A DNA stretch of 64,000 nt. Origin: Xanthostigma xanthostigma (taxonomy: Eukaryota > Arthropoda > Insecta > Raphidioptera > Raphidiidae). Position 1 is the first letter of the stretch, and each line of letters starts with the position of its first letter. Made by a program: the position numbers and the translations under genes. Under the pieces are notes generated by a model. That model did no database searches. It saw only the letters and a list, made by a program, of their open reading frames with translations, and was not told where the DNA came from. Below, in pieces: positions 1 to 64,000 of this stretch. Where the stretch lies: contig OY754464.1 of the NCBI GenBank assembly GCA_963575645.1, positions 73,010,948 through 73,074,947 on the forward strand, read 5' to 3'.

Positions 1-65
1 TACGATATGACAAGTTAATGATTAGTTAAAATATCAGAGGCTGAATGATTAATATGTGATTATTT

Positions 66-748
66 AAAAAAAAAATTGGTTGTCTGTAAAGTCGGTTTAC
101 GGACGATAGTTTTACGTGATAACGTATTCCGTAATACATAACCTAAACCTCCCAAAATTTGGTTTCAATCCGCTTATCCTTGGTGTCGGAATGATAAGAA
201 ATGTCAAAAGTGACGTTTGCAACTTACAAAGTATTATGTTCTAATAATAATTAGTTATTCCAATACTTAACTTAGAAGGCTTTGCATTTCACAATATACT
301 AATGTCATAAAATTGAATTAAACATTAGAAATGCAGCTGTTTTCATGTTAAGACAAGACATACGTTTGCTTCTAATTTCCATGTACGGCAAACAAAGACA
401 ACCGACCGCGTCGCGCCATGCATTACACAACATTGCATTTATACAGCTATTTTTCTATATAAATTTGTATAAAATATTTTTCTATATAAATTTGTATAAA
501 AAAACTGTTTAGGCAAATTCTGTTATACGAAATCTATGTAAAATGTTCTCCTCTTTCGTTTAAGACTGGTTTCAAACCGATCTGATTTAAATTGAGCGAG
601 AAATTAGCAAAAAACACGCACAGGGTCAGGCGGAACGTTAGGAACGTTAGGAACGTTACGTTACACTTTTTCGAACATGCAGCCGGTGTTTTATCAATTT
701 ATAAGATTGGTGATTCATCAATTTATAAGACGTTATCACGTCAAAAAA
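66..748 (+). mobile_element. Family-A non-autonomous transposon, copy A1
   Basis: One of seven copies in the window (also near 16.3, 19.5, 24.8, 46.2, 48.5 and 62.9 kb). One end is an A-run followed by TTGGTTGTCTGTAAAGTCGG and, a little further in, ACGTGATAACG. The other end is GACGTTATCACGTCAAAAA, so the ends share an inverted ACGTGATAACG core set at different distances from the edges. Near 630-665 is a minisatellite of GAACGTTAG units, and near 695-732 the motif TCAATTTATAAGA occurs twice. This copy also has a doubled 27-bp unit at 450-505. No coding capacity is visible. The superfamily is not recognised. Confidence 0.75.
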
Positions 749-780
749 ATAAAGACTGATTATAATAATGTTTACTTTAT

Positions 781-877
781 TTTTCCCAAGAAAACATGAA
801 GTTTCGGTTTCGCACGAAACTGAGACTGAAACCGAAATTCGGTTTCGAGCTTAAAAACTAGTTTCGGTTGGGCACTA
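781..877. repeat. MITE end fragment with TAGTGCCCAACCGAAAC terminus
   Basis: Repeats of GTTTCGGTTTCG and its complement run up to a terminus that reads TAGTGCCCAACCGAAAC on the minus strand. This resembles the TAGTGTCCGACCGAAG ends of the MITE at 29501-30019. Only one end is present. Confidence 0.45.
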
Positions 878-899
878 CCGCCGCCAATTATACGGCATC

Positions 900-1340
900 C
901 AGTGGCGGATTTGCCCTAAGGTCCAGTAGGCCCGGACCTAGGGCGGTCAATCGTGATAAAACACATCATAACGGGTCGCACTGAACGGTACAGTCTGCAC
1001 CGTATCGTATAACAATAATCTTCCTATACATAAAAGTGATCGGAATATCTAATTTAGATCAATATTTTGGACAGTTGAGTCCAAAAATCCTAAAAAATGT
1101 CTCACGTAATTTATGGACGTCCCCTTATTGTGTAAGTAGCATACATTACCCCGCTTTATTAGTCGTACGTGGTTAAGATTTGATTAACTCAGAAATATAC
1201 TCAAAAACTATTACCTACTTGTGCAATTTCAACCAAATTGTTGGATTGTAAAAATAATCTATAAGAACTGACATATTGTTGAGGTAAGGGCGGCAAAAAT
1301 ATAAAAGCCTATACTTGGGAAATGTGTAAATCCGTCACTG
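900..1340. mobile_element. hAT-type MITE, CAGTGGCGGATTT ends, 441 bp
   Basis: Left end CAGTGGCGGATTTGCC, right end complementary (AAATCCGTCACTG). It is the same family as the element at 6554-7243, which has a perfect 8-bp target duplication. Here the flanking 8-mers differ (acggcatc, gtcagtag), so the duplication has decayed or an edge was rearranged. No transposase is visible. Confidence 0.65.
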
Positions 1341-1477
1341 GTCAGTAGGTATACCGAATTTGAAAAAAATATCTGATGGATATTTCAGACTTTCAAACAA
1401 AAAAAAGAAAGAATATGCAAACCACGCTTCCTGGAGGTATTTCAAGTTTTTGTTATTCTAAAACCTGAGGAAAAATA

Positions 1478-2162
1478 TGTACATCATCACATATGGTACA
1501 TACATTGTAAAATTAATTATTATTGCTGTGTTGATAATTGTGCAGTGTATTCCATTTAGGACATGTCTATGATAAACGACTGAAGCGCACAATACTCTTA
1601 ACTAATAGCTTTGAAGATATTCCGTCTGATGTCGGTATCTAGTATACACTTAAATATTATATTGTAAAATCAAACTATTTTTGAAATGGTAATTGATATT
1701 CGTTATCTCGATATTAAAGATTGTAATGAAAAATCTATTATGCCACCGTAGTAGATACAGATCTCCGGAGTCCGGGTGTAATGATATTAAAACTAAAAAT
1801 TAGGTTTCTTTGCCATCTATTATAACCTACTTATAAATTGCAAAGAAATGTGATTTTTGGTATTATTATACCCGGAGGTCTGTATCTACTACGGTGACAT
1901 AATCTTTAAAATCGAGATAAAGAAATGTATAAATTACCATTTCAAAAATTTTAATTTGATTTTACAATATAATATTTATGTGTATACTAGCGGCATCGGA
2001 CGGAATATCTTGAAAGCTATTAGTTGAGACTCTTGTGCGCTTCAGTCTTTTTGCATAGACATGCCCTAAATAGAATACACTACACAATAATGTCAGCACA
2101 TCAATAATAATTATTTACAAGGTATGTACCATGAAATGATGCATATATTTTTTCGCAGAAAT
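1478..2162. repeat. Long foldback (inverted repeat), arms about 310 bp
   Basis: The left arm, which includes GACTGAAGCGCACAA and CAGATCTCCGG, returns as reverse complement on the right (CTTGTGCGCTTCAGTC; CCGGAGGTCTG). The arms are imperfect, with scattered substitutions and small indels, and meet around 1800-1850. The organisation is that of a foldback or MITE-like element. No target duplication was identified. Confidence 0.7.
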
Positions 2163-2249
2163 GTCTAACAGCCTCAGAATAAGTCGTTCTGTCCCCAATA
2201 ATAATACCAATAATCACTTTAAAACGTCTGTATGATACGGAGATAAAAA

Positions 2250-2480
2250 TACAGTAGTCTCACTAATCCGGCACTTCAGTAGTCCGGTACGTCCAATAAT
2301 CCGGCACCCTCCGCTCACGCCTCCCTACCCCTACATAATAAATGTCACTGTTATCTTCTTATGAAATGCTTTATTTTATTTACATATAATATTATGAATT
2401 TTTCTATACAATCCAATAATCCGAACATTCCAATAATCCGGCACCTCCTAGTTTTTAATAATGCCGGAGACTATACTGTA
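2250..2480. repeat. Possible pogo/Tigger-like MITE
   Basis: The left edge reads ACAGTAGTCTCACTAATCCG and the block repeats AATAATCCGGCAC several times. The right edge, GGAGACTATACTGTA, is a partial inverted match to the left. The CAGTAG...AATCCGGC pattern is known from pogo-like TIRs, but the similarity is short and the call is tentative. Confidence 0.35.
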
Positions 2481-2619
2481 TATGTTTCCAGAATTTTTGC
2501 GTCACGAATTAAACAATTTCATAACATTTTTGGTTTTTTAGAGGTAATTACTAATTTGATACTGATATGAAATGTTTGGTTTTATTAAATGGTGATAAAA
2601 AGTAGTCCATGTGTCAGAA

Positions 2620-2880
2620 AGGACACCGCACAAACCTTATGCGATTCGGTTCTCGGTTAAATTGATTGAAAATGGTTGTATTTTATAGTTCAAAGGACAC
2701 TAAGAAAAAGTGTTCATGGGCGCATAGCCCAAAAACCAATAGATTTTTAGCTACAGTTATGTTTAGAGAGATTTTAGATCATATAGCTGGGTATCCCTAC
2801 ATCTAATTTAGATGTATGGATACCCATTTATATGATCTAAAATCTAAATTAGATGTAGGGATACCCATTTAATTCACAAA
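2620..2880. repeat. Repeat with internal palindromes; inverted relative at 63.56-63.70 kb
   Basis: From 2645 to about 2785 the sequence matches, inverted, the block at 63560-63700 (shared GGACACT/GAAAAAGTG and the GGGCGCATAG core). From 2785 to 2880 there are palindromic copies of TATCCCTACATCTAATTTAG. No coding content was seen. Confidence 0.55.
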
Positions 2881-3108
2881 CATGTTCCATGTTCAACGCT
2901 TGTGCTTTTTTAAGAAATAAACAAATAGTCGAAAACTAGGTAATGTTAAAAGGTGTCACCCTGTATAAAATAATAATGTCCTATTCGGATTCAGCGCATT
3001 CGAAAACATATTTCTAGAGCTTAGGATTTTTTAAGATTGTAAATTCAATGGATATCCCTATATCTAAAATCTCGCTAAACATATCTGAAGACCACAGGGG
3101 AAAAATGA

Positions 3109-3711
3109 TCAATGTCACATTTGTATACAGTATGTAAACACGTAAGGTGCACATAGGGAAATTAACATTGGGAAAAAATGACTGGATCAGAGTGAGCCTT
3201 GAAATCTTGTTTTTCAATTTGACAGATAATATTCTTTTGCAAAATGAATGTGTGTACTACCGAAGAAAATATTCAAATGATTACAACATAATCGGACTTT
3301 TTTTATTAATGGGACATTAAATTCCCAAAAATACTTAAATATGGTGCGAGATCAAATATCTCCGTCTATTCGTGTTGAACCTAAAGACATTGGGTCACTG
3401 ACTTACCAACGCGCATACGTCAAACCAATCAGACAATTTTTGAATGAAATGTTGCCAAACAGATGGAGTTGTTTTTTTGTTTTATTTTTGTCTAAAAATA
3501 TACATAATGATTTATAAGAGCTTTTTCTTATTAATAAAGCCAAGTAAAATAAAATAAATCAAGATAAAATAGAAATCCTCAAGATTACCACGATAATTCA
3601 ATAGAAATAACATTTAATGCAGTCATGGCTAACTCTGATCCAAGTATTTTTTCCCAATTCTGATTTCCCTATGTGCACCTTACGCGTTTACATACTGTAC
3701 AGTTTTGCGTT
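3109..3711. repeat. Foldback with about 100-bp arms
   Basis: Left arm (TACAGTATGTAAACACG, then AAGGTGCACATAGGGAAAT) is complementary to the right arm (ATTTCCCTATGTGCACCTTA, then CGTTTACATACTGTA). The arms enclose about 400 bp of AT-rich loop. Probably a non-autonomous DNA element. Confidence 0.6.
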
Positions 3712-4270
3712 ATAGCAAATTGAAAGTTTAAAGACTCGTAGATAAAAAAATGAACATAGAAATTATTTGCATTTTGTTTTATTAAATGCATATACACGTT
3801 TTATTAATTTAAATAATAATTAATAAAAATGAACATAAAGTGTGTACAATTTTATTAAGACCAGAAAAATCTTCTTTTTGTTTTACTTCATTTAAAAATA
3901 ATTCACTTTTGTATATAAGACTTGCTTTCTTATTAAAATACAAAGTAAAAAACTAAAAATTAAATTAGTAAAAGAACAAAACAGCAGCGGTGGATTAGCA
4001 AGCGATGAGGTTGCACTTTTTAAATTAATTACAATTCTTTAGATATATACTCTGCAGCATCGTTATTAATGATGTGTTCTCGAAAAATCAAACGGACAAA
4101 CGAAAACGAAAGAGAAAAATAAAGCATGACAAGCAGAAATGAAATGAAAACACTGTTATAATTATTATTAGACAAACAAGAATAAAAACGTGGTCCGAAC
4201 AACACATCACCGACTACAATCATTATTTACCGGATGGAATGAACTGATACATTGTAGTTTAGATATCTAT
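3712..4270. other. AT-rich stretch, no gene seen
   Basis: Very AT-rich with many short A and T runs. The small minus-strand frame at 4029-4223 has no recognisable domain. Nothing else was identified. Confidence 0.5.
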
Positions 4271-4276
4271 AAGTTA

Positions 4277-5600
4277 CTAGCTTTTGCCCGCGGTTTCGCT
4301 CGTGCCAATTTTGATGTTGATAGATCAGTCAGTCAGAGTTTCCTTTTATACAGGGTGTCCCATTAAGAATGGGACATAGAACAACCGCAGATTCTCCAAT
4401 TCAAAATAAAACGATTAAGCGAAATATGCTTAGATAAAATGTGACTCGTTTCCGAAATACAGGGTGTTGAAGTTGAAAACTGAAAAATTATTAATGTCCA
4501 TAATTTTTTTAATACACCGTATAATTTTACTCAAAGACTACTGTCAAAATTTTCAATTATAAATTAATAAATATTCTCACAATCGCAACGTGCTTATTAG
4601 GAACTTAACATTACAAATCATAACAAAAAAATTAAAAAAAATAGAATAAAGCTGTTTGGTCGCGAATCTCATTAATTGTAAAAATGAATATTATTAATAA
4701 TAATACAAATAAAAAGTAGGTACATGTCTATCTATCTTTAACTGCGAATATCTCGAAAACCAATGACTTTACAACAAACTAACAAGTGTACATTATTGAC
4801 TTAGAAAATATCAAAAAAATTAAAATTATAGTCAAAATTAAAATTTAGACAGCGGCGTAACATTTAGAAAGGGTACAAGCATTACTTACTCCTGCCGTAC
4901 GCCACTGGTAGAGCGTACTGAACTAATTTTTTTATTGTTAGGTGCATTTTATGATATTTAACAAGTGTGCCGATTTGAGTAAAATTATACGGTGTATTAA
5001 AAAAATTATGGACATTAATAATTTTTCAGTTTTCAACTTCAACACCCTGTATTTCGGAAACGAGTAACATTTTATCTAAGCATATTTCGCTTAATCGTCT
5101 TATTTTGAATTGGAGAATCTGCGGTTGTTCTATGTCCCATTCTTAATGGGACACCCTGTATATACAGATTATATGACTTCTTAGAATTTTTCTGTTATTC
5201 ATGTGTAATAAAATTCTAAATTGAAGACATTCACGTGATCAACGTCCCGACAAACCTTGAAAATGACACCCATGTTGATTTTTGAACTATTTACCTATTT
5301 TCACCCTCTGAAGGGGTTGTTTTTAAAATAGCACGAAACACATGTTTATTTATTTGTTGACAGGAATAATCCTGGGCATTTTCGAATTGATACATCTGTC
5401 TTATGTGATTTCTCCATGTAAATTTTGAATCCCCGTTACACCCTTTTAGGGGTTGACTTTTCAAAAATCTGTTCTTGACGGATGCCTATGTCATAATAAC
5501 TATCTGTGTGCCAAATTTCAGCTCAATCCGTCCTGTGGTTTGAGCTGCGCGTTGATAGATCAGTTTCCTTTTATATATTTAAATAACAATAGATATAGTA
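4277..5600 (-). mobile_element. Helitron-like remnant split by a foldback insertion
   Basis: On the minus strand the block ends in GCGGGCAAAAGCTAG followed by T, the CTAG|T style of a Helitron 3' end. GTTGATAGATCAG followed by TTTCCTTTTATA occurs both before (near 4316) and after (near 5550) the inserted foldback at 4349-5160. The 5' TC end was not found, so the outer boundary is uncertain. Confidence 0.4.
4349..5160. mobile_element. TA-flanked foldback transposon with TACAGGGTGTCCC ends
   Basis: Both ends read TACAGGGTGTCCCATTAAGA inward, and complementarity continues for about 190 bp on each side. The flanks are TA on the left (4347-4348) and TA on the right (5161-5162), a TA-type target. 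No transposase is present. It shares terminal design with the element at 21645-22380. Confidence 0.75.
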
Positions 5601-6545
5601 TTTAAAGATTTATCGAAATCGGTTCAGCTGTTTTTAATTAAAGCCACGGTAGCATAGTGGGCTGTGCTGGACTGACAAATCAATTTTTTTTCGTCAAACT
5701 AACCAAAAAACTAGTCAAATCGACATCTGCTGAGTGAATTTTACAATTTCTTGTGTTTGGGATAAAAATTTTGTATTTTTAGTCGGGGAATCCAAATCCG
5801 CGTTAAACATTTAACATTTCAAAGTCCCCCCCCCTATCAAGGGGGTGGGGTAATTTTAGCACCAAAGTCTTTCTATGGAATGATTTGACTTTGATTCGAG
5901 GTATTTGAATTAAATTTGAGTTAAGAAAATCACCCGGTATATAGATTATAGATAAATAGTAGTGATTTTAGATTTTAAAATACGATACACCGTTAAAAGT
6001 GTTAAACCGAGACATCCTGTATGCTAATAAACTCATTCAATATTTTTAATATTGTGCACTTCCATAGCAGAAAAGAGAAATCATTTTCCTTTGAAACTTT
6101 TTAGTTCTTTAGAAACTAGATAAACTTTTTTTATCCGTCCGTCATTAAATAAAATTACTTTTTATAATTTTGTTTTTCAATCGTTCAACATTTTTCAATA
6201 AATTTATATTTAATGTGCGTAATTTTCGTTTTTTAAATTACATATTTCCTGTTCTCTAACGAGTCCACCTGTGTATATCAAAGATAGAGGTATACGTCTG
6301 CATATTTTTGTCACGGCCTACCGCGACTCAGGCCTAAGGCATTGGCGCCTGAGGAGTCACTGTGCAAGAAGTACTACTGAATATGTACAGTGGACTCTCT
6401 TAAATCAGAAACGTGAAAACGTTTATTCGATTGTAATATTTCTCCGCTGTGTTGAATCATTTTCCTTTATTAATGTTATAGTCAGAGTGCCCGTCGGCAT
6501 AAATTTTATTGATACATACTCTCCCCAAACTTTGTATATGGCTTC
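5601..6545. other. No gene identified
   Basis: AT-rich DNA with a C/G run near 5827-5850. The frame at 6271-6579 runs into the hAT element edge and has no recognisable domain. Confidence 0.5.
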
Positions 6546-6553
6546 ATTAGACC
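6546..6553. repeat. 8-bp target-site duplication ATTAGACC (left)
   Basis: ATTAGACC stands immediately before the CAGTGGCGG end and is repeated exactly at 7244-7251 after the opposite end. Confidence 0.85.
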
Positions 6554-7243
6554 CAGTGGCGGATTTACCAGCAGGCTGAGTAGGCTGAAGCCTAGGGCGG
6601 CAAATTTTAAGGGGCGGCAGATTTAGTTTATACATTTTTTTATTTCGATTTACAAAATTAAAAAAAAAATTATTATACACACAAAATACGAATTTTGAAA
6701 ATTGAAGAGAAATTAAAATATTTAACAAAAATCGAAATATAGTCCTATATACAGTGCTAAATAGGTACTAAATATTTCAACATCTCTACATGAACAATTG
6801 CCAAACGCTTTTTAAAATATACTTTAATGATCATCATGAATTTTTAGAATATTGCAATAGCGATTCGATATTATAATCGAAATTTAGTTATTTTTACATA
6901 TTTTCTTCACTGATATTTACTATAATTTTTTCTCCATGTACCTAATTATTATGAGATCTGCTTACACAACTCAATCTTGATATAACATCGATGGTCTAAT
7001 CATGATTGCTGCAGCAAAATTGTCAAATTCAATTTCAGAAAATTATTTCTTTATGCGTAAAAAATACTGACTAAAATAATCAAGGATCTGACACGGTACC
7101 TTGTTCTCAATGATACTAACCATACGGGAAAAGTTGATGTAACGAGGATGATGGAGAACAAATCATAAAGTTAGAATTTTATTGATTCAGAGGCGGCAAA
7201 AATTGAAAAGCCTACAGGCGGCAAATCTGTAAATCCGCCACTG
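6554..7243. mobile_element. hAT-superfamily non-autonomous element, 690 bp, intact ends
   Basis: Left end CAGTGGCGGATTTACC and right end GTAAATCCGCCACTG are inverted repeats. An exact 8-bp duplication flanks the element, diagnostic of the hAT superfamily together with the CAG start. The subterminal part is rich in GGCGGCA motifs (CTAGGGCGGCAAA on the left, GGCGGCAAATC on the right). The interior is AT-rich without coding. It is a longer relative of the element at 900-1340. Confidence 0.85.
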
Positions 7244-7251
7244 ATTAGACC
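7244..7251. repeat. 8-bp target-site duplication ATTAGACC (right)
   Basis: Exact partner of 6546-6553. Confidence 0.85.
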
Positions 7252-7383
7252 TAGTCATACACCTATTTCCTCTATGACTTTTCTTGATTTTGGGGCGTTT
7301 TCCCTCTACAGTTTCCGAAAGATGTCGTTTTGACGACATGTAAAAATTTATAGATACTGTTTGTTTTTTTAATTGGTTAGCTT

Positions 7384-7550
7384 AAAAACTTCAACCAAAA
7401 CGCTAAAATAATGTTCTCTGACAAATAACATGAACCATTTAAAATGTCTGACACCTCGAATATGTTCGACATATTCGTGGTGTCAAACATTTTAATTAGT
7501 TCATATTTTTTATCAGAGAACATTATTTTAGCATTTTGGTTGAAGTTTTT
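7384..7550. repeat. Near-perfect palindrome (MITE-like hairpin)
   Basis: Arms of about 80 bp (AAAACTTCAACCAAAACGCT against AGCATTTTGGTTGAAGTTTT) meet at a small centre around CGAATATGTTCGACATATTCG's midpoint near 7463. Few mismatches are seen, so it is probably young or maintained. Confidence 0.75.
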
Positions 7551-7782
7551 AATTAATAATTATAAATCAACTTTGAAGAAGTTAATTTTTTTCTGAGAGG
7601 TTTCACTGTTCTCAATTCTTCATACATAAACATAGCACACACGGTACATTCTCAAAGATGATTTTCATTTCACCGAGTCTGTGACCTACATTTTGGCGTT
7701 GTTTTAAGTAAAATGAATAAGTAACTAAAACATACAATCAGAAGTACGGAACGACTCGTTACAAATGGCGACAGTTAATCTT

Positions 7783-8229
7783 AAGGCCGCTGCACACGAG
7801 GCTAGAAACGCTGCTAGGAGTTCTGCTAGCCGGTAGGCTGGGTACGAAGCTGGAAATGACGTCACTACGGGCTGCCTTGCTAGCTCAGAAGATAGGTTTT
7901 AAAATTAGAACAGGGGCTATTTTCCCTGCTAGGTCCTCTGCTAGGTATGAACAAGAACCAATCAAGAAGCAGTATCTTTACGTGGGCACTTGAACAAACG
8001 CCCACATGGCGTCATTCTGCCAGACAACAGACACGTTTTGCTCTGTGTTTAATGTTTATATTCGAACTGTCACTGCGCGCGCACCAGATCTATCCACAAA
8101 ACACGCTTGAAAAATAGTCTCGTGTAAAGCGAGCACTTAACAGCAATCAAGAAAACCAGCGCTAGAAAACTAGTAGGCAAAGCTAGCAAGGAATCCAGCA
8201 GCGTTTTTAGCCTCGTGTGCAGCGGCCTT
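7783..8229. mobile_element. MITE with GCTGCACACGAGGCT ends, 447 bp
   Basis: The ends are inverted: GGCCGCTGCACACGAGGCTA on the left and GCCTCGTGTGCAGCGGCC on the right. The subterminal DNA is packed with CTGCTAG/GCTAGC motifs, and an internal TCGTGTAAAGCGAGCACTTA echoes the terminal motif. Relatives: 33477-33926 (inverted), 36728-36937 (partial), 36938-37187 joined to 42473-42675 (split by the Gypsy element), 42905-43095 (partial) and 60897-61280 (3' lost). hAT membership is possible but no duplication was confirmed. Confidence 0.75.
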
Positions 8230-8379
8230 TATGCTATTGTATCAAGTAGCGATATATGTTAGAATTCGCTCAAAGCTATTGGTTCTGAAGCAAATCTGGT
8301 AGAATTTGCTCAAAACTATTAGTTCAGAGGCCGGGCCGCAAACGAAATACATTTTTCAGAATTATATCTATCGCACCCG

Positions 8380-8402
8380 TGTAAAACGGGACGGACCGCT
8401 AG
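8380..8402 (+). mobile_element. Helitron 3' terminus (5' end not found)
   Basis: A short hairpin (CCCGT, loop, ACGGG) followed by ACGGACCGCTAG and then T matches the Helitron 3' end pattern of hairpin plus CTAG|T. The element must lie upstream, but its 5' end could not be placed. Confidence 0.5.
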
Positions 8403-8822
8403 TCTATAAAAGACATGTGATCAATTGCTAAAGAATTTTATATATTAGTACAGATAGTATTTATTTTTTGAAAAAAAGCGCTGATCTTTTCTCCTCTGTA
8501 CCCTTCAGCGTTAAAAGTGAGGCAGTGTTTCACATAACAAAACTCTACTGATCAAGGTATAAATTTTAAGTAGGCAGATAAAACATCTATGTATGTTTTT
8601 TAATGGTTGTAACTTTGTAATAACTTTGCGGTTACGCTAGTTATGAATGCGAGAAACCACGTAATGTGTGCCGAAAATTAATCATTACGGAAATATTTAC
8701 AACCATAACAATTTATTTATCAATACAAATAAGCAAAATTGTAACTTCGTGTGTGCAACTGTTTTTTTGAAAAAATCATTGGAAAGACTAATTTCATCTA
8801 GCTTAGGTAAAACCGTTGGAAT

Positions 8823-9494
8823 TTACCATTCCAACCCACAAGTGGGGAATGGTAGGTACTTGTTTAGATCAAAAATCACTTTTCAAAAATTTTACAATAT
8901 CTTTCCGTTTTGAGGTCCCCCGAATCCAGAAAACATATTTTTGGAAAAACTCTGTGCATCTGTTAGTCTGTTTGTCTGTGAACACGATACAGGTCAAACG
9001 GATGAGCGGCTTAAAACCAAATTTTGGGAGGATTTTTGGTATGCAAATATGAAAAGCCCCATTGTTTTTGGGGAAAATTGGCGCATGCGCAGAAGTTATA
9101 TGTGCTATAACGGTGTTTTTTTATATAATAATGATATACTTTTCATAACGGCTTATTATTCTACTTATTTTTTCAAGAAAGTTACGTTAAAAAATTTTTT
9201 TCTAAACTTTGTAGTTTAGGAAATATTTTGAAAATAAAAAAATCAGCCGCTCTTTTGTTTTATAGATCTGTCAGAAATAAACTAGCTAGGCATGCTTTGA
9301 TTAATTTTTACATGACGTGGAACATATTATGTAGATAACAATGGCAACGAATAGCACATATCATATTGAAGACTAGCCATTACCCGCGTCACCTCACACG
9401 ATATCAAAAATTTTCTTTTCTTTATTAAAATCCAATGTCAACATTTTTGAAGTTGGAATGGTCCCGTCGCCCAATTGGCTGGAATTTTTTTTTT
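8823..9494 (+). mobile_element. Family-B repeat, copy B1 (full length)
   Basis: It begins TTACCATTCCAACCCACAAG and ends CCAATTGGCTGGAATTTTTT. The ends share the inverted core ACCATTCCAAC. Inside are TTTGGGAGGAT, the stretch ending AACACGATACAGGTC, and CATTACCCGCGTCACC. Other copies: 17487-18137 and 48160-49369 (both minus), 56932-57547 (plus), with partial pieces at 26605-26736 and 45123-45203. No coding potential beyond chance frames. Superfamily unrecognised. Confidence 0.7.
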
Positions 9495-10640
9495 CAGCCT
9501 CAAGTTTTTAACGAAATTTCGACAGAGATGCAGCGAAAAATTTGTAACTCCGCCTTCTTGCGCATAACCCATACAATGAGCCTAATTTCAAGACGCGTGG
9601 TACCTAATTCATGTAATGATCACATGCAAAATAAAATAGTATGTCAAAAAAGGTGTTACATATTATTAGATACAATTATTTACAACCAGTAATTATGTAA
9701 GTACAAGAAAAATGTGAACTGCCCGTAGCTATGGGATTCACTGTATGTGAGTCAGTCAGTCATAATATTCAAATATTATTATGTATATTTGTGGGTTGAA
9801 ATTATTATTAGATCTGTTATGTATGTGGATTACTAGGCAAACTATAATCAAATATTATTTTAATGTATTGAAATATTGCGGGCTATCTAGCAATACCTCG
9901 TATCTTTGAGTTGCAGAACATAATATGAAAATTCAGATAATAAGTTTGTAACATGTCTTTTACTTATTGTTTTACACTATAAAATCTTTTAGTTTAGAAA
10001 ATTCTTTGTTTACCAGTTAATTCCTAGGATTTCCTTAAAGCGAGGGAGGGACTCAGTGCTCTTTAATTTAGCTTAGGGAATGCAATCCGGCAATATAATT
10101 TCAATCGAGGTATTTGCGGGACTGAACCAATATAGTCCCGCTGGATCCCAGTATTTGCGGATCCAGCAGGGTGTACTTAGACTTTCTCAGTTCAATCGTA
10201 ATAAAGACCTAATAGACCTCGTTTTCATGATTTTAATTTTAACCTATATTAAACAAGTTTTTTGATACATATATTAAATGGTTTATTAATACTTTTAGAC
10301 ATAAAGATTAAGACATAAATTGACATAAAATTCACCAAAAAATGTTGCTGTTTACGCTGGCATCGGGACAGCCGGTTTTTGTTTGACTTCTGCCAAAATG
10401 GCGCTGGGTGAGTCGCCCACAAGGAAATGACCAGGAGTTAAGGTGTTCAAGTCAGTGGGGATTGTCGAATATTGTGTTCTTAATTGTCAGGACAAGGTTT
10501 GTGTTAAAGAAAATTTTTGGAAAATCCATCGGAAAAGTCGGAAATTTGTATGGTATTTTTATATAAAAATCCCAATTAAAAAAATGTGACGATCAGTTTG
10601 ATAGTTCTGCTGTGTAGATGGGAAGATCAATATAATATTT
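9495..10640. other. No gene; two small hairpins near 10.11-10.17 kb
   Basis: Mostly AT-rich. Around 10110-10138 GCGGGACT pairs with AGTCCCGC, and around 10140-10168 CTGGATCC pairs with GGATCCAG. They may be subterminal to an unplaced DNA element whose edge reads TTAGGGAATGC near 10073. The open frame across them has no recognisable domain. Confidence 0.4.
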
Positions 10641-10663
10641 TCAGAGACAGAAAGAAACTGCAG

Positions 10664-10692
10664 GGAGAGAGACAGAGAGAGAGAGAGAGAAA
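10664..10692. repeat. (GA)n microsatellite
   Basis: A short GA dinucleotide tract with one C interruption. Confidence 0.8.
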
Positions 10693-10739
10693 TGAGACTA
10701 TACAATATATATGCATTAATAAATCTTACAGTTTAGAGC

Positions 10740-10768
10740 ATTTGGGTGAAACCAGGACGGGCCGCTAG
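10740..10768 (+). mobile_element. Helitron-like 3' end fragment
   Basis: GGGTGAAACCAGGACGGGCC leads into GCTAG and then T, a diverged version of the GGTGAAACCGGGCGGGACC ends seen on the better Helitron copies. The 5' end was not found. Confidence 0.4.
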
Positions 10769-11014
10769 TAATAAATAAAATAAATAAATAAAAAAAAGCA
10801 ATTCCCTAAATTCCATTTGCTAACTCATCTCTTTTGGGAAAATCAATATTATTCAAATATATTTCATTCGTATCGTATGTGTGGCACGGCGATTATTTTA
10901 TCTAAATGAGGAATTTTAGCATACGACATAAATAAAATTGAGACTATTAGGTGCAATCATCGTGAAAAAATATAAAAAGAAAACAAAAAAAATTGATATA
11001 ATAATATCAAACAC

Positions 11015-11022
11015 GTAGGTAC
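11015..11022. repeat. 8-bp target-site duplication GTAGGTAC (left)
   Basis: Exact match to 11560-11567. Confidence 0.8.
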
Positions 11023-11559
11023 TAATGATGTGCCGGATATCCGTATCCGCGGATATCTGAGGGAGAAGAAAGATCCGTATCCGTATCCGTTAGTTTTTGG
11101 CGGATCTTTTACGGATCACTTACCTTATTAATTTTCAATTTATAGATGAAATTTTATATATATAGGTGATTAGGTAATAATGAAAAACTGTTAAATTCCA
11201 TTCAGATTATTTTTTATTTTTTTAAATCGTATTTGGCATCTTTATATTGCACACATTTATCGTAGTGAGTACCATATCAATAGTACCTATATAACTCAAA
11301 GGTACTAAAAAACTATCTTTATAATGCGATATTGCACATCGATCTTTGGAAAGAGACAATCTGTTATGAGAGTTAACTCTTAAAGAGATCAATACCTTTT
11401 TCCCATAACAGATAGTCTCTTTCCAAAGGTCGATGTGCAATATTTACCGCCGCGTACTCTAAGAAGGTTAAGATCCGTATCCGCGGAACTTGAAACCAAA
11501 TATCCGTATTCAGATCCGTATCCGCGGATATACATTTTTAACGATCCGGCACATCACTA
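11023..11559. mobile_element. hAT-type MITE with TAATGATGTGCCGGAT ends, 537 bp
   Basis: Left end TAATGATGTGCCGG and right end CCGGCACATCACTA are inverted, with an exact 8-bp duplication GTAGGTAC outside them. Subterminal regions repeat ATCCGTATCCGCGGATAT on both sides. The interior holds a hairpin (11329-11452) whose arms include ATTGCACATCGATCTTTGG. No coding. Confidence 0.8.
11329..11452. repeat. Hairpin inside the hAT MITE
   Basis: ATATTGCACATCGATCTTTG is complementary to CAAAGGTCGATGTGCAATAT, and GAGACAATCTGTTATG to CATAACAGATAGTCTC. The loop is about 40 bp. Confidence 0.7.
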
Positions 11560-11567
11560 GTAGGTAC
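11560..11567. repeat. 8-bp target-site duplication GTAGGTAC (right)
   Basis: Exact partner of 11015-11022. Confidence 0.8.
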
Positions 11568-12536
11568 CTAGATATTTATTTTTCGTGGAGATCTTTCATA
11601 GGGTATATTTCTGCTCCTTAATGTGTTGACAAACATTTTTTAAAAAATCGTGACATAAGCTGTCCCGCACTTCAATTTTAGCTAAAAATCCGGGCGTCCC
11701 GCAAGAATCGGCACGTCGGCAACGCTGGTGTCGTATTCTTTGAGACACGTATGCGTAAAACCAGAATAAAACATAATTTTATTTATGTGAGCTAAAAATA
11801 GACAATAAATCCTGAATTTCATTAGTACTATTTACTATTTTCATGCAGCTTTAATGCGTTGTAATGTTTCTAATAAATGTTTGTTTTGCGTTTGTTTTGG
11901 TAATAATGACCACTGTGACGTCACGGTGGTACGTATCATTAATTTTGTATAATGTTATACTATATTTTACTGTTAGCACCACAAATTATAATAAACATTT
12001 ATAGAACATTTTTTTCTAGATATATCAAATGTTAATTAATCAAAACATTCAATGATCCAATTCAAGGCCTCCGATATTTACAAGTTTTATAGCCAGTAAT
12101 CTGATAAATTTTAGTTTTATTTAAAATCCAGAAATTCAATTTTAAGTTTTTTTGATGAATTTAGGTACACGTTTTCAAATTCTCTGAATCCATAAAAAGT
12201 GATTTAAAAAAATTCTGTCTGTCTGGGTCTGCAGTGACAATTCAAACCACTCAAATTGCGTGTTCAGGATCTAAACAACGGTATTTTTTTTATCTACTGG
12301 CAAAAATAAACTTTAAATACATGTAAGTACATATGCCAATAAAATGCACTATTTAATTCGAAAATATAAAAACTAATCACTAATTACCTATGTTTTATAA
12401 AAGAATTTAAGTCAATTTTTTTAATAAAATAATTATTAATTAATTTTTATATTTTCATATTTTTTGGATCTATTCCGAAAACGGTCCAAATCCGGATCGA
12501 AACGTCAATTAATTGAATTATATTTTTGTAATTTTT
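11568..12536. other. No gene identified
   Basis: AT-rich intergenic or intronic DNA. Nothing with domain or repeat signature was recognised apart from short A and T runs. Confidence 0.45.
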
Positions 12537-13198
12537 ACCCGACTGCGGCGAAGCAAAAAGGAAGAGTTATGAGTTTAGCAGTCTGTATGTTTGTTGGGAA
12601 TTCACTGGCTGACTGACGGCTCATCATAATTCACAAGCGTCTAGCCAATGCTGGGAGCATCGACTGGTCGTCCGAACACTACTCGCGTCTGGTCGGTGCT
12701 GGGATATACATGATATCTGTGACAGTTTGTGTGTGTTGTGATGTTCCACTGTAGCGCCTAAACTATTCATCCGATTTTGATAAATAAGGTGTCAATCGAT
12801 TCGTTATTATAACCCGGGTAACATATAGGCTACAAATATTTTTGAATTTTGGTTCCAGAGGGGATCAAATTGAAAACAAAAAAAAATAAGTTCAAAAAAA
12901 TATTTTAAATAAAAAATAAGTTTAAAACTAAAACCCGACTACTGAAAAGAATGAAACAAGAAAATATTCTCATCTGAGGATAGCCGGGGTCGTATGCCAT
13001 CTCATATATACGAGGCCCCTCTAGATGTATCGTGATGCACTTTGCCCTAGAGCTGATGATCGCTTACTACTGTTAAAATGTAATGTTTTGTTAGGGTAGG
13101 TGGCATATGACCACGGCTATCTTCAGATGAAAATATTTTCTTGCTTCATACTTTTTAGTAGTCGGGTTTTAGTTTTTAAACTTATTTTTTATTCTTAA
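12537..13198 (+). mobile_element. Family-D repeat (CCCGACTGCGGCGAAG) with foldback tail
   Basis: It starts CCCGACTGCGGCGAAGCAAA, a signature met in insect repeats, and continues through CCACTGTAGCGCCTAAACTA. The tail (about 12887-13196) is a foldback: AAAACCCGACTACTGAAAAG...GAAAATATTCTCATCTGAGG is matched by complements on the right, around a loop at about 13000-13085. The layout (unique body plus palindromic tail) parallels family C next to it. Confidence 0.55.
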
Positions 13199-13224
13199 TA
13201 TATAGGTATTGTCTGAAAAATTGG

Positions 13225-13775
13225 TCTATAATTTTATTTTATAACCGACTTCAAAAAAGGAGGAGGTTCTATGTTCGACTGTATATTTTTTTTTGTTTTT
13301 TGTATTTTTTTATGTATGTTCACAGATTTCTCCGTCAATTATGGACCGATCTTCAAAATTATTTTTTTATTCGAAAGAGTGCACTTCCGGAACCAAGTCA
13401 GGATCTGATGGTGGAGTCCGGAGAAATCGAGGGAAACTCTCAAATTTCAAAGACACGCATACTTGGCCTACCCATTGCAATACTTCATCTAACACTAAAA
13501 AGAGAAAAATAAAATATTTTTAACAAAAAAATTGAACCGAGTTCAAAACAGGTATGCACTAAAAAGTAAAAAATAATTGCCTATTGAAATGTTTTGGAGT
13601 CGGTGTCAGCCAAAATGAAATCTATTCCGAGAACTAGAGACATGTAAGATTTAAATTGCTACTTTCGAATTCCGATAAGACACCGACTCCAAAACATTTC
13701 AATACGCAATTATTTTTTACTTTTTAGTGCATATTTTGAAGTCGGTTCAATTTTTTTGTTAAAAATATTTATAAA
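13225..13775 (+). mobile_element. Family-C repeat, copy C1 (AACCGACTTC/GGAGGAGGTT)
   Basis: It begins ATAACCGACTTCAAAAAAGG and GGAGGAGGTTCTATG, has a body containing TTTCTCCGTCAATTATGG, and ends in a palindrome (13520-13772) whose arms contain GAAATGTTTTGGAGTCGGTG and its complement. This is a very common insect repeat signature. The plus-strand frames at 13293-13523 are repeat noise without domains. Confidence 0.65.
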
Positions 13776-14390
13776 ATAGTAATCAGACGTTAATCAAAGA
13801 TTTGATTATAGTAATTAAATTAGCGCTTTTAAGTGACCTTTTTTTGGAGGAGGTTAAAATTTCTTAAAATTGTTTTCGCCCCATATGAGCTGGGCAGAAT
13901 TAGACCTGTCATGGTTTAGGGTTCGAATGTTCCGGTGTCCGTTCTATTCGCTCGGGTGGTTGGCGTGCGAAACTGTACGTGTAAGTCATATAATAAATAA
14001 TAATATATTAGTGCCGTTGCTTGCCGACATTAATTATAAATACGGCATTAAACTAAATAGTCGAGAAAGCGTTTTGATGAATGAATAACTGCCTCACTGC
14101 ATCGTTACTAGCTTTACTGTTAATTGTACGGAATTAGGTGATACAATAACCTAAAATACGTTATAATATATTTATAGTCAAAAGAGAAAATCGCTCACGT
14201 CAAGTTTTTCGTACTTTAAGGCAAGGACTGGAACCGGAACCAAGTCCGAATCGCGAGAACAAATTGAAAACGGTTTTCGTGAACATTTTCATTTACCCTT
14301 TCAATTCGATTTTTTTCTGACACCAGGTTTTTTTATCAGTTTTAAATTTTATTTATGCCATCAGTGGATCATATTATTTATTGCTATATA
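13776..14390. other. No gene identified
   Basis: Moderately AT-rich. The short frame at 13870-14088 has no domain. Nothing else was recognised. Confidence 0.45.
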
Positions 14391-14398
14391 TTCTAGAG
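14391..14398. repeat. 8-bp target-site duplication TTCTAGAG (left)
   Basis: Exact match to 14657-14664. Confidence 0.8.
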
Positions 14399-14656
14399 CA
14401 GGGGCTGGAAAATCTTTTGATAGTCGGGCCACATTGCTGATGAAAATTTTACCGTGGGCCAAAAATGTGGAGAGCAAAAAAAAAGGTCCTTTCATTTCCG
14501 CAACAAACATTTGGAGAGCAAAAAAAAAAGTCCTTCCATTCCCGTAACAAAAAGGTCTTTTTTCGTCTGTTGTGGCCCTTGCTATTTACTATTTTTCTAA
14601 AATTTGTTTATGCGCCAAATTATGTTCGCCCGCGGGCCGCCATTTGCACAAGCTTG
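14399..14656. mobile_element. hAT MITE of the GGCCCGCGG type, 258 bp
   Basis: It begins CAGGGGCTGGAAAATCTTTT and contains GGGCCACA, GTGGGCC and CCCGCGGGCCGCC. The GGAGAGCAAAAAAAAAGTCC block occurs twice. An exact 8-bp duplication flanks it. Two relatives are at 25565-25852 and 51070-51308. GGCCCGCGG-rich hAT MITEs are widespread in animal genomes. Confidence 0.8.
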
Positions 14657-14664
14657 TTCTAGAG
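14657..14664. repeat. 8-bp target-site duplication TTCTAGAG (right)
   Basis: Exact partner of 14391-14398. Confidence 0.8.
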
Positions 14665-15430
14665 GGTGATGCCATGTACTATAACTTATTGAACAATATA
14701 ATGCTGAAATTATAGACATACAAGCAAAATCGGAACACGAAGTTGGACTCTGTTGTCCGCCTGTCTCTCTGTTACAGACCTCTAATTCATAAACGGTTAA
14801 GCATAGAAACTTGAAATTTTATACATAATTTGAGTATTGTGGTCCATAAATTTAGACCTCATTTTAAAAAAATGTTTTAGTCCCCTCTGCGGCCAAAAAG
14901 ATGAAATTTCAAATGTAGTATCGTTAGAAATGACTCACTTTGAATATAATCAACAAAATTACGAGATTTTTACCTTGACTATGCTATAAAAAAGTGTTTC
15001 TTCCATTATGTTTTCGAAAGTGGTAAATCTAAAATTCTAGGTTATGGAAAAAATCCGAGAAATTCTACTTAAGTGATTTTGCCTTGTTGCCATAAGCACC
15101 CAAGTTTTTATCATTTAAATTAATTTTAATTTATTATTATAAAACTATAGAACTGACAGTGGTCATTGATACAACAAAATAATGTATGCTTTCTCTACTA
15201 CAATTACAAATTTAGATTTTATTTTATGGAAAGTTACGTATTGTTTAAAACTGAAAAATTTTGATTTGTTTTAGATAAACTTTTAATCATTAAATAAAAA
15301 CAATAGAAACATTTGCTGTGAACTGTATTTTAAAAAAATAACATGACATATACCTAAAGGTTATTTATTTAAAAAAACCATATTGATTCCAAAACAGTCT
15401 ACCAAATTACACATATTTAGGACAGAATGT
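14665..15430. other. No gene identified
   Basis: AT-rich DNA. The 14710-14900 part (TTAAGCATAGAAACTTGAAA, CCCCTCTGCGGCC) looks like a decayed insect repeat but could not be assigned. Confidence 0.4.
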
Positions 15431-15438
15431 GTGTACGG
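15431..15438. repeat. 8-bp target-site duplication GTGTACGG (left)
   Basis: Exact match to 15820-15827. Confidence 0.8.
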
Positions 15439-15819
15439 TAGAACTGTAAAAGTAACGAGAAATTGTGTAGGTACCCGTATGTATTCGTTACTTAAAGAAC
15501 CAGTACCCGTTACTTTCGTATCGTTACGTTACTCGTTACTTTTCATACGACATACAATCGTGTACTAACAGCATCAAGCATGCACCATCGCATCGAAGCG
15601 TGTCGCAAACGTGATACGGTATGACTTTGTTCGTATAACGTATAACCGCATCAAACGAGTCGAACTGACTCCATGTCAGTTCGACTCGTTTGATGCGGTT
15701 ATGGATACGACAGATGTGAGTAATGAAATGAATTTGTAAGTAACGATTCGTTACTTCGAGTCAGACGATGTACCTACCCGTTACTCAGTAACGAATAGAT
15801 ACGGTTTGTTACAGTTCTA
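15439..15819. mobile_element. hAT-type MITE rich in CGTTACT motifs, 381 bp
   Basis: Ends TAGAACTGTAA and TTACAGTTCTA are inverted, inside an exact 8-bp duplication. CGTTACT/AGTAACG motifs recur in both subterminal parts (at least eight). The centre (about 15647-15703) is a perfect palindrome with arms AACCGCATCAAACGAGTCGA. No coding. Confidence 0.8.
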
Positions 15820-15827
15820 GTGTACGG
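15820..15827. repeat. 8-bp target-site duplication GTGTACGG (right)
   Basis: Exact partner of 15431-15438. Confidence 0.8.
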
Positions 15828-16336
15828 TATTTTATAGCTACGCGCATAATATAAATTTTGAAATACTTAATGGATACCATTTCTTCATTGAAATTTGTTC
15901 ATATCTTAAATATGCGAAAAAATATATAACAACGCACAGTAATTATTATTAAACCAAGCAAAACTACACAAACAAACCACATGTCGAAATGTTGAAGCCA
16001 TGTTCAAAGTTATTTTAGAAGTCGACATCAACAAACATCATGTTCGCCGTACAAGTTACAAGCAGCGCCACTTAAATGACTTTTATAGTAACTAATGAAT
16101 GTCAGTTGGATGTCGCCATCAACAAAAGCCACGTTATAATCCAAACGCATACACACAGCTATCGCAAACATACATTTTCGCGCTATCATCTAACGAAATT
16201 TTAGCAACTAAATTAAGCGTAACACGTGCCATGAACAGCGTCGACCGTCACGCAGCCCCGGATCTACGATTTTTTCGAACCGGGCAGAAACTTGATAATG
16301 GCGCCCCCTCTCTCCAGCGTTTGAGATAAATTACTT
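15828..16336. other. No confident gene; open frame 16099-16329
   Basis: The plus-strand frame of 76 codons at 16099-16329 abuts family-A copy A2 and shows no recognisable domain. The surrounding DNA is somewhat richer in GC than average. No splice context was evident. Confidence 0.3.
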
Positions 16337-16907
16337 AAAAAAAAATTGGTTGTCTGTAAAGTCCTCCCAAAATTTGGTTTCAATCCGCTTATCCTTGGTG
16401 TCGGAATGATAAGAAATGTCAAAAGTGACGTTTGCAACTGTCAAAGTATTATGTTCTAATAATAATTAGTTATTCCAAAAATTGAATTAAACATTAGAAA
16501 TGCAGCCGTTTTCATGTTAAGACAAGACATACGTTATCTTCTAATTTCCATGTACGGCAAACAAAGACGACCGACCGCGTCGCGCCATGCATTAGACAAC
16601 ATTGCATTTATACAGCTATTTTTCTATATAAATTTGTAAAAAAAAACTGTTTAGGCAAATTCTGTTATACGAAATCTATGTAAAATGTTCTCCTCTTTCG
16701 TTTAAGACTGGTTTCAAACCGATCTGATTTAAATTGAGCGAGAAATTAGCAAAAAGCACGCACAGGGTCAGGCGGAACGTTACGCGTTACGAACGTTAGG
16801 AACGTTAGGATTTAGGAACGTTACACTTTTTCGTGCATGCAGCCGGTGTTTTATCAATTTATAAGATTGGTGATTCATCAATTTATAAGACGTTATCACG
16901 TCAAAAA
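16337..16907 (+). mobile_element. Family-A transposon, copy A2
   Basis: Same ends and minisatellite as A1. About 70 bp after the left end is deleted (GTAAAGTC runs straight into CTCCCAAAATTTGG), which removes the left ACGTGATAACG core. The AACGTTAGG array is longer than in A1 and has a TTAGGATTTAGG interruption. Confidence 0.7.
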
Positions 16908-17486
16908 CTCACTAATATATAATGGTTGGCATTTTTCGTGAACGGGAAACCCTAAATCCGGGGCTGGCGTGACACGTTTGTTTGCACGTTTTTACTCCCT
17001 TCCAAACGCGCCAGGAGATGTTTCACATCAAAGTTAAAGAGATATGTACACATGTTTGGAATTTATATTGAACGTAACAGCAAATCTATAACTGGTCAAT
17101 TATTATTATCAATGAACATAATATATGTCATGAAAACTAATTAAAACTCAGTGATGACAACTGATTGCGCTATTCCAATTAAAATTCATAATTAATTACA
17201 CGTTTGTATTCGTGCTCTCACACATACAAATGCACTATACACCTGGTTTAATGCGGCGACAAGCCGCAGACAAATTACATGTGATTCTCGCGCATTCCCT
17301 TGTTCAACAGTGTTTCCCAAAGTCAGCGATATCGACCCCCCCTGTGGGCGCTGAAGCGATTCAGAGGGGCACCAGTGTCCTCAGAAGCCTTTGGGGAGCG
17401 TTGAATAAAAATAAGGGAGCGATGGAAGCAAGAAGATTAAAGAAGACAAATTTGAGAAATCGTTCGGATATGCTTCATTTGTTGTG
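16908..17486. other. No gene identified
   Basis: Holds a 91-codon frame (17212-17487) with no recognisable domain that runs into family-B copy B2. The stretch near 17330-17480 resembles 51320-51425 (GATTCAGA, GCGTTGAATAAAAAT, GCTTCATTTGTTGTGA), so it is repetitive. Confidence 0.4.
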
Positions 17487-18137
17487 AAAAATTCCAGCCA
17501 ATTGGGCGACGGGACCATTACAACTTCAAAAATATTTACATTTGATTATAATAAAGAAAATAAAATTTCTGATATCGCGTGAGGTGACGCGGGTAATGGC
17601 TAGTATTTAATATGATATTCGCTATTCGTTGCCATGGTTACCTACATAATAGGTTCGTGATGTAAAAATTAATCAAAGCATGCCTATAGTAGTTTATTTC
17701 TGACATATCCATAAAACAAAAGAGCGGTTTATTTTTTTTATTTTCAAAATATTTCCGGAACTATAAAGTTTAGACAAAAAAATTAATGAAACTTTCTTGA
17801 AGAAATAAATAGAATAATAAGCCGTTATGAAAAGTATACCATTATTATATAAAAAACACCGTTATAGCATAATATATCTCTTCTACACATGCGCCGATTT
17901 TCCCCAAGAACAATAGGACTCTTCATATTTGCAAACCAAACATCCTCCCAAAAGGATTCAATCAGCTCATCCGTTTGACCTGTATCGTGTTCACAGACTA
18001 ACAGACGCACAGAGTTTTTCCAAAAATATGTTTCTTGGATTCGGGGGACCTCAAAACGGAAAGATATTGTAAAACTTCTGAAAAGTCATTTTTTACCTAA
18101 GCTGGTATCATTCCCCACTTGTGGGCTGGAATGGTAA
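17487..18137 (-). mobile_element. Family-B repeat, copy B2
   Basis: Full-length copy in minus orientation: AATTCCAGCCAATTGGGCGA on the left, CCACTTGTGGGCTGGAATGG on the right. It aligns end to end with B1 by eye. Confidence 0.7.
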
Positions 18138-18608
18138 AAATAAAAAATGACGGAGATATGGGCCATCAAGTAGGACACTGTTTTGAAAATCCTCGCTGGC
18201 GGTGGAAATAATTCCTCTGTAAGGCATTGTCTGAAATAAGAATGGAATGCCAAACGCAAGAGTTAAAACGACGCACACGGGCTTCGCTCGCTCGATCAAT
18301 TATGGTGTTTTCCTGTAGGCGATTCTGCGTTAATGCCGGAAACTGGCCATGGTTGGCAACATTTCTCTGTGAAGCGACAAAACAGCTAGTAAAATGTGAA
18401 AAGTGTATCACATAATGAATTAGTGAAATGGAGTGCAATGTGCTAATTGTGTACGAGAGCTTAACCACAACACGATGGCTGCTATACTTGCTAGTGCGCT
18501 GCTGGACGCTCGTAACTCAACACGTTAACGAATTCAATGTACACATTCTATACTACACGGTGTAACTGTTTCAAAAACAAATTCAATGAAATGGATTTAT
18601 GAACATAA
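18138..18608. other. No gene identified; overlapping frames without domains
   Basis: Frames on both strands between 18108 and 18468 overlap one another and show no domain. GC is slightly above the local mean. Nothing recognised. Confidence 0.4.
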
Positions 18609-19107
18609 ATCCATTTTCTTATAAAATATTTTTAACATAAAAATTGAACCGAATTCACACTAAAAAGTAAAAAATAATTGCGTATTGAAATGTTTTGGAG
18701 TCGGTGTCAGCCAAAATGAAATCTATTCCGAGAACTACACCGACTCCAAAACATTTCAATACGCAATTATTTTTTACTTTTTAGTGTGAAGTCGCTTCAA
18801 TTTTTTGTTAAAAATATTTTATTTTTCTCCTTTTAGTGTTAATCTAACACTAAAAATCGGTGAGTATATACATAAAAAACATTATGAGTGCCTTTGAAAT
18901 TTGAGAGTTTCCCTCGATTTCTCCGGATTCCACCATCAGATCCTGACTTGGTTCCGATGGGACCACCTCAGAGGTGCACTCTTTCGAATAAAAAAAAAAT
19001 TTGAAAATCGGTCCATAATTGACGGAGAAATCGGTAACATACATAAAAAAAAAAATATATACAGACGAACATAGAACCTCCTCCTTTTTGTTGAAGTCGG
19101 TTAAAAA
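18609..19107 (-). mobile_element. Family-C repeat, copy C2
   Basis: Minus-orientation counterpart of C1. The palindromic tail lies at 18640-18830 with a very short loop, then the body (CGGTCCATAATTGACGGAG) and the end GAACCTCCTCCTTTTTGTTG / AAGTCGGTT. Confidence 0.65.
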
Positions 19108-19470
19108 GTGGCTTATGGAGGGTGCAATTGGTTAAAAGTTTCTGCCGTTGGTATTTCCCGGTCATTTGGCTCTAACAGAACCTAAATACGAAGCGGCAGA
19201 AATTTTTGAAGTTTATGTACTCCTTAAGAAACGATTTTGAGTTATAAGGCCCGGTACGGAAATTTTATGAGTAGTAAAATCAGTTGGTGAGGCGTTACAC
19301 TCCACCGCTTCAAGTGTGGCGTTGCCCTCGTCCGCTTCAAAAGAGACAAACATATATATCTGTAGGATTTAACGTGCGAAAGAATGAGATGGAATATTCC
19401 AGTCGTGCGTCGGAGCTGACACACACACATTTTGTTTTTAAATCTTAACCATTTTTTACCATCTTTGATA

Positions 19471-19894
19471 TTTTTGACGTGATAACGTCTTATAAATTGA
19501 TGAAACACCGGCTGCCCGCACGAAAAAGAGTAACGTTCCGCAAGCGAGAGCGCGATATAAGCGATAGTCTCTCTCTTCTCGCGTGACGTCAGAGAGTAGT
19601 GTGCGTTCAACATTTTTTTCGGCTGTTCCAGCGAAAGCTCCATCTGACAGATGGCCAGATAAATTATACGGTTTTTTAACAAATATATAATATATATACA
19701 TTCTTTTAAATATCTTTTATAATTGCTTAAAAATATGTATTTTGCTTTGGTTGATCAAATTATTAGTCGGTAAAAATATAGTTTGACAGCTACTAAAATT
19801 TAGGTTATGTATAATTAAATATGATATTCAAGCGGAATACGTTATCACGTAAAACTATCGTCCGTAAACCGACTTTACAGACAACCAATTTTTA
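19471..19894 (-). mobile_element. Family-A transposon, copy A3 (internally diverged)
   Basis: Both family-A ends are present in minus orientation (TTTTTGACGTGATAACGTCT and AAACCGACTTTACAGACAAC). The interior differs from A1 (AACGTTCCGCAAGCGAGAGC and a run of TCTCTCTTC), and the AACGTT minisatellite is reduced to one unit. The 146-codon minus frame at 19242-19682 overlaps it and has no recognisable domain. Confidence 0.65.
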
Positions 19895-20890
19895 ATCCCC
19901 CTTATCTTAAAATGGGTCCAGATTCCGCCTATATATCACATAAGAAAAAATGCTCTAAATTACTTAAATAGCTTATATGTACCAGGCGGTAGAAAGTTGG
20001 GACGTCATGTTTGTTTTTGCGCGTCAGCTCCTAACAAATTGTTTTAATTATTATCTTACAGAACTATATTGAACTGAATTTATACGCTACACGATTTATA
20101 TTTCTTTATTTGATTTTTTTTTTATAGTCATTGAGTTGTCAGACAATTTCTTGCTTAATTGATTTTATTTCACCGATTCTTACACTGTTCAGAGCAATAT
20201 GGGTCTACCTGCGTATTTTTCAAGGTTTCTAATGAAATTTATGTAATTTTAATGACAGTCTAGTCATAAATTATCCATACATTTAAAAAATGAAACAGTT
20301 GAACAGCGAAACAAAAGTTAAACCGATATACTAAGAAATATAAGTATAACTTTAAATTACGATTGATAATGGTGTCATAAAAAATAATAATATTTAAAGA
20401 GGCTAGAAAAGACTTTAATCTTATGAAAGTAAATTAAAATATATACTGAATACATTCATAATGGAAAAAAAATTGAAAAACCTAGCGTGTCTCATTTGTT
20501 ATACAGTGTACGTGTGACTAAGAGCATTATCTTGATTTATATGTTCTGGTGTCAGATTTTAAAGGAATGAAATTGTGAAAAATTAGGTCATTTCTCTTGA
20601 AAGTGTACACATTATTAAATCATGAATATTTAGGTCATCTTTCGAAAGTAGATGTAGGAATACTTAATGTTGTAAGTTAAAAAAAAACGAAACAACAAAA
20701 AATCTATTATTTATCGTATAAATGATATAGTAATAAAATCTATTTGAATGCACCAATAATTACTTATAATTTGTAAAATATGTTCATCATTATTCAGTTT
20801 CAGTACAAAGATGAAGTAATTCTACAAGTAATGAGAGGTATTTGGAAAGAATTCCGTGGCATAAGGATCGAAAGTAAAGCAATACTGAAC

Positions 20891-21028
20891 TTTTTAAACT
20901 TGCACTGACGTTTCGATACGTTTTGTATCATCTTCAGAGTTTGATAACATGTGACAGCATTTGAAAACTCTGAAGATGATACAAAACGTATCGAAACGTC
21001 AGTATTAAATGCAAGTTTTAAAAGTTAA
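20891..21028. repeat. Palindrome with about 55-bp arms
   Basis: TTTAAACTTGCACTGACG, then TTTCGATACGTTTTGTATCA, pairs with TGATACAAAACGTATCGAAA, then CGTCAGTATTAAATGCAAG. The loop of about 25 bp contains AACATGTGACAGC. Confidence 0.75.
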
Positions 21029-21644
21029 AATGACATTTTTTGTTTAAGATATCTCTAGAAATGAAGTTTGATGTTTTAATAAAATTTATGTTGACCAGTC
21101 TGCATTTTTAGTGGGCTGTGAATAAGGTTTCCAATCCTCCTAGATTGCTTGGGAGACTCCGGTAATAATGGTTAACCTCCCGACCTCCCGGGATGCAATA
21201 ATTTCTCCTGTTTTTCTAAAATTATACGCATCTGTCGCTCGCTATGCATGCGGCGCTGATTTTTCTTGTAAAAACTTTTATGATTTTGTGGCAAAAAACC
21301 GTCAAAGCAAGGTAAATATAAATTTAAAAATTACTAAATGATTGAGATTTCATTTTAACCCCCCTCCCTACTCGATTTTTTCAAATTCTCCCAGATTGGT
21401 CCTTTCGAGAGTTGGCAACCCTAGCTGTGGATGAACAAATGAATACCGTTTGTCATTTGGTTTATTTTAAATATGCTACATAATGAAGATTGATTATGTG
21501 CAAATTTAATTACGACCAATGAATTCACTGAGGCAAGTAGCAAAAAATCAGTTGACCTATTTTAATGTTACTTATTGCATTTTATGAATCGTGTGTGGAA
21601 AGTACGCTTTCCTTAAAAAAGTATTATTACAAGTAGAGCCTCTA

Positions 21645-22380
21645 TACAGCGTGTCCCATTTTAATGTCCCACCCCGGATAACTTTTGTCAGTGACCTTGA
21701 ATGAAAAATTGTTTGGTACAAAAGTTGTACAACTTGGAGGGGGACATTCGATGGCACTAATACTTTTGACCTTGGGTATAAGGTTCAAGGTCATTCAAGG
21801 TCAACTTTGTTTTTTTTAATGGAACGTCCTATTTTTGACATCGGCAATCGATTGCGCGTAAAAAAATATGAGACTTTTGTCTGAAACTTTTTTTGAAAAC
21901 GGGCAAATTTTCTCAATTAATTTAGCCTTCAAAATTGAAAATTTTTGAATTTTCAACTCGAGAATGGTGAGATTTTCTTCAAAAACAATAGGGCTTCTCA
22001 TATTTGCATACCAAACATCCTCCCAAAATTTTGTTTCAATCCGTTCATCCGTTTGACCTGTATAGTGTTCACAGATTAACCGAATAACCGACTAACAGAC
22101 TAACAGACGCACAGAGTTTTGCCCGTTCTCGAAAAAAGTTTCAGACAAAAGTCTCATATTTTTTTACGCGCAATCGATTGCCGATGTCAAAAATAGGACG
22201 TTCCATTAAAAAAAACAAAGTTGACCTTGAATGACCTTGAACCTTATACCCAAGGTCAAAAGTATTAGTGCCATCGAATGTCCCCCTCCAAGTTGTACAA
22301 CTTTTGTACCAAACAATTTTTCATTCAAGGTCACTGACAAAAGTTATCCGGGGTGGGACATTAAAATGGGACACGCTGTA
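21645..22380. mobile_element. TA-flanked foldback with near-perfect 255-bp arms
   Basis: Ends TACAGCGTGTCCCATTTTAA and its complement, flanked by TA at 21643-21644 and 22381-22382. The arms appear identical over about 255 bp (for example TTGACCTTGGGTATAAGG against its exact complement), which implies recent formation or arm correction. The 210-bp centre (about 21905-22120) carries a piece of a family-B-like sequence (CAAACATCCTCCCAAAATTT, GACCTGTATAGTGTTCACAG). Same terminal design as 4349-5160. Confidence 0.75.
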
Positions 22381-22984
22381 TAGGGGACTTTGAAAAAATT
22401 GTTGAAAGTCGAAACGCGCATATTTTGTTTGGCTCTTGAACTTGTGCTTGTTTATTTATTTGTAACTATACTGGAATTGTCGAAGAAAACATTTTTATTG
22501 TCTATTTCTGATTTTTTTTTTGTTTCAATTTTCCGCGGTTTCTAGCAAACGCGGATAAAGGCGGCCTACTGCACTTTATTATTACGATTTTCGTATTGAA
22601 AACATGTATTTTTCAGTAGGTAAGTGTTTTTTCTGCAATACATAACTTGCCACTTATTCTAAGTAATGTTTTTTCTCAGCACAAACATAGCATTTTTTAT
22701 CTGTGCCCCGTAGGAATTTACATGATTTCTTTATCTCGTGTTAATTGTTTTTCTACTACCTACGAATTTTAGATTGATTACTGACACACTTTTAGATTAC
22801 ATTATTTTTTATAAGTTGTGATGGTTTTTAAATTAATGTGATAAATAAATATGTGTGGTAGGGAGCTGAAGCGCAAAAAAAGACATGTCGTCCCAACTTT
22901 CTGGCGTCTGGTATACGATATATACCTAAGCTATTTAAATAGGCAGAATATGGACCCATTTTAAGATAAGGTAGGAAAATCGAA

Positions 22985-23735
22985 AAAAAAATTTTTTTGA
23001 CCTAACCGCTTGGTTTTGACAGTATGCTTTACTTTCAGTGCTCCACATTCTCGGAAAAATAGTGAACCCTAACTTTTTTTCTTTTCAGAAAAATAGTGGC
23101 AGAAAATTTTGGTCGGGCCATTTTTCCGAAATTTGACGTCAAAATGTCGAAAATTGAATAAAAAATGTGAAAGATGTTAAAAAAATGGTTAAAAATTAAA
23201 AGAAATTCTGCCGCTTCGCTTTAGGTTCTGTTAGAGCCAAATGACCGGGAAATACCAGCGGCAGAAATTTTTGCCTAATTACATCCTCCCCAAGCCACCG
23301 CTAAGAGGATGGATTTATGAATTGGCCTCCTAGGTTTTCTCTAACAGAACCTAAAAACGCAGCAGCAGAAATTTTTTTAATAACCAATTTTTTACCATCT
23401 TTTACATTTTTTATTCAATTTTCGACATTTTGACCGCTGATGACCTCAGCTGTTGAGCGTCTATAATTCACAATCTCTCTCTCGACATTTTGACGTCAAA
23501 TTGCGGAAAAACGGCCCGATCAAAATTTCCTCCACTATTTTTCCGTCGATGTAGGTACACATCGAAAAGAAAATTTTCCGTTTTGTTAGATCCGGTTAGG
23601 TTTCAATTTTTTTAAATTTACGCACGAAAAAATGGCCCTTGAATTTTTTCTGCCACTATTTTGCCGGAAATGTGGAGCACTAAAAGTAAATTACATCGCT
23701 ATAACCAAACGGTTAGGCCGACATTTTTAGAAGTA
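22985..23735. repeat. Foldback with multiple paired segments
   Basis: GACCTAACCGCTTGGTTTTG pairs with AACCAAACGGTTAGGCCGA at the other end. AGTGCTCCACATTCTCGG pairs with CCGGAAATGTGGAGCACT, and further pairing involves TTCTGTTAGAGCC/CTCTAACAGAACC and TTTGACGTCAAAATGTC/GACATTTTGACGTCAAA. A fragment of the same sequence is at 19110-19215. No coding. Confidence 0.6.
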
Positions 23736-23874
23736 AAACTTCTTTAGGCACGCTTGACTTGGGGAGTAAGCTGGTAAATTCCTGACGAAAGCGTTTACGG
23801 AAATCGGACGAGGCGAACGGAAGTTGAGAGGGAGATATAAGTTAGTGCACATTTTCTTTCTCTCTTCCTCAACA

Positions 23875-24115
23875 AATACTTCACTGGCTGGTGGCGCCAT
23901 CAGGTGGCCGAAAATACAAGCAGTATAAACGTATTACTTTTGTTTTCATTATGTTTATGTAGGTATAATATTCTACGTTTAAAGTGAATAAAATTGTAAA
24001 TTCATTTTAAAGTTCATATTTTGTTAATTTTCGAGTGAATAATAACAAATTATGGCAGGAAGAAGTTTTACTTCAGTCCTGTGGTCTTAGGTCTAAAGCA
24101 CACTCGTCTTTTTTT
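23875..24115 (+). repeat. Family-E repeat, copy E1
   Basis: It contains GGCGCCATCAGGTGGCCGAA, TCTACGTTTAAAGTGAATAA and ATTATGGCAGGAAGAAG, and ends at TAAAGCACACTCGTC. Copies at 44528-44745 (plus) and 53330-53465 (minus) stop at the same ACACTCGT terminus, which is therefore a true element end. Confidence 0.6.
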
Positions 24116-24833
24116 CGATTTTTCGATGATTTTTTTGTTGTTTCAAGCACTTGAATATTGTTTACCACTCCTGTCACAATTAAGACCGGTGTTTGTGAGA
24201 CAGATTGACAGTGTCGGTCAGCAATGACAATACACGAGTTTTAATGTTACCCGTTCATCTTGTTGGACATACTTTTATTTATCTCAACTCTAAATCTTGA
24301 CGGGCCAACAAACAATATCTGTGCAGATTTTATCAAAATAAATACTTTGTGTGTTGACTGCACGTTCAAAATTTCGTTGAGCTCTAGTGTTTAAAAAAGC
24401 CTATCTTCGTCACACGAAAAATCAAAACCGTGCAAATATTCTTGATGTGTTCTATCTCACAGAGGGCCTCTCATGGTATTATGTTTACATTTTCTCTCTA
24501 TCACGAAAGAAATTATTCAGTTTCAGTTTTGTTATAAATAGTTTTGACTAAAAAACAACAACAACATTAAAATCGATTTTGCTTGAATAAAGTTATTGAG
24601 AATTACATTGAAACTATATTTCATTCTAATAAAATGTCCTATTTATCTCCACCTTATAAAGCGGCTCTTTTTTCGAGTTTAAATGGATTCCAAATGCTCG
24701 TTCCTGAATGAACTCCGTTCGAAATGTCGTTTGCAACGCTTAGTTCAAGGATCTAACAAGGACCGGGAGCATCAGTCCCGAAGTTTCCCGTTTCGTCACA
24801 ATATGATAAACTACTCTTGTACGTTTTGACGTG
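24116..24833. other. No gene identified
   Basis: AT-rich DNA without a long frame or a recognised repeat. Confidence 0.45.
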
Positions 24834-25310
24834 ATAACGTCTTATAAATTGATGAAACACCAATCTCATAAATTGATGAAACACCGGCTGCATGTACGAA
24901 AAAGTGTCACGTTCCGAAATGTGATAGAGAAGCACGATCGGCCCAAGTTTGACAGCTACAAAAATTTATTTATTAAAGATCACACAAACTTCCAATAGAC
25001 TACCACAGTTCGCTCGTATATATACTTACAGGGAGTGAAAAATCCACACCACCCAACCGTCCGTTTATTAAAACTGCGTGTATTTTGAAAACGGTTCATT
25101 ATATTTAAAAACCGTTTCTACAGTTGGCTAGAACTCTAATTTTACTATTTAAATATGTAAAAATAAATGTTTGGAAACGTATACGTATAATGTGAAAAAT
25201 AAAAAAAGTTATTTTTCAACACTTTACGAGTATGGTCAATGTTTCTTTATGACATTATCACGTAAAACTATCGTCCGTAAACCGACTTTGCAGGCAACCA
25301 ATTTTTTTAA
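24834..25310 (-). mobile_element. Family-A transposon, copy A4 (middle replaced)
   Basis: Left part: TTTTGACGTGATAACGTCTT and the doubled ATAAATTGATGAAACACC. Right edge: AAACTATCGTCCGTAAACCG and TTTGCAGGCAACCAA. The middle (about 24965-25250) does not match other copies. The 71-codon frame at 25171-25386 crosses the element edge. Confidence 0.6.
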
Positions 25311-25556
25311 GGAACTCTCTCCTGCACTGTTTGCCCATTCACTTCGCGAAAAGAAAATCTGCTCATACGAGAATAACATCTGCTAAGTTTGAATAAAAAA
25401 AAAATAATAAAAAACTATATGTAAAGAATATTGAAAAAATTTGTAGATAAATATTAAATGAAATATGAAATAGTTGTAAAAAACCAAATACAATTCTGCC
25501 GTACTTGACCGGATTTGAACCTGCGAATTACTATATTCAAGGCAGCCGCTCTATCT

Positions 25557-25564
25557 ATACAGAG
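25557..25564. repeat. 8-bp target-site duplication ATACAGAG (left)
   Basis: Exact match to 25853-25860. Confidence 0.8.
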
Positions 25565-25852
25565 CAGGCCTGGGCAAATGGCGGATCCGGCCCGCAGCAC
25601 AATTTTGTTCGGCCCGCGAAGCATTTTATAAATTTTAGACAAATAGTAAAGAAATATCAAGGGCCAGAACAGACGAAAAAAGGATCCAAGGAGGTTTTTT
25701 TTTTGCTCTCCAAATGCGGAAATAGAATGTGAGGACCTTTTTTTTGCTCTGCAAATTTCTGGCCCGCGGTCAAATTTTCAACGGCTAAGTGGCCCGCGGT
25801 CAAATTTTCATCAGCTATGTGGCCCGGCGATCAAAAGATTTGCCCGTCCCTG
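25565..25852. mobile_element. hAT MITE of the GGCCCGCGG type, 288 bp
   Basis: Begins CAGGCCTGGGCAAATGGCGG and ends GATTTGCCCGTCCCTG, with an exact 8-bp duplication. GGCCCGCGGTCAAATTTTC is doubled internally. Related to 14399-14656 and 51070-51308. Confidence 0.85.
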
Positions 25853-25860
25853 ATACAGAG
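25853..25860. repeat. 8-bp target-site duplication ATACAGAG (right)
   Basis: Exact partner of 25557-25564. Confidence 0.8.
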
Positions 25861-25869
25861 CATAGAAAG

Positions 25870-26320
25870 TCGATCTGCCGAGTAACTGCAGTGCAGTAAC
25901 TCGCACCGTATGGACGACGAGTTACTCGCACGTGCGAGTTACTTCAACATTTTTTGTTTTCACTCGCCTAGCGCCTGACAGCAGCTCGCACGTCACTCGC
26001 ATCGTTCAGACGCGTTCGGCAGTAACTCGCCTGTGTCGCCTTTCCTACACGCATTTTTTTAAATCAAATCACGTTGACTCGACATCGTGACAACTCGTAT
26101 GAGACTGGGCAGCTACTTGAATTATGTGGACAGCGCAGGCGAGCCGAGCTACTGGCGTACGAGTACACACTACTGGCAGGTCAGCAGCTCGCAACGTGTA
26201 AACCAACCACTGAGATTCCCTGGACGAGTTTACTCGCAAGCATCAACGATGGTGGCGCCGTGCAGCGGCATCGAAACTAATGACGCGACGTGCAGTAAAC
26301 ACAGTCGCATTTGAAATGTT
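25870..26320. other. GC-rich block with many ACTCG/CGAGT motifs
   Basis: About 450 bp richer in GC and CpG than its surroundings. ACTCG or CGAGT recurs at least ten times (GTAACTCGCACC, GAGTTACTCGC, TCACTCGCATCG, ACTCGCAAGC). It includes the perfect palindrome at 25924-25939. Two overlapping plus frames (26074-26280, 26087-26314) show no domain. Probably subterminal DNA of an unrecognised transposon, less likely a regulatory block. Confidence 0.4.
25924..25939. repeat. 16-bp perfect palindrome with CACGTG core
   Basis: ACTCGCACGTGCGAGT equals its own reverse complement and centres on an E-box-type CACGTG. Confidence 0.8.
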
Positions 26321-26604
26321 TTGTAGAGCAACATGCGCTCAACATATCGTATAACGGTGTACTTGGCGTGGGCATTTTATATAATAGAAATGACATGTTT
26401 GTTAAGAGATTCGCATCAGATAGTGTCAAAATAATATAAAATAATTACTAGATGTTTTAATTGGTATGTGGCTAGTTTATAGTCGCGATACTTTCAACGA
26501 GATTGTACTTGAGGTTATTTTCGGTAGTTTTTTTCTTAATTTCGGCGATTATGTTTGGATAAATATATAGAAACACAGACACTTGAAAACGTTCTACAAA
26601 CACA

Positions 26605-26736
26605 TTTTACCATTCCAACCCACAAGTGGGGAATGGTACTAGTTTAGGTCAAAATTCACTTTTCAAAAGGTCCCCCGAATCCAAAAAACATATTCTTGGA
26701 AAAACTCTGTGCGTTGTTTGTCTGTGAGTACGAATA
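26605..26736 (+). repeat. Family-B fragment, copy B4
   Basis: The first about 130 bp of the family (CATTCCAACCCACAAGTGGG to CTCTGTGCGTTGTTTGTCTG) with internal deletions. The rest is missing, and a Helitron begins 30 bp downstream. Confidence 0.6.
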
Positions 26737-26766
26737 GGGTTTTACTCTGATAGTAAACAAAGTGAA

Positions 26767-27380
26767 TCTATACTAATATATAAAGCTGAAGAGTTTGTAT
26801 GTTTGTTTGTTTGTTTGAACGCGCTAATCTCAGGAACTACTGGTTCAAATTGAATAAAATTTTTTTTGTTGGATAGTCCATTTACCGAGGAAGGCTATAG
26901 GCTATATAATATTACGCCACGACCATTAGGAGCGTAGCTTTAATGAAAAATGTTGCAAAAAGTATCTCAAAAATAATCTTCTATTCATGTGAAAAGCACT
27001 AACTAGATATACTCATATTAGTGATGAAAGAACACGACCTCAGATAGATCAATCGGTAGCGCATGCGACTGTCAATATCAGGGTCGTGGGTTCGAGCCTC
27101 ACGTTGGGTGAATATCTTTCATTTTTTTTTACATTGTTTCCTTCTAAGGCTTACATTTAAATTTATTTTAATTTTATTTAATTCATTTAAAAAAAAATAT
27201 TAGTTAAAAAAAGTTTAAATACTGCTCTTTATCGACAAAAACTTTTGAACGGTAACTCCGATCATCATGAAATTTGGACACAACATTCATCTCGGTAAAG
27301 TAAGATGAATGTGTGTACTTATGTCCCTTCCTTCCCCATTCATTCTTTTGCACCCGGGTGAAACCGGGCGGGACCGCTAG
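26767..27380 (+). mobile_element. Non-autonomous Helitron carrying a tRNA-Lys relic, 614 bp
   Basis: 5' end A|TCTATACTAATATATAAAGC. 3' end is the hairpin CCCGG-GTGAAA-CCGGG followed by CGGGACCGCTAG|T. These are the hallmarks of Helitrons: TC start, 3' hairpin, CTAG end, insertion between A and T, no duplication. Between the conserved head (GAACGCGCTAATCTCAGG) and tail (GGTAACTCCGATCATCATG) lies an extra segment of about 300 bp holding a tRNA-like sequence at 27037-27112. No Rep/helicase gene, so transposition would depend on an autonomous relative. Confidence 0.85.
27037..27112 (+). pseudogene. tRNA-Lys-derived relic inside a Helitron
   Basis: The A-box region (ATCAATCGGTAGCGCATG) and B box (GGTTCGAGCC) are clear, and the 3' half (CAGGGTCGTGGGTTCGAGCC) agrees with eukaryotic tRNA-Lys(CTT) as I know it. 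Acceptor and anticodon stems no longer pair and the anticodon is altered, so it cannot be a working tRNA gene. The sister copy at 45352-45423 keeps CTT. Confidence 0.65.
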
Positions 27381-28323
27381 TAAAATATAAACCAAGACGA
27401 TCTGTAGAGCTCGGACGTACGTACATACATACAGACCAATCGACAACTGCTATTCGAGATTTTCAATTACAGTTTTAGGACTAATTATGAACCTGAATCA
27501 ATCTAAAAATGGTTCCGTTTTATAGAACAGAATCTACTCTTTTTAAAAAGCTACAATTTGAATGGATTTTGTGCGAAATTAACTTCTTGTATGAGCGAAA
27601 GTCAGCTTTGAAGCGCAAAGCGATAATAAAGCACATACCGCTAGGTTAGTGGTATGTGCATATTGAGTTAAAGTGAGTAAGCAGAATATTTACTTCGGTT
27701 TCTGTAATTTTCTTTTGAAATATCGAAACGTCTTTATCTACATTCATTTTTCATCATTAATGAGTACCTGACAAAATCTGACGCTTTTACTGACAACATT
27801 ACACGAATATTATAGTTAATAAGAAGAAGAAATTGGGTTATTAACTGACTGAATAGATTATTATTTTTATATCGCGTACACAGAAGTGAAAATTTCAATC
27901 AACTTCTGATTACAGGGCATCGGTTAAATCATTCCAATTATGTTTAATTATTTCTGTCGTACTAGGTATAATCATTCCACTATAAGTTTATCGTCACGTA
28001 ATACGTTTTAAAGATAAAAATTCCCGCGACAATTTATGCCGTTCAAAACAGTTTTTAATGTACCTACTATGCAAGATCTTTTCTGCGTCCAATTTGTGCT
28101 AGAAAAAAGATCAGAAATTATTGTTGGTTTACAGTCACAAAGATACGAGACCAATTAATTATATTAACTAATTTAATTTCGAAATTGCAATTTTTTGACA
28201 TGTCAAAAAACGCACCCCCGCAATGACGTTTTGAGGTGTGACGTTTGAATTGACCTATATATACACACGTGATACCCAGCCGAGCCTAACTTGCAGCGTA
28301 CTACAAGAATGACGTCACAGTAA
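27381..28323. other. No gene identified
   Basis: AT-rich DNA between two Helitrons. Nothing was recognised. Confidence 0.45.
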
Positions 28324-28659
28324 TCTATATTAATATATAAAGCAAAAGAGTTTGTTTGTTTGGTTGAACGCGCTAATCTCAGGAACTACTGGTTCGAATT
28401 GAAAAAAAAAATTTTTTGTTGGATAGCCTATTTATCGAGGAAGGCTATAGGCTATAAAATATCACGCTACAACTAATAGGAGTGGAGTATCAATGAACCC
28501 AAAATTTGTCCGTCCGACAAAAACTTTTGAACGGTAACTCCGATCATCATGAAATTTGGACACAACATTCATCTTGGTAAAGTAAGATGAATATGGGTAC
28601 TCATGTCCCTCCCCCCATTCGTTCTTTTGCACCCGGGTGAAACCGGGCGGGACCGCTAG
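28324..28659 (+). mobile_element. Short non-autonomous Helitron, 336 bp
   Basis: A|TCTATATTAATATATAAAGC at the 5' end, hairpin plus GGACCGCTAG|T at the 3' end. Head and tail are joined directly, without the tRNA-bearing segment. Same family as 26767-27380. Confidence 0.85.
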
Positions 28660-29319
28660 TTAGTAATATGGCGGCTCGTTTTTTCGCCAAGTTGTATATT
28701 TGAAATTTTGAATGCTTTTTTATTCCGGGACTTTGCTAACACCCTGTATACAAAAGAGCAATCCCGGAAACTCCACCACTGCAACGGCATCGAGTGTTTT
28801 TTTAAAAAAATTTATAAATAAACAGTCAAGCCTTCAACTAATTTTTTATCTAAATTTTTTAATTTTTGTTTTTTCGTAGATCAATATTTAAATATTCAAG
28901 TCACCTAAAAACCTCAAATAAAATTGATTATAATTAACTGGCCAATTTATTGTAATTGTTGCATAAAATAGCTTTTGCATTCTTCTGTTGAAGCAAAGTA
29001 AACAAACAGGTATATAATATAACAAATCAATTGAACAAATAAAAAAAAAAAGAAAAGAAACATCCTTCGCTCGAGGACTATTGTGAGTTGTTTATATAGA
29101 AAAGAAAGTAGGTGCGCAGGTCTCAATGGCATATTCAATATTACAAATGTATTAAAATAATAATACAGAGTATTTATACGCCAGATTGAAGTACTTATTT
29201 TGAATAACTGCTGAGTAACCAAATCTATCATTCAAAAAATCCCATTACGAAGTAACAAAAGCCCAAATATACATAATATTAACAATGAATACTGTATATA
29301 GTTCGTGTTTTCGTTAAAA
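28660..29319. other. No gene identified
   Basis: AT-rich. ACACCCTGTATAC near 28740 resembles one end of the TACAGGGTGT elements. The minus frame at 28947-29231 is low complexity with no domain. Confidence 0.4.
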
Positions 29320-29500
29320 AGAACGCGCACACTTGTCAAGCACAAACCTGCGTGACCTGCACATCACGGAGCAAAAAAACACGGACATCTTCTATGTTTT
29401 TAACGGAGTAGCGCACATTAGATCAGCACCAGCAGTCAGCAGCCGGCAACGACCATCAGTCGGCTTTCTGATCTAGTGTGCTAGTGACGCGTCGTTTTCA

Positions 29501-30019
29501 TTAGTGTCCGACCGAAGCTTCGGCTTCGGTCACCTTCGGCTTCGGCCTTCCCTTAGGTTACATCGGAAAATATCAAAACAGTGTCATCATGAGCAAATGA
29601 TACTACGGATCCTTCTATGAATATGTTATACAGATCATTCATGTGTATTAAAAAAAGTATAGGGCCTAGGACGGTACCTTGCGGCACACCATAACTGATT
29701 ATTTGTTCTTCATTGCACTGACCATTCACAGATGCAAACTGTTTCCTGTTTGAAAGGTAACTTACAAACCATCTCATGACCACACCTCTGATTCCAATAT
29801 TGGATAGTTTTTGAATTAGGATCTTATGGGATACTGTGTCGAAGAACTTGGCCAGATCAAGGAAAATTGCCAAATTAAATGTAAACCTTCAATTAAAAAG
29901 TTTTAAAATAATTTATATTATTAATTGTAGCTTGTAGCAGTTGTAGCCAATTTAAACTGAATTTCTTAGGGTTTTTGTTTTCGGTTTCGGCCAGAAATCG
30001 ACCTTCGGTCGGACACTAA
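29501..30019. mobile_element. MITE with TTAGTGTCCGACCGAAG ends, carrying an RT fragment
   Basis: Left TTAGTGTCCGACCGAAG and right CTTCGGTCGGACACTAA are exact inverted repeats. GGCTTCGG motifs fill the left subterminal region. A reverse-transcriptase fragment sits in the middle. No 8-bp duplication was found. Confidence 0.65.
29553..29873 (-). pseudogene. Non-LTR retrotransposon reverse-transcriptase fragment
   Basis: A 107-codon open frame with RT motif A (FLDLAKFFDTVSHKIL), motif B (GVPQGTVLGPILFLI, then NDL) and motif C region (SFAHDDTVLIF), in the style of Jockey/CR1-like RTs that normally carry F/YADD. An extra codon (His) separates A from DD, which would disturb the catalytic loop. N-terminal endonuclease and C-terminal RT parts are missing. 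The fragment is flanked on both sides by MITE sequence, so it was captured or inserted there. Not functional. Confidence 0.85.
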
Positions 30020-30125
30020 TAATATTACTGGAAAACTGCGCATTACGAAACCTGCACTAAAATGTGCTGGTTTAGTGTGCGACATCGTGCAGGTTATAGA
30101 TTTGTGCTGGACAAGTATATGCGAA

Positions 30126-30981
30126 CTTTAAGGTCATTTTCTGTCTCGTTTTTAAACGACTTCAAAAAAAGGTTATAAATTCAATGTGGTTTTTTGTTCT
30201 GTGATTTCTCCGCCGGTTGTGAACCGATTTTATAATTCGTGTTCTATTTAATAGAGTATATAGGTACACCATCAGGGTGATCTACATAAATTTAACTAAA
30301 ATCGATTCAGTAGTTTAGTTTCAGTCTGCACCGAGCCAATACTTTATGGGCCCCATCCGCACAGTTGTAGGATTTTTCTAAAGGCCATTTATAAGATTTA
30401 GGATGTGTTAGCGGGCCAGACTCTAAATTAAAAACTAAAACACATTCTAAATTAAAATCTTTATTTATTTCGTTTCAATCAGTTTTTATATAAAGGTAAT
30501 ATACAGGATAAATTATCTTGAGTTTAGGATCCAGACATCTAAGGTCTCTTGTTTTTGATATAAGCTCATTGATGTCAGGTGTCATATTTAATGTAGTTAT
30601 TTTCGGAATAGATTGGAATCCTCACTGGATAGATGCTGGCCGCGGGCCGTACTGAGATGGCTTGAGGGCCGCATGTGGCCCGCGGACCGTATCTTTGACA
30701 TCACTCTTCTAGGGGATATGGAGCTCACCATCATGTCATTGACAAAGCGTTCAATCAAAAATGATATGCCGCGTCTAATAGCTAAGGATCTTTAAGTTCT
30801 GACGAAACTGTACCAGCTATAATTTAAATTTAATATTGATTTTCTTCTATCTAGAGATGGTCCAGTTTTTTATTTTGTAACTTTTGTTGTTGCTGTATTA
30901 TAATTAGGATAACATAAGCTAACAGGACGCATGTTTTATTGAGCAAAAAACTAAAAAAAAGAAGCCGAACCATATAAATTA
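30126..30981. other. No gene; fragments of family C and a hAT MITE
   Basis: Around 30155-30245 is a family-C-like piece (ACGACTTCAAAAAAAGG, GATTTCTCCGCCGGTTGTG). Around 30635-30705 is a hAT fragment (GGCCGCATGTGGCCCGCGG and TATCTTTGACATCAC). The 60-codon frame at 30613-30795 runs across the latter. Confidence 0.45.
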
Positions 30982-31321
30982 CTAGCGGTCCCGCCCGGTT
31001 TCACCCGGGTGCAAAAGAACGAATGGGAGGGGGGAGGTACACGAGTAAGCAAATTCATTTTAGTTTACCGAGATGAATGTTGTGTCCAAATTTCATGATG
31101 ATCGAAGTTAGCGTTCAGAAGTTTTTGTCAGACGGACAAATTTTGACTTTTGCAACATTTTTCATTGATGCTCCGCTCCTATTGGTCGTAGCGTGTTATT
31201 ATGTAGCCTATAGTCTTCCTCGATAAATGGGCTATCATTCAATTCGAACCAGTAGTTCCTGAGATTAGCGCATTCAACCAACCAAACAAACAAACTCTTC
31301 AGCTTTATATATTAGTATAGA
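30982..31321 (-). mobile_element. Short non-autonomous Helitron, 340 bp
   Basis: Minus orientation: CTAGCGGTCCCGCCCGG hairpin end at the left, CTTTATATATTAGTATAGA at the right, A/T target bases outside. Same short form as 28324-28659. Confidence 0.85.
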
Positions 31322-31781
31322 TTACAAATTACTTTTTACTTTTTAGTAGTATCTATATTTCAATAAAAGCTTATCTTTAAAGATCTTTATTTTACTAATG
31401 TTTATTTTTTAGTAATATGAATTAAAATGCATTTATTTGGATGATCTCTTCAAATGTTAGTCAATGGTAGATCAATGTAGTATTGTATGCATATTGCGTT
31501 GTTCGACGAATTGGAGTTTAGATGGCTTTGGTTATTAACATATGAATAACGATCTCATTAGTTTAGTGTCCTGTTGGCTGGTGGTTCAGCCTCTCATGAT
31601 TATGAAATATCCGAACCATGGTCGGTAATCGTATTATCATATTTCAGGGATGACAAAATTTATTTTCAGTAAGAGTGAAGCTTGGTTATCGCTTGCCAAA
31701 GGCGGGAGAATGCTAAGGTCTATAATATGTCGTGCCAGTGTTGGTTGGTTGGCTTCTATAACCGAGAATTGAATTTTCCTT
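31322..31781. other. No gene identified
   Basis: AT-rich DNA. Nothing recognised. Confidence 0.45.
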
Positions 31782-32045
31782 CATAGCCTAATGAAGAACT
31801 GAGATTCTTGAGGAAAATAGATCCAAGTCTCCAAAAAATGTGAGCAATACCTTATTCGAGACTGAAAAATATTCAGAAAAGGCGTTTTTGGCTATCGCTT
31901 ATAGTTTTTTGAGTAATTGCTAAAAATCTGATAAGCTTTTTTGTCTTTTCGTTTTTTCTTAATAACAAACGCAATTTTTTTCGGAATATTTTTCATATTT
32001 TTGGAGACTTGGATCTATTTTTCTCAAGAATCTAGACTAGGCTAT
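31782..32045. repeat. Inverted repeat with about 65-bp arms
   Basis: CATAGCCTAATG and GAAAATAGATCCAAGTCTCC on the left pair with GGAGACTTGGATCTATTTTT and CTAGGCTAT on the right. The loop is about 130 bp. Confidence 0.6.
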
Positions 32046-32111
32046 CAGATAAGATGTTACTAGATACACTTGAAACAAACGGACTAACATTCTGGAATCA
32101 CCTTAACGCGT

Positions 32112-32647
32112 TTAAGGTAGTACGAGCACCAAGGCAATTTTAAATAAAAGGCTTGATTTTTTTTATATGAAGTTGGACTAAATTTAAAATAATTCTGAAA
32201 ATTTTAGGGGGGTTGCCTGATTATTTAAATAAATAAATGACTTCAAAAGCAGGCATTTTTAACATTGGCTTTATAGTAAAACGGTAGATGGATGAAATGT
32301 TTTCATTGATTTCTCCAAAACTAGCCGGTGGAAATTAAAAAAAAACTATTTAAATTAAAGCAAAACCTTAATGAGTTACTGAAAACAAAAAAAAAAACCG
32401 TTGTACCCGACTAATTAAAAAGATATTTAATGAAAAAGGTTAAATATCTTTTTAATTAGTCGGGCACAACGGGTCTTTTTTGTTTTCAATAATTTATTAA
32501 GGTTTTAACTTTAATTTAAATAATTTTTTTTAAATTTCCACCGACTAGTTTTGGAGAAATCAATGAAAACATATCATTCATCTACCGAAATATTAAAAAA
32601 AATCAAGTTTTTTATTTATAGTTGCCTTGATGCTCGTACTACCTTAA
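32112..32647. mobile_element. TTAA-flanked foldback, copy 1, 536 bp
   Basis: TTAAGGTAGTACGAGCACC on the left and TGCTCGTACTACCTTAA on the right. Complementarity runs over nearly the whole length (CATTGATTTCTCCAAAACTA against its complement; CGACTAATTAAAAAGATATT at the centre). The TTAA at both edges is the piggyBac-type target, but no transposase is present and TTAA could be part of the inverted end. The second copy is at 34921-35335. Confidence 0.7.
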
Positions 32648-33279
32648 GTATCGTAAAAAAAATACACAAGAAAACGAAGCTACAAAGTTTCCGTTACGTT
32701 ATTATGTATTGAATATTGATATAATGAATTGTTGAGTTGACATCCCTGTATGGAAAAATGGATTACGGAATGAATTCAACGAATTTAAATAAATAATGAA
32801 TTATTCATGTACAGGTGCATCGTGTCATTATGTCCTTGACACACGTGCCTAAGAGAGAAAGACATACAAACACTATGCGCACATGTGTCGTCTCTTGAAC
32901 CAGTGAAAGTGTGATTTTAGATGAATGTATAACAATTAATGATTATATTATTATAAAATTATATTATGTGTGGTGTCGTGTGTGTCCCCAAATGGTACGC
33001 CTCTGTATACCGAATGTTAGATTTAGATTGTAGATTATAGACGCTCGAAATCCGAGGTCATCAGCGTCTATTATCGAATGTTAATTTCCGACTAGCCTTC
33101 TATACCCAAAGGGTGGTACTACGAAGTCTGTAATTAGCTTCCTATGCTTGTTGTGTTTCGAGACGGACTGTTTTCTGGCGCACGCGAGATGGCGCTGTTA
33201 TCACTACCTGGGAAAAATTCGGTTCTTTCCGCCTGTTTCTGCCATAGTTACCAAATTTGTCTGCCACAAATATGTTAGC
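32648..33279. other. No gene identified
   Basis: No recognised repeat. Short frames only. Confidence 0.4.
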
Positions 33280-33476
33280 CACGACGTGTGTGCGTTATCC
33301 AGTAGCTGACGCCCATATTGGTTTATGCGACAGATACCGGTAAAGATCGGGAGAAAGACTTAAACACTACGGTGTGCGACATAATATACGTCTGTCTGAC
33401 TTATTATACTCTCTCATGCGCATGTCCTTGAATGGATGCGCATCATTTGCAGCGTCAGTTTGCACATGGAACTAAA
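33280..33476 (+). repeat. Direct repeat, left copy (about 195 bp)
   Basis: CCAGTAGCTGACGCCCATAT through AAGACTTAAACACTACGGTG to ATGTCCTTGAATGGATGCGC. It recurs in the same order and orientation at 33928-34145 on the far side of the MITE copy. Confidence 0.7.
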
Positions 33477-33926
33477 GATCGCTGCACAAGAGACTAGAAA
33501 CGCTGCTAGATTTGCCTGCTAGTTTTCCAGCGCTGGTTTTCTTAATTGCTGTTAAGTGATCGCTTCACACGAGACTATTTTTCAAGCTTGTTTTGTGGAT
33601 AGGTCTGATGCGCGCGCAGTGACAGTTCGAATATAATCACAGAGCAAAACGTGTATGTTGTCTGACTCTGAGCAGAACGACGCCATGTTGGTTTGTGGGC
33701 GTTTGTTCAAGTGCCTACGTGACATGATACTGCTTCCTGATTGGTTCTTGCTCATACCTAGCAGCAGTTCTAGCAGGGAAAATAGCCCCTGTTCTAAATT
33801 TAAAACCTACCTATCTTGTGAGCTAGCAGGCCACCCTGCAGTAACGTCATTTCCAGCTTCGTACCCAGCCTACGTGCTAGCAGAAATCCTAGCAGCGTTT
33901 CTAGCCTCGTGTGCAGCGGTCTTAAG
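33477..33926 (-). mobile_element. GCTGCACACGAGGCT MITE, inverted copy
   Basis: Inverted relative to 7783-8229. The left end ATCGCTGCACAAGAGACTAG is diverged, the right end CTAGCCTCGTGTGCAGCGGT is good. The internal GCGCGCAGTGACAGTTCGAA and GGAAATGACGTTACTGC (minus) match other copies. The 99-codon frame at 33655-33954 lies in it and is not a gene. Confidence 0.7.
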
Positions 33927-33927
33927 C

Positions 33928-34145
33928 CATGAACGTGTGTACGTTACCCAGTAGCTGACGCCCATATTGGTTCATGCGGCAGATATCGGTACACCCATAT
34001 ATATAATACCCTCTATATTGCTAGCAAAGATCGGGAGAAAGACTTAAACACTACGGTGCAGACATAAATTCGTCTGTCTCACTTATTATACTGTCTCTTG
34101 CGCATGTCCTTGAATGGATGCGCGTCAGTTGCAGCGTCAGTTGGA
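33928..34145 (+). repeat. Direct repeat, right copy
   Basis: Partner of 33280-33476, with an extra about 30-bp insertion (TATATATAATACCCTCTATA) after CGGTA. Confidence 0.7.
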
Positions 34146-34920
34146 ACGAAGATGTGAAAGGGAGGTGGGTTGCTCTATTCCACTTACTAATTGCCCCACT
34201 ACAGACGCGACACTTGCGCACAACGGGTCAAGTAAAAAGACAGAGATAGAAAACAGTCATTTGCTGTCTCACTTAATGGGCCACGCTTCCACTTACGCCC
34301 ACTAGCAATATAGAAGTTATGAAATATATGGGTCTACCGCTACACTCGAGCTGGATCTCATGATTAAAGCGTTCTTGTGTTCTTTATCCAACGTGAATAA
34401 AACAGCCTGTATATTATACCGAACTTATGTCCGTATCTATAGAAATGCCATTCCTCAGATAAACATAACTAATCTACATACACTACAATCAACTGTTATA
34501 CATAACAATGTATTTAGCTGACATACAATTGTTTGTACTCACATTTTTTTGTTTCTGTATGAACGAAAACAATACACCATCGCATAGCATCCATTATTGC
34601 AATTGTAATTATCGTTACTATTACACTTTCCATTATTACTTCAACATTTTTAAAACAAATATGTCACCAATGCGGTAATGAATTCGTGATTTCTAAAAAG
34701 ATCCATCATAAATTTCAACAACAGTTTACGCAAAGTAGATTTATCAAAGCTTTATCAAAAAATTCAGTCAATTGGGCGACGAAACCATTCCTACTTAAAA
34801 AATAGTGTCTTACATCCATACCAATATATCAAATTCTTTGTATGAATGTTTGTTTGAACTGATTTAACCAAAAAAACTATTTGACGAATTTTCATAAACT
34901 TTTTTTGAAATGTTTCACTA
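34146..34920. other. No gene identified
   Basis: The part at 34186-34318 resembles, inverted or diverged, the stretch 42690-42895 (AGTGGGGAATTG/ATTGCCCCACT; ACTAGCAATATAG). The rest is AT-rich. AGTCAATTGGGCGACGAAAC near 34767 is a family-B end fragment. Confidence 0.4.
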
Positions 34921-35335
34921 GGTAGTACGAGCACCAAGGCAATTTTAAATAAAAGGCTTGATTTTTTTTATATGAAGTTGGACTAAGTCTAAACCAATTC
35001 TGAAAATTTTAGAGGAGGTTGCCCGATTATTTAAATAAATAAATGACTTCAAAAGTAGGCATATTTAACATTGGCTTTATGGTAAAACGGTAGATGGATG
35101 ATATGTTTTCATTGATTTCTCCAAAACTAGGTGGGTGAAAATAAAAAAAAAACTATTTAAACGGGTTATTTTTGTATACAATAATTTATTAAGGTTGTAA
35201 CTTTAATTTAAATAGTTTTTTTTTTAATTTCCACCGACTAGTTTTGGAGAAATCAATGAAAACATATCATCCATTTACCGAAATATAAAAAAAATCAAGC
35301 CTTTTATTTAAAATTGCCTTGGTGCTCGTACTACC
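34921..35335. mobile_element. Foldback of the GGTAGTACGAGCACC family, copy 2
   Basis: Same ends as 32112-32647 with a shorter centre. TTAA is present after the right end (35336-35339) but not before the left (ACTA), so one flank has changed. Confidence 0.7.
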
Positions 35336-35339
35336 TTAA

Positions 35340-36000
35340 ACCTAATTAATTTAATTTAATTAATTTTTTGGCAAAAATTTTAATTGTAACGTGAACATTT
35401 TGGTAGGATGTTTAACGAGTTGTCAGCAATTGTTGGCAGAGCAACTCAAGTTATATTTTTATACATGTTGTGTTATTGAATTGTAATTTCATTGTCAATA
35501 TGTACTTTCTAATTTCTTGGTTAAGGTTGAATAAGACTATTTGCTACGCCATTGAATTATTATTTAAATGCAAATATTTATTAAGAATGAATACATATTT
35601 CGTAATTGAAATAAAAGAATGTTTTGTACTTATATACTCATATTTAAAATAAAAAACAATATTAGTGATGAAAAAAGTATCACACCTTCAAATTTTTAAA
35701 TGTTACACATAGTTTCTCAAAGGTATTTTTTTTATCACACATTCGAAATTTTAATCGTATTTATTGATCAATCATATGAATTTTAACGCAAAAAAACACG
35801 CTTTAATAGAAAACTGAACTAAAAAGTAGAAAATAATTATTATTAACGAAATAATAATTCAATTACTTATAGTAAAAAAGCGTGGGGTGCTTGATATTAA
35901 CACTTCGATGGAAATTACTCCCATCAAACCCGGAGACTCCGACTCACACCCGCGTGGGGTGTTAGCCCCAATCACAGGACAAGTGTCATGCCTACCATAA
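35340..36000. other. No gene identified
   Basis: AT-rich DNA with a GC-richer patch near 35885-35990 (CGTGGGGTG twice). Frames here lack domains. Confidence 0.4.
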
Positions 36001-36419
36001 TCTTTACTAATATATAAAGCTGAAGAGTTTGTTTGGGCGAGTATATTTTTAATTTTTTTTTATTTTCTACATTGCTTTCTTACATTTAAATTTATTTTAA
36101 TTTTATTTACGACTAATTAAAATTAAATAAATCTAATTAATAGCTCATTAGAAAACTGTCACAACTATAGGTACATATATAAAAATAATTTTTCTACAGT
36201 GTTTTCAATTAAATATTTAATTATTGATTTAAAAGAAATTTATTACTTAAAAAAAAGTATAAATACCTACTGCTTTTTATCGACAAAAACTTATGAACTC
36301 CGAACATCATGAAATTTGGACACATTCATTTCGGTAAACTAAGATGAATGTATGTACTCATTTCCCTCCCTTCTCCATTCGTTCTTTTGCACCCGGGTGA
36401 AACCGGGCGGGACCGCTAG
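36001..36419 (+). mobile_element. Non-autonomous Helitron, internally deleted tRNA form
   Basis: A|TCTTTACTAATATATAAAGC at the 5' end and hairpin plus GGGACCGCTAG|T at the 3' end. After about 35 bp the head jumps to GGGCGAGTATATTTTT, the end of the tRNA-like segment, so it descends from the tRNA-bearing form (compare 45204-45692). Confidence 0.8.
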
Positions 36420-36727
36420 TAATACAATATATGGTGAAGAGTTTTGGGGGTATCCAAGTGTAAGAAATTAATGCGACACTGTTAATTGTTGGTTAATTCA
36501 TTGTCGGCAAACTTACACTAACCTGATTTATAGTGGGTATAGCTATGTAATTAATTAGCTACTATTATTAAGAAGCGAGATAATCACGATCCACGGCATA
36601 ACAATGCTGCACAAGTGTGTATTGTTTGATTAGAATGTAACATGAACTATGATGTTTTAATAACAATAGAATTACCGACACAAGATATGTAGCCGCTAGC
36701 GGCAATTAATAGATCTCTTCTATAAAG
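36420..36727. other. No gene identified
   Basis: AT-rich. Nothing recognised. Confidence 0.45.
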
Positions 36728-36937
36728 GACGCAGCACACGAGGCTGGTTTTGCCGCTAGATTTCATGCTTGAATGGTCTGCTATAGGTTTCAAGTGTGCC
36801 GTGGCGATGGGTTTCGTAATTGACTTTTATGTGTTCGCTTCACACGATGCGTGCATTGAAGCTTGCTTTGTAGATGGGTTTGTTTGTGGGCGCAGTAATG
36901 CTAATAAAAGTGAACGTTTATTGCATATACCTAAAAA
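36728..36937 (+). mobile_element. GCTGCACACGAGGCT MITE, partial copy
   Basis: It begins ACGCAGCACACGAGGCTGG and has the internal TTCGCTTCACACGATGCG. It stops where the next copy begins (ACCGCTGCACACGAGGCTGG). The sequence is closest to 60897-61080. The open frame here is MITE sequence. Confidence 0.65.
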
Positions 36938-37187
36938 CCGCTGCACACGAGGCTGGAAACACTGCTGGGACTTCTGCTGACCGGTAGACTGGGTACGAAG
37001 CTGGAAATGACGTCACTGCGGTCTCGCCTGCTAGCTCACAAGATATGTTTTAAAAGTAGAACAGGGGCTGTTTTCTTTGCTGGGTTCGCTGCTAGGTATG
37101 AGCAAGAACTAATCGGGAAGCAGTATCAGTCACGTTGGCGACTTGAACAAACGCCCACAAACAAATACTATGCCATAGTGTGTGTTC
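36938..37187 (+). mobile_element. GCTGCACACGAGGCT MITE, left half (target of the Gypsy insertion)
   Basis: Left part of a MITE copy up to GTGTGTTC, where the LTR begins. It continues at 42469 as GTTCTGTTCAGAGACAATAA. The complement of the uninterrupted sequence is seen at about 61091-61118 (TTATTGTCTCTGAACAGAAC then ACAC). Confidence 0.8.
37184..37187. repeat. 4-bp target-site duplication GTTC (left)
   Basis: Direct repeat with 42469-42472. Four-bp duplications are normal for several Gypsy lineages. Confidence 0.85.
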
Positions 37188-37734
37188 TGTAACTTCAACT
37201 TTTCTTCTCTTTAATTTCGTTATGAGTATGCGCAGTGGAGGTGATATTTAATAATTGTGAACGAGAAGAATTGGTTTAAAGTTACCTTTTTATTTAAATA
37301 ATATTTTAATAATTGTAAGTTTATAGGTTGACTTGACCTTATGGTTTACGATGGTGAAAAATTTAAATTTTAAATTTCCGTCTTGCCGGCTCGTAGCGCG
37401 AACGACTTAACAATTTTTGTTACAATTGCGTATCGTATTGAATAATTTACGGTTAATAGACGATCTTCAATATTGCACTGCGATATGACCGGTTCGGACG
37501 CCAGTTAAAATATTTCTCCTTTTTTTGGAAAAAAAATCTCTTTCAAAATTTAGCGAGAATGCAAATCAATTTAGTTATAATAGACGTAACATAAATGTCA
37601 ATTCAACCTATAAACTTACGTAATTAGTAATTGGTATAAATGTACACTATTTGACAAAATTTTAAATTAAAATAAAAAATAAACAGATACATAAAAATAG
37701 TAATTAAATTGTAAGGATAAATATTATCGTTACA
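37188..37734 (-). repeat. 3' LTR (element sense), 547 bp
   Basis: Begins TGTAAC and ends GTTACA, imperfect inverted termini with TG...CA. It matches 41922-42468 base for base as far as I can align it. TTTATT at 37289-37294 is AATAAA in the element sense, a candidate poly(A) signal. TSD GTTC lies outside. Confidence 0.95.
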
Positions 37735-37736
37735 GG

Positions 37737-37747
37737 CTCCTCCCCTT
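37737..37747 (-). other. Polypurine tract
   Basis: AAGGGGAGGAG on the minus strand, two bases (CC) before the 3' LTR. This is the expected plus-strand DNA primer site for reverse transcription. Confidence 0.85.
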
Positions 37748-37767
37748 AAGCTTGAAGGTGTGATTTC

Positions 37768-40700
37768 CTAAGAAATATTTGCTCTTAACTGATCGATGTG
37801 AGCTCGGTAGGTTTGGCCTGTTTCGGGGTCTTCAAGTTCGCATGAAACTGGTGAGGTAAAGCGTGTTATGCGTCTTGGCGTTGACCAACGTGGTGTAAAC
37901 TTTTGGTCTTCGTCGGGACCCGGGACGTTGTGCATGCGTTGCAACACCAGTTGATTAATGTTAAAATGATGTTCGCGCGGGCGACTTGCATTATAATACC
38001 TCGCGTACTTAGCATGACTCTGGCGAATTGCTCTTTGGATTGTCGCTGTGGATGGTTTATCTTCATCGTCTAAGGCTAAGTCGATTCCCCAGTGTCGGTC
38101 TAAAGGAACAGGAAGTTCTCGACCTAGAAATACCGAAGCCGGTGATGTTCGAGTCGTTTCGTGGTACCCAGCGTTGTGTGATAACTTGACGTATGACACA
38201 TACTTGTCCCAGTCTTTGTGAGATGCTTCATATTGTTTAAGCATGATGGTGACGGCTGCTTTTATATCGCGGTTCGGTCGTTCGACCATGTTTCCAGATG
38301 GGTGATACGGCGTCGTGGTTACATGATTGATGCCCCATCGAAGACACATTCCAGAGAACTGATGACTCGTAAAGCAACGAGCGTTGTCGGAGACAATGAT
38401 TCGTGGAGGGCCGAAACTCGACCACATTTCTACAAGTTTTGATACGGTGACGGCCGATGACGCTTTTCGCACAGGAATAATATCCAACCACTTCGAAAAC
38501 GAGTCGATTACGACGAGACAATATTTATTATTTCTAGACGTGTTGATTAGTGGACCAACATAGTCAATGTAAAGCTTGTGCCACACTGATGTTGGGGGAG
38601 TTGAAGCTAGTGGAGCTCCTTCTCGTCGCTGAGGATTCTTACACTGTTGGCACAATTGACAGCTGCGTACATGATCTCGCACATCTTCGTATAGCCGGTT
38701 CCACCAGAATCTTTTCGCGATTTGTCGATAAGTTTTGGTTATACCTTGATGAGCGCTGGTATGTGAATTGTGAAAATAATATATAATCATCGGTTTTAAA
38801 TTACTCGGAACGATTATACGCTTGAGACCTCGTCGTCCAACTTTCTTCATCAAAATTCCGTCTTTAATTGCGAAGTTTTTAACATCTTCACCATTTTTAA
38901 TTCTGGTGAGAATGAGTCCGCAATCAGGATCCGAGTTCTGATGATTCTGAATGGATATGAACGAGAGGGGTACTTCGTCCAGTAGATTTAATTGTTGTAC
39001 GTCCGATTGTTCAAGAAACACTTCTTCATTATACAGACGGGATAAAGCGTCCGCAATTACATTTGTGCTTCCCTTTATGTGAACTGTCTCGTAATCAAAT
39101 TTTGCCAATTTCAGTAGCCACCTACCAACTCGACCAAGATTCTTAGGATGCTTATGAAGCCACGTCAATGCGGCGTTATCTGTTTGGAGTATGAAATGTT
39201 GCCCCTGAAGAAAATGTTTAAAACGATCTAGAGCCCATACAATCGCACAAGCTTCCCGTTCATAAGTTGTATAATTACGCTGAGCATCGTCGAATTTTTT
39301 GCTAGCATATTGTACTGGATAAAGCCCATCTTCGTATCTTTGAAGAAGAACTCCACCCATAGCATAAGAGCTCGCGTCTGTTTGAACGACGAACGGTTTG
39401 TTAAAATCTGGAAACTTTAAAATCGGTGCGGTGGTTAGCGCTCTTTTTATTTTGTTGACAGCGTCAATTTCTTCAGGGCCCATTTTGAATTTTACTCCCT
39501 TTCTTTTGAGGCGATGTAGTGGGGCTGCTAATGTTGAAAATCCGGGTATATATTTTGCAAGAAATCCGGCCATTCCCAAAAATGATTGAACCTTTCGCAA
39601 ACTGTCTGGCACTGGTAAGTTCTTAATCGCTTCAATGCGTTCGGGATCAATAGATAGACCTTCGGCTGAAATCACGTGACCGAGGAACTTGATACGCGAT
39701 CGACATAGTTTCATTTTTTCTGGGTTAACCGAAAATCCCACGTCTTGAAGTCGCTTGAAAACGATATCCAAATGCTGAAGATGTTCTTCCAGGCTGGACG
39801 AATGTATTAATAAATCGTCGAAATACGGTATAAGAAATTTGAAGCGCAAATCAGAAAATACGTCTTGAATTATTCTATTTAAAGCTTGTGGAGAAATACT
39901 GAGGCCAAATGGCACCTGATTGAATTCGTATTGCCCGAGCGGTGTAACGAAGGCAGTGTACTTCTTTGAAGACGAAGACAAGTTGATTTGGTAAAAGGCT
40001 GACGTTAAATCGAGGATTGTGAATACGGAAGAACCATGAAGTGACTGGAATAGACTTTCCATGTGTGGAGGCGGATAGGCGTCAAAAATGATTTTTTTAT
40101 TAAGTCGCCTATAGTCGATACACAGACGATGTCCTCCTCCTTTCTTCTTCAAGAGAAAGGCTGGAGCTCCGTAGGGAGAACGGCTCGGTCGGATTATGTC
40201 TTCATTCAACAATTTGAGAATGTGATCTTCCATCTCCTGTGCTTTCACTGGATTGAGTGGATATGGTGCCGATCGCACTGGAATATTGTCTGTTACATAA
40301 ATGTCGTAAGTATAATCTTTTACGTTGCCAACTTTATCCGAAAATATTTGTTTGTATTTGCTGATTATCGTCGTAAGTCTTCTATTGTCGTCTTCAGACA
40401 TTTTGAATTTTTCTTCTGTTATGCAATGAATATAGTTCTGTGGAACTTCGCCCGGAGATACAAAAGGAACATGACATTTCTTATCGAACTCGAACGAAAG
40501 TGTTTTGGAGCGGAAATTAATACATGCTTGCATTTTTCTGAGTGTTTGATTTCCAATTAAAAACGTGTATGATAAATGATTGATGATTAAAAATGTAATT
40601 TTCCATGTAAACTTATGAATTTTTACGATGGCTGTATACTGTTGATTGACGTGAACATGGCTTCCATCTGCTAATATTACAAATGAGTCGGTTTTTTCGA

Positions 40701-40869
40701 TTTTGCCAAATCCATTCTTCGATAATTGTTTAGCTGCTGATTTAGCGCAATAGTTAGTTGAGGCGCCAGTGTCAAGAAGAGCTTGAAATATATTACTTCC
40801 CACTGAAATGCTTATAATGGGAGTAATAAACGTTGAAAACTTCTCGACACCAACCGCTATTAGTTTTTT
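37768..40869 (-). CDS. pol: Gypsy pol: protease-RT-RNase H-integrase (via -1 frameshift)
   Basis: Uninterrupted frame. It opens at the slippery site (about 40869); the first GTG is at 40803 and no ATG start is expected because pol is made as Gag-Pol. Residues counted from that GTG. Protease: DTGAS, Asp11. RT about 185-360: D265 in ILDLTSAF and the catalytic YFDD at 327-330 (YxDD in the FDDLL form). RNase H about 465-590: D476 (TDASS), E517, D542 (TDNAA), D585. Integrase about 670-900: HHCC zinc finger H678/H685/C715/C718 and DDE triad D747, D806, E841, with 34 residues between the last two. C-terminal GPY/F-like module about 970-1008. 1011 codons plus the upstream junction is normal for Gypsy pol. 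No stop or frameshift inside. Copies genomic RNA to DNA and integrates it. Very sure of family, not of activity. Confidence 0.95.
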   Translation of the reverse strand, partial: KKLIAVGVEKFSTFITPIISISVGSNIFQALLDTGASTNYCAKSAAKQLSKNGFGKIEKTDSFVILADGSHVHVNQQYTAIVKIHKFTWKITFLIINHLSYTFLIGNQTLRKMQACINFRSKTLSFEFDKKCHVPFVSPGEVPQNYIHCITEEKFKMSEDDNRRLTTIISKYKQIFSDKVGNVKDYTYDIYVTDNIPVRSAPYPLNPVKAQEMEDHILKLLNEDIIRPSRSPYGAPAFLLKKKGGGHRLCIDYRRLNKKIIFDAYPPPHMESLFQSLHGSSVFTILDLTSAFYQINLSSSSKKYTAFVTPLGQYEFNQVPFGLSISPQALNRIIQDVFSDLRFKFLIPYFDDLLIHSSSLEEHLQHLDIVFKRLQDVGFSVNPEKMKLCRSRIKFLGHVISAEGLSIDPERIEAIKNLPVPDSLRKVQSFLGMAGFLAKYIPGFSTLAAPLHRLKRKGVKFKMGPEEIDAVNKIKRALTTAPILKFPDFNKPFVVQTDASSYAMGGVLLQRYEDGLYPVQYASKKFDDAQRNYTTYEREACAIVWALDRFKHFLQGQHFILQTDNAALTWLHKHPKNLGRVGRWLLKLAKFDYETVHIKGSTNVIADALSRLYNEEVFLEQSDVQQLNLLDEVPLSFISIQNHQNSDPDCGLILTRIKNGEDVKNFAIKDGILMKKVGRRGLKRIIVPSNLKPMIIYYFHNSHTSAHQGITKTYRQIAKRFWWNRLYEDVRDHVRSCQLCQQCKNPQRREGAPLASTPPTSVWHKLYIDYVGPLINTSRNNKYCLVVIDSFSKWLDIIPVRKASSAVTVSKLVEMWSSFGPPRIIVSDNARCFTSHQFSGMCLRWGINHVTTTPYHPSGNMVERPNRDIKAAVTIMLKQYEASHKDWDKYVSYVKLSHNAGYHETTRTSPASVFLGRELPVPLDRHWGIDLALDDEDKPSTATIQRAIRQSHAKYARYYNASRPREHHFNINQLVLQRMHNVPGPDEDQKFTPRWSTPRRITRFTSPVSCELEDPETGQTYRAHIDQLRANIS

Positions 40870-41831
40870 GAATTTGATCTCTCTTGATTCGCTTCTGGTT
40901 GCTCTCTTCTATATTGTCGTCTGCGACACTCTTGTATGCTGTGTCCATTGCGTTTACAGTAGTTGCAGAATTTAGTCGGTGAAGCTGAAGTCGCTGAAGG
41001 ATTTGGAGAAGCTGGCATATTAAATTGCTGCTCTCGGCGTTGAATTTGGCTGATTTCAACTCCTATTTGGCTCAACGCTTTTAAATCTGCAGGAATACTT
41101 CGAAATTTGATATAATTGAATGTGTTCCAATTCACATGAGCCCAAATCATGTTAACTAAATTTAGCTCTGGTATTTGTAGATTCAGAACCGTGGCTTTCA
41201 TGTTTATGTCTCTGATAAATTGACAGAATGATTCATCTTCACGCTGTACTCGTTAAACCATTTTATCGGTTAAGAAAATTATATCAGTGGATGACAAATA
41301 TGTATTTAAGATGCGCGATTTCAGCGTGTTCCAAGAAGTATGACCTTGTATTTGGCTACTCCACCAGAATCGAAATTCTTCTAATGTTTTACCTATTAGA
41401 TAATACAACAGTTGATTTTCTGGAAGCATGCGCGAGTCAACGATATTTTGAATCTCTTGCATAAATATGATCAACTGTTCAGGAGACGAGCCATCGCAGA
41501 CAGGAATTGATGATGTGATCTTCTCAACGTCCATTTTCAGTTTGATAGGAAAAGGAGATTCTTCATTGTCATTTCTTGCAAGGACTGTCGTTTGTCGAGT
41601 TGCTTGACTGATTTCCTGAACCGTGTCATATATTTGTCTAGATACGTGTAGACCAGCTCTTAGAAATTCTAGCGTTCTTGGAGACGTAACCTGCGTTTCT
41701 TGAGCGGTGTTTGAATTTTGATTTTCTTGATACACTGTGTTTGTATTTGTAGAAGCTTCCATCGGGGAATTTATTTCAGCGCCGCGACCTTGTGGAGAAT
41801 GATTGACCTGAGGTCGGCGACGAGTAGACAT
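40860..41831 (-). pseudogene. gag: Gypsy gag with one in-frame stop, CCHC zinc knuckle
   Basis: Gag packages the RNA into virus-like particles. The frame starts at ATG 41831 and runs 323 codons to TAA at 40860-40862. Codon 193 (41253-41255) is an in-frame TAA; reading continues in the same frame on both sides, so this is a single nonsense change, not a frameshift. The N-terminal half contains the usual helical Gag core (SSPEQLIIFMQEIQ... style segment). A CCHC knuckle, CNYCKRNGHSIQEC, is at codons 289-302, followed by a basic tail. The last codons overlap the slippery heptamer. Upstream untranslated leader is about 70 bp after the PBS. A second methionine at 41201 could start a short C-terminal piece only. 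Confidence 0.9.
40863..40869 (-). promoter_or_regulatory. -1 ribosomal frameshift heptamer A AAA AAC
   Basis: On the minus strand TCA AAA AAC TAA ends gag. A-AAA-AAC fits the X-XXY-YYZ rule exactly in the gag frame, and the stop follows directly. A -1 shift continues AAA AAA CTA ATA into pol with no stop. A downstream stimulatory structure was not folded. Confidence 0.8.
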
Positions 41832-41904
41832 TATTTGATTTTAAACACTCTTATTTCATTAAATTTACTTAAGTATTTTTATTATTTAATTTTTATTTAT
41901 AACT

Positions 41905-41919
41905 CTTGCTCTGCTACCA
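41905..41919 (-). promoter_or_regulatory. Primer-binding site, initiator-Met tRNA type
   Basis: Two bases inside the 5' LTR the minus strand reads TGGTAGCAGAGCAAG. From memory, this is complementary to the 3' end (CTTGCTCTGCTACCA) of insect initiator methionine tRNA over 15 nt. Confidence 0.75.
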
Positions 41920-41921
41920 TT

Positions 41922-42468
41922 TGTAACTTCAACTTTTCTTCTCTTTAATTTCGTTATGAGTATGCGCAGTGGAGGTGATATTTAATAATTGTGAACGAGA
42001 AGAATTGGTTTAAAGTTACCTTTTTATTTAAATAATATTTTAATAATTGTAAGTTTATAGGTTGACTTGACCTTATGGTTTACGATGGTGAAAAATTTAA
42101 ATTTTAAATTTCCGTCTTGCCGGCTCGTAGCGCGAACGACTTAACAATTTTTGTTACAATTGCGTATCGTATTGAATAATTTACGGTTAATAGACGATCT
42201 TCAATATTGCACTGCGATATGACCGGTTCGGACGCCAGTTAAAATATTTCTCCTTTTTTTGGAAAAAAAATCTCTTTCAAAATTTAGCGAGAATGCAAAT
42301 CAATTTAGTTATAATAGACGTAACATAAATGTCAATTCAACCTATAAACTTACGTAATTAGTAATTGGTATAAATGTACACTATTTGACAAAATTTTAAA
42401 TTAAAATAAAAAATAAACAGATACATAAAAATAGTAATTAAATTGTAAGGATAAATATTATCGTTACA
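41922..42468 (-). repeat. 5' LTR (element sense), 547 bp
   Basis: TGTAAC...GTTACA, identical by eye to the other LTR. It would contain the promoter and RNA start. I could not assign TATA or initiator with confidence. Confidence 0.95.
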
Positions 42469-42472
42469 GTTC
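42469..42472. repeat. 4-bp target-site duplication GTTC (right)
   Basis: Partner of 37184-37187. Confidence 0.85.
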
Positions 42473-42675
42473 TGTTCAGAGACAATAAACATGCACTTTT
42501 GTTACCGTTCTATCACTGTGCGCGCACCGAATCTACCTGCAGAGCGAGATTGTAAATACGTCTCGTGTGAAGCGAGCACATTATAGCAATTAAAAAAACC
42601 AGGACTAAAAAACTAGTAGTGAAATTAAGTAAGGAACCTAGCGGCAAATCCAGCCTCGTGTGTAGCCGAATTAAC
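42473..42675 (+). mobile_element. GCTGCACACGAGGCT MITE, right half
   Basis: Continuation of 36938-37187 after the Gypsy element: TGTTCAGAGACAATAAACAT to the end CAGCCTCGTGTGTAGCCGAA. Internal CGTCTCGTGTGAAGCGAGCA repeats the terminal motif. Confidence 0.75.
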
Positions 42676-43095
42676 CCTCTTATATTACTAGTTTTCGTAA
42701 GAGGAAGAGAGACAGCATTACTGCATAACTCGATTCGTTATGCGCAAGCGTGCGACTGTAGTGGGGAATTGGGTGAGTGAATGCCCCATTCTCGAACATG
42801 CGCATAACATTTGAGATCTAAATGATGGCGACAGTATGTCTGCATCGTTGGGTCTTCATCCTTTTTCAGACCTCTACTAGCAATATAGGAGTATCAAGCG
42901 TATGATTTACTGTTTCTGAATAGAATGCACACTATGACGCCATGTCTGTTTGTAGGCGTTCGTCAACGTCGCCCACGTGACGAGATACGGTTTCCTGATT
43001 GGTTCTTTATCAAAACAAGCAGACAAACAATCACGAAAAATACATCTTGTGACCTTGCACGCGAGCCCGCAGTAACGTCATTTCCATCTTTGGAT
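42676..43095. repeat. Diverged MITE fragments
   Basis: 42690-42895 resembles 34010-34318 (CTCTTATATTACTAG and ACTAGCAATATAGGAG ends). 42905-43095 is an internal piece of the GCTGCACACGAGGCT MITE (AATGCACACTATGACGCCAT, CGCAGTAACGTCATTTCCA). Confidence 0.45.
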
Positions 43096-43892
43096 TTTCA
43101 ATTAATAATAATAATAATAATATATTTGTTCCCACAATTAATATCTTTACAAAACAAAAACAAATTATAAATCTTAAATTATGGAATTTTCCTCCCATAA
43201 TTTAACCCAGAAAAATATAATTAGTAATCTTTAAATGTTACTTTCGGAATTATTTAAATATCGCCTGAATATGTTTCATCGATGCAAAAAATATATAGTT
43301 GAAATTGACAGACGGACAGTCAAGACTTCGGTGTTAAAAATTAAAATGGCAGAAATTCTAGGCGTGAAACAAGATGAATCATAATGTGTTTGGTGTGATG
43401 GGCAGACAAGATATTTTGTCGGATGCGGTTTGGGTATATTTATTGTGAAAGTCTGCCGCGTCCGTTTAGTGTTTATTGTAAAGATTTATTATCGTTTAAT
43501 TTGACAGCTGAAATTAACGAGTTTTATACAAATTTGTGGTGATGAGGCTAAGTGGTTTAACTTCAAGCCCATCTCAACAAGGATTTTTTTGATCGCTACT
43601 TTTAGACGGAGAGCAGGCTACGGAGAAAATAGGTGACTCGGTGCAGAGCTGAAAATTTGCAGAATAATAGGAGATAGTACAAGTAAGTAGGGAAAATATT
43701 GCCAGAAGGCTAGGCGGAAGATAAAGAGCCACCAGAAGGCGCTAATGTTGCGAAAAATCAGTGCACTTCTGGCAAGTTCTATATTTATTCTGTAATTCAA
43801 AACTAGATTATATATTAGGTAGGTATATACCTAGGTATATTATACATTATATAGTTTATAAGGGCATAATGAATATTCAAACATGATATAAT
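43096..43892. other. No gene; short (AAT)n microsatellite
   Basis: ATAATAATAATAATAATA occurs near 43105-43123. The rest has short frames without domains. Confidence 0.45.
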
Positions 43893-44078
43893 AATTACAT
43901 TCGACAAATATTCAAAATTATTATTATTATGTCATTTTGATAGAAATAAAATTAATCGTCATATATTTTCATTAATAAAATTACGTTGTTATAACAACGT
44001 AATTTTATTAATTTATGTAATTTTATTTCTATCAAAATGGCATTAATAATTTTGAATATTAATTGTCGAATGTAATGT
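43893..44078. repeat. Near-perfect palindrome, arms about 85-90 bp
   Basis: TTACATTCGACAAATATTCA pairs with TGAATATTAATTGTCGAATG and CATTTTGATAGAAATAAAAT with its complement. The centre is GTTGTTATAACAAC, with almost no loop. Confidence 0.75.
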
Positions 44079-44079
44079 A

Positions 44080-44540
44080 ACTGGTTCGAATTGAAAAAAA
44101 TGTTTTTGTTGGATAGCCCATTTATCGAGGAAGGCTATAGGCTATATAATATTACGCTACGACCAATAGGAGCGGAGCATCAAAGAAAAATGTTGCAAAA
44201 TTGAATTGAATTGAATGACACATACTTGGCTCTATCAGGTGGCCGAAAATATAAGCAGTACTAACAGTACTAACCATTTATCGAGGAAGGCTATAGGCTA
44301 TATAATATTACGCTACGATCAATAGGAGCGGAGCATCAAAGGAAAATGTTGCAAAATTGAATTGAATTGAATGACACATACTTGGCTCTATCAGGTGGCC
44401 GAAAATATAAGCAGTAGGTACTAACAAAAGAATGACACATACTTGGCGCCATCAGGTGCCCGAAAATATGAGCAATACTAACAATAGAATGACACATACT
44501 TGGCGCCATCAGGTGGCCGAAAATATAAGCAGTACTCTTT
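44080..44540 (+). repeat. Chimeric tandem array: Helitron head joined to family-E units
   Basis: A 156-bp unit occurs twice (44119-44274 and 44275-44427). Each consists of a Helitron-head piece (ATTTATCGAGGAAGGCTATA, GGAGCGGAGCATCAAAG) followed by a family-E piece (GACACATACTTGGCTCTATC, AGGTGGCCGAAAATATAAGC). Two more copies of the family-E sub-unit alone (period about 54 bp) follow to 44540. The minus 75-codon frame here simply reads the repeats. Confidence 0.7.
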
Positions 44541-44745
44541 ACTTGCCAGTGACAACAGTGCAACGTATTACTTTTGTTTTCTTTATCTTTATGTAATATT
44601 CTACGTTTAAAGTGAATAAAATTGTAAATTCATTTTAAAGTGTATACCTATTTTGTGAATTTTCGGGTGAATAATAACAAATTATGGCAGGAAGAAGTTT
44701 TACTTCAGTCGTGTGGTCTAAAGCACACTCGTCTTTGTTTTCATT
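44528..44745 (+). repeat. Family-E repeat, copy E2
   Basis: TATTCTACGTTTAAAGTGAA through AATTATGGCAGGAAGAAG to TAAAGCACACTCGTC. Same terminus as E1 and E3. Confidence 0.6.
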
Positions 44746-45122
44746 TATATCTACGGATCCATTACAATAACTTCCTTGCAATGCATGTACTGGGAAGTGG
44801 GAAGTTAAAAAATCGACATATGTCACTTTGCCTTATCGGCTTAGAAACCATAATACATACAGGTGTGAACCGACCTGTTATTAAATAGCCAAAGTCTGGT
44901 ACCTAAATAATAGGTATAATATTATGTTGTTGATATTGCGCCATATTAAATGTATTTTCCAGAATTGAAGGTTCACTGACATTTCGATTGGAATTATTGA
45001 AAGAGAAAAATACCAAGAAAGAAGGAAAGTGATTATGATTCAACGTTTTTGTTATTAACAATAAACTATCATGCAAACAGGACCGGATGTGTAATATCAG
45101 AGCATTATGAATGAAATATACA
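44746..45122. other. No gene identified
   Basis: Frames at 44640-44888 and 44903-45154 lack domains and overlap repeats. Confidence 0.4.
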
Positions 45123-45203
45123 AAAAATTCCAGCCAATTGGGCGACGGGACCATAACAACTTCAGAAATGTTGATATTTGATTATAATAAAGAAAATAAA
45201 AAA
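45123..45203 (-). repeat. Family-B end fragment, copy B6
   Basis: AAAAATTCCAGCCAATTGGG, GACGGGACCAT and AATAAAGAAAATAAAA, then an abrupt switch to Helitron sequence. Confidence 0.6.
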
Positions 45204-45692
45204 ATGGTAGGTACCTATAGTTGTAACAGTTTTCAAATGAGCTATTAATTAGAGTTATTTAATTTTAATTAGTCGTAATAAAATTTAAAAAAATTGAAAT
45301 GTAAGCCTTAGAAGAAAGCAATGTAGAAAATAAAAAAAATAAAAATATATTCGCCGACGTGGGGCTTGAACCCGAGACCCTGGCATTAAGAGTCTTACAC
45401 TCTACCGACTGAGCTATCCGGGCTTGTGAACGTGACGCACTAATATTGCAATGTTTAGTTAAGGCATTTCACCTGATAATACATGTCGAACGGACTAATT
45501 CTGAGATACATCTTGCAACATTTTTCATTGATGTTCCGCTCCAATTGGTCGTAGCGTGATATTATATAGCCTATAGCCTTCCTCGAGAAATGGGCTATCC
45601 AACAAATTTTTTTTTCATTTCGAACCAGTAGTTTCTGAGATTAGCGCGTTCAACTAAACAAACAAACTCTTCAGCTTTATATATTAGTATAG
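45204..45692 (-). mobile_element. Helitron carrying tRNA-Lys relic, 3' truncated
   Basis: The 5' end is at the right (CTTTATATATTAGTATAGAT). The head (GAGATTAGCGCGTTCAACTA) is followed by the tRNA-like segment and the AT-rich spacer (TTTCAAATGAGCTATTAATT) also seen at 36140-36180. The CTAG hairpin end is missing: the sequence stops next to a family-B fragment. Confidence 0.75.
45352..45423 (-). pseudogene. tRNA-Lys(CTT)-derived pseudogene inside a Helitron
   Basis: The minus strand begins GCCCGGATAGCTCAGTCGGT, close to eukaryotic tRNA-Lys. The loop CTCTTAA gives anticodon CTT, and GGTTCAAGCC is the B box. D stem GCTC/GAGT is nearly intact, but the acceptor and anticodon stems carry several mismatches (TAAGA against TGCCA), so it is a relic. 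Orientation and place inside the Helitron match 27037-27112, which points to one ancestral capture. Confidence 0.75.
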
Positions 45693-46167
45693 ATAGAGGT
45701 ATCTATTCAATATTTATGCTTGGTTGCATAAAGCATTGTCAGAAAATCTGATTTTACCTTGACTGATTGTGACTTCATATATTTCTCCATAAGAAAAGCG
45801 CTGTAGAGTTTTTAATCAATTCCGTTCGAAAAATAATAATTGATCGATGGAAACGATATTTTTTTTTAAACTGATATGCTTGAATTTAACATAATTTTCA
45901 CTTCGAACATTTTTCTACGCATTTTTATTAAAGTATAGCTTGAAAAGTGATTTTTCCTCTATGACGATCAATCATTTATTTTTGTGTGAGCACAATATAA
46001 TGCTCTACCTTACAAGCAGTTTGACGACATTTGGCAATTTTTTTCATAAATATAAAATGTGAATAATAACAATAATGCGTTTAACGTCCGTTTCTCGACT
46101 TTATTTCATAATAAACGAAATTCTCACCATTATTTTTTATCTACCAGACTTCCCGTCATTTCCTACA
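45693..46167. other. No gene identified
   Basis: AT-rich. The frame 46075-46368 enters family A and is not a gene. Confidence 0.45.
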
Positions 46168-46754
46168 TTTTTTGACGTGATAACGTCTTATAAATTGATG
46201 AATCACCAATCATATAAATTGATGAAACACCGGCTGCATGCACGAAAAAGTGTAACGTTCCTAACGTTCCGCCTGACCCTGTGCGTGCTTTTCTCGAAAA
46301 CGGCCCTAACTATTTGGATGAAATTTACTGAAAAGGGATTTTGGGGGGCAAAAAATCGTTTTTGCTAGGTCTCATCTCTCGAAAAAATCGTTTTCATAGA
46401 AATTTTATCATTATAAAAATCAATTTTTTGACGTATGAAAATACTTAAATAATAAGTAGGTTTTGGAATTTTATATAAACAGAGAAACAATTGTTTTCAA
46501 AATATTATGACAATTAATCTTTGAGACTTAAAATAAATACGAAAGAAAGAAAGTTAAAAAAAAACAATTATTATTATAGATGGTGAGTATTTTAATACAT
46601 AAAATTAACCTAAATTTGAAGCGAAAGATGCAATATCATAGATTCGAATTATTATAATTATTATATGTAGAATTTAGGTTATGTATTACGGAATACGTTA
46701 TCACGTAAAACTATCGTCCGTAAACCGACTTTACAGACAACCAATTTTTTTTAA
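46168..46754 (-). mobile_element. Family-A transposon, copy A5 (second subfamily)
   Basis: Family-A ends in minus orientation. The interior differs from A1 but matches A7: CTCGAAAACGGCCCTAAC, GGGGCAAAAAATCG, ATTTTTTGACGTATGAAAAT. The minisatellite is short (AACGTTCCTAACGTTCCGCC). Confidence 0.7.
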
Positions 46755-46804
46755 ACTTCAACTTAATTAATAGCAATGGGCGAATGAAGGAATTTTTAGG
46801 AAAT

Positions 46805-47060
46805 CAGGATAAATGTTGAGCATAGGAGTTTGACAGGTAATCGGCCATGGCCTCGAATAAGCAACCATCTCGATATTTATCTGGAATTATTGATGGGAAA
46901 CCATGAAAAACCTCAACAAGATGGCCGGTACATGAATTACCGTTTCTCGGCGAGACGCAGTAGGAAAAGGTCCCAGCCACATCTGCCATTGTCGGGATTC
47001 GAACCCGGTACCTCCCGAATGCGAATCTAGTGCACAAGCAGTTCCGGAATGGCTTGTGAA
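46805..47060 (-). mobile_element. tRNA-headed SINE
   Basis: On the minus strand a tRNA-like head with a good B box (GGTTCGAATCCC, near 46994) is followed by a body with TTTTCATGGTTTCCCATC, GAGATGGTTGCTTATTCGAG and GCCATGGCCGATTACCTG. I recognise this body type from tRNA-derived insect SINEs. It ends near 46805. The frames at 46804-47102 on both strands are shadows of it. Depends on a LINE for movement. Confidence 0.65.
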
Positions 47061-47109
47061 GAGATAGGGGTTTTTTAGTGGGTGTAAATCCCACACTATC
47101 ACACTATTG

Positions 47110-47603
47110 GGTGATGTCTTTAAAAGATTTTTCCCCTATCGTAAAAAAAAGTGCACTCACCACTACGCTCGGCATAAAATGTGAATATATAATCACAATC
47201 TAAGGTTTTCACATCAGATTTCTTGACAATATTTCTTGCAATCGAGCATTAGTCTTTGGTTAGACTGTAGACAATGTCAATGCCATTCAAATGTCAGTCA
47301 GTTAAATGTCATTATTTCTGTACATGTTTTAGCTTCGTTTACATACATATAAATAAAATCAAAGGGCACAAGAAACAAGAAATAAAGAGAAATGCAAAAA
47401 GAAAACTGCGGAGATGAAGAAACCATAAATCATAATATGCATATGTTTTGTACTTGCATTAACATCATCTATTTAAATTTATGATCAAAGAATCCTCCAT
47501 TGATCTGAAGTTATAGTTATATGCCCGCAGCTATCTTTTGCACAATTGATAGATTTCTGTAGAAGTGTTATTTGTATCTTTGACTGATGCAAATTGCGTA
47601 CAG
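47110..47603. other. No gene identified
   Basis: AT-rich. Nothing recognised. Confidence 0.45.
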
Positions 47604-47934
47604 TCGTATCTAAAGAGTTTGTTTGTTTGGTTGAACGCGCTAATCTCAGGAACTACTGGTTCGAATTCAATTTTTCTTGTTGGATAGCCCATTTATCAAG
47701 GAAGGCTATAGGCTATATAATATCACGCTACGAACAATAGGAGCGGAGCATCAATGAAAAATGTTGCAAAATGTAATTCAAAATTTGTCCGACAAAATCT
47801 TTTGAACGGTAACTTCGATCATTATGAAATTTGAACACAACATTCATCTCGGTAAACTAAGATTCGTGTGCGTACTCATGTCCCCCCATCCATTCGTTCT
47901 TTTGTACCCGGGTGAAACCGGGCGGGACCGCTAG
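47604..47934 (+). mobile_element. Short non-autonomous Helitron, 5' end altered
   Basis: The head GTTGAACGCGCTAATCTCAG and the 3' hairpin plus GGACCGCTAG|T are intact. The first bases (TCGTATCTAAAGAG) have lost the standard CTATACTAATATATAAAG. Confidence 0.75.
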
Positions 47935-48159
47935 TCTACTTATAAAGAAACAATAAAAAAACCTGTAAGAATCCGTGCTCAGGCCGACATAACGATTATC
48001 CAAAATTCTATTCAGCCATATTGATTCCGCCATGTTGAATTTTCACTATGGCGACCCAAATAGCGTGCAACAATGGTTGAATTTACGTCGTTAGAACCAT
48101 TTTATATTTGGGACAGCCATTTTGGATTTGTTATTTTAAATTGTAGTATCAGTCAAAAG

Positions 48160-49369
48160 AAAAAAATTCCAGCCAATTGGGCGACGGGACCATTCCAACT
48201 TCAAAATGTTGACATTTGATATAGTATCTATAATAAAGAAAATAAAATTTCTGATATCGCGTAAGGTGACGTGGGTAATGGCTAGTATTCAATATGATAT
48301 TTGCTATTCGTTGCCATGGTTACCTATACATAATATGTTCCACGTCATGTAAAAATTAATCAAAGCATGCTTAACTAGTTTAATTCTGACTGATCCGCAA
48401 AACAAAAGAACAGCTGATTTTTTTTCATTTTCAAAATATTTCCGAGTCTATAAAGTTTAGAAAAAAATTGGTTGTCTGTAAAGTCGGTTTACGGACGATA
48501 GTTTTACGTGATAACGTATTCTGTAATACATAACCTAAACCTCCCAAAATTTGGTTTCAATCCGCTTATCCTTGGTGTCGGAATGATAAGAAATGTCAAA
48601 AGTGACGTTTGCAACTGTCAAAGTATTATGTTCTAATAATAATTAGTTATTCCAATACTTAACTTAGAAGGCGTTGCATTTCACAAAATACTAATGTCAA
48701 AAAATTGAATTAAACATTAGAAATGTAGCCGTTTTCATGTTGCATTTATACAGCTATTTTTTTATATAAATTTGTATAAAAAAACTGTTTAGGCAAATTC
48801 TGTTATACGAAATCTATGTAAAATGTTCTCCTCTTTCGTTTAAGACTGGTTTCAAACCGATCCGATTTAAATTGAGCGAGAAATTAGCAAAAAGCACGCA
48901 CAGGGTCAGGCGGAACGTTACGCGTTACGAACGTTAGGAACGTTACACTTTTTCGTGCACGCAGCCGGTGTTTTATCAATTTATAAGATTGGTGATTCAT
49001 CAATTTATAAGACGTTATCACGTCAAAAAAGTTTTTAACAAAACTTTCTTGAAAAAATAAATAGAATAATAAGCCGTTTTGAAACGTATACCATTATTAT
49101 GTTAAAACACCGTTACCTCTTCTGCACATGCGCTGATTTTTCCCAAAAACTTTTCATATTTGCATATCAAACATCCTCCCAAAATTTGGTTTCAATCAGT
49201 TCATCCGTTTGACCTGTATCGTGCTCACAGACTAACAGACGCACAGTTTTTCCAAAAATGTGTTTTTTGGATTCGGGGAACCTCAAAACGAAAAAATATT
49301 TTACAATTTTGAAAAGTGATTTCTGACTTAAGCTAGTAACATTCCCCACTTGTGGGTCGGAATGGTAAA
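48160..49369 (-). mobile_element. Family-B repeat, copy B3, interrupted by A6
   Basis: Left part 48160-48460 (AATTCCAGCCAATTGGGCGA to CTATAAAGTTTAG) and right part 49031-49369 (GTTTTTAACAAAACTTTC to CACTTGTGGGTCGGAATGG). Joined, they match B1 and B2 across the break. Confidence 0.8.
48461..49030 (+). mobile_element. Family-A transposon, copy A6, nested in B3
   Basis: Full ends (TTGGTTGTCTGTAAAGTCGG; GACGTTATCACGTCAAAAAA). The uninterrupted target in B1 and B2 (AGTTTAGAAAAAAATTTTTT, minus strand of B1) shows that insertion was at an A/T-run junction. About 75 bp of the A1 interior (around CATGTTAAGACAAGACATAC) is missing. Confidence 0.8.
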
Positions 49370-49499
49370 ATCTGGTGTCGTCATCTCTCGAAAATATCGA
49401 AGGGTTGCTTCAGCTCCATCCTATTCTCTTATCAAAATCTAGTTCTTTATGTTAATACGTTTTATTATCATTGCACAAGCCGTCTTGTATGCGTATCTG

Positions 49500-50782
49500 G
49501 CGTACACATATATAATGGAGTATTCAGTAGTAACTAGTAAGTAAGTAGTAAGTATAGAGTAGTAGGAGACATGGTGACCCACATCGGAATCAAACCGTCT
49601 GCCATGGCCGCTGGAAGCTAAACCGGCAGACGCTGCGACAACAGTCAGTATTGCGCCAACAGTCATCCGAGGGGCTCCACTCTTCAACAATACAACGCCC
49701 AACAATACATCGCTGTCGCTGCGGATTAACAGTTGACGTCCGTCAAGACAAGACAAAACAGCGTTGCTCTTACGACCAACAAAAACTTATCGAAAATAAC
49801 AGTGACAATTATCACCAGTGACTTTGAGGTTTTACCACAATCTCAAAAGCTCTGAGACTTTACGGCAATTTTTTGTAATCGTTGCGAGTCTTCGAAGCGC
49901 TGCAACAATTAACAGGCAGCAGCTTTAAAGCACTATTATCGTCGCTTCGACAATTGAGAAGCTCAGGAAGAATATGTAACAATTAAAACTTCGGTGAGAC
50001 TTCATACAAGTATTGTTGTTAAGGCAATGTAAAGATATCAATTGTTGTAAAGCGCTGCAATTGTTACACGATACTTAAAAGCTGCGCCGCAACAATAAAA
50101 TTTCACAAACGATTAATTCTTGCATTGTTGGTGTCATTGTGAATTATTGACAGCTTTTTTGAGTTATTTGTCCGGCATAAGTTGTGGTGGAAAACGGTAA
50201 TTGGTGAAACGTTTCGTTTGTTTTCGAACCGATTGATTGGCGTTTGTGAAGTGACACGAGACTTGAAATCGGCCAAGATCGGGTGTGAGTGACTTTGTGT
50301 GTGCATTTCTTTCTGTGGAGAGATGCATTATAACAGCTGATCGCGGAAGGTCGATACACGGATTCGCAAGGTAGAACCACCACACACGGGCGACGAACGA
50401 CCTCGCGATAATGTCTGCAGCCACTGCCGCTGCTGCTACGGGAAACGCGATCGTCCGATCCAGTGTGCTTTGACATTGATTGACGACAAACGGGATCGAT
50501 TTTTTTCGATCAGTTGACGGGTATTTTGTATAAAAAAATATTGTACGAGTGCGTCAATTACTTTATTTTTTAATTGTTGTAAACAGTTTACTGTTATATT
50601 TTGTGATTTTCCGACCATCGACCTGTTTTTGACACTGAACGCAAATTTTTTTTAATCAGTTGAAAAACCACTCAGCGTGTTTTTTTTTAATGTTGTTGAT
50701 GGAGTGATTTTGTGAATCGATTAAGCTTGATCTGATCTCGATTTGAATGTATTCGAATATACAGTTAAACTTTCGTGTAAGT
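49500..50782 (+). other. Candidate non-coding first exon / 5' gene region
   Basis: The longest stretch in the window that I could not tie to a repeat, and higher in GC and CpG than its surroundings. The plus strand ends at a strong donor-like GTAAGT (50777-50782). The first upstream ATG in good context is at 50411, in a small frame starting ATGTCTGCAGCCACTGCC and stopping at 50471-50473, which would be an upstream ORF or a chance frame. Promoter elements were not identified with confidence. The minus frames at 49439-49756 and 50103-50618 show no domain. This is inference from composition only. Confidence 0.3.
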
Positions 50783-51061
50783 AAAAATGGATTAATAAAA
50801 ATATCATAACGGGTCTTCTGCACTCTGTAATTTATTTTTCTAGCGAGTTTTTCAGATATTAATTAACACCTAGAGGTTTTGTCTTTACTGGTATTAGGTA
50901 CTTGAAAACGGTTAGATCGATTTTTAATTGTTCGGTACCAATTTTTTCCAGATCTATAAGCTTGGGTTACGTTAAAAATAGCACGTCAGTTTCAATTCAG
51001 GACTAAAATAAATGAGCAGTTTTGAAAATTTTGATATATTTTTTTATTGGCCGTTGAGTTG
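50783..51061. other. No gene identified
   Basis: AT-rich DNA downstream of the candidate splice donor, intron-like in composition. Confidence 0.4.
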
Positions 51062-51069
51062 ATTTAGAT
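51062..51069. repeat. Target-site duplication ATTTAGAT (left, 7/8)
   Basis: Matches GTTTAGAT at 51309-51316 with one change. Confidence 0.65.
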
Positions 51070-51308
51070 CAGACCTGGGCAAATGCAGCACAATTTTATC
51101 CGGCCCGCGAAGCATTTTTTAAATTTTAGAAAAATAGCAAGGGCCAGAACAGACGAAAAAAGGACCTAAGGAGCTATTTTTTTTTTGCTCTTCAAATGGG
51201 GAAATAGAATGTGAGGACCTTTTTTGTTTTGCTCTGCAAATTTTTGGCCCGCGGTCAAAATTTTCATCAGCTATGTGGCCCGGCTATCAAAAGATTTGCC
51301 CGCTCCTG
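51070..51308. mobile_element. hAT MITE of the GGCCCGCGG type, 239 bp
   Basis: Begins CAGACCTGGGCAAATGCAGC and ends GATTTGCCCGCTCCTG. Closest to 25565-25852, without the doubled internal segment. Confidence 0.8.
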
Positions 51309-52169
51309 GTTTAGATCGTCCTCCTGTGGGTACTGAAACGATTCAGAAGGAAGGGGGGGGTCGTTGAATAAAAATTAGGAGGCGACAGAAGCATGAAGAA
51401 ACAATTCTTGCTTCATTTGTTGTGAGAAATATTGTTAAATAGCTAATCGCGGAATGCTAGTACCGAATAATAAAATAGAGTCAAACATTAATAAATTCAG
51501 CGGGATGCTCTTTTTCGGTTCGTATTGTTGTATCATTTTTAATGTCGTTCGTATTTTTTATTTGATTTCAGTTTCTTGATTTTTTAATTGCCGCAAATAA
51601 TGTGAACGCAACTTTTGTTGATTTTAATAAATAATTTTATAATTTTTAAGCGTTAAGCCGTATTTTTTGCAACAATATTTTTCTTCACTGCAGTTATAAA
51701 AATAGATACTGCATAAAAATAAGCAAAACTACAGCATATTTCTATTTGTTCAATTAAAGAAGGAAGATTTCTAGAGGGCGTCGAATAATTTTTTATTTGA
51801 AGAGGGGGCGGTAGGCAAAATCAATCTGGAAATCTCTGGTTAGGATTATAAAAATAATTGCTAATTTTTAAATTAGATATTTTATTAATTCTCCGTTAGC
51901 TCAGTTTTTAGTAGAAATATAACTACGAATTTCACACATAATGAGCTGAATTAAATTTATTTAATATTCGCAAATACACATTTTAAATCCGAATAAACTC
52001 GGAACGGTGCCGACCCATTTTGTGAGTGTTTTTTTATCTAAAAAGTACGTTGTTTAAGAGTTTCATTTACCCCGTTAGGTGGTTCATGAACCTCACATCA
52101 ATCAATTTTATTTTAATCAGCAAAAAAATAAATTACAGACGGAAGTCTCCTTACAGTTTTATATATTTG
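51309..52169. other. No gene; repeat-like 51.32-51.43 kb
   Basis: 51320-51425 resembles 17330-17480. The remainder is AT-rich. A long G run is at 51353-51359. Confidence 0.4.
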
Positions 52170-52345
52170 TACAGTAGAATCTTTCTAATTCGGCCGCCAG
52201 TAGTTCCGGTTTGCGAGTAATCCTGCGTTCTAAATGCATATTTATTCTATAGACCTGTGTTTACGGAATTCCGGCGTCAGTAATTCAACCAGCATCTGCT
52301 GTAATCCGACGAATTTCTACTATTTTTTTACTTATCTGTGCAGTA
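52170..52345. repeat. Possible pogo-like MITE fragment
   Basis: ACAGTAGAATCTTTCTAATT, then CGGCCGCCAGTAGTTCC and AATCCGACGAATTTCTACT, recall the CAGTAG...AATCCGG motifs at 2250-2480. Related sequence may resume after 52877 (CAGTAATTCGATTATTATC), split by the next element. Confidence 0.35.
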
Positions 52346-52359
52346 AGAATTACCAGTAA

Positions 52360-52876
52360 AGGTGGCACTTCACATGGCTATTTGTGTTCGCTATTGGGTG
52401 TTTATTGTATTTGGCAAAATATAGGACGTTCAAGACAAACATGCAAATAGAGGCAAATACGACCATCCACATATGGCAGTCAAATAACAAACACACAAAC
52501 ATTTGGCATAGAACGCAAGGTTCAAAATTCCAGGAATTTTAGGACTATTTCATTGTCCCAATTCATTTATAGTAATTTTTCCAGTTCTCGCTCACAGCAC
52601 AAACACAAAAATACTACACGTCCGTACAGGTTCACGGCGCGTGCGCTTCAGAATATGTCCATTGTGTGGACGGTTTATTTGCGTATTTGCCTATTTGACT
52701 CCTTTGATGTGCCTCGAAAAACCGACAAGCGCACGGTAACGCGTATTTGGTGTTGGCCTTATTTGTCAAATAGGCAAATAAGACCACCACTTTGTCAAAT
52801 AAACTGTCCACACTTGGTAATTGTTTGCCAAATATGCCAAATACACAAATACAAATAGCCATGTGAAATGTCGGCA
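52360..52876. mobile_element. MITE with TTCACATGGCTATTTGT ends, 517 bp
   Basis: Left GGCACTTCACATGGCTATTT and right AAATAGCCATGTGAAATGTC are inverted repeats. Subterminal DNA repeats CAAATAGGCAAATA-like motifs. The frames at 52553-52858 and 52632-52916 are element sequence. No duplication identified. Confidence 0.65.
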
Positions 52877-53329
52877 TAATACATTTACGGTACTCCGTCT
52901 GTAATGCATTCAGCACATCCTGTAGTTCGGTTTACTTTAATTTCCTGAATCTTTCCAGTAATTCGATTATTATCTAGTTCGCCCGGAGGCTTGGAACCGG
53001 AGGCCCCGGATTTGTAAGATTTTATTGCCATGACAAACCAGAAATAATATATGTCATTCTTTCGTAATATTTAAAGCAGACGTTTTAAAACTAACAGTTT
53101 AAAAAAGTGAAGGCTACGGAAGGAAAGTGTTACTGAAAACGAAATACCTAACACGAATTGCAGGAAGTTTGTATTTACTACGTGAGAAGTGTTAAAGATG
53201 TGATGGTGAACACAAAGTGAATATTTTAAAAGGATATCAACAACCCTGCGTTCGTAATTCACGAATATTTTTTTCTAAGAAAACTTTATCAAAACGGTGA
53301 GTTCAATTTTTATCGTATTATGTTTATAA
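52877..53329. other. No gene identified
   Basis: Short frames without domains. Confidence 0.4.
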
Positions 53330-53465
53330 AAAAAACGAGTGTGCTTTAGACCACACGACTGAAGTAAAATTTCTTCCTGCCATAATTTGTTATTATTCAC
53401 CCGAAAATTCACAAAATATGAACTTTAACAATTTTATTCACTTTAAACGTAGAATATTTAATGTA
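53330..53465 (-). repeat. Family-E repeat, copy E3
   Basis: The minus strand shows TTCGGGTGAATAATAACAAA, TTATGGCAGGAAGAAA and AAAGCACACTCGT, ending at the same terminus as E1 and E2. Confidence 0.6.
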
Positions 53466-53889
53466 TTGAACAAAATATTAATTTATAAAATTGTTCAAGA
53501 ATAAAATGAACAGCTAATTGTAAGAAGAAAGAAATATAAACATAAAGCAGTAAACATATATTTTAATTCTATGTAGTTTTTCAGCTTTATTAGTACCTAA
53601 TAATGCTATTTTTTAATTTGAGAAACAAGTGAAGTGTGTTAGGGTTAAACTATTTAGGTAGGTAGATAAGCACCTATAAAAAAGCGTTATCGATACAAAC
53701 AACCTTGGTTCCTTTTGTTTTGTGGATTTAAACAGTTACTTACTATAAGCTTCCTTCTATAACGAGAATAAATTATTTACTCAAAAATTCAGACAGACAA
53801 ATACAATTATTGCTTTTTGTAAAATACAACTTTTTATGGATAAATAAATGATAATTACTATTTTCTCTGCACGCATAGCTTATTTACTT
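53466..53889. other. No gene identified
   Basis: AT-rich. Nothing recognised. Confidence 0.45.
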
Positions 53890-54243
53890 TGTCGGCTTTA
53901 AATTCAGCTTTAACATGCTATTTTTTCAATATTTTATAAATATTTCAAAAATACGAACAACAGAAAGTTTCTTGTGATTCTAAGCTTAGTGAGACAACAT
54001 GTAATAAGTTTATAAAATACTATGACTAGGTACAGATGAGTTTATTCAATATATCTACTGCTTTATTTTTTATTTTTAACAATGCAAAATTCCAAAGCAC
54101 GAACATCTTGTAGTGATTTCAATGCTTAGTGAGACGGCATGAATTTTTAGAATGGATAGATAGCCGGTAGATACTATGACTAAATTTGCAGATGAGCTTT
54201 TAATTCAACTTTAAGAGAGGTACCTATACTGATTTTTTTAAGT

Positions 54244-54312
54244 TTTAAAAATTGCAAAAGCGTGAACAATAGAAATTTTCTACTGTTCATGCTTTTGCAA
54301 TTTTTAAAACTT
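54244..54312. repeat. Small perfect palindrome inside the array
   Basis: TTTTAAAAATTGCAAAAGC followed by its complement around AGAAATTTTCT. Confidence 0.7.
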
Positions 54313-54507
54313 ATTCATTACAAGTTTGCAACATTTAATGTTGTAATGATTTCATGCTCAGGCAACAAAATGTTTTCAAAATACCTTGGATTTAACAAAT
54401 ACAAAAATGTAAAGAATTAAATTACGTAGTGATTTCAATGCTTAGTGAGACGACATAAAATTATATATTTTCGGAATAGATACTATGTTCAAATTTGTAT
54501 AGGGGTA

Positions 54508-54934
54508 TTAAGAGCATTCGTCCCTGCAAATACCCCCTGCACCTTTCATCTCAAATCTTTTCCCCTCGCCTAAAAACGATTCGCGCTCTCCCGACGCTAT
54601 TTTTAAAGCTAGACGGTTCTGGTAAACGCCAAATGAAAGACAAAGAATCAGACTACAGATCCTTCAGGCGAATTTTTTGAAAAAAATTCCTGAAAAAACT
54701 TACAACCTTTTGAAAAAAATAATAAGTTACGTAATATCTCACGCGTAGGCGAAACTGTTTTTCAAAAAATACGCCTGAAGGATCTGTAGTCTGATTCTTT
54801 GTCTTTCATTTGGCGTTTACCAGAACCCTCTAGCTTTAAAAATAGCGTCGGGAGAGCGCGAACCGTTTTTAGGCAAGGGGAAAAGATTTGAGATGAAGGG
54901 TGCAGGGGGTATTTGCAGGGACGAATACTCTTAA
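54508..54934. mobile_element. TTAA-flanked palindromic element, 427 bp
   Basis: TTAAGAGCATTCGTCCCTGC on the left, GCAGGGACGAATACTCTTAA on the right, TTAA at both edges. Arms of about 175 bp are nearly identical (for example CTACAGATCCTTCAGGCG against its complement) and clearly richer in GC than the host array. The loop is about 80 bp. Inserted in the tandem array. Confidence 0.75.
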
Positions 54935-55460
54935 ATTTGAGCTCTACGAGCTGCGTTTAATTTTTTAAAATAAAAAAAATGATAATTTTTGTAGTGACTT
55001 CAATGCTTAGTGAGGTGACAAAACATGTCTATACCAAAGCAAAGAAGTTTAAATTCTAGATTCTACAAGCTGATACAATAGATTTTTTTGTAAGGATGTT
55101 AACTCTCAGTGTGATGACATAAACGTTATCTTTAAAATAGTATGATTGTTTTTACAGAGGGGGTCTTAAGGAGCTAAAAACAGTTTAATTCGTTAATTTA
55201 TTTTTTTTATAAATAAATAAACTTATCGAGCAATATTTTGTTTATTAAATAGCAATCAGACGTTAATCAAAGATTTTAATTTTTTTTATTGACATGTAAA
55301 GATATTATGTTTGAAATATCTAAAATTATAAAACTAGCATTTATTAATAAGAGAGTCTAGGTAGTATTCAAAATTCTACCAACTTTTTTATAACTATAAA
55401 TTAACAAAGGCTTTTTCTTTCTTTCAAATAAACCGCAAATTTTGTAGTGACTTCAATGCT

Positions 55461-55657
55461 GACGCTGTAGTATAGAAAAAAAATTTATAAATAATTATAG
55501 GTACGTGTAAAGATTGTTGTTTATGTTAAGTAGATATTTGTTTTGTTTTCGTACTCCTTTGTTAACAAAATATTCAAGTGACAGTTCTTTGAAATGATAG
55601 TACCTATATCTACCTATTATATGTTATTTGCTTTTAGATAAAATTAAATAATCTTAT
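55461..55657. other. No gene identified
   Basis: AT-rich. Confidence 0.4.
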
Positions 55658-56225
55658 GGCCATATTCACCGAACATAAGTAGTTATTTATTCGGTTCATT
55701 TGTTCTTCAGGTAGCTATTCCTCCAAATAAATAGCGACAATTCATTTCACCAAACATGATTATGTTTACTGCAGGTATAAATCTATTCTGTTTTACTTCG
55801 ATGGTATAAATATTTATTCGCCTGATAAAATAATAATGGCCGCTACATAGATCATAATACCTAACCTATAAACGTGAAGTATTGCATCTACAGTTTGCTC
55901 TTGTGAATTTATTTGTCTTGTTTATTAATCTTTTGTGAAGTGTATAGTTGTAACACATTAAAACATTGTATGAAATTGGGTTAGGATAAAACATTATTAT
56001 TTTGTGAAACTTTTTTTGACGTTTACATTAACGCCATCTGTCGGATTTTGGGGTGAAAGTCAAAACATTCAACAAAAAGAGCAAGGAGTATAGTGCAGTG
56101 TATATTTATTCTTTAACAACTTTTCTACCTGATATTTTTCTTGGTGAATCGAAAGTAAATTTTATTCTGACGAATAAATTTGTTTCAAGATTAGTAATCT
56201 TTAATAGTGTTCGGTGAATATGGAC
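55658..56225. mobile_element. MITE with CCATATTCACCGAACA ends, 568 bp
   Basis: GGCCATATTCACCGAACA on the left and TGTTCGGTGAATATGGAC on the right are inverted. AATAAATTTGTTTC- and TTTATTCG-type motifs are repeated in both subterminal parts. No coding, no duplication identified. Confidence 0.65.
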
Positions 56226-56931
56226 ATTCAGCTTGAAAAACTCATTGGACAAAACTATAGTATGCGGATTTTTTTTTGGTATAAGGCAGAAAAAATATTT
56301 AATGTGTATAATATGTTACTTAAACACCATAATTACCTACTTATAAACATTGTCAGTACATTACTAACAAATATATAATGACAAAAAATAACGTACCTAT
56401 GTTTATTTATTCTGAGAATAAATCGTATACACGAATTTTTCTGATGAACCGTTTTGAAAGAAGAGCTGTAAATTTATTTCACTATTAAAACGACTTTTAT
56501 TAAATTATTTGGCTATAAAAACTCTTGAATTTATTTACCTATGATTGCGAAAATTATTGATCAAGTTTACATGTTTATGTAAAGTTCTAGCGTATATAAT
56601 TTATTATTTCTATTGTTTATTTATGCTTTTTTACTACTCAACTGTTAATATTGACACATTTAAATATACGGAATTCTCGTTACTAAAAAATAAAAAAATA
56701 CACGAATTTGTTAGTTCAAAAGTATAGTTTATTTCCAAACAGAATGGAAGATATTTCAGAAAATAGAAACTACCAAAAAATACAATATTTATGTTGAAAA
56801 AGAGTCCAATTAAGTATACCTATAATCTATTAATTATTTAAAATTTTGAATGTGTGTTTATTTATCGAGTACATAGATAGAAGATACATATTTGGTAATA
56901 GACATAATTTAGAAAAAAATATTATCACTGT
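56226..56931. other. No gene identified
   Basis: Very AT-rich. Nothing recognised. Confidence 0.45.
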
Positions 56932-57547
56932 AGGTCAAAAATCACTTTTCAAAATTTTACAAAATTTAAGATTCCTTGAGTTCAAAAAACATATTTTTGG
57001 AAAAATTTTGTGCGTCTGTTAGTCGAAGAACACGATACAGGTCGAACGGATGAACGAATTGAAACCAAAGTTTGGTAGGATGTTTGGTATGCAAATATGA
57101 AGAGCCCTATCGTTTTTCGGGAAAATCGGCGCAGAAGAGATATATGCTATAACGGTGTTTTTTTTTGTAATAATGGTATACTTTGCTTAACGGCTTATTT
57201 TTCTATTTTTTCAAGATCTGTCAGAATTAAACTAGTTAAGCATGCTTTGAATAATTTTTACATGACGTGGAACATATTAAGCAGGTAACCATGGCAACGA
57301 ATAGCAAATATCATATGGAATATATATTAGATATCGTGTCCATCGATAATAGTTAATAAGAAAAAATTCGCAGGTTTGTGGACAAAAGTTATATTTATAA
57401 TTGTTATATTTATAATCATATGGAATACTAGCTATTACCCGCGTCACGTCACGAGATAGAAATTTTATTTTCTTTATAATACTATATCAAATATCGACAT
57501 TTTGAAGTTGGAATGATTCCGTTGCCCAATTGGCTGGATTTTTTTTA
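56932..57547 (+). mobile_element. Family-B repeat, copy B5, 5' truncated
   Basis: Starts inside the family (GGTCAAAAATCACTTTTCAA) and ends at the usual CCAATTGGCTGGATTTTTTT. It holds a local duplication around CATATGGAAT (57314 and 57418) with about 100 bp of unrelated AT-rich DNA between. Confidence 0.65.
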
Positions 57548-58019
57548 TTTAGTCGAACCTCAATTACGTGCATAATGAGCTTTCTGTTAATTAGAGTAGA
57601 TATAGGTAAAATTTTGACTTTTACTGTTTTATCGCGCCTATTTGTAGTTTGTACAATATTGTGTGTTCAGTAGCTTCAACATGCCTAAGTACTTAAAGTA
57701 TAAAATTACAGCATGCTATATAATTTAAAACAAAATGCCGTACATATAATACTTAGGTATAGAAAAAAATGTTAATGGATTTTACATTCCACTTTCTTTC
57801 GTGCGAGAAACATAAAGCTTTTTGGTCGTCTATTAACTGTAATATGCCAATTTTATTTTTAATTTGCTAAGGTCATTTGTGAAGGTCACGGATCATTATT
57901 TTATACTTATACACTTTAACAAATGTTCAAAACCAAATTAACCATGTAGGTAGTGTATATGAGTGCAAGCTCAAATAATATACAGGGTGTACCACGAAAT
58001 TTCATGCTATCATTTAATT
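57548..58019. other. No gene identified
   Basis: AT-rich. TACAGGGTGTACCACGAAAT at 57981-58000 resembles one end of the TACAGGGTGT elements without a partner end. Confidence 0.4.
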
Positions 58020-58837
58020 TTTAACCGACGAAAAACAAAAACGGAGGAGGTTCTCAAGTCGACGCGTATATTTTTTTTTTTTTATTTATTTTTTTTTTAT
58101 TTATGTATGACCACGCATAACTTTTTACAGAGCAGTCCGATTTTGATAATTTTTTTTTTGTTTGAAAGGGTATACCCCGAAGTTGGTCCCATATAAATTT
58201 GGTAAAAAAATTCCAACCCTAAGGGTAGGAAAACAGGGGATGATTGATTGTTCACTCACTGATTGTAATGAATGACCACACATAACTTTTTACAGAGTAG
58301 TCCGATTTTGATAATTATTTTTTTATTGAATAGGGTATACCTTGAGGTTGGTCTCATATAAATTTGGAAAAAAAATTCTTACCCTAAGGGTAGGAAAATA
58401 GGGGTGATTTATTGTTCACTCATAGATTTTCACGCTGAGTTGTGTATTACAATTATAAATTATATAGCCACAAAAAATTATAAAATAAAAACTTTTTAAC
58501 AAAAAAATTAAACCGCCGAAAAACTGAAAAGCAAAAAATAATAAATCTTTTTATTTAACTAAGTAGTTGAACGTACGTGACAGTCTAGTAATTTTGAGTC
58601 GGCGTCAAACAATCAATGAACAAAGATCACTAAAAGAAATAACCAAATCAAATTAGAGAACTCTGGTGAACTCTCAGAGATTTCCGGCGAAGGATTGTTG
58701 ACGCCGACTCAAAATTACTTAGATATACTAGACTGTCACGTACGTTCAACTACTTAGTTAAATAAAAAGATTTATTATTTTTTGCTTTTCAGTTTTTCGG
58801 CGGTTTAATTTTTTTGTTAAAAAGTTTTTATTTTATA
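58020..58837 (+). mobile_element. Family-C repeat, copy C3, with internal tandem duplication and palindromic tail
   Basis: Head TTTTAACCGACGAAAAACAA and CGGAGGAGGTTCTCAAGTC. A segment of about 150 bp is present twice (58107-58255 and 58269-58425: ACATAACTTTTTACAGAG, AGTCCGATTTTGATAAT, TACCCTAAGGGTAGGAAAA). The tail 58487-58837 is a palindrome with about 130-bp arms (CGTACGTGACAGTCTAGTAA; TTGAGTCGGCGTCAA). Confidence 0.65.
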
Positions 58838-60239
58838 ATTTTTTTCATATTAGTTTACATGTTTTAAATTTTAAATATTAACGATTTTAAATATTAATAT
58901 AAATCTTTTTATCAATTTTTCCTTGTGTTATTTTAATGTTACTGACGCTATATCATTCCATTGGAATTTTAAATAAAGATATATTTCTATTCTATTTATG
59001 TCCCTTTTTGATGAATTTCAGTCCTCCTGCACCGAAAATTATGATCGCAAGGTGTCAGTCGATTCGGAATGACATCAAGAAACTTTTAGAAAAAATTGAA
59101 GTGGGGGACGAAAAAATTGCAAAAGTTATAAACATTTTAGTAAAAGAAAAAAGAGGAGTTTGGTTTTTTGCGGATATCTCAAAAACTATTGAAGATGTCT
59201 GAAATCACAAAAAAGATTCTGAAAGAGCAAGAAATTTCCCACAAAAAAGTCCCATCTCTCGGAAATCTACCACCAATATTTCTAGTTTTAATTTAGAGGT
59301 GAAAATGGGGTAAAAAAAAAATTACAATTTTTTACTATATAATTTTCAATATTTTCGTCTCTTTTAGCTTGTCGTATAAAAAATAGAAAAAAAATAGTCC
59401 TAAAAAAAGCGCTTCACTTTTCGTCTGATCTAGGCCAAAACTTTCACTTCAAAAAAAAATGACAATTTCATCTGAACCACTTTCTAAGTTTTTCTAAGGG
59501 TGCGTTTTAGATCATATTATGTTTAAATAAACTTTTTGATTAATTTTGATTAATACTACTTGCTAAAAACTGGAAATTTATAAACATTGTGTATGTCAAT
59601 ATAATATGCCTATGTCAATATAAAATATAAGTTGTGGCTCCTATTTATGCCAAATCGTTAATTACAGCGTTTTAATTTCCTTCAGTCATTTGATACATGT
59701 ATTGTGGGAGATCAATAGGTTAATATGTTAATTAGCCGGCGGAACATTTATTTTGATTTAATAACTAACCGAAAAATATACTTTTTTATTGCTAAAACGT
59801 TTAAATGTCAAAAGAAAGTTTCAATGTTCTAAAATTAATGTGATTTTTTTTGTTTTATTATTTGCTGCATAATAGTTTTATGAAAGTTTATTGTTAAATT
59901 TAACAAACGTCAAGTTTCCATCTATGACTGTGTTTTAAAAGTCAGTGACGGCTTGTCTATATTTTTAAAATAGTTTGTCAATGTTACTTATATAAAAAAA
60001 ATAAAAAACTGAACTAAAGTACCTAGTTTTAAAATGCGAATTAATTTTTTTCCTTAAATAAGACAGTAGGTACATTATCATATATATTAATACGCTAAGG
60101 TTAAAGATGTTTGCCTCCCTTTTTAGAAAAAACCGCACAATTTCTCCACATAAATTATATATCATTTTACAGATAATTGCTTGCTCTACTGACATCGACA
60201 ACTAAAAAATTTATTATTGCTTTTGTTTTTGTAAATTAA
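58838..60239. other. No supported gene; 88-codon frame at 58936-59202
   Basis: The plus frame 58936-59202 has a lysine/isoleucine-rich C-terminal half but no recognisable domain, and its DNA has the same composition as the surrounding AT-rich repeat-like sequence. I do not call it a gene. Confidence 0.4.
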
Positions 60240-60525
60240 TTAAAATACAGCAACGCTGAACAACGTTTAATTTTGAAACAACGTCAACACTTCGATCTGT
60301 CATCTAAACTTCATATTGTAATACAACAGACACAATACTGCATACTGCCATTTGATGGCTTTAATTTTGAAACAGCGAGCAACGCTGAACAACGTCACAG
60401 CAATGCTGCATGATGCCATCTGACGGCTTAGCTCAACGCTTTTGCCACTTGCGCCTCTATATGACAATTTTAGTAAAATATTTCTTCGATCTGTCATCTG
60501 AGCTTCATATTGTAATACAACAAAA
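60240..60525. repeat. Local tandem/direct duplication
   Basis: CAGCAACGCTGAACAACG and variants occur twice (60249, 60378), and TTCGATCTGTCATCT plus CTTCATATTGTAATACAAC twice (60291 and 60485), about 192 bp apart. The minus 65-codon frame lies in it. Confidence 0.6.
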
Positions 60526-60896
60526 AGAAGAACGATATAGGTAAGCAGTGTGCAAAATTAGAAACGAATTGAATACCTACAATCATATTTAAAAAATAAG
60601 TTTGTAAAGTGATAATTATTATACTTATTTAGTGCGAATAATTCGCACAGGTCACACTAGTTTTAAACTTAAAACTTGCGAGCAGTTGTTTATTTGGGCA
60701 CTTCCATGGCTTCCCCAATACAAACCCCCAGTCCTTAGTTTCTAAACCAAGAACTTTTAAAAATATTAATTGAATTTTCAATTTATTATTAAATAATGGC
60801 ATATTGAAAATAAAAAAATTAAAAATTTTCTCAGTTCTGAAGCTGGGGCCTTGATAAAAACTTAGTCATGGCTATTAGTCTCTTAAATTTAACCAA
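60526..60896. other. No gene identified
   Basis: AT-rich. Nothing recognised. Confidence 0.45.
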
Positions 60897-61280
60897 AAGG
60901 CCGCTGCACACGATGCTGGGTTTGCCGGTAGACTCCTTGCTAGATTTGGCTGCTAGGTTTCAAACGTGCTGCGACGCTGGATTTCCTGATGCTTCAATGT
61001 GTTCGCTTCACACGATGCGTCTTTTGAGGCTGGTTTTGTCAATGGGTTTGGTGCGCGCGCAGTGACAGTTCAAATCTTAAGTGGACGCTTATTGTCTCTG
61101 AACAGAACACACACTATGACGTCATGTTTGTGGGCGTTTGCCCATGTCGCTTACGTGACAAAATACCGTTTTCTGATCAGCAGAGAAGCAAGCACGCGAA
61201 ATAGACCCGGTTCTAGTGACGTCATTTCGATTCTCTCAGCTAGCATAAGTCCTAGCAGTAATTCCAGCGGCGAAACAAGA
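60897..61280 (+). mobile_element. GCTGCACACGAGGCT MITE, right end lost
   Basis: Begins AAGGCCGCTGCACACGATGC. It has the internal CTTCACACGATGCGTC, GCGCGCAGTGACAGTTCAAA and TATTGTCTCTGAACAGAACA, the last being the uninterrupted counterpart of the Gypsy insertion site. The 3' inverted end is not recognisable beyond AATTCCAGCGGCG. Frames here are MITE sequence. Confidence 0.7.
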
Positions 61281-61880
61281 CGCTTAACACGTAGAGCGAA
61301 TACGCACAAAATAATAGCAACTGTGTAGGTATTCATTGACGTCTAAAAATATTTAAAAATCGATAACACTTCGTGTTATGTTGGGCAATAAATTAGTTAA
61401 CCGTTCGAATCGGACATCGATGAATTTATTTGTTAGACAGTAAAACATATGTATTGTTGTTTAATAACATGATTATAAAGATGAAGACACAATGGTATAC
61501 GTTGAGTTGAAAATATAAACGAATTAATCAATAAAATATAATATTTATGACGCGTGTTTTATGTGTAGGCGTCTCATTCAGCATAAGATTATAGTGTTTA
61601 TGTTAATAAAAATATTATTATAATACATCGTTAACTCTTTAGTTTCATAATAAAACATCTTATTGTAATCTTTTCATTCTTAAATACTCTCTAAAGCAGT
61701 GGTATTTTTTCTTTGTTTTTTATTAGATTTTATTAAAAAATTTGTTTAATTAAAATATCATATTTATTAAGTAGTTAGTTAGTATAATTATAACACTGAT
61801 AAATTATGTTCTAAGACATAATTATTATAACATTTTATAATAATTCTGGCGACTGGTGGTCAGAATTTTATATTAAATCA
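61281..61880. other. No gene identified
   Basis: Very AT-rich with a run of TTATAATA motifs. Nothing recognised. Confidence 0.45.
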
Positions 61881-62028
61881 GGTTACCCGACCGGGTACCC
61901 GGGTTCTGTTCTTGGCAAAACATAAAAGAATTAAAACAGTGTATTTTTGTGATGATAAAAAATACATTTAAAAAAACAGATTTTAAAAGATTATAACAAT
62001 AAACTTTGTTAAATAAAACATTTAATAC

Positions 62029-62199
62029 CTAACTAAAATCAATTAATGGCAAATTGTGTTGAAGATAAACTAACATTTCACCATTCTCAGAGGATAGTTG
62101 GTTTCGGGTTTCTTTATAGATATTATCCGCTTCTGAAAACAACCATTCACTAAATATTGTTGAGGCAGGTGCTGAAAGAAACTTTTTAGCAAGATTAAG
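62029..62199 (-). pseudogene. hAT transposase, C-terminal dimerisation domain fragment
   Basis: The last 53 or so codons, ending in TAG at 62029-62031. The frame reads AKKFLSAPASTIFSEWLFSE, continues with an NIY...R..L..EN.E.L motif, and ends in HNLPLIDFS. This is the pattern of the hAT C-terminal (hATC) domain (FLSxPxSSxxSERxFSxAG ... RxxLxxExxExLxFLxxNLPL), which mediates transposase dimerisation. Upstream codons are cut off by the non-LTR insertion at about 62200. The usual Ser-Glu-Arg core is changed to Ser-Glu-Trp. A short piece only, well recognisable. Confidence 0.8.
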
Positions 62200-62571
62200 T
62201 AAGTATAGTAAGTAAATTTATTATATCATCGGTGGGCAAGCCCACATAGATAAAGTCAAGTAGGTACATAAAAGACTGATCTAAAACAAATATATCATAA
62301 AATACAAAAGTTAAAATTTGTTAAAATTAATATTAAAAAATTCCTCAGTGGAATATAAGCACTCATTTATGCAAACTTTCTTTATTTTTTTGTTAAAATC
62401 TTTAAAATTCAATTGTCGTAGTGTAAGAGGCAAAGCATTAAAAAATTTATAGCTTATGCATACATAGCTTCTGTCAGGAAACCCAAGACCTGTGTCATAA
62501 TATGGAACTTCCCCGGAACGAATAGCACACGCGGCCGACCGGCGCGATGTTGCCGATAGCTTTCTGTAATA
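62200..62571 (-). pseudogene. Non-LTR retrotransposon 3' end (RT C-terminus and 3' UTR)
   Basis: Minus frame open from about 62571 to TAA at 62311-62313. It contains GFPDRSYVCISYKFFNALPL followed by RQLNFKDFNKKIKK and ECLYSTEEFF, the C-terminal pattern of Jockey/CR1-like ORF2 proteins (YNxLP...LR...FKxxLKxxL...YSxxEF). About 110 bp of 3' UTR follows, with GGGCTTGCCCACCGATG, and the element ends in a short TTACTTACTATACTTACTTA tail instead of poly(A). 5' truncated, as usual for dead-on-arrival copies. It sits inside the hAT remnant. Confidence 0.8.
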
Positions 62572-62665
62572 TACCCGGCCGGCTACCCGGTTTTGCCGGG
62601 TCTTAATTGATTGGGTACCCGGTTTGACCGGATCCTAAAAAGGACTATCCGTTACATCCTTAGTT

Positions 62666-62921
62666 ACTATAACAATTTGTAATATTGAACTGTGATTTTT
62701 AAATTTTTATAATAGAGAATTTTAATATTGAAAGTAAGCATGCCGGGCACTGGCACAACTATAGACTGATTTATAATAAAATGAAATTATGTCATTACAA
62801 TTACAACCCATCTTCATGTATGTAATAATTTAATTTTTTTTCGCCGTATAAAAAATAGCTGATAAACTCGTTGGCGTCTGTTGTAAAATATCTCCAACGC
62901 ATTTATAAATATCGGCTACTT
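62666..62921. other. No gene identified
   Basis: AT-rich. Nothing recognised. Confidence 0.4.
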
Positions 62922-63543
62922 AAAAAAAAATTGGTTGTCTGTAAAGTCGGTTTACGGACGATAGTTTTACGTGATAACGTATTCCGTAATACATAACCTA
63001 AATTTATATAATAAGTATAAAAGTATAATAATTCGAATCTATGATATTGCATCTTTCGCTTCAAATTTAGGTTAATTTTATTTATTTAAATTACTCACCA
63101 TATAATATAATTGTTTTTTTTAACTTCCTTTCTTTCGTATTTATTTTAAGTCTCAAAGATTAGCTGTCATAATATTTATAAAACAATTGTTTCACTGTTT
63201 ATAATATAAAATTCCAAAACCTACTTACAATATTTAAGTATTTTCATACGTCAAAAAATTGATTTTTATAATGATAAAATTTGTAAGAAAACGATTTTTT
63301 CGAGAGATGAGACCTAGCTAAAACGATTTTTTGCCCCCCAAAATCTCTTTTCAGTAAATTTCATCCAAATCGTTAGGGCCGTTTTCGAGAAAAGCACGCA
63401 CAGGGTCAGGCGGAACGTTACGCGTAACGAACGTTAGGAACGTTACGTTAGGAACGTTACACTTTTTCGTGCATGCAGCCGGTGTTTTGTCAATTTATAA
63501 GATTGGTGATTCATCAATTTATAAGACGTTATCACGTCAAAAA
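62922..63543 (+). mobile_element. Family-A transposon, copy A7 (second subfamily)
   Basis: Both ends intact. The interior matches A5 (CGAGAGATGAGACCTAGC, CCGTTTTCGAGAAAAGC). The AACGTTAGG array is longer than in A5. TTAA adjoins each edge (TTAAAAAAAAATTGG; CAAAAATTAATT). Confidence 0.75.
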
Positions 63544-64000
63544 TTAATTATTTCATTTAAAATCTCGCTAAACATATCTGTAGCTAAAAATCTATTGTAG
63601 TTTAGGCTATGCGCCCATGGACACTTTTTCTTAGTAGTTTAAACTATAAAATAAAACCATTTTCGATCAATTTAACCGAGAACCAAATCGCGGGGTCCTT
63701 TCTTCTTTTTAGATTTAGGTTTTACTTTCTAATACAAACGATATAGATACTTACCACGGGAATCGCTAGTGTGTTTCTTTCCAAATTGAACAGGAAAAGT
63801 ATTCGAAGCTCTGCGGCAAGATTTGTGACAGGAGCTTTAAAGAGAAAAAGAATGCGTTAAAAAAAAGTGCATCTTTTTTTTACAAAAAATTATAAAGAAT
63901 ATTTTCGCCGACAAGATACTATTCTAGAACTGGTTGTAGTTGATATGCATATTATATACGACTTGAAAAGATTTGACGGCACGCGACAAGGCTTACAGCT
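63544..64000. other. Inverted relative of 2.62-2.78 kb, then no gene
   Basis: 63560-63700 is the inverted match to 2645-2785 (AATCTCGCTAAACATATCTG, ATGCGCCCATGGACACTTTT, AATTTAACCGAGAACC). The last 300 bp hold nothing recognisable. Confidence 0.5.

Follow-up and report, generated by a model that had tools for sequence, protein, structure and literature searches.

A recently inserted Ty3/Gypsy LTR retrotransposon with an interrupted gag, and its family of recombining copies, in Xanthostigma xanthostigma

The window (the whole stretch of 64,000 nucleotides of Xanthostigma xanthostigma DNA analysed here, C1:73010948-73074947) holds on its minus strand, at 37188-42468, a 5281-bp element that is very probably an env-less Ty3/Gypsy LTR retrotransposon, recently inserted into a dispersed repeat, belonging to a small and recently moving family of recombining copies, and itself a copy with a stop codon in gag. 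The element is ordinary, and a specialist would find little surprising here. What it offers is a clean case of a young LTR retrotransposon family that can be dated, in which one copy is defective, its sisters are mosaics and the empty site can still be seen. Its value lies mainly in annotation and in a warning: a perfect LTR pair together with an open pol does not amount to an intact copy.

The anatomy of the element, its target duplication, the empty site and the reading frames can be read directly from the DNA (Table 1). The two LTRs enclose 4187 bp and do not differ at any of their 547 positions; their termini are TGTAAC...GTTACA. An earlier note on this DNA had described equal LTRs of this length, an exact GTTC duplication, and a primer binding site (PBS) and polypurine tract (PPT) in place, and exact comparison bears out all of this, the PBS and PPT each lying two bases from its LTR. 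The flanks of the element belong to a dispersed repeat, and the window has four more copies of it that can be aligned over the point of insertion; the cleanest of the four, at 61159-60903, reads through the junction. The single GTTC in this related repeat, set beside the flanking GTTC pair, establishes insertion with a 4-bp target duplication. The earlier description of the insertion as young thus stands on the identical LTRs, the exact duplication and the empty site.

Table 1. Positions in the window of the features of the element and of its insertion site
Feature	Position	Strand	Remarks
Target-site duplication GTTC, left	37184..37187	.	Exact match to right copy
3' LTR	37188..37734	-	547 bp; 0 differences from the other LTR
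Inverted repeat, 3' LTR	arms 37315-37337 and 37597-37619		Equals that of 5' LTR
Polypurine tract AAGGGGAGGAG	37737..37747	-	11 purines; then CC, then 3' LTR
pol open frame	37771..40908	-	1046 codons stop to stop; stop 37768-37770
Candidate slippery heptamer A AAA AAC	40863..40869	-	Directly before gag stop 40860-40862
gag, second part	40863..41252	-	130 codons, same frame; one CCHC zinc-knuckle pattern
In-frame stop in gag	41253..41255	-	Codon 193 of 323
gag, first part	41256..41831	-	192 codons from ATG at 41831; 81 per cent identical to P0121
Primer binding site TGGTAGCAGAGCAAG	41905..41919	-	15 nt; AA between PBS and 5' LTR
5' LTR	41922..42468	-	547 bp
Inverted repeat, 5' LTR	42049..42353	.	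Arms 42049-42071 and 42331-42353; 22/23 pairs
Target-site duplication GTTC, right	42469..42472	.	Exact match to left copy
Empty-site copy of flanking dispersed repeat, single GTTC	60903..61159	-	Reads through junction

The PBS is complementary over its 15 nt to the 3' end of the initiator tRNA-Met of Drosophila, which served as the reference tRNA; such a match would suit an insect or another arthropod as host. A published Drosophila tRNAiMet probe begins with the same 15 nt, TGGTAGCAGAGCAAG (PMC4506996), and a tRNAMet(i) PBS engineered into HIV-1 (PMC1797187) has only the first 11 bases in common with the PBS of the element. The identical 15-nt PBS is present in eight of the ten full-length copies found in the assembly, the other two carrying another PBS type; the PPT is the same in all ten. 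Rfam and a tRNA scan gave no matches anywhere in the window. Pfam, run on 10 of the 44 window frames of at least 85 codons, gave one match, below the cut-off, and no others.

An autonomous copy would carry an uninterrupted gag together with pol, and here gag is broken at codon 193. The earlier description of the element as nearly intact therefore applies to pol, which is open, and fails for the copy as a whole, which is not intact because the in-frame stop, overlooked in that account, interrupts gag: the window copy is gag-defective. A sequencing error at this position, or reading through of the stop, would make it fully functional after all, and the interruption is indeed a single codon with the gag frame open on either side. 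We consider this distinctly unlikely: the stop occurs in none of the nine other full-length copies, so that readthrough is not a trait of the family, and the assembly is contiguous (28 contigs). The gag frame runs uninterrupted through 323 codons in seven of the ten copies, and in two further copies gag is shortened by frame shifts at other gag positions. In the gag-defective copy that we favour, the stop was either acquired after insertion or present from birth, in which case the copy was mobilised by the proteins of sister copies. Neither part of its gag matches a Pfam family. The nearest gag, P0121 in a collection of 5.8 billion proteins, likewise has 323 amino acids, is 78 per cent identical to the second part and ends in K-N as the gag of the element does, but is uninterrupted.

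The claim that pol runs without a stop over more than 1000 codons with all catalytic residues present is upheld. Pfam recognises RT, RNase H and integrase (zinc-binding and core domains), in that order; integrase last is the Gypsy domain order. The protease is recognised by its DTGAS motif only, not by Pfam. Besides DTGAS, pol carries the motif YFDD, the acidic residues of RNase H, an H-H-C-C pattern and a D,D-34-E triad, and we take these to have the catalytic and functional roles assigned to them. Because only 33 bases separate the pol stop from the 3' LTR, no env lies between integrase and that LTR. In nine of the ten full-length copies the final 476 pol codons are open; the first part of pol, with protease and RT, was read in the window copy alone. 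The gag and pol frames overlap, pol being -1 relative to gag, and the heptamer A AAA AAC at the end of gag is common to all ten full-length copies. On mammalian ribosomes A_AAA_AAC ranks with the -1 heptamers that shift most readily (PMC5009743), and it may well function as the frameshift site of this element. The RNA that follows the slippery site has only a weak structure (z -1.38; 20 of 200 shuffles were equally good), and therefore no frameshift stimulator is claimed. In the life cycle that these features suggest, transcription would start from the LTR, Gag would be the product of the first frame and Gag-Pol that of a -1 ribosomal frameshift at the heptamer, initiator tRNA-Met would prime reverse transcription, and integration would proceed by a 4-bp staggered cut.

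According to the ICTV profile (PMC7879559), Metaviridae have two homologous LTRs that enclose 3 to more than 15 kb, an 18-nt PBS that follows the 5' LTR and can pair with the 3' end of a host tRNA, a PPT of some ten A/G residues ahead of the 3' LTR, a pol comprising protease, RT, RNase H and integrase, and a gag with capsid and nucleocapsid domains; env is absent in Metavirus and present in Errantivirus, a criterion that the profile itself calls inconsistent. The element has the LTR-flanked internal region, the tRNA-complementary PBS, the PPT and the pol domain set, and the lack of env downstream of integrase places it on the Metavirus side. By the features tested it is a member of Metaviridae of Metavirus type, save that no capsid was matched by Pfam and that the PBS spans 15 nt rather than 18. 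Lineages of insect Gypsy elements named in PMC3286476 are gypsy, Osvaldo, Mag, mdg3, mdg1 and CsRn1.

In the same collection of 5.8 billion proteins, P0001 is 80 per cent identical to the RT region over the whole 361-aa query, but just 51 per cent identical in the protease region. Among solved structures, the best matches to the RT-RNase H piece are 4ol8 (RT/RNase H; E 5.8e-70) and 7q5b (Ty3-G Gag-Pol; E 1.5e-69). The former is presumably also a Ty3 protein, and Ty3 of Saccharomyces is thus among the two best sequence matches of this kind; together with the Pfam domains, these matches support the Ty3/Gypsy identity proposed earlier. Ty3 shifts frame by +1, whereas the heptamer of the element is of the -1 type. 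PMC5371799 gives initiator tRNA-Met as the primer of Ty3 and a single zinc finger in its NC, and the element resembles it in both respects, the priming being suggested by the PBS match and the finger by the one CCHC pattern. The GalEa-type Copia elements, known from crustaceans and other metazoans, resemble the element in their PBS, TGGTAGCAGAGC, which is complementary to Drosophila tRNA-Met (PMC3587641, PMC5445492), but belong to the Copia superfamily, whereas the integrase of the element follows RT and RNase H and its domains are Ty3/Gypsy-like.

We searched the assembly (623 Mb, 28 contigs) for further copies; 40 of 67 first-look LTR candidates were scored, and the genome counts are therefore lower bounds. 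The LTR query gave 42 matches, which comprise 40 LTR places and two short slivers left out of the place count. Read as pairs and singles, these places represent at least 10 full-length copies and at least 20 single LTRs. The gag query, with all 15 candidates scored, found 10 copies at 95-100 per cent identity, all of which fall within the 10 LTR pairs, and five short matches at 71-72 per cent. An exact 4-bp duplication flanks every one of the ten full-length copies, and 16 of the 19 single LTRs with definable ends are likewise flanked by exact 4-bp duplications, as expected for solo LTRs; L033, an LTR for which no end could be fixed, was omitted from this count and from the LTR alignment. The earlier note had proposed a search for copies above 98 per cent identity: among the matches listed, the best other LTR reaches a rounded 98 per cent, the one after it 97. 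In the multiple alignment, the LTR closest to that of the window copy differs from it by 6 substitutions and, in addition, by gaps. No other fragments of related elements were found in the window at E 1e-4 with 122 proteins (120 of the 863 pol matches and 2 gag), and an IMG/VR scan with the RT piece returned eight pattern-matching stretches, of which none was confirmed as a relative.

Within copies, the LTRs differ by no substitution in six cases, by one in two, by three in one and by 12 in one; a 1-base gap is present in one of the six pairs free of substitutions, and one of the single-substitution pairs also has a gap. Between copies, LTR divergence is mostly 1 to 3 per cent. With eight of ten copies showing at most one substitution against this background, the family consists of recent insertions from several lineages, and the open gags of other copies make it look recently active. 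The suggestion that the family is very likely active, or was until recently, is thereby supported for the recent past by the six copies without LTR substitutions and the seven open gags; activity at the present day is something that we infer. For the window copy, zero differences in 547 bases limit the divergence to 0.0055 or less (about 0.55 per cent) at 95 per cent confidence. Substitution rates of 2.8e-9 and 1.6e-8 per site, which may not be those of the host, would place the insertion no further back than about 980,000 or 170,000 generations or years.

LTR identity could also arise by gene conversion, one LTR having overwritten the other, and the insertion would then be older than it appears. 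One full-length copy indeed has LTRs that are 12 substitutions and 7 gap events apart and whose nearest relatives are two different copies, while its target duplication is exact; this is a sign of conversion or exchange in the family, so that the identity of an LTR pair cannot be read simply as a clock. For the window copy we nevertheless regard conversion as very unlikely, as it would be needed nearly everywhere in a family with zero substitutions in six of ten pairs and at most one in eight, and both target duplications are still exact in all ten copies. It is hardly credible that the LTRs were collapsed into one sequence or the element misplaced during assembly: assemblers can render LTR pairs identical, but the exact target duplication and the single-GTTC empty site argue against a misassembled junction (misassembly of the window was named in the earlier note as grounds for rejecting its reading), all ten copies repeat the LTR-pair anatomy with a duplication of their own, and the LTRs of four of the ten differ by 1 to 12 substitutions.

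In the recently moving family that we favour, pN/pS is 0.249 over eight gag copies and 0.138 over nine integrase copies, the two frame-shifted gags and one integrase copy with deletions having been excluded and the gag stop of the window copy passed over. This mostly synonymous divergence indicates that the copies descend from lineages in which working proteins were maintained by purifying selection. Over the ten copies, the gag and integrase distance matrices are discordant (r -0.118; none of 2000 permutations as low), and thus the copies are mosaics. LTR and integrase distances also disagree (3 of 2000 permutations), as do LTR and gag distances weakly (122 of 2000); two other copies have LTRs without substitution between them, yet 16 sites distinguish their gags. 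This mosaicism is most simply read as the outcome of template switching when RNAs from different copies are packaged together, with ectopic conversion as the alternative. One could go further and picture a small mosaic population driven by sharing, in which sister copies package gag-defective ones such as the window copy, RNAs of different lineages recombine in the particles, and a long, conserved fold-back of the LTR acts, for example, in packaging or dimerisation; we consider this a long shot.

The fold-back in question is an inverted repeat present in both LTRs (Table 1). That it is an inserted MITE was considered and dropped, no duplication being visible by eye at its ends. In a first control, the top score among 60 random sequences was 24 (mean 12.6), above the 20 of the repeat itself, the high random scores being probably due to the counting of self-palindromes. 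In a second, which required the arms to lie at least 50 bases apart, none of 400 sequences scored 20 or more and the largest value was 15. The 20 LTRs that belong to full-length copies give no sign that the arms are conserved, 88 of 197 placements being as low; such conservation emerges only over all 39 LTRs, where 3 of 197 placements were as low.

Both LTRs of the Ty3/Gypsy element carry a 23-bp inverted repeat in which 22 of the 23 positions pair, with 259 bases separating the arms. None of 400 controls equalled this repeat; a laxer control did reach its score. The LTR strand is also predicted to fold far better than shuffled sequences (z -4.64), with none of 100 shuffles as good, and 36 of the 39 aligned family LTRs keep at least 20 of the 23 Watson-Crick pairs.

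Within the family, the two LTRs of one full-length copy (L019 and L021) differ by 12 substitutions and have their closest relatives in two different copies, while the target duplication of this copy is exact. On this sequence comparison, the gap would stem from conversion or exchange rather than from age. At the 5' end of the same copy (L019), and at that of a second copy (L041), the primer binding site is of another type, beginning with TGGTAGCAAAGC and not TGGTAGCAGAGC; these 2 of the 10 full-length copies perhaps use a different primer tRNA.

The element itself is inserted in a dispersed repeat family whose copies in the window are ~67 to 86 per cent alike. Two further stretches end in near-identical (98.9 per cent) inverted repeats of 189 and 269 bp, with CAGGGTGTCCC or CAGCGTGTCCC close to their tips; by sequence, both resemble DNA transposons of the fold-back type that are still young. 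In translation, a minus-strand frame at 29553-29888 looks like part of a reverse transcriptase of the non-LTR kind.

Repeat features by window position
Feature	Position	Units
Fold-back candidate	4347-5162	
Fold-back candidate	21639-22386	
5' LTR inverted repeat arms	42049-42071 with 42331-42353	
3' LTR inverted repeat arms	37315-37337 with 37597-37619	
Tandem array	44118-44534	156 bp and 57 bp
Tandem array	58103-58422	165 bp
Dispersed repeat copies	7780-8231; 33473-33926; 36931-37165 with 42469-42666; 42896-43090; 60896-61177
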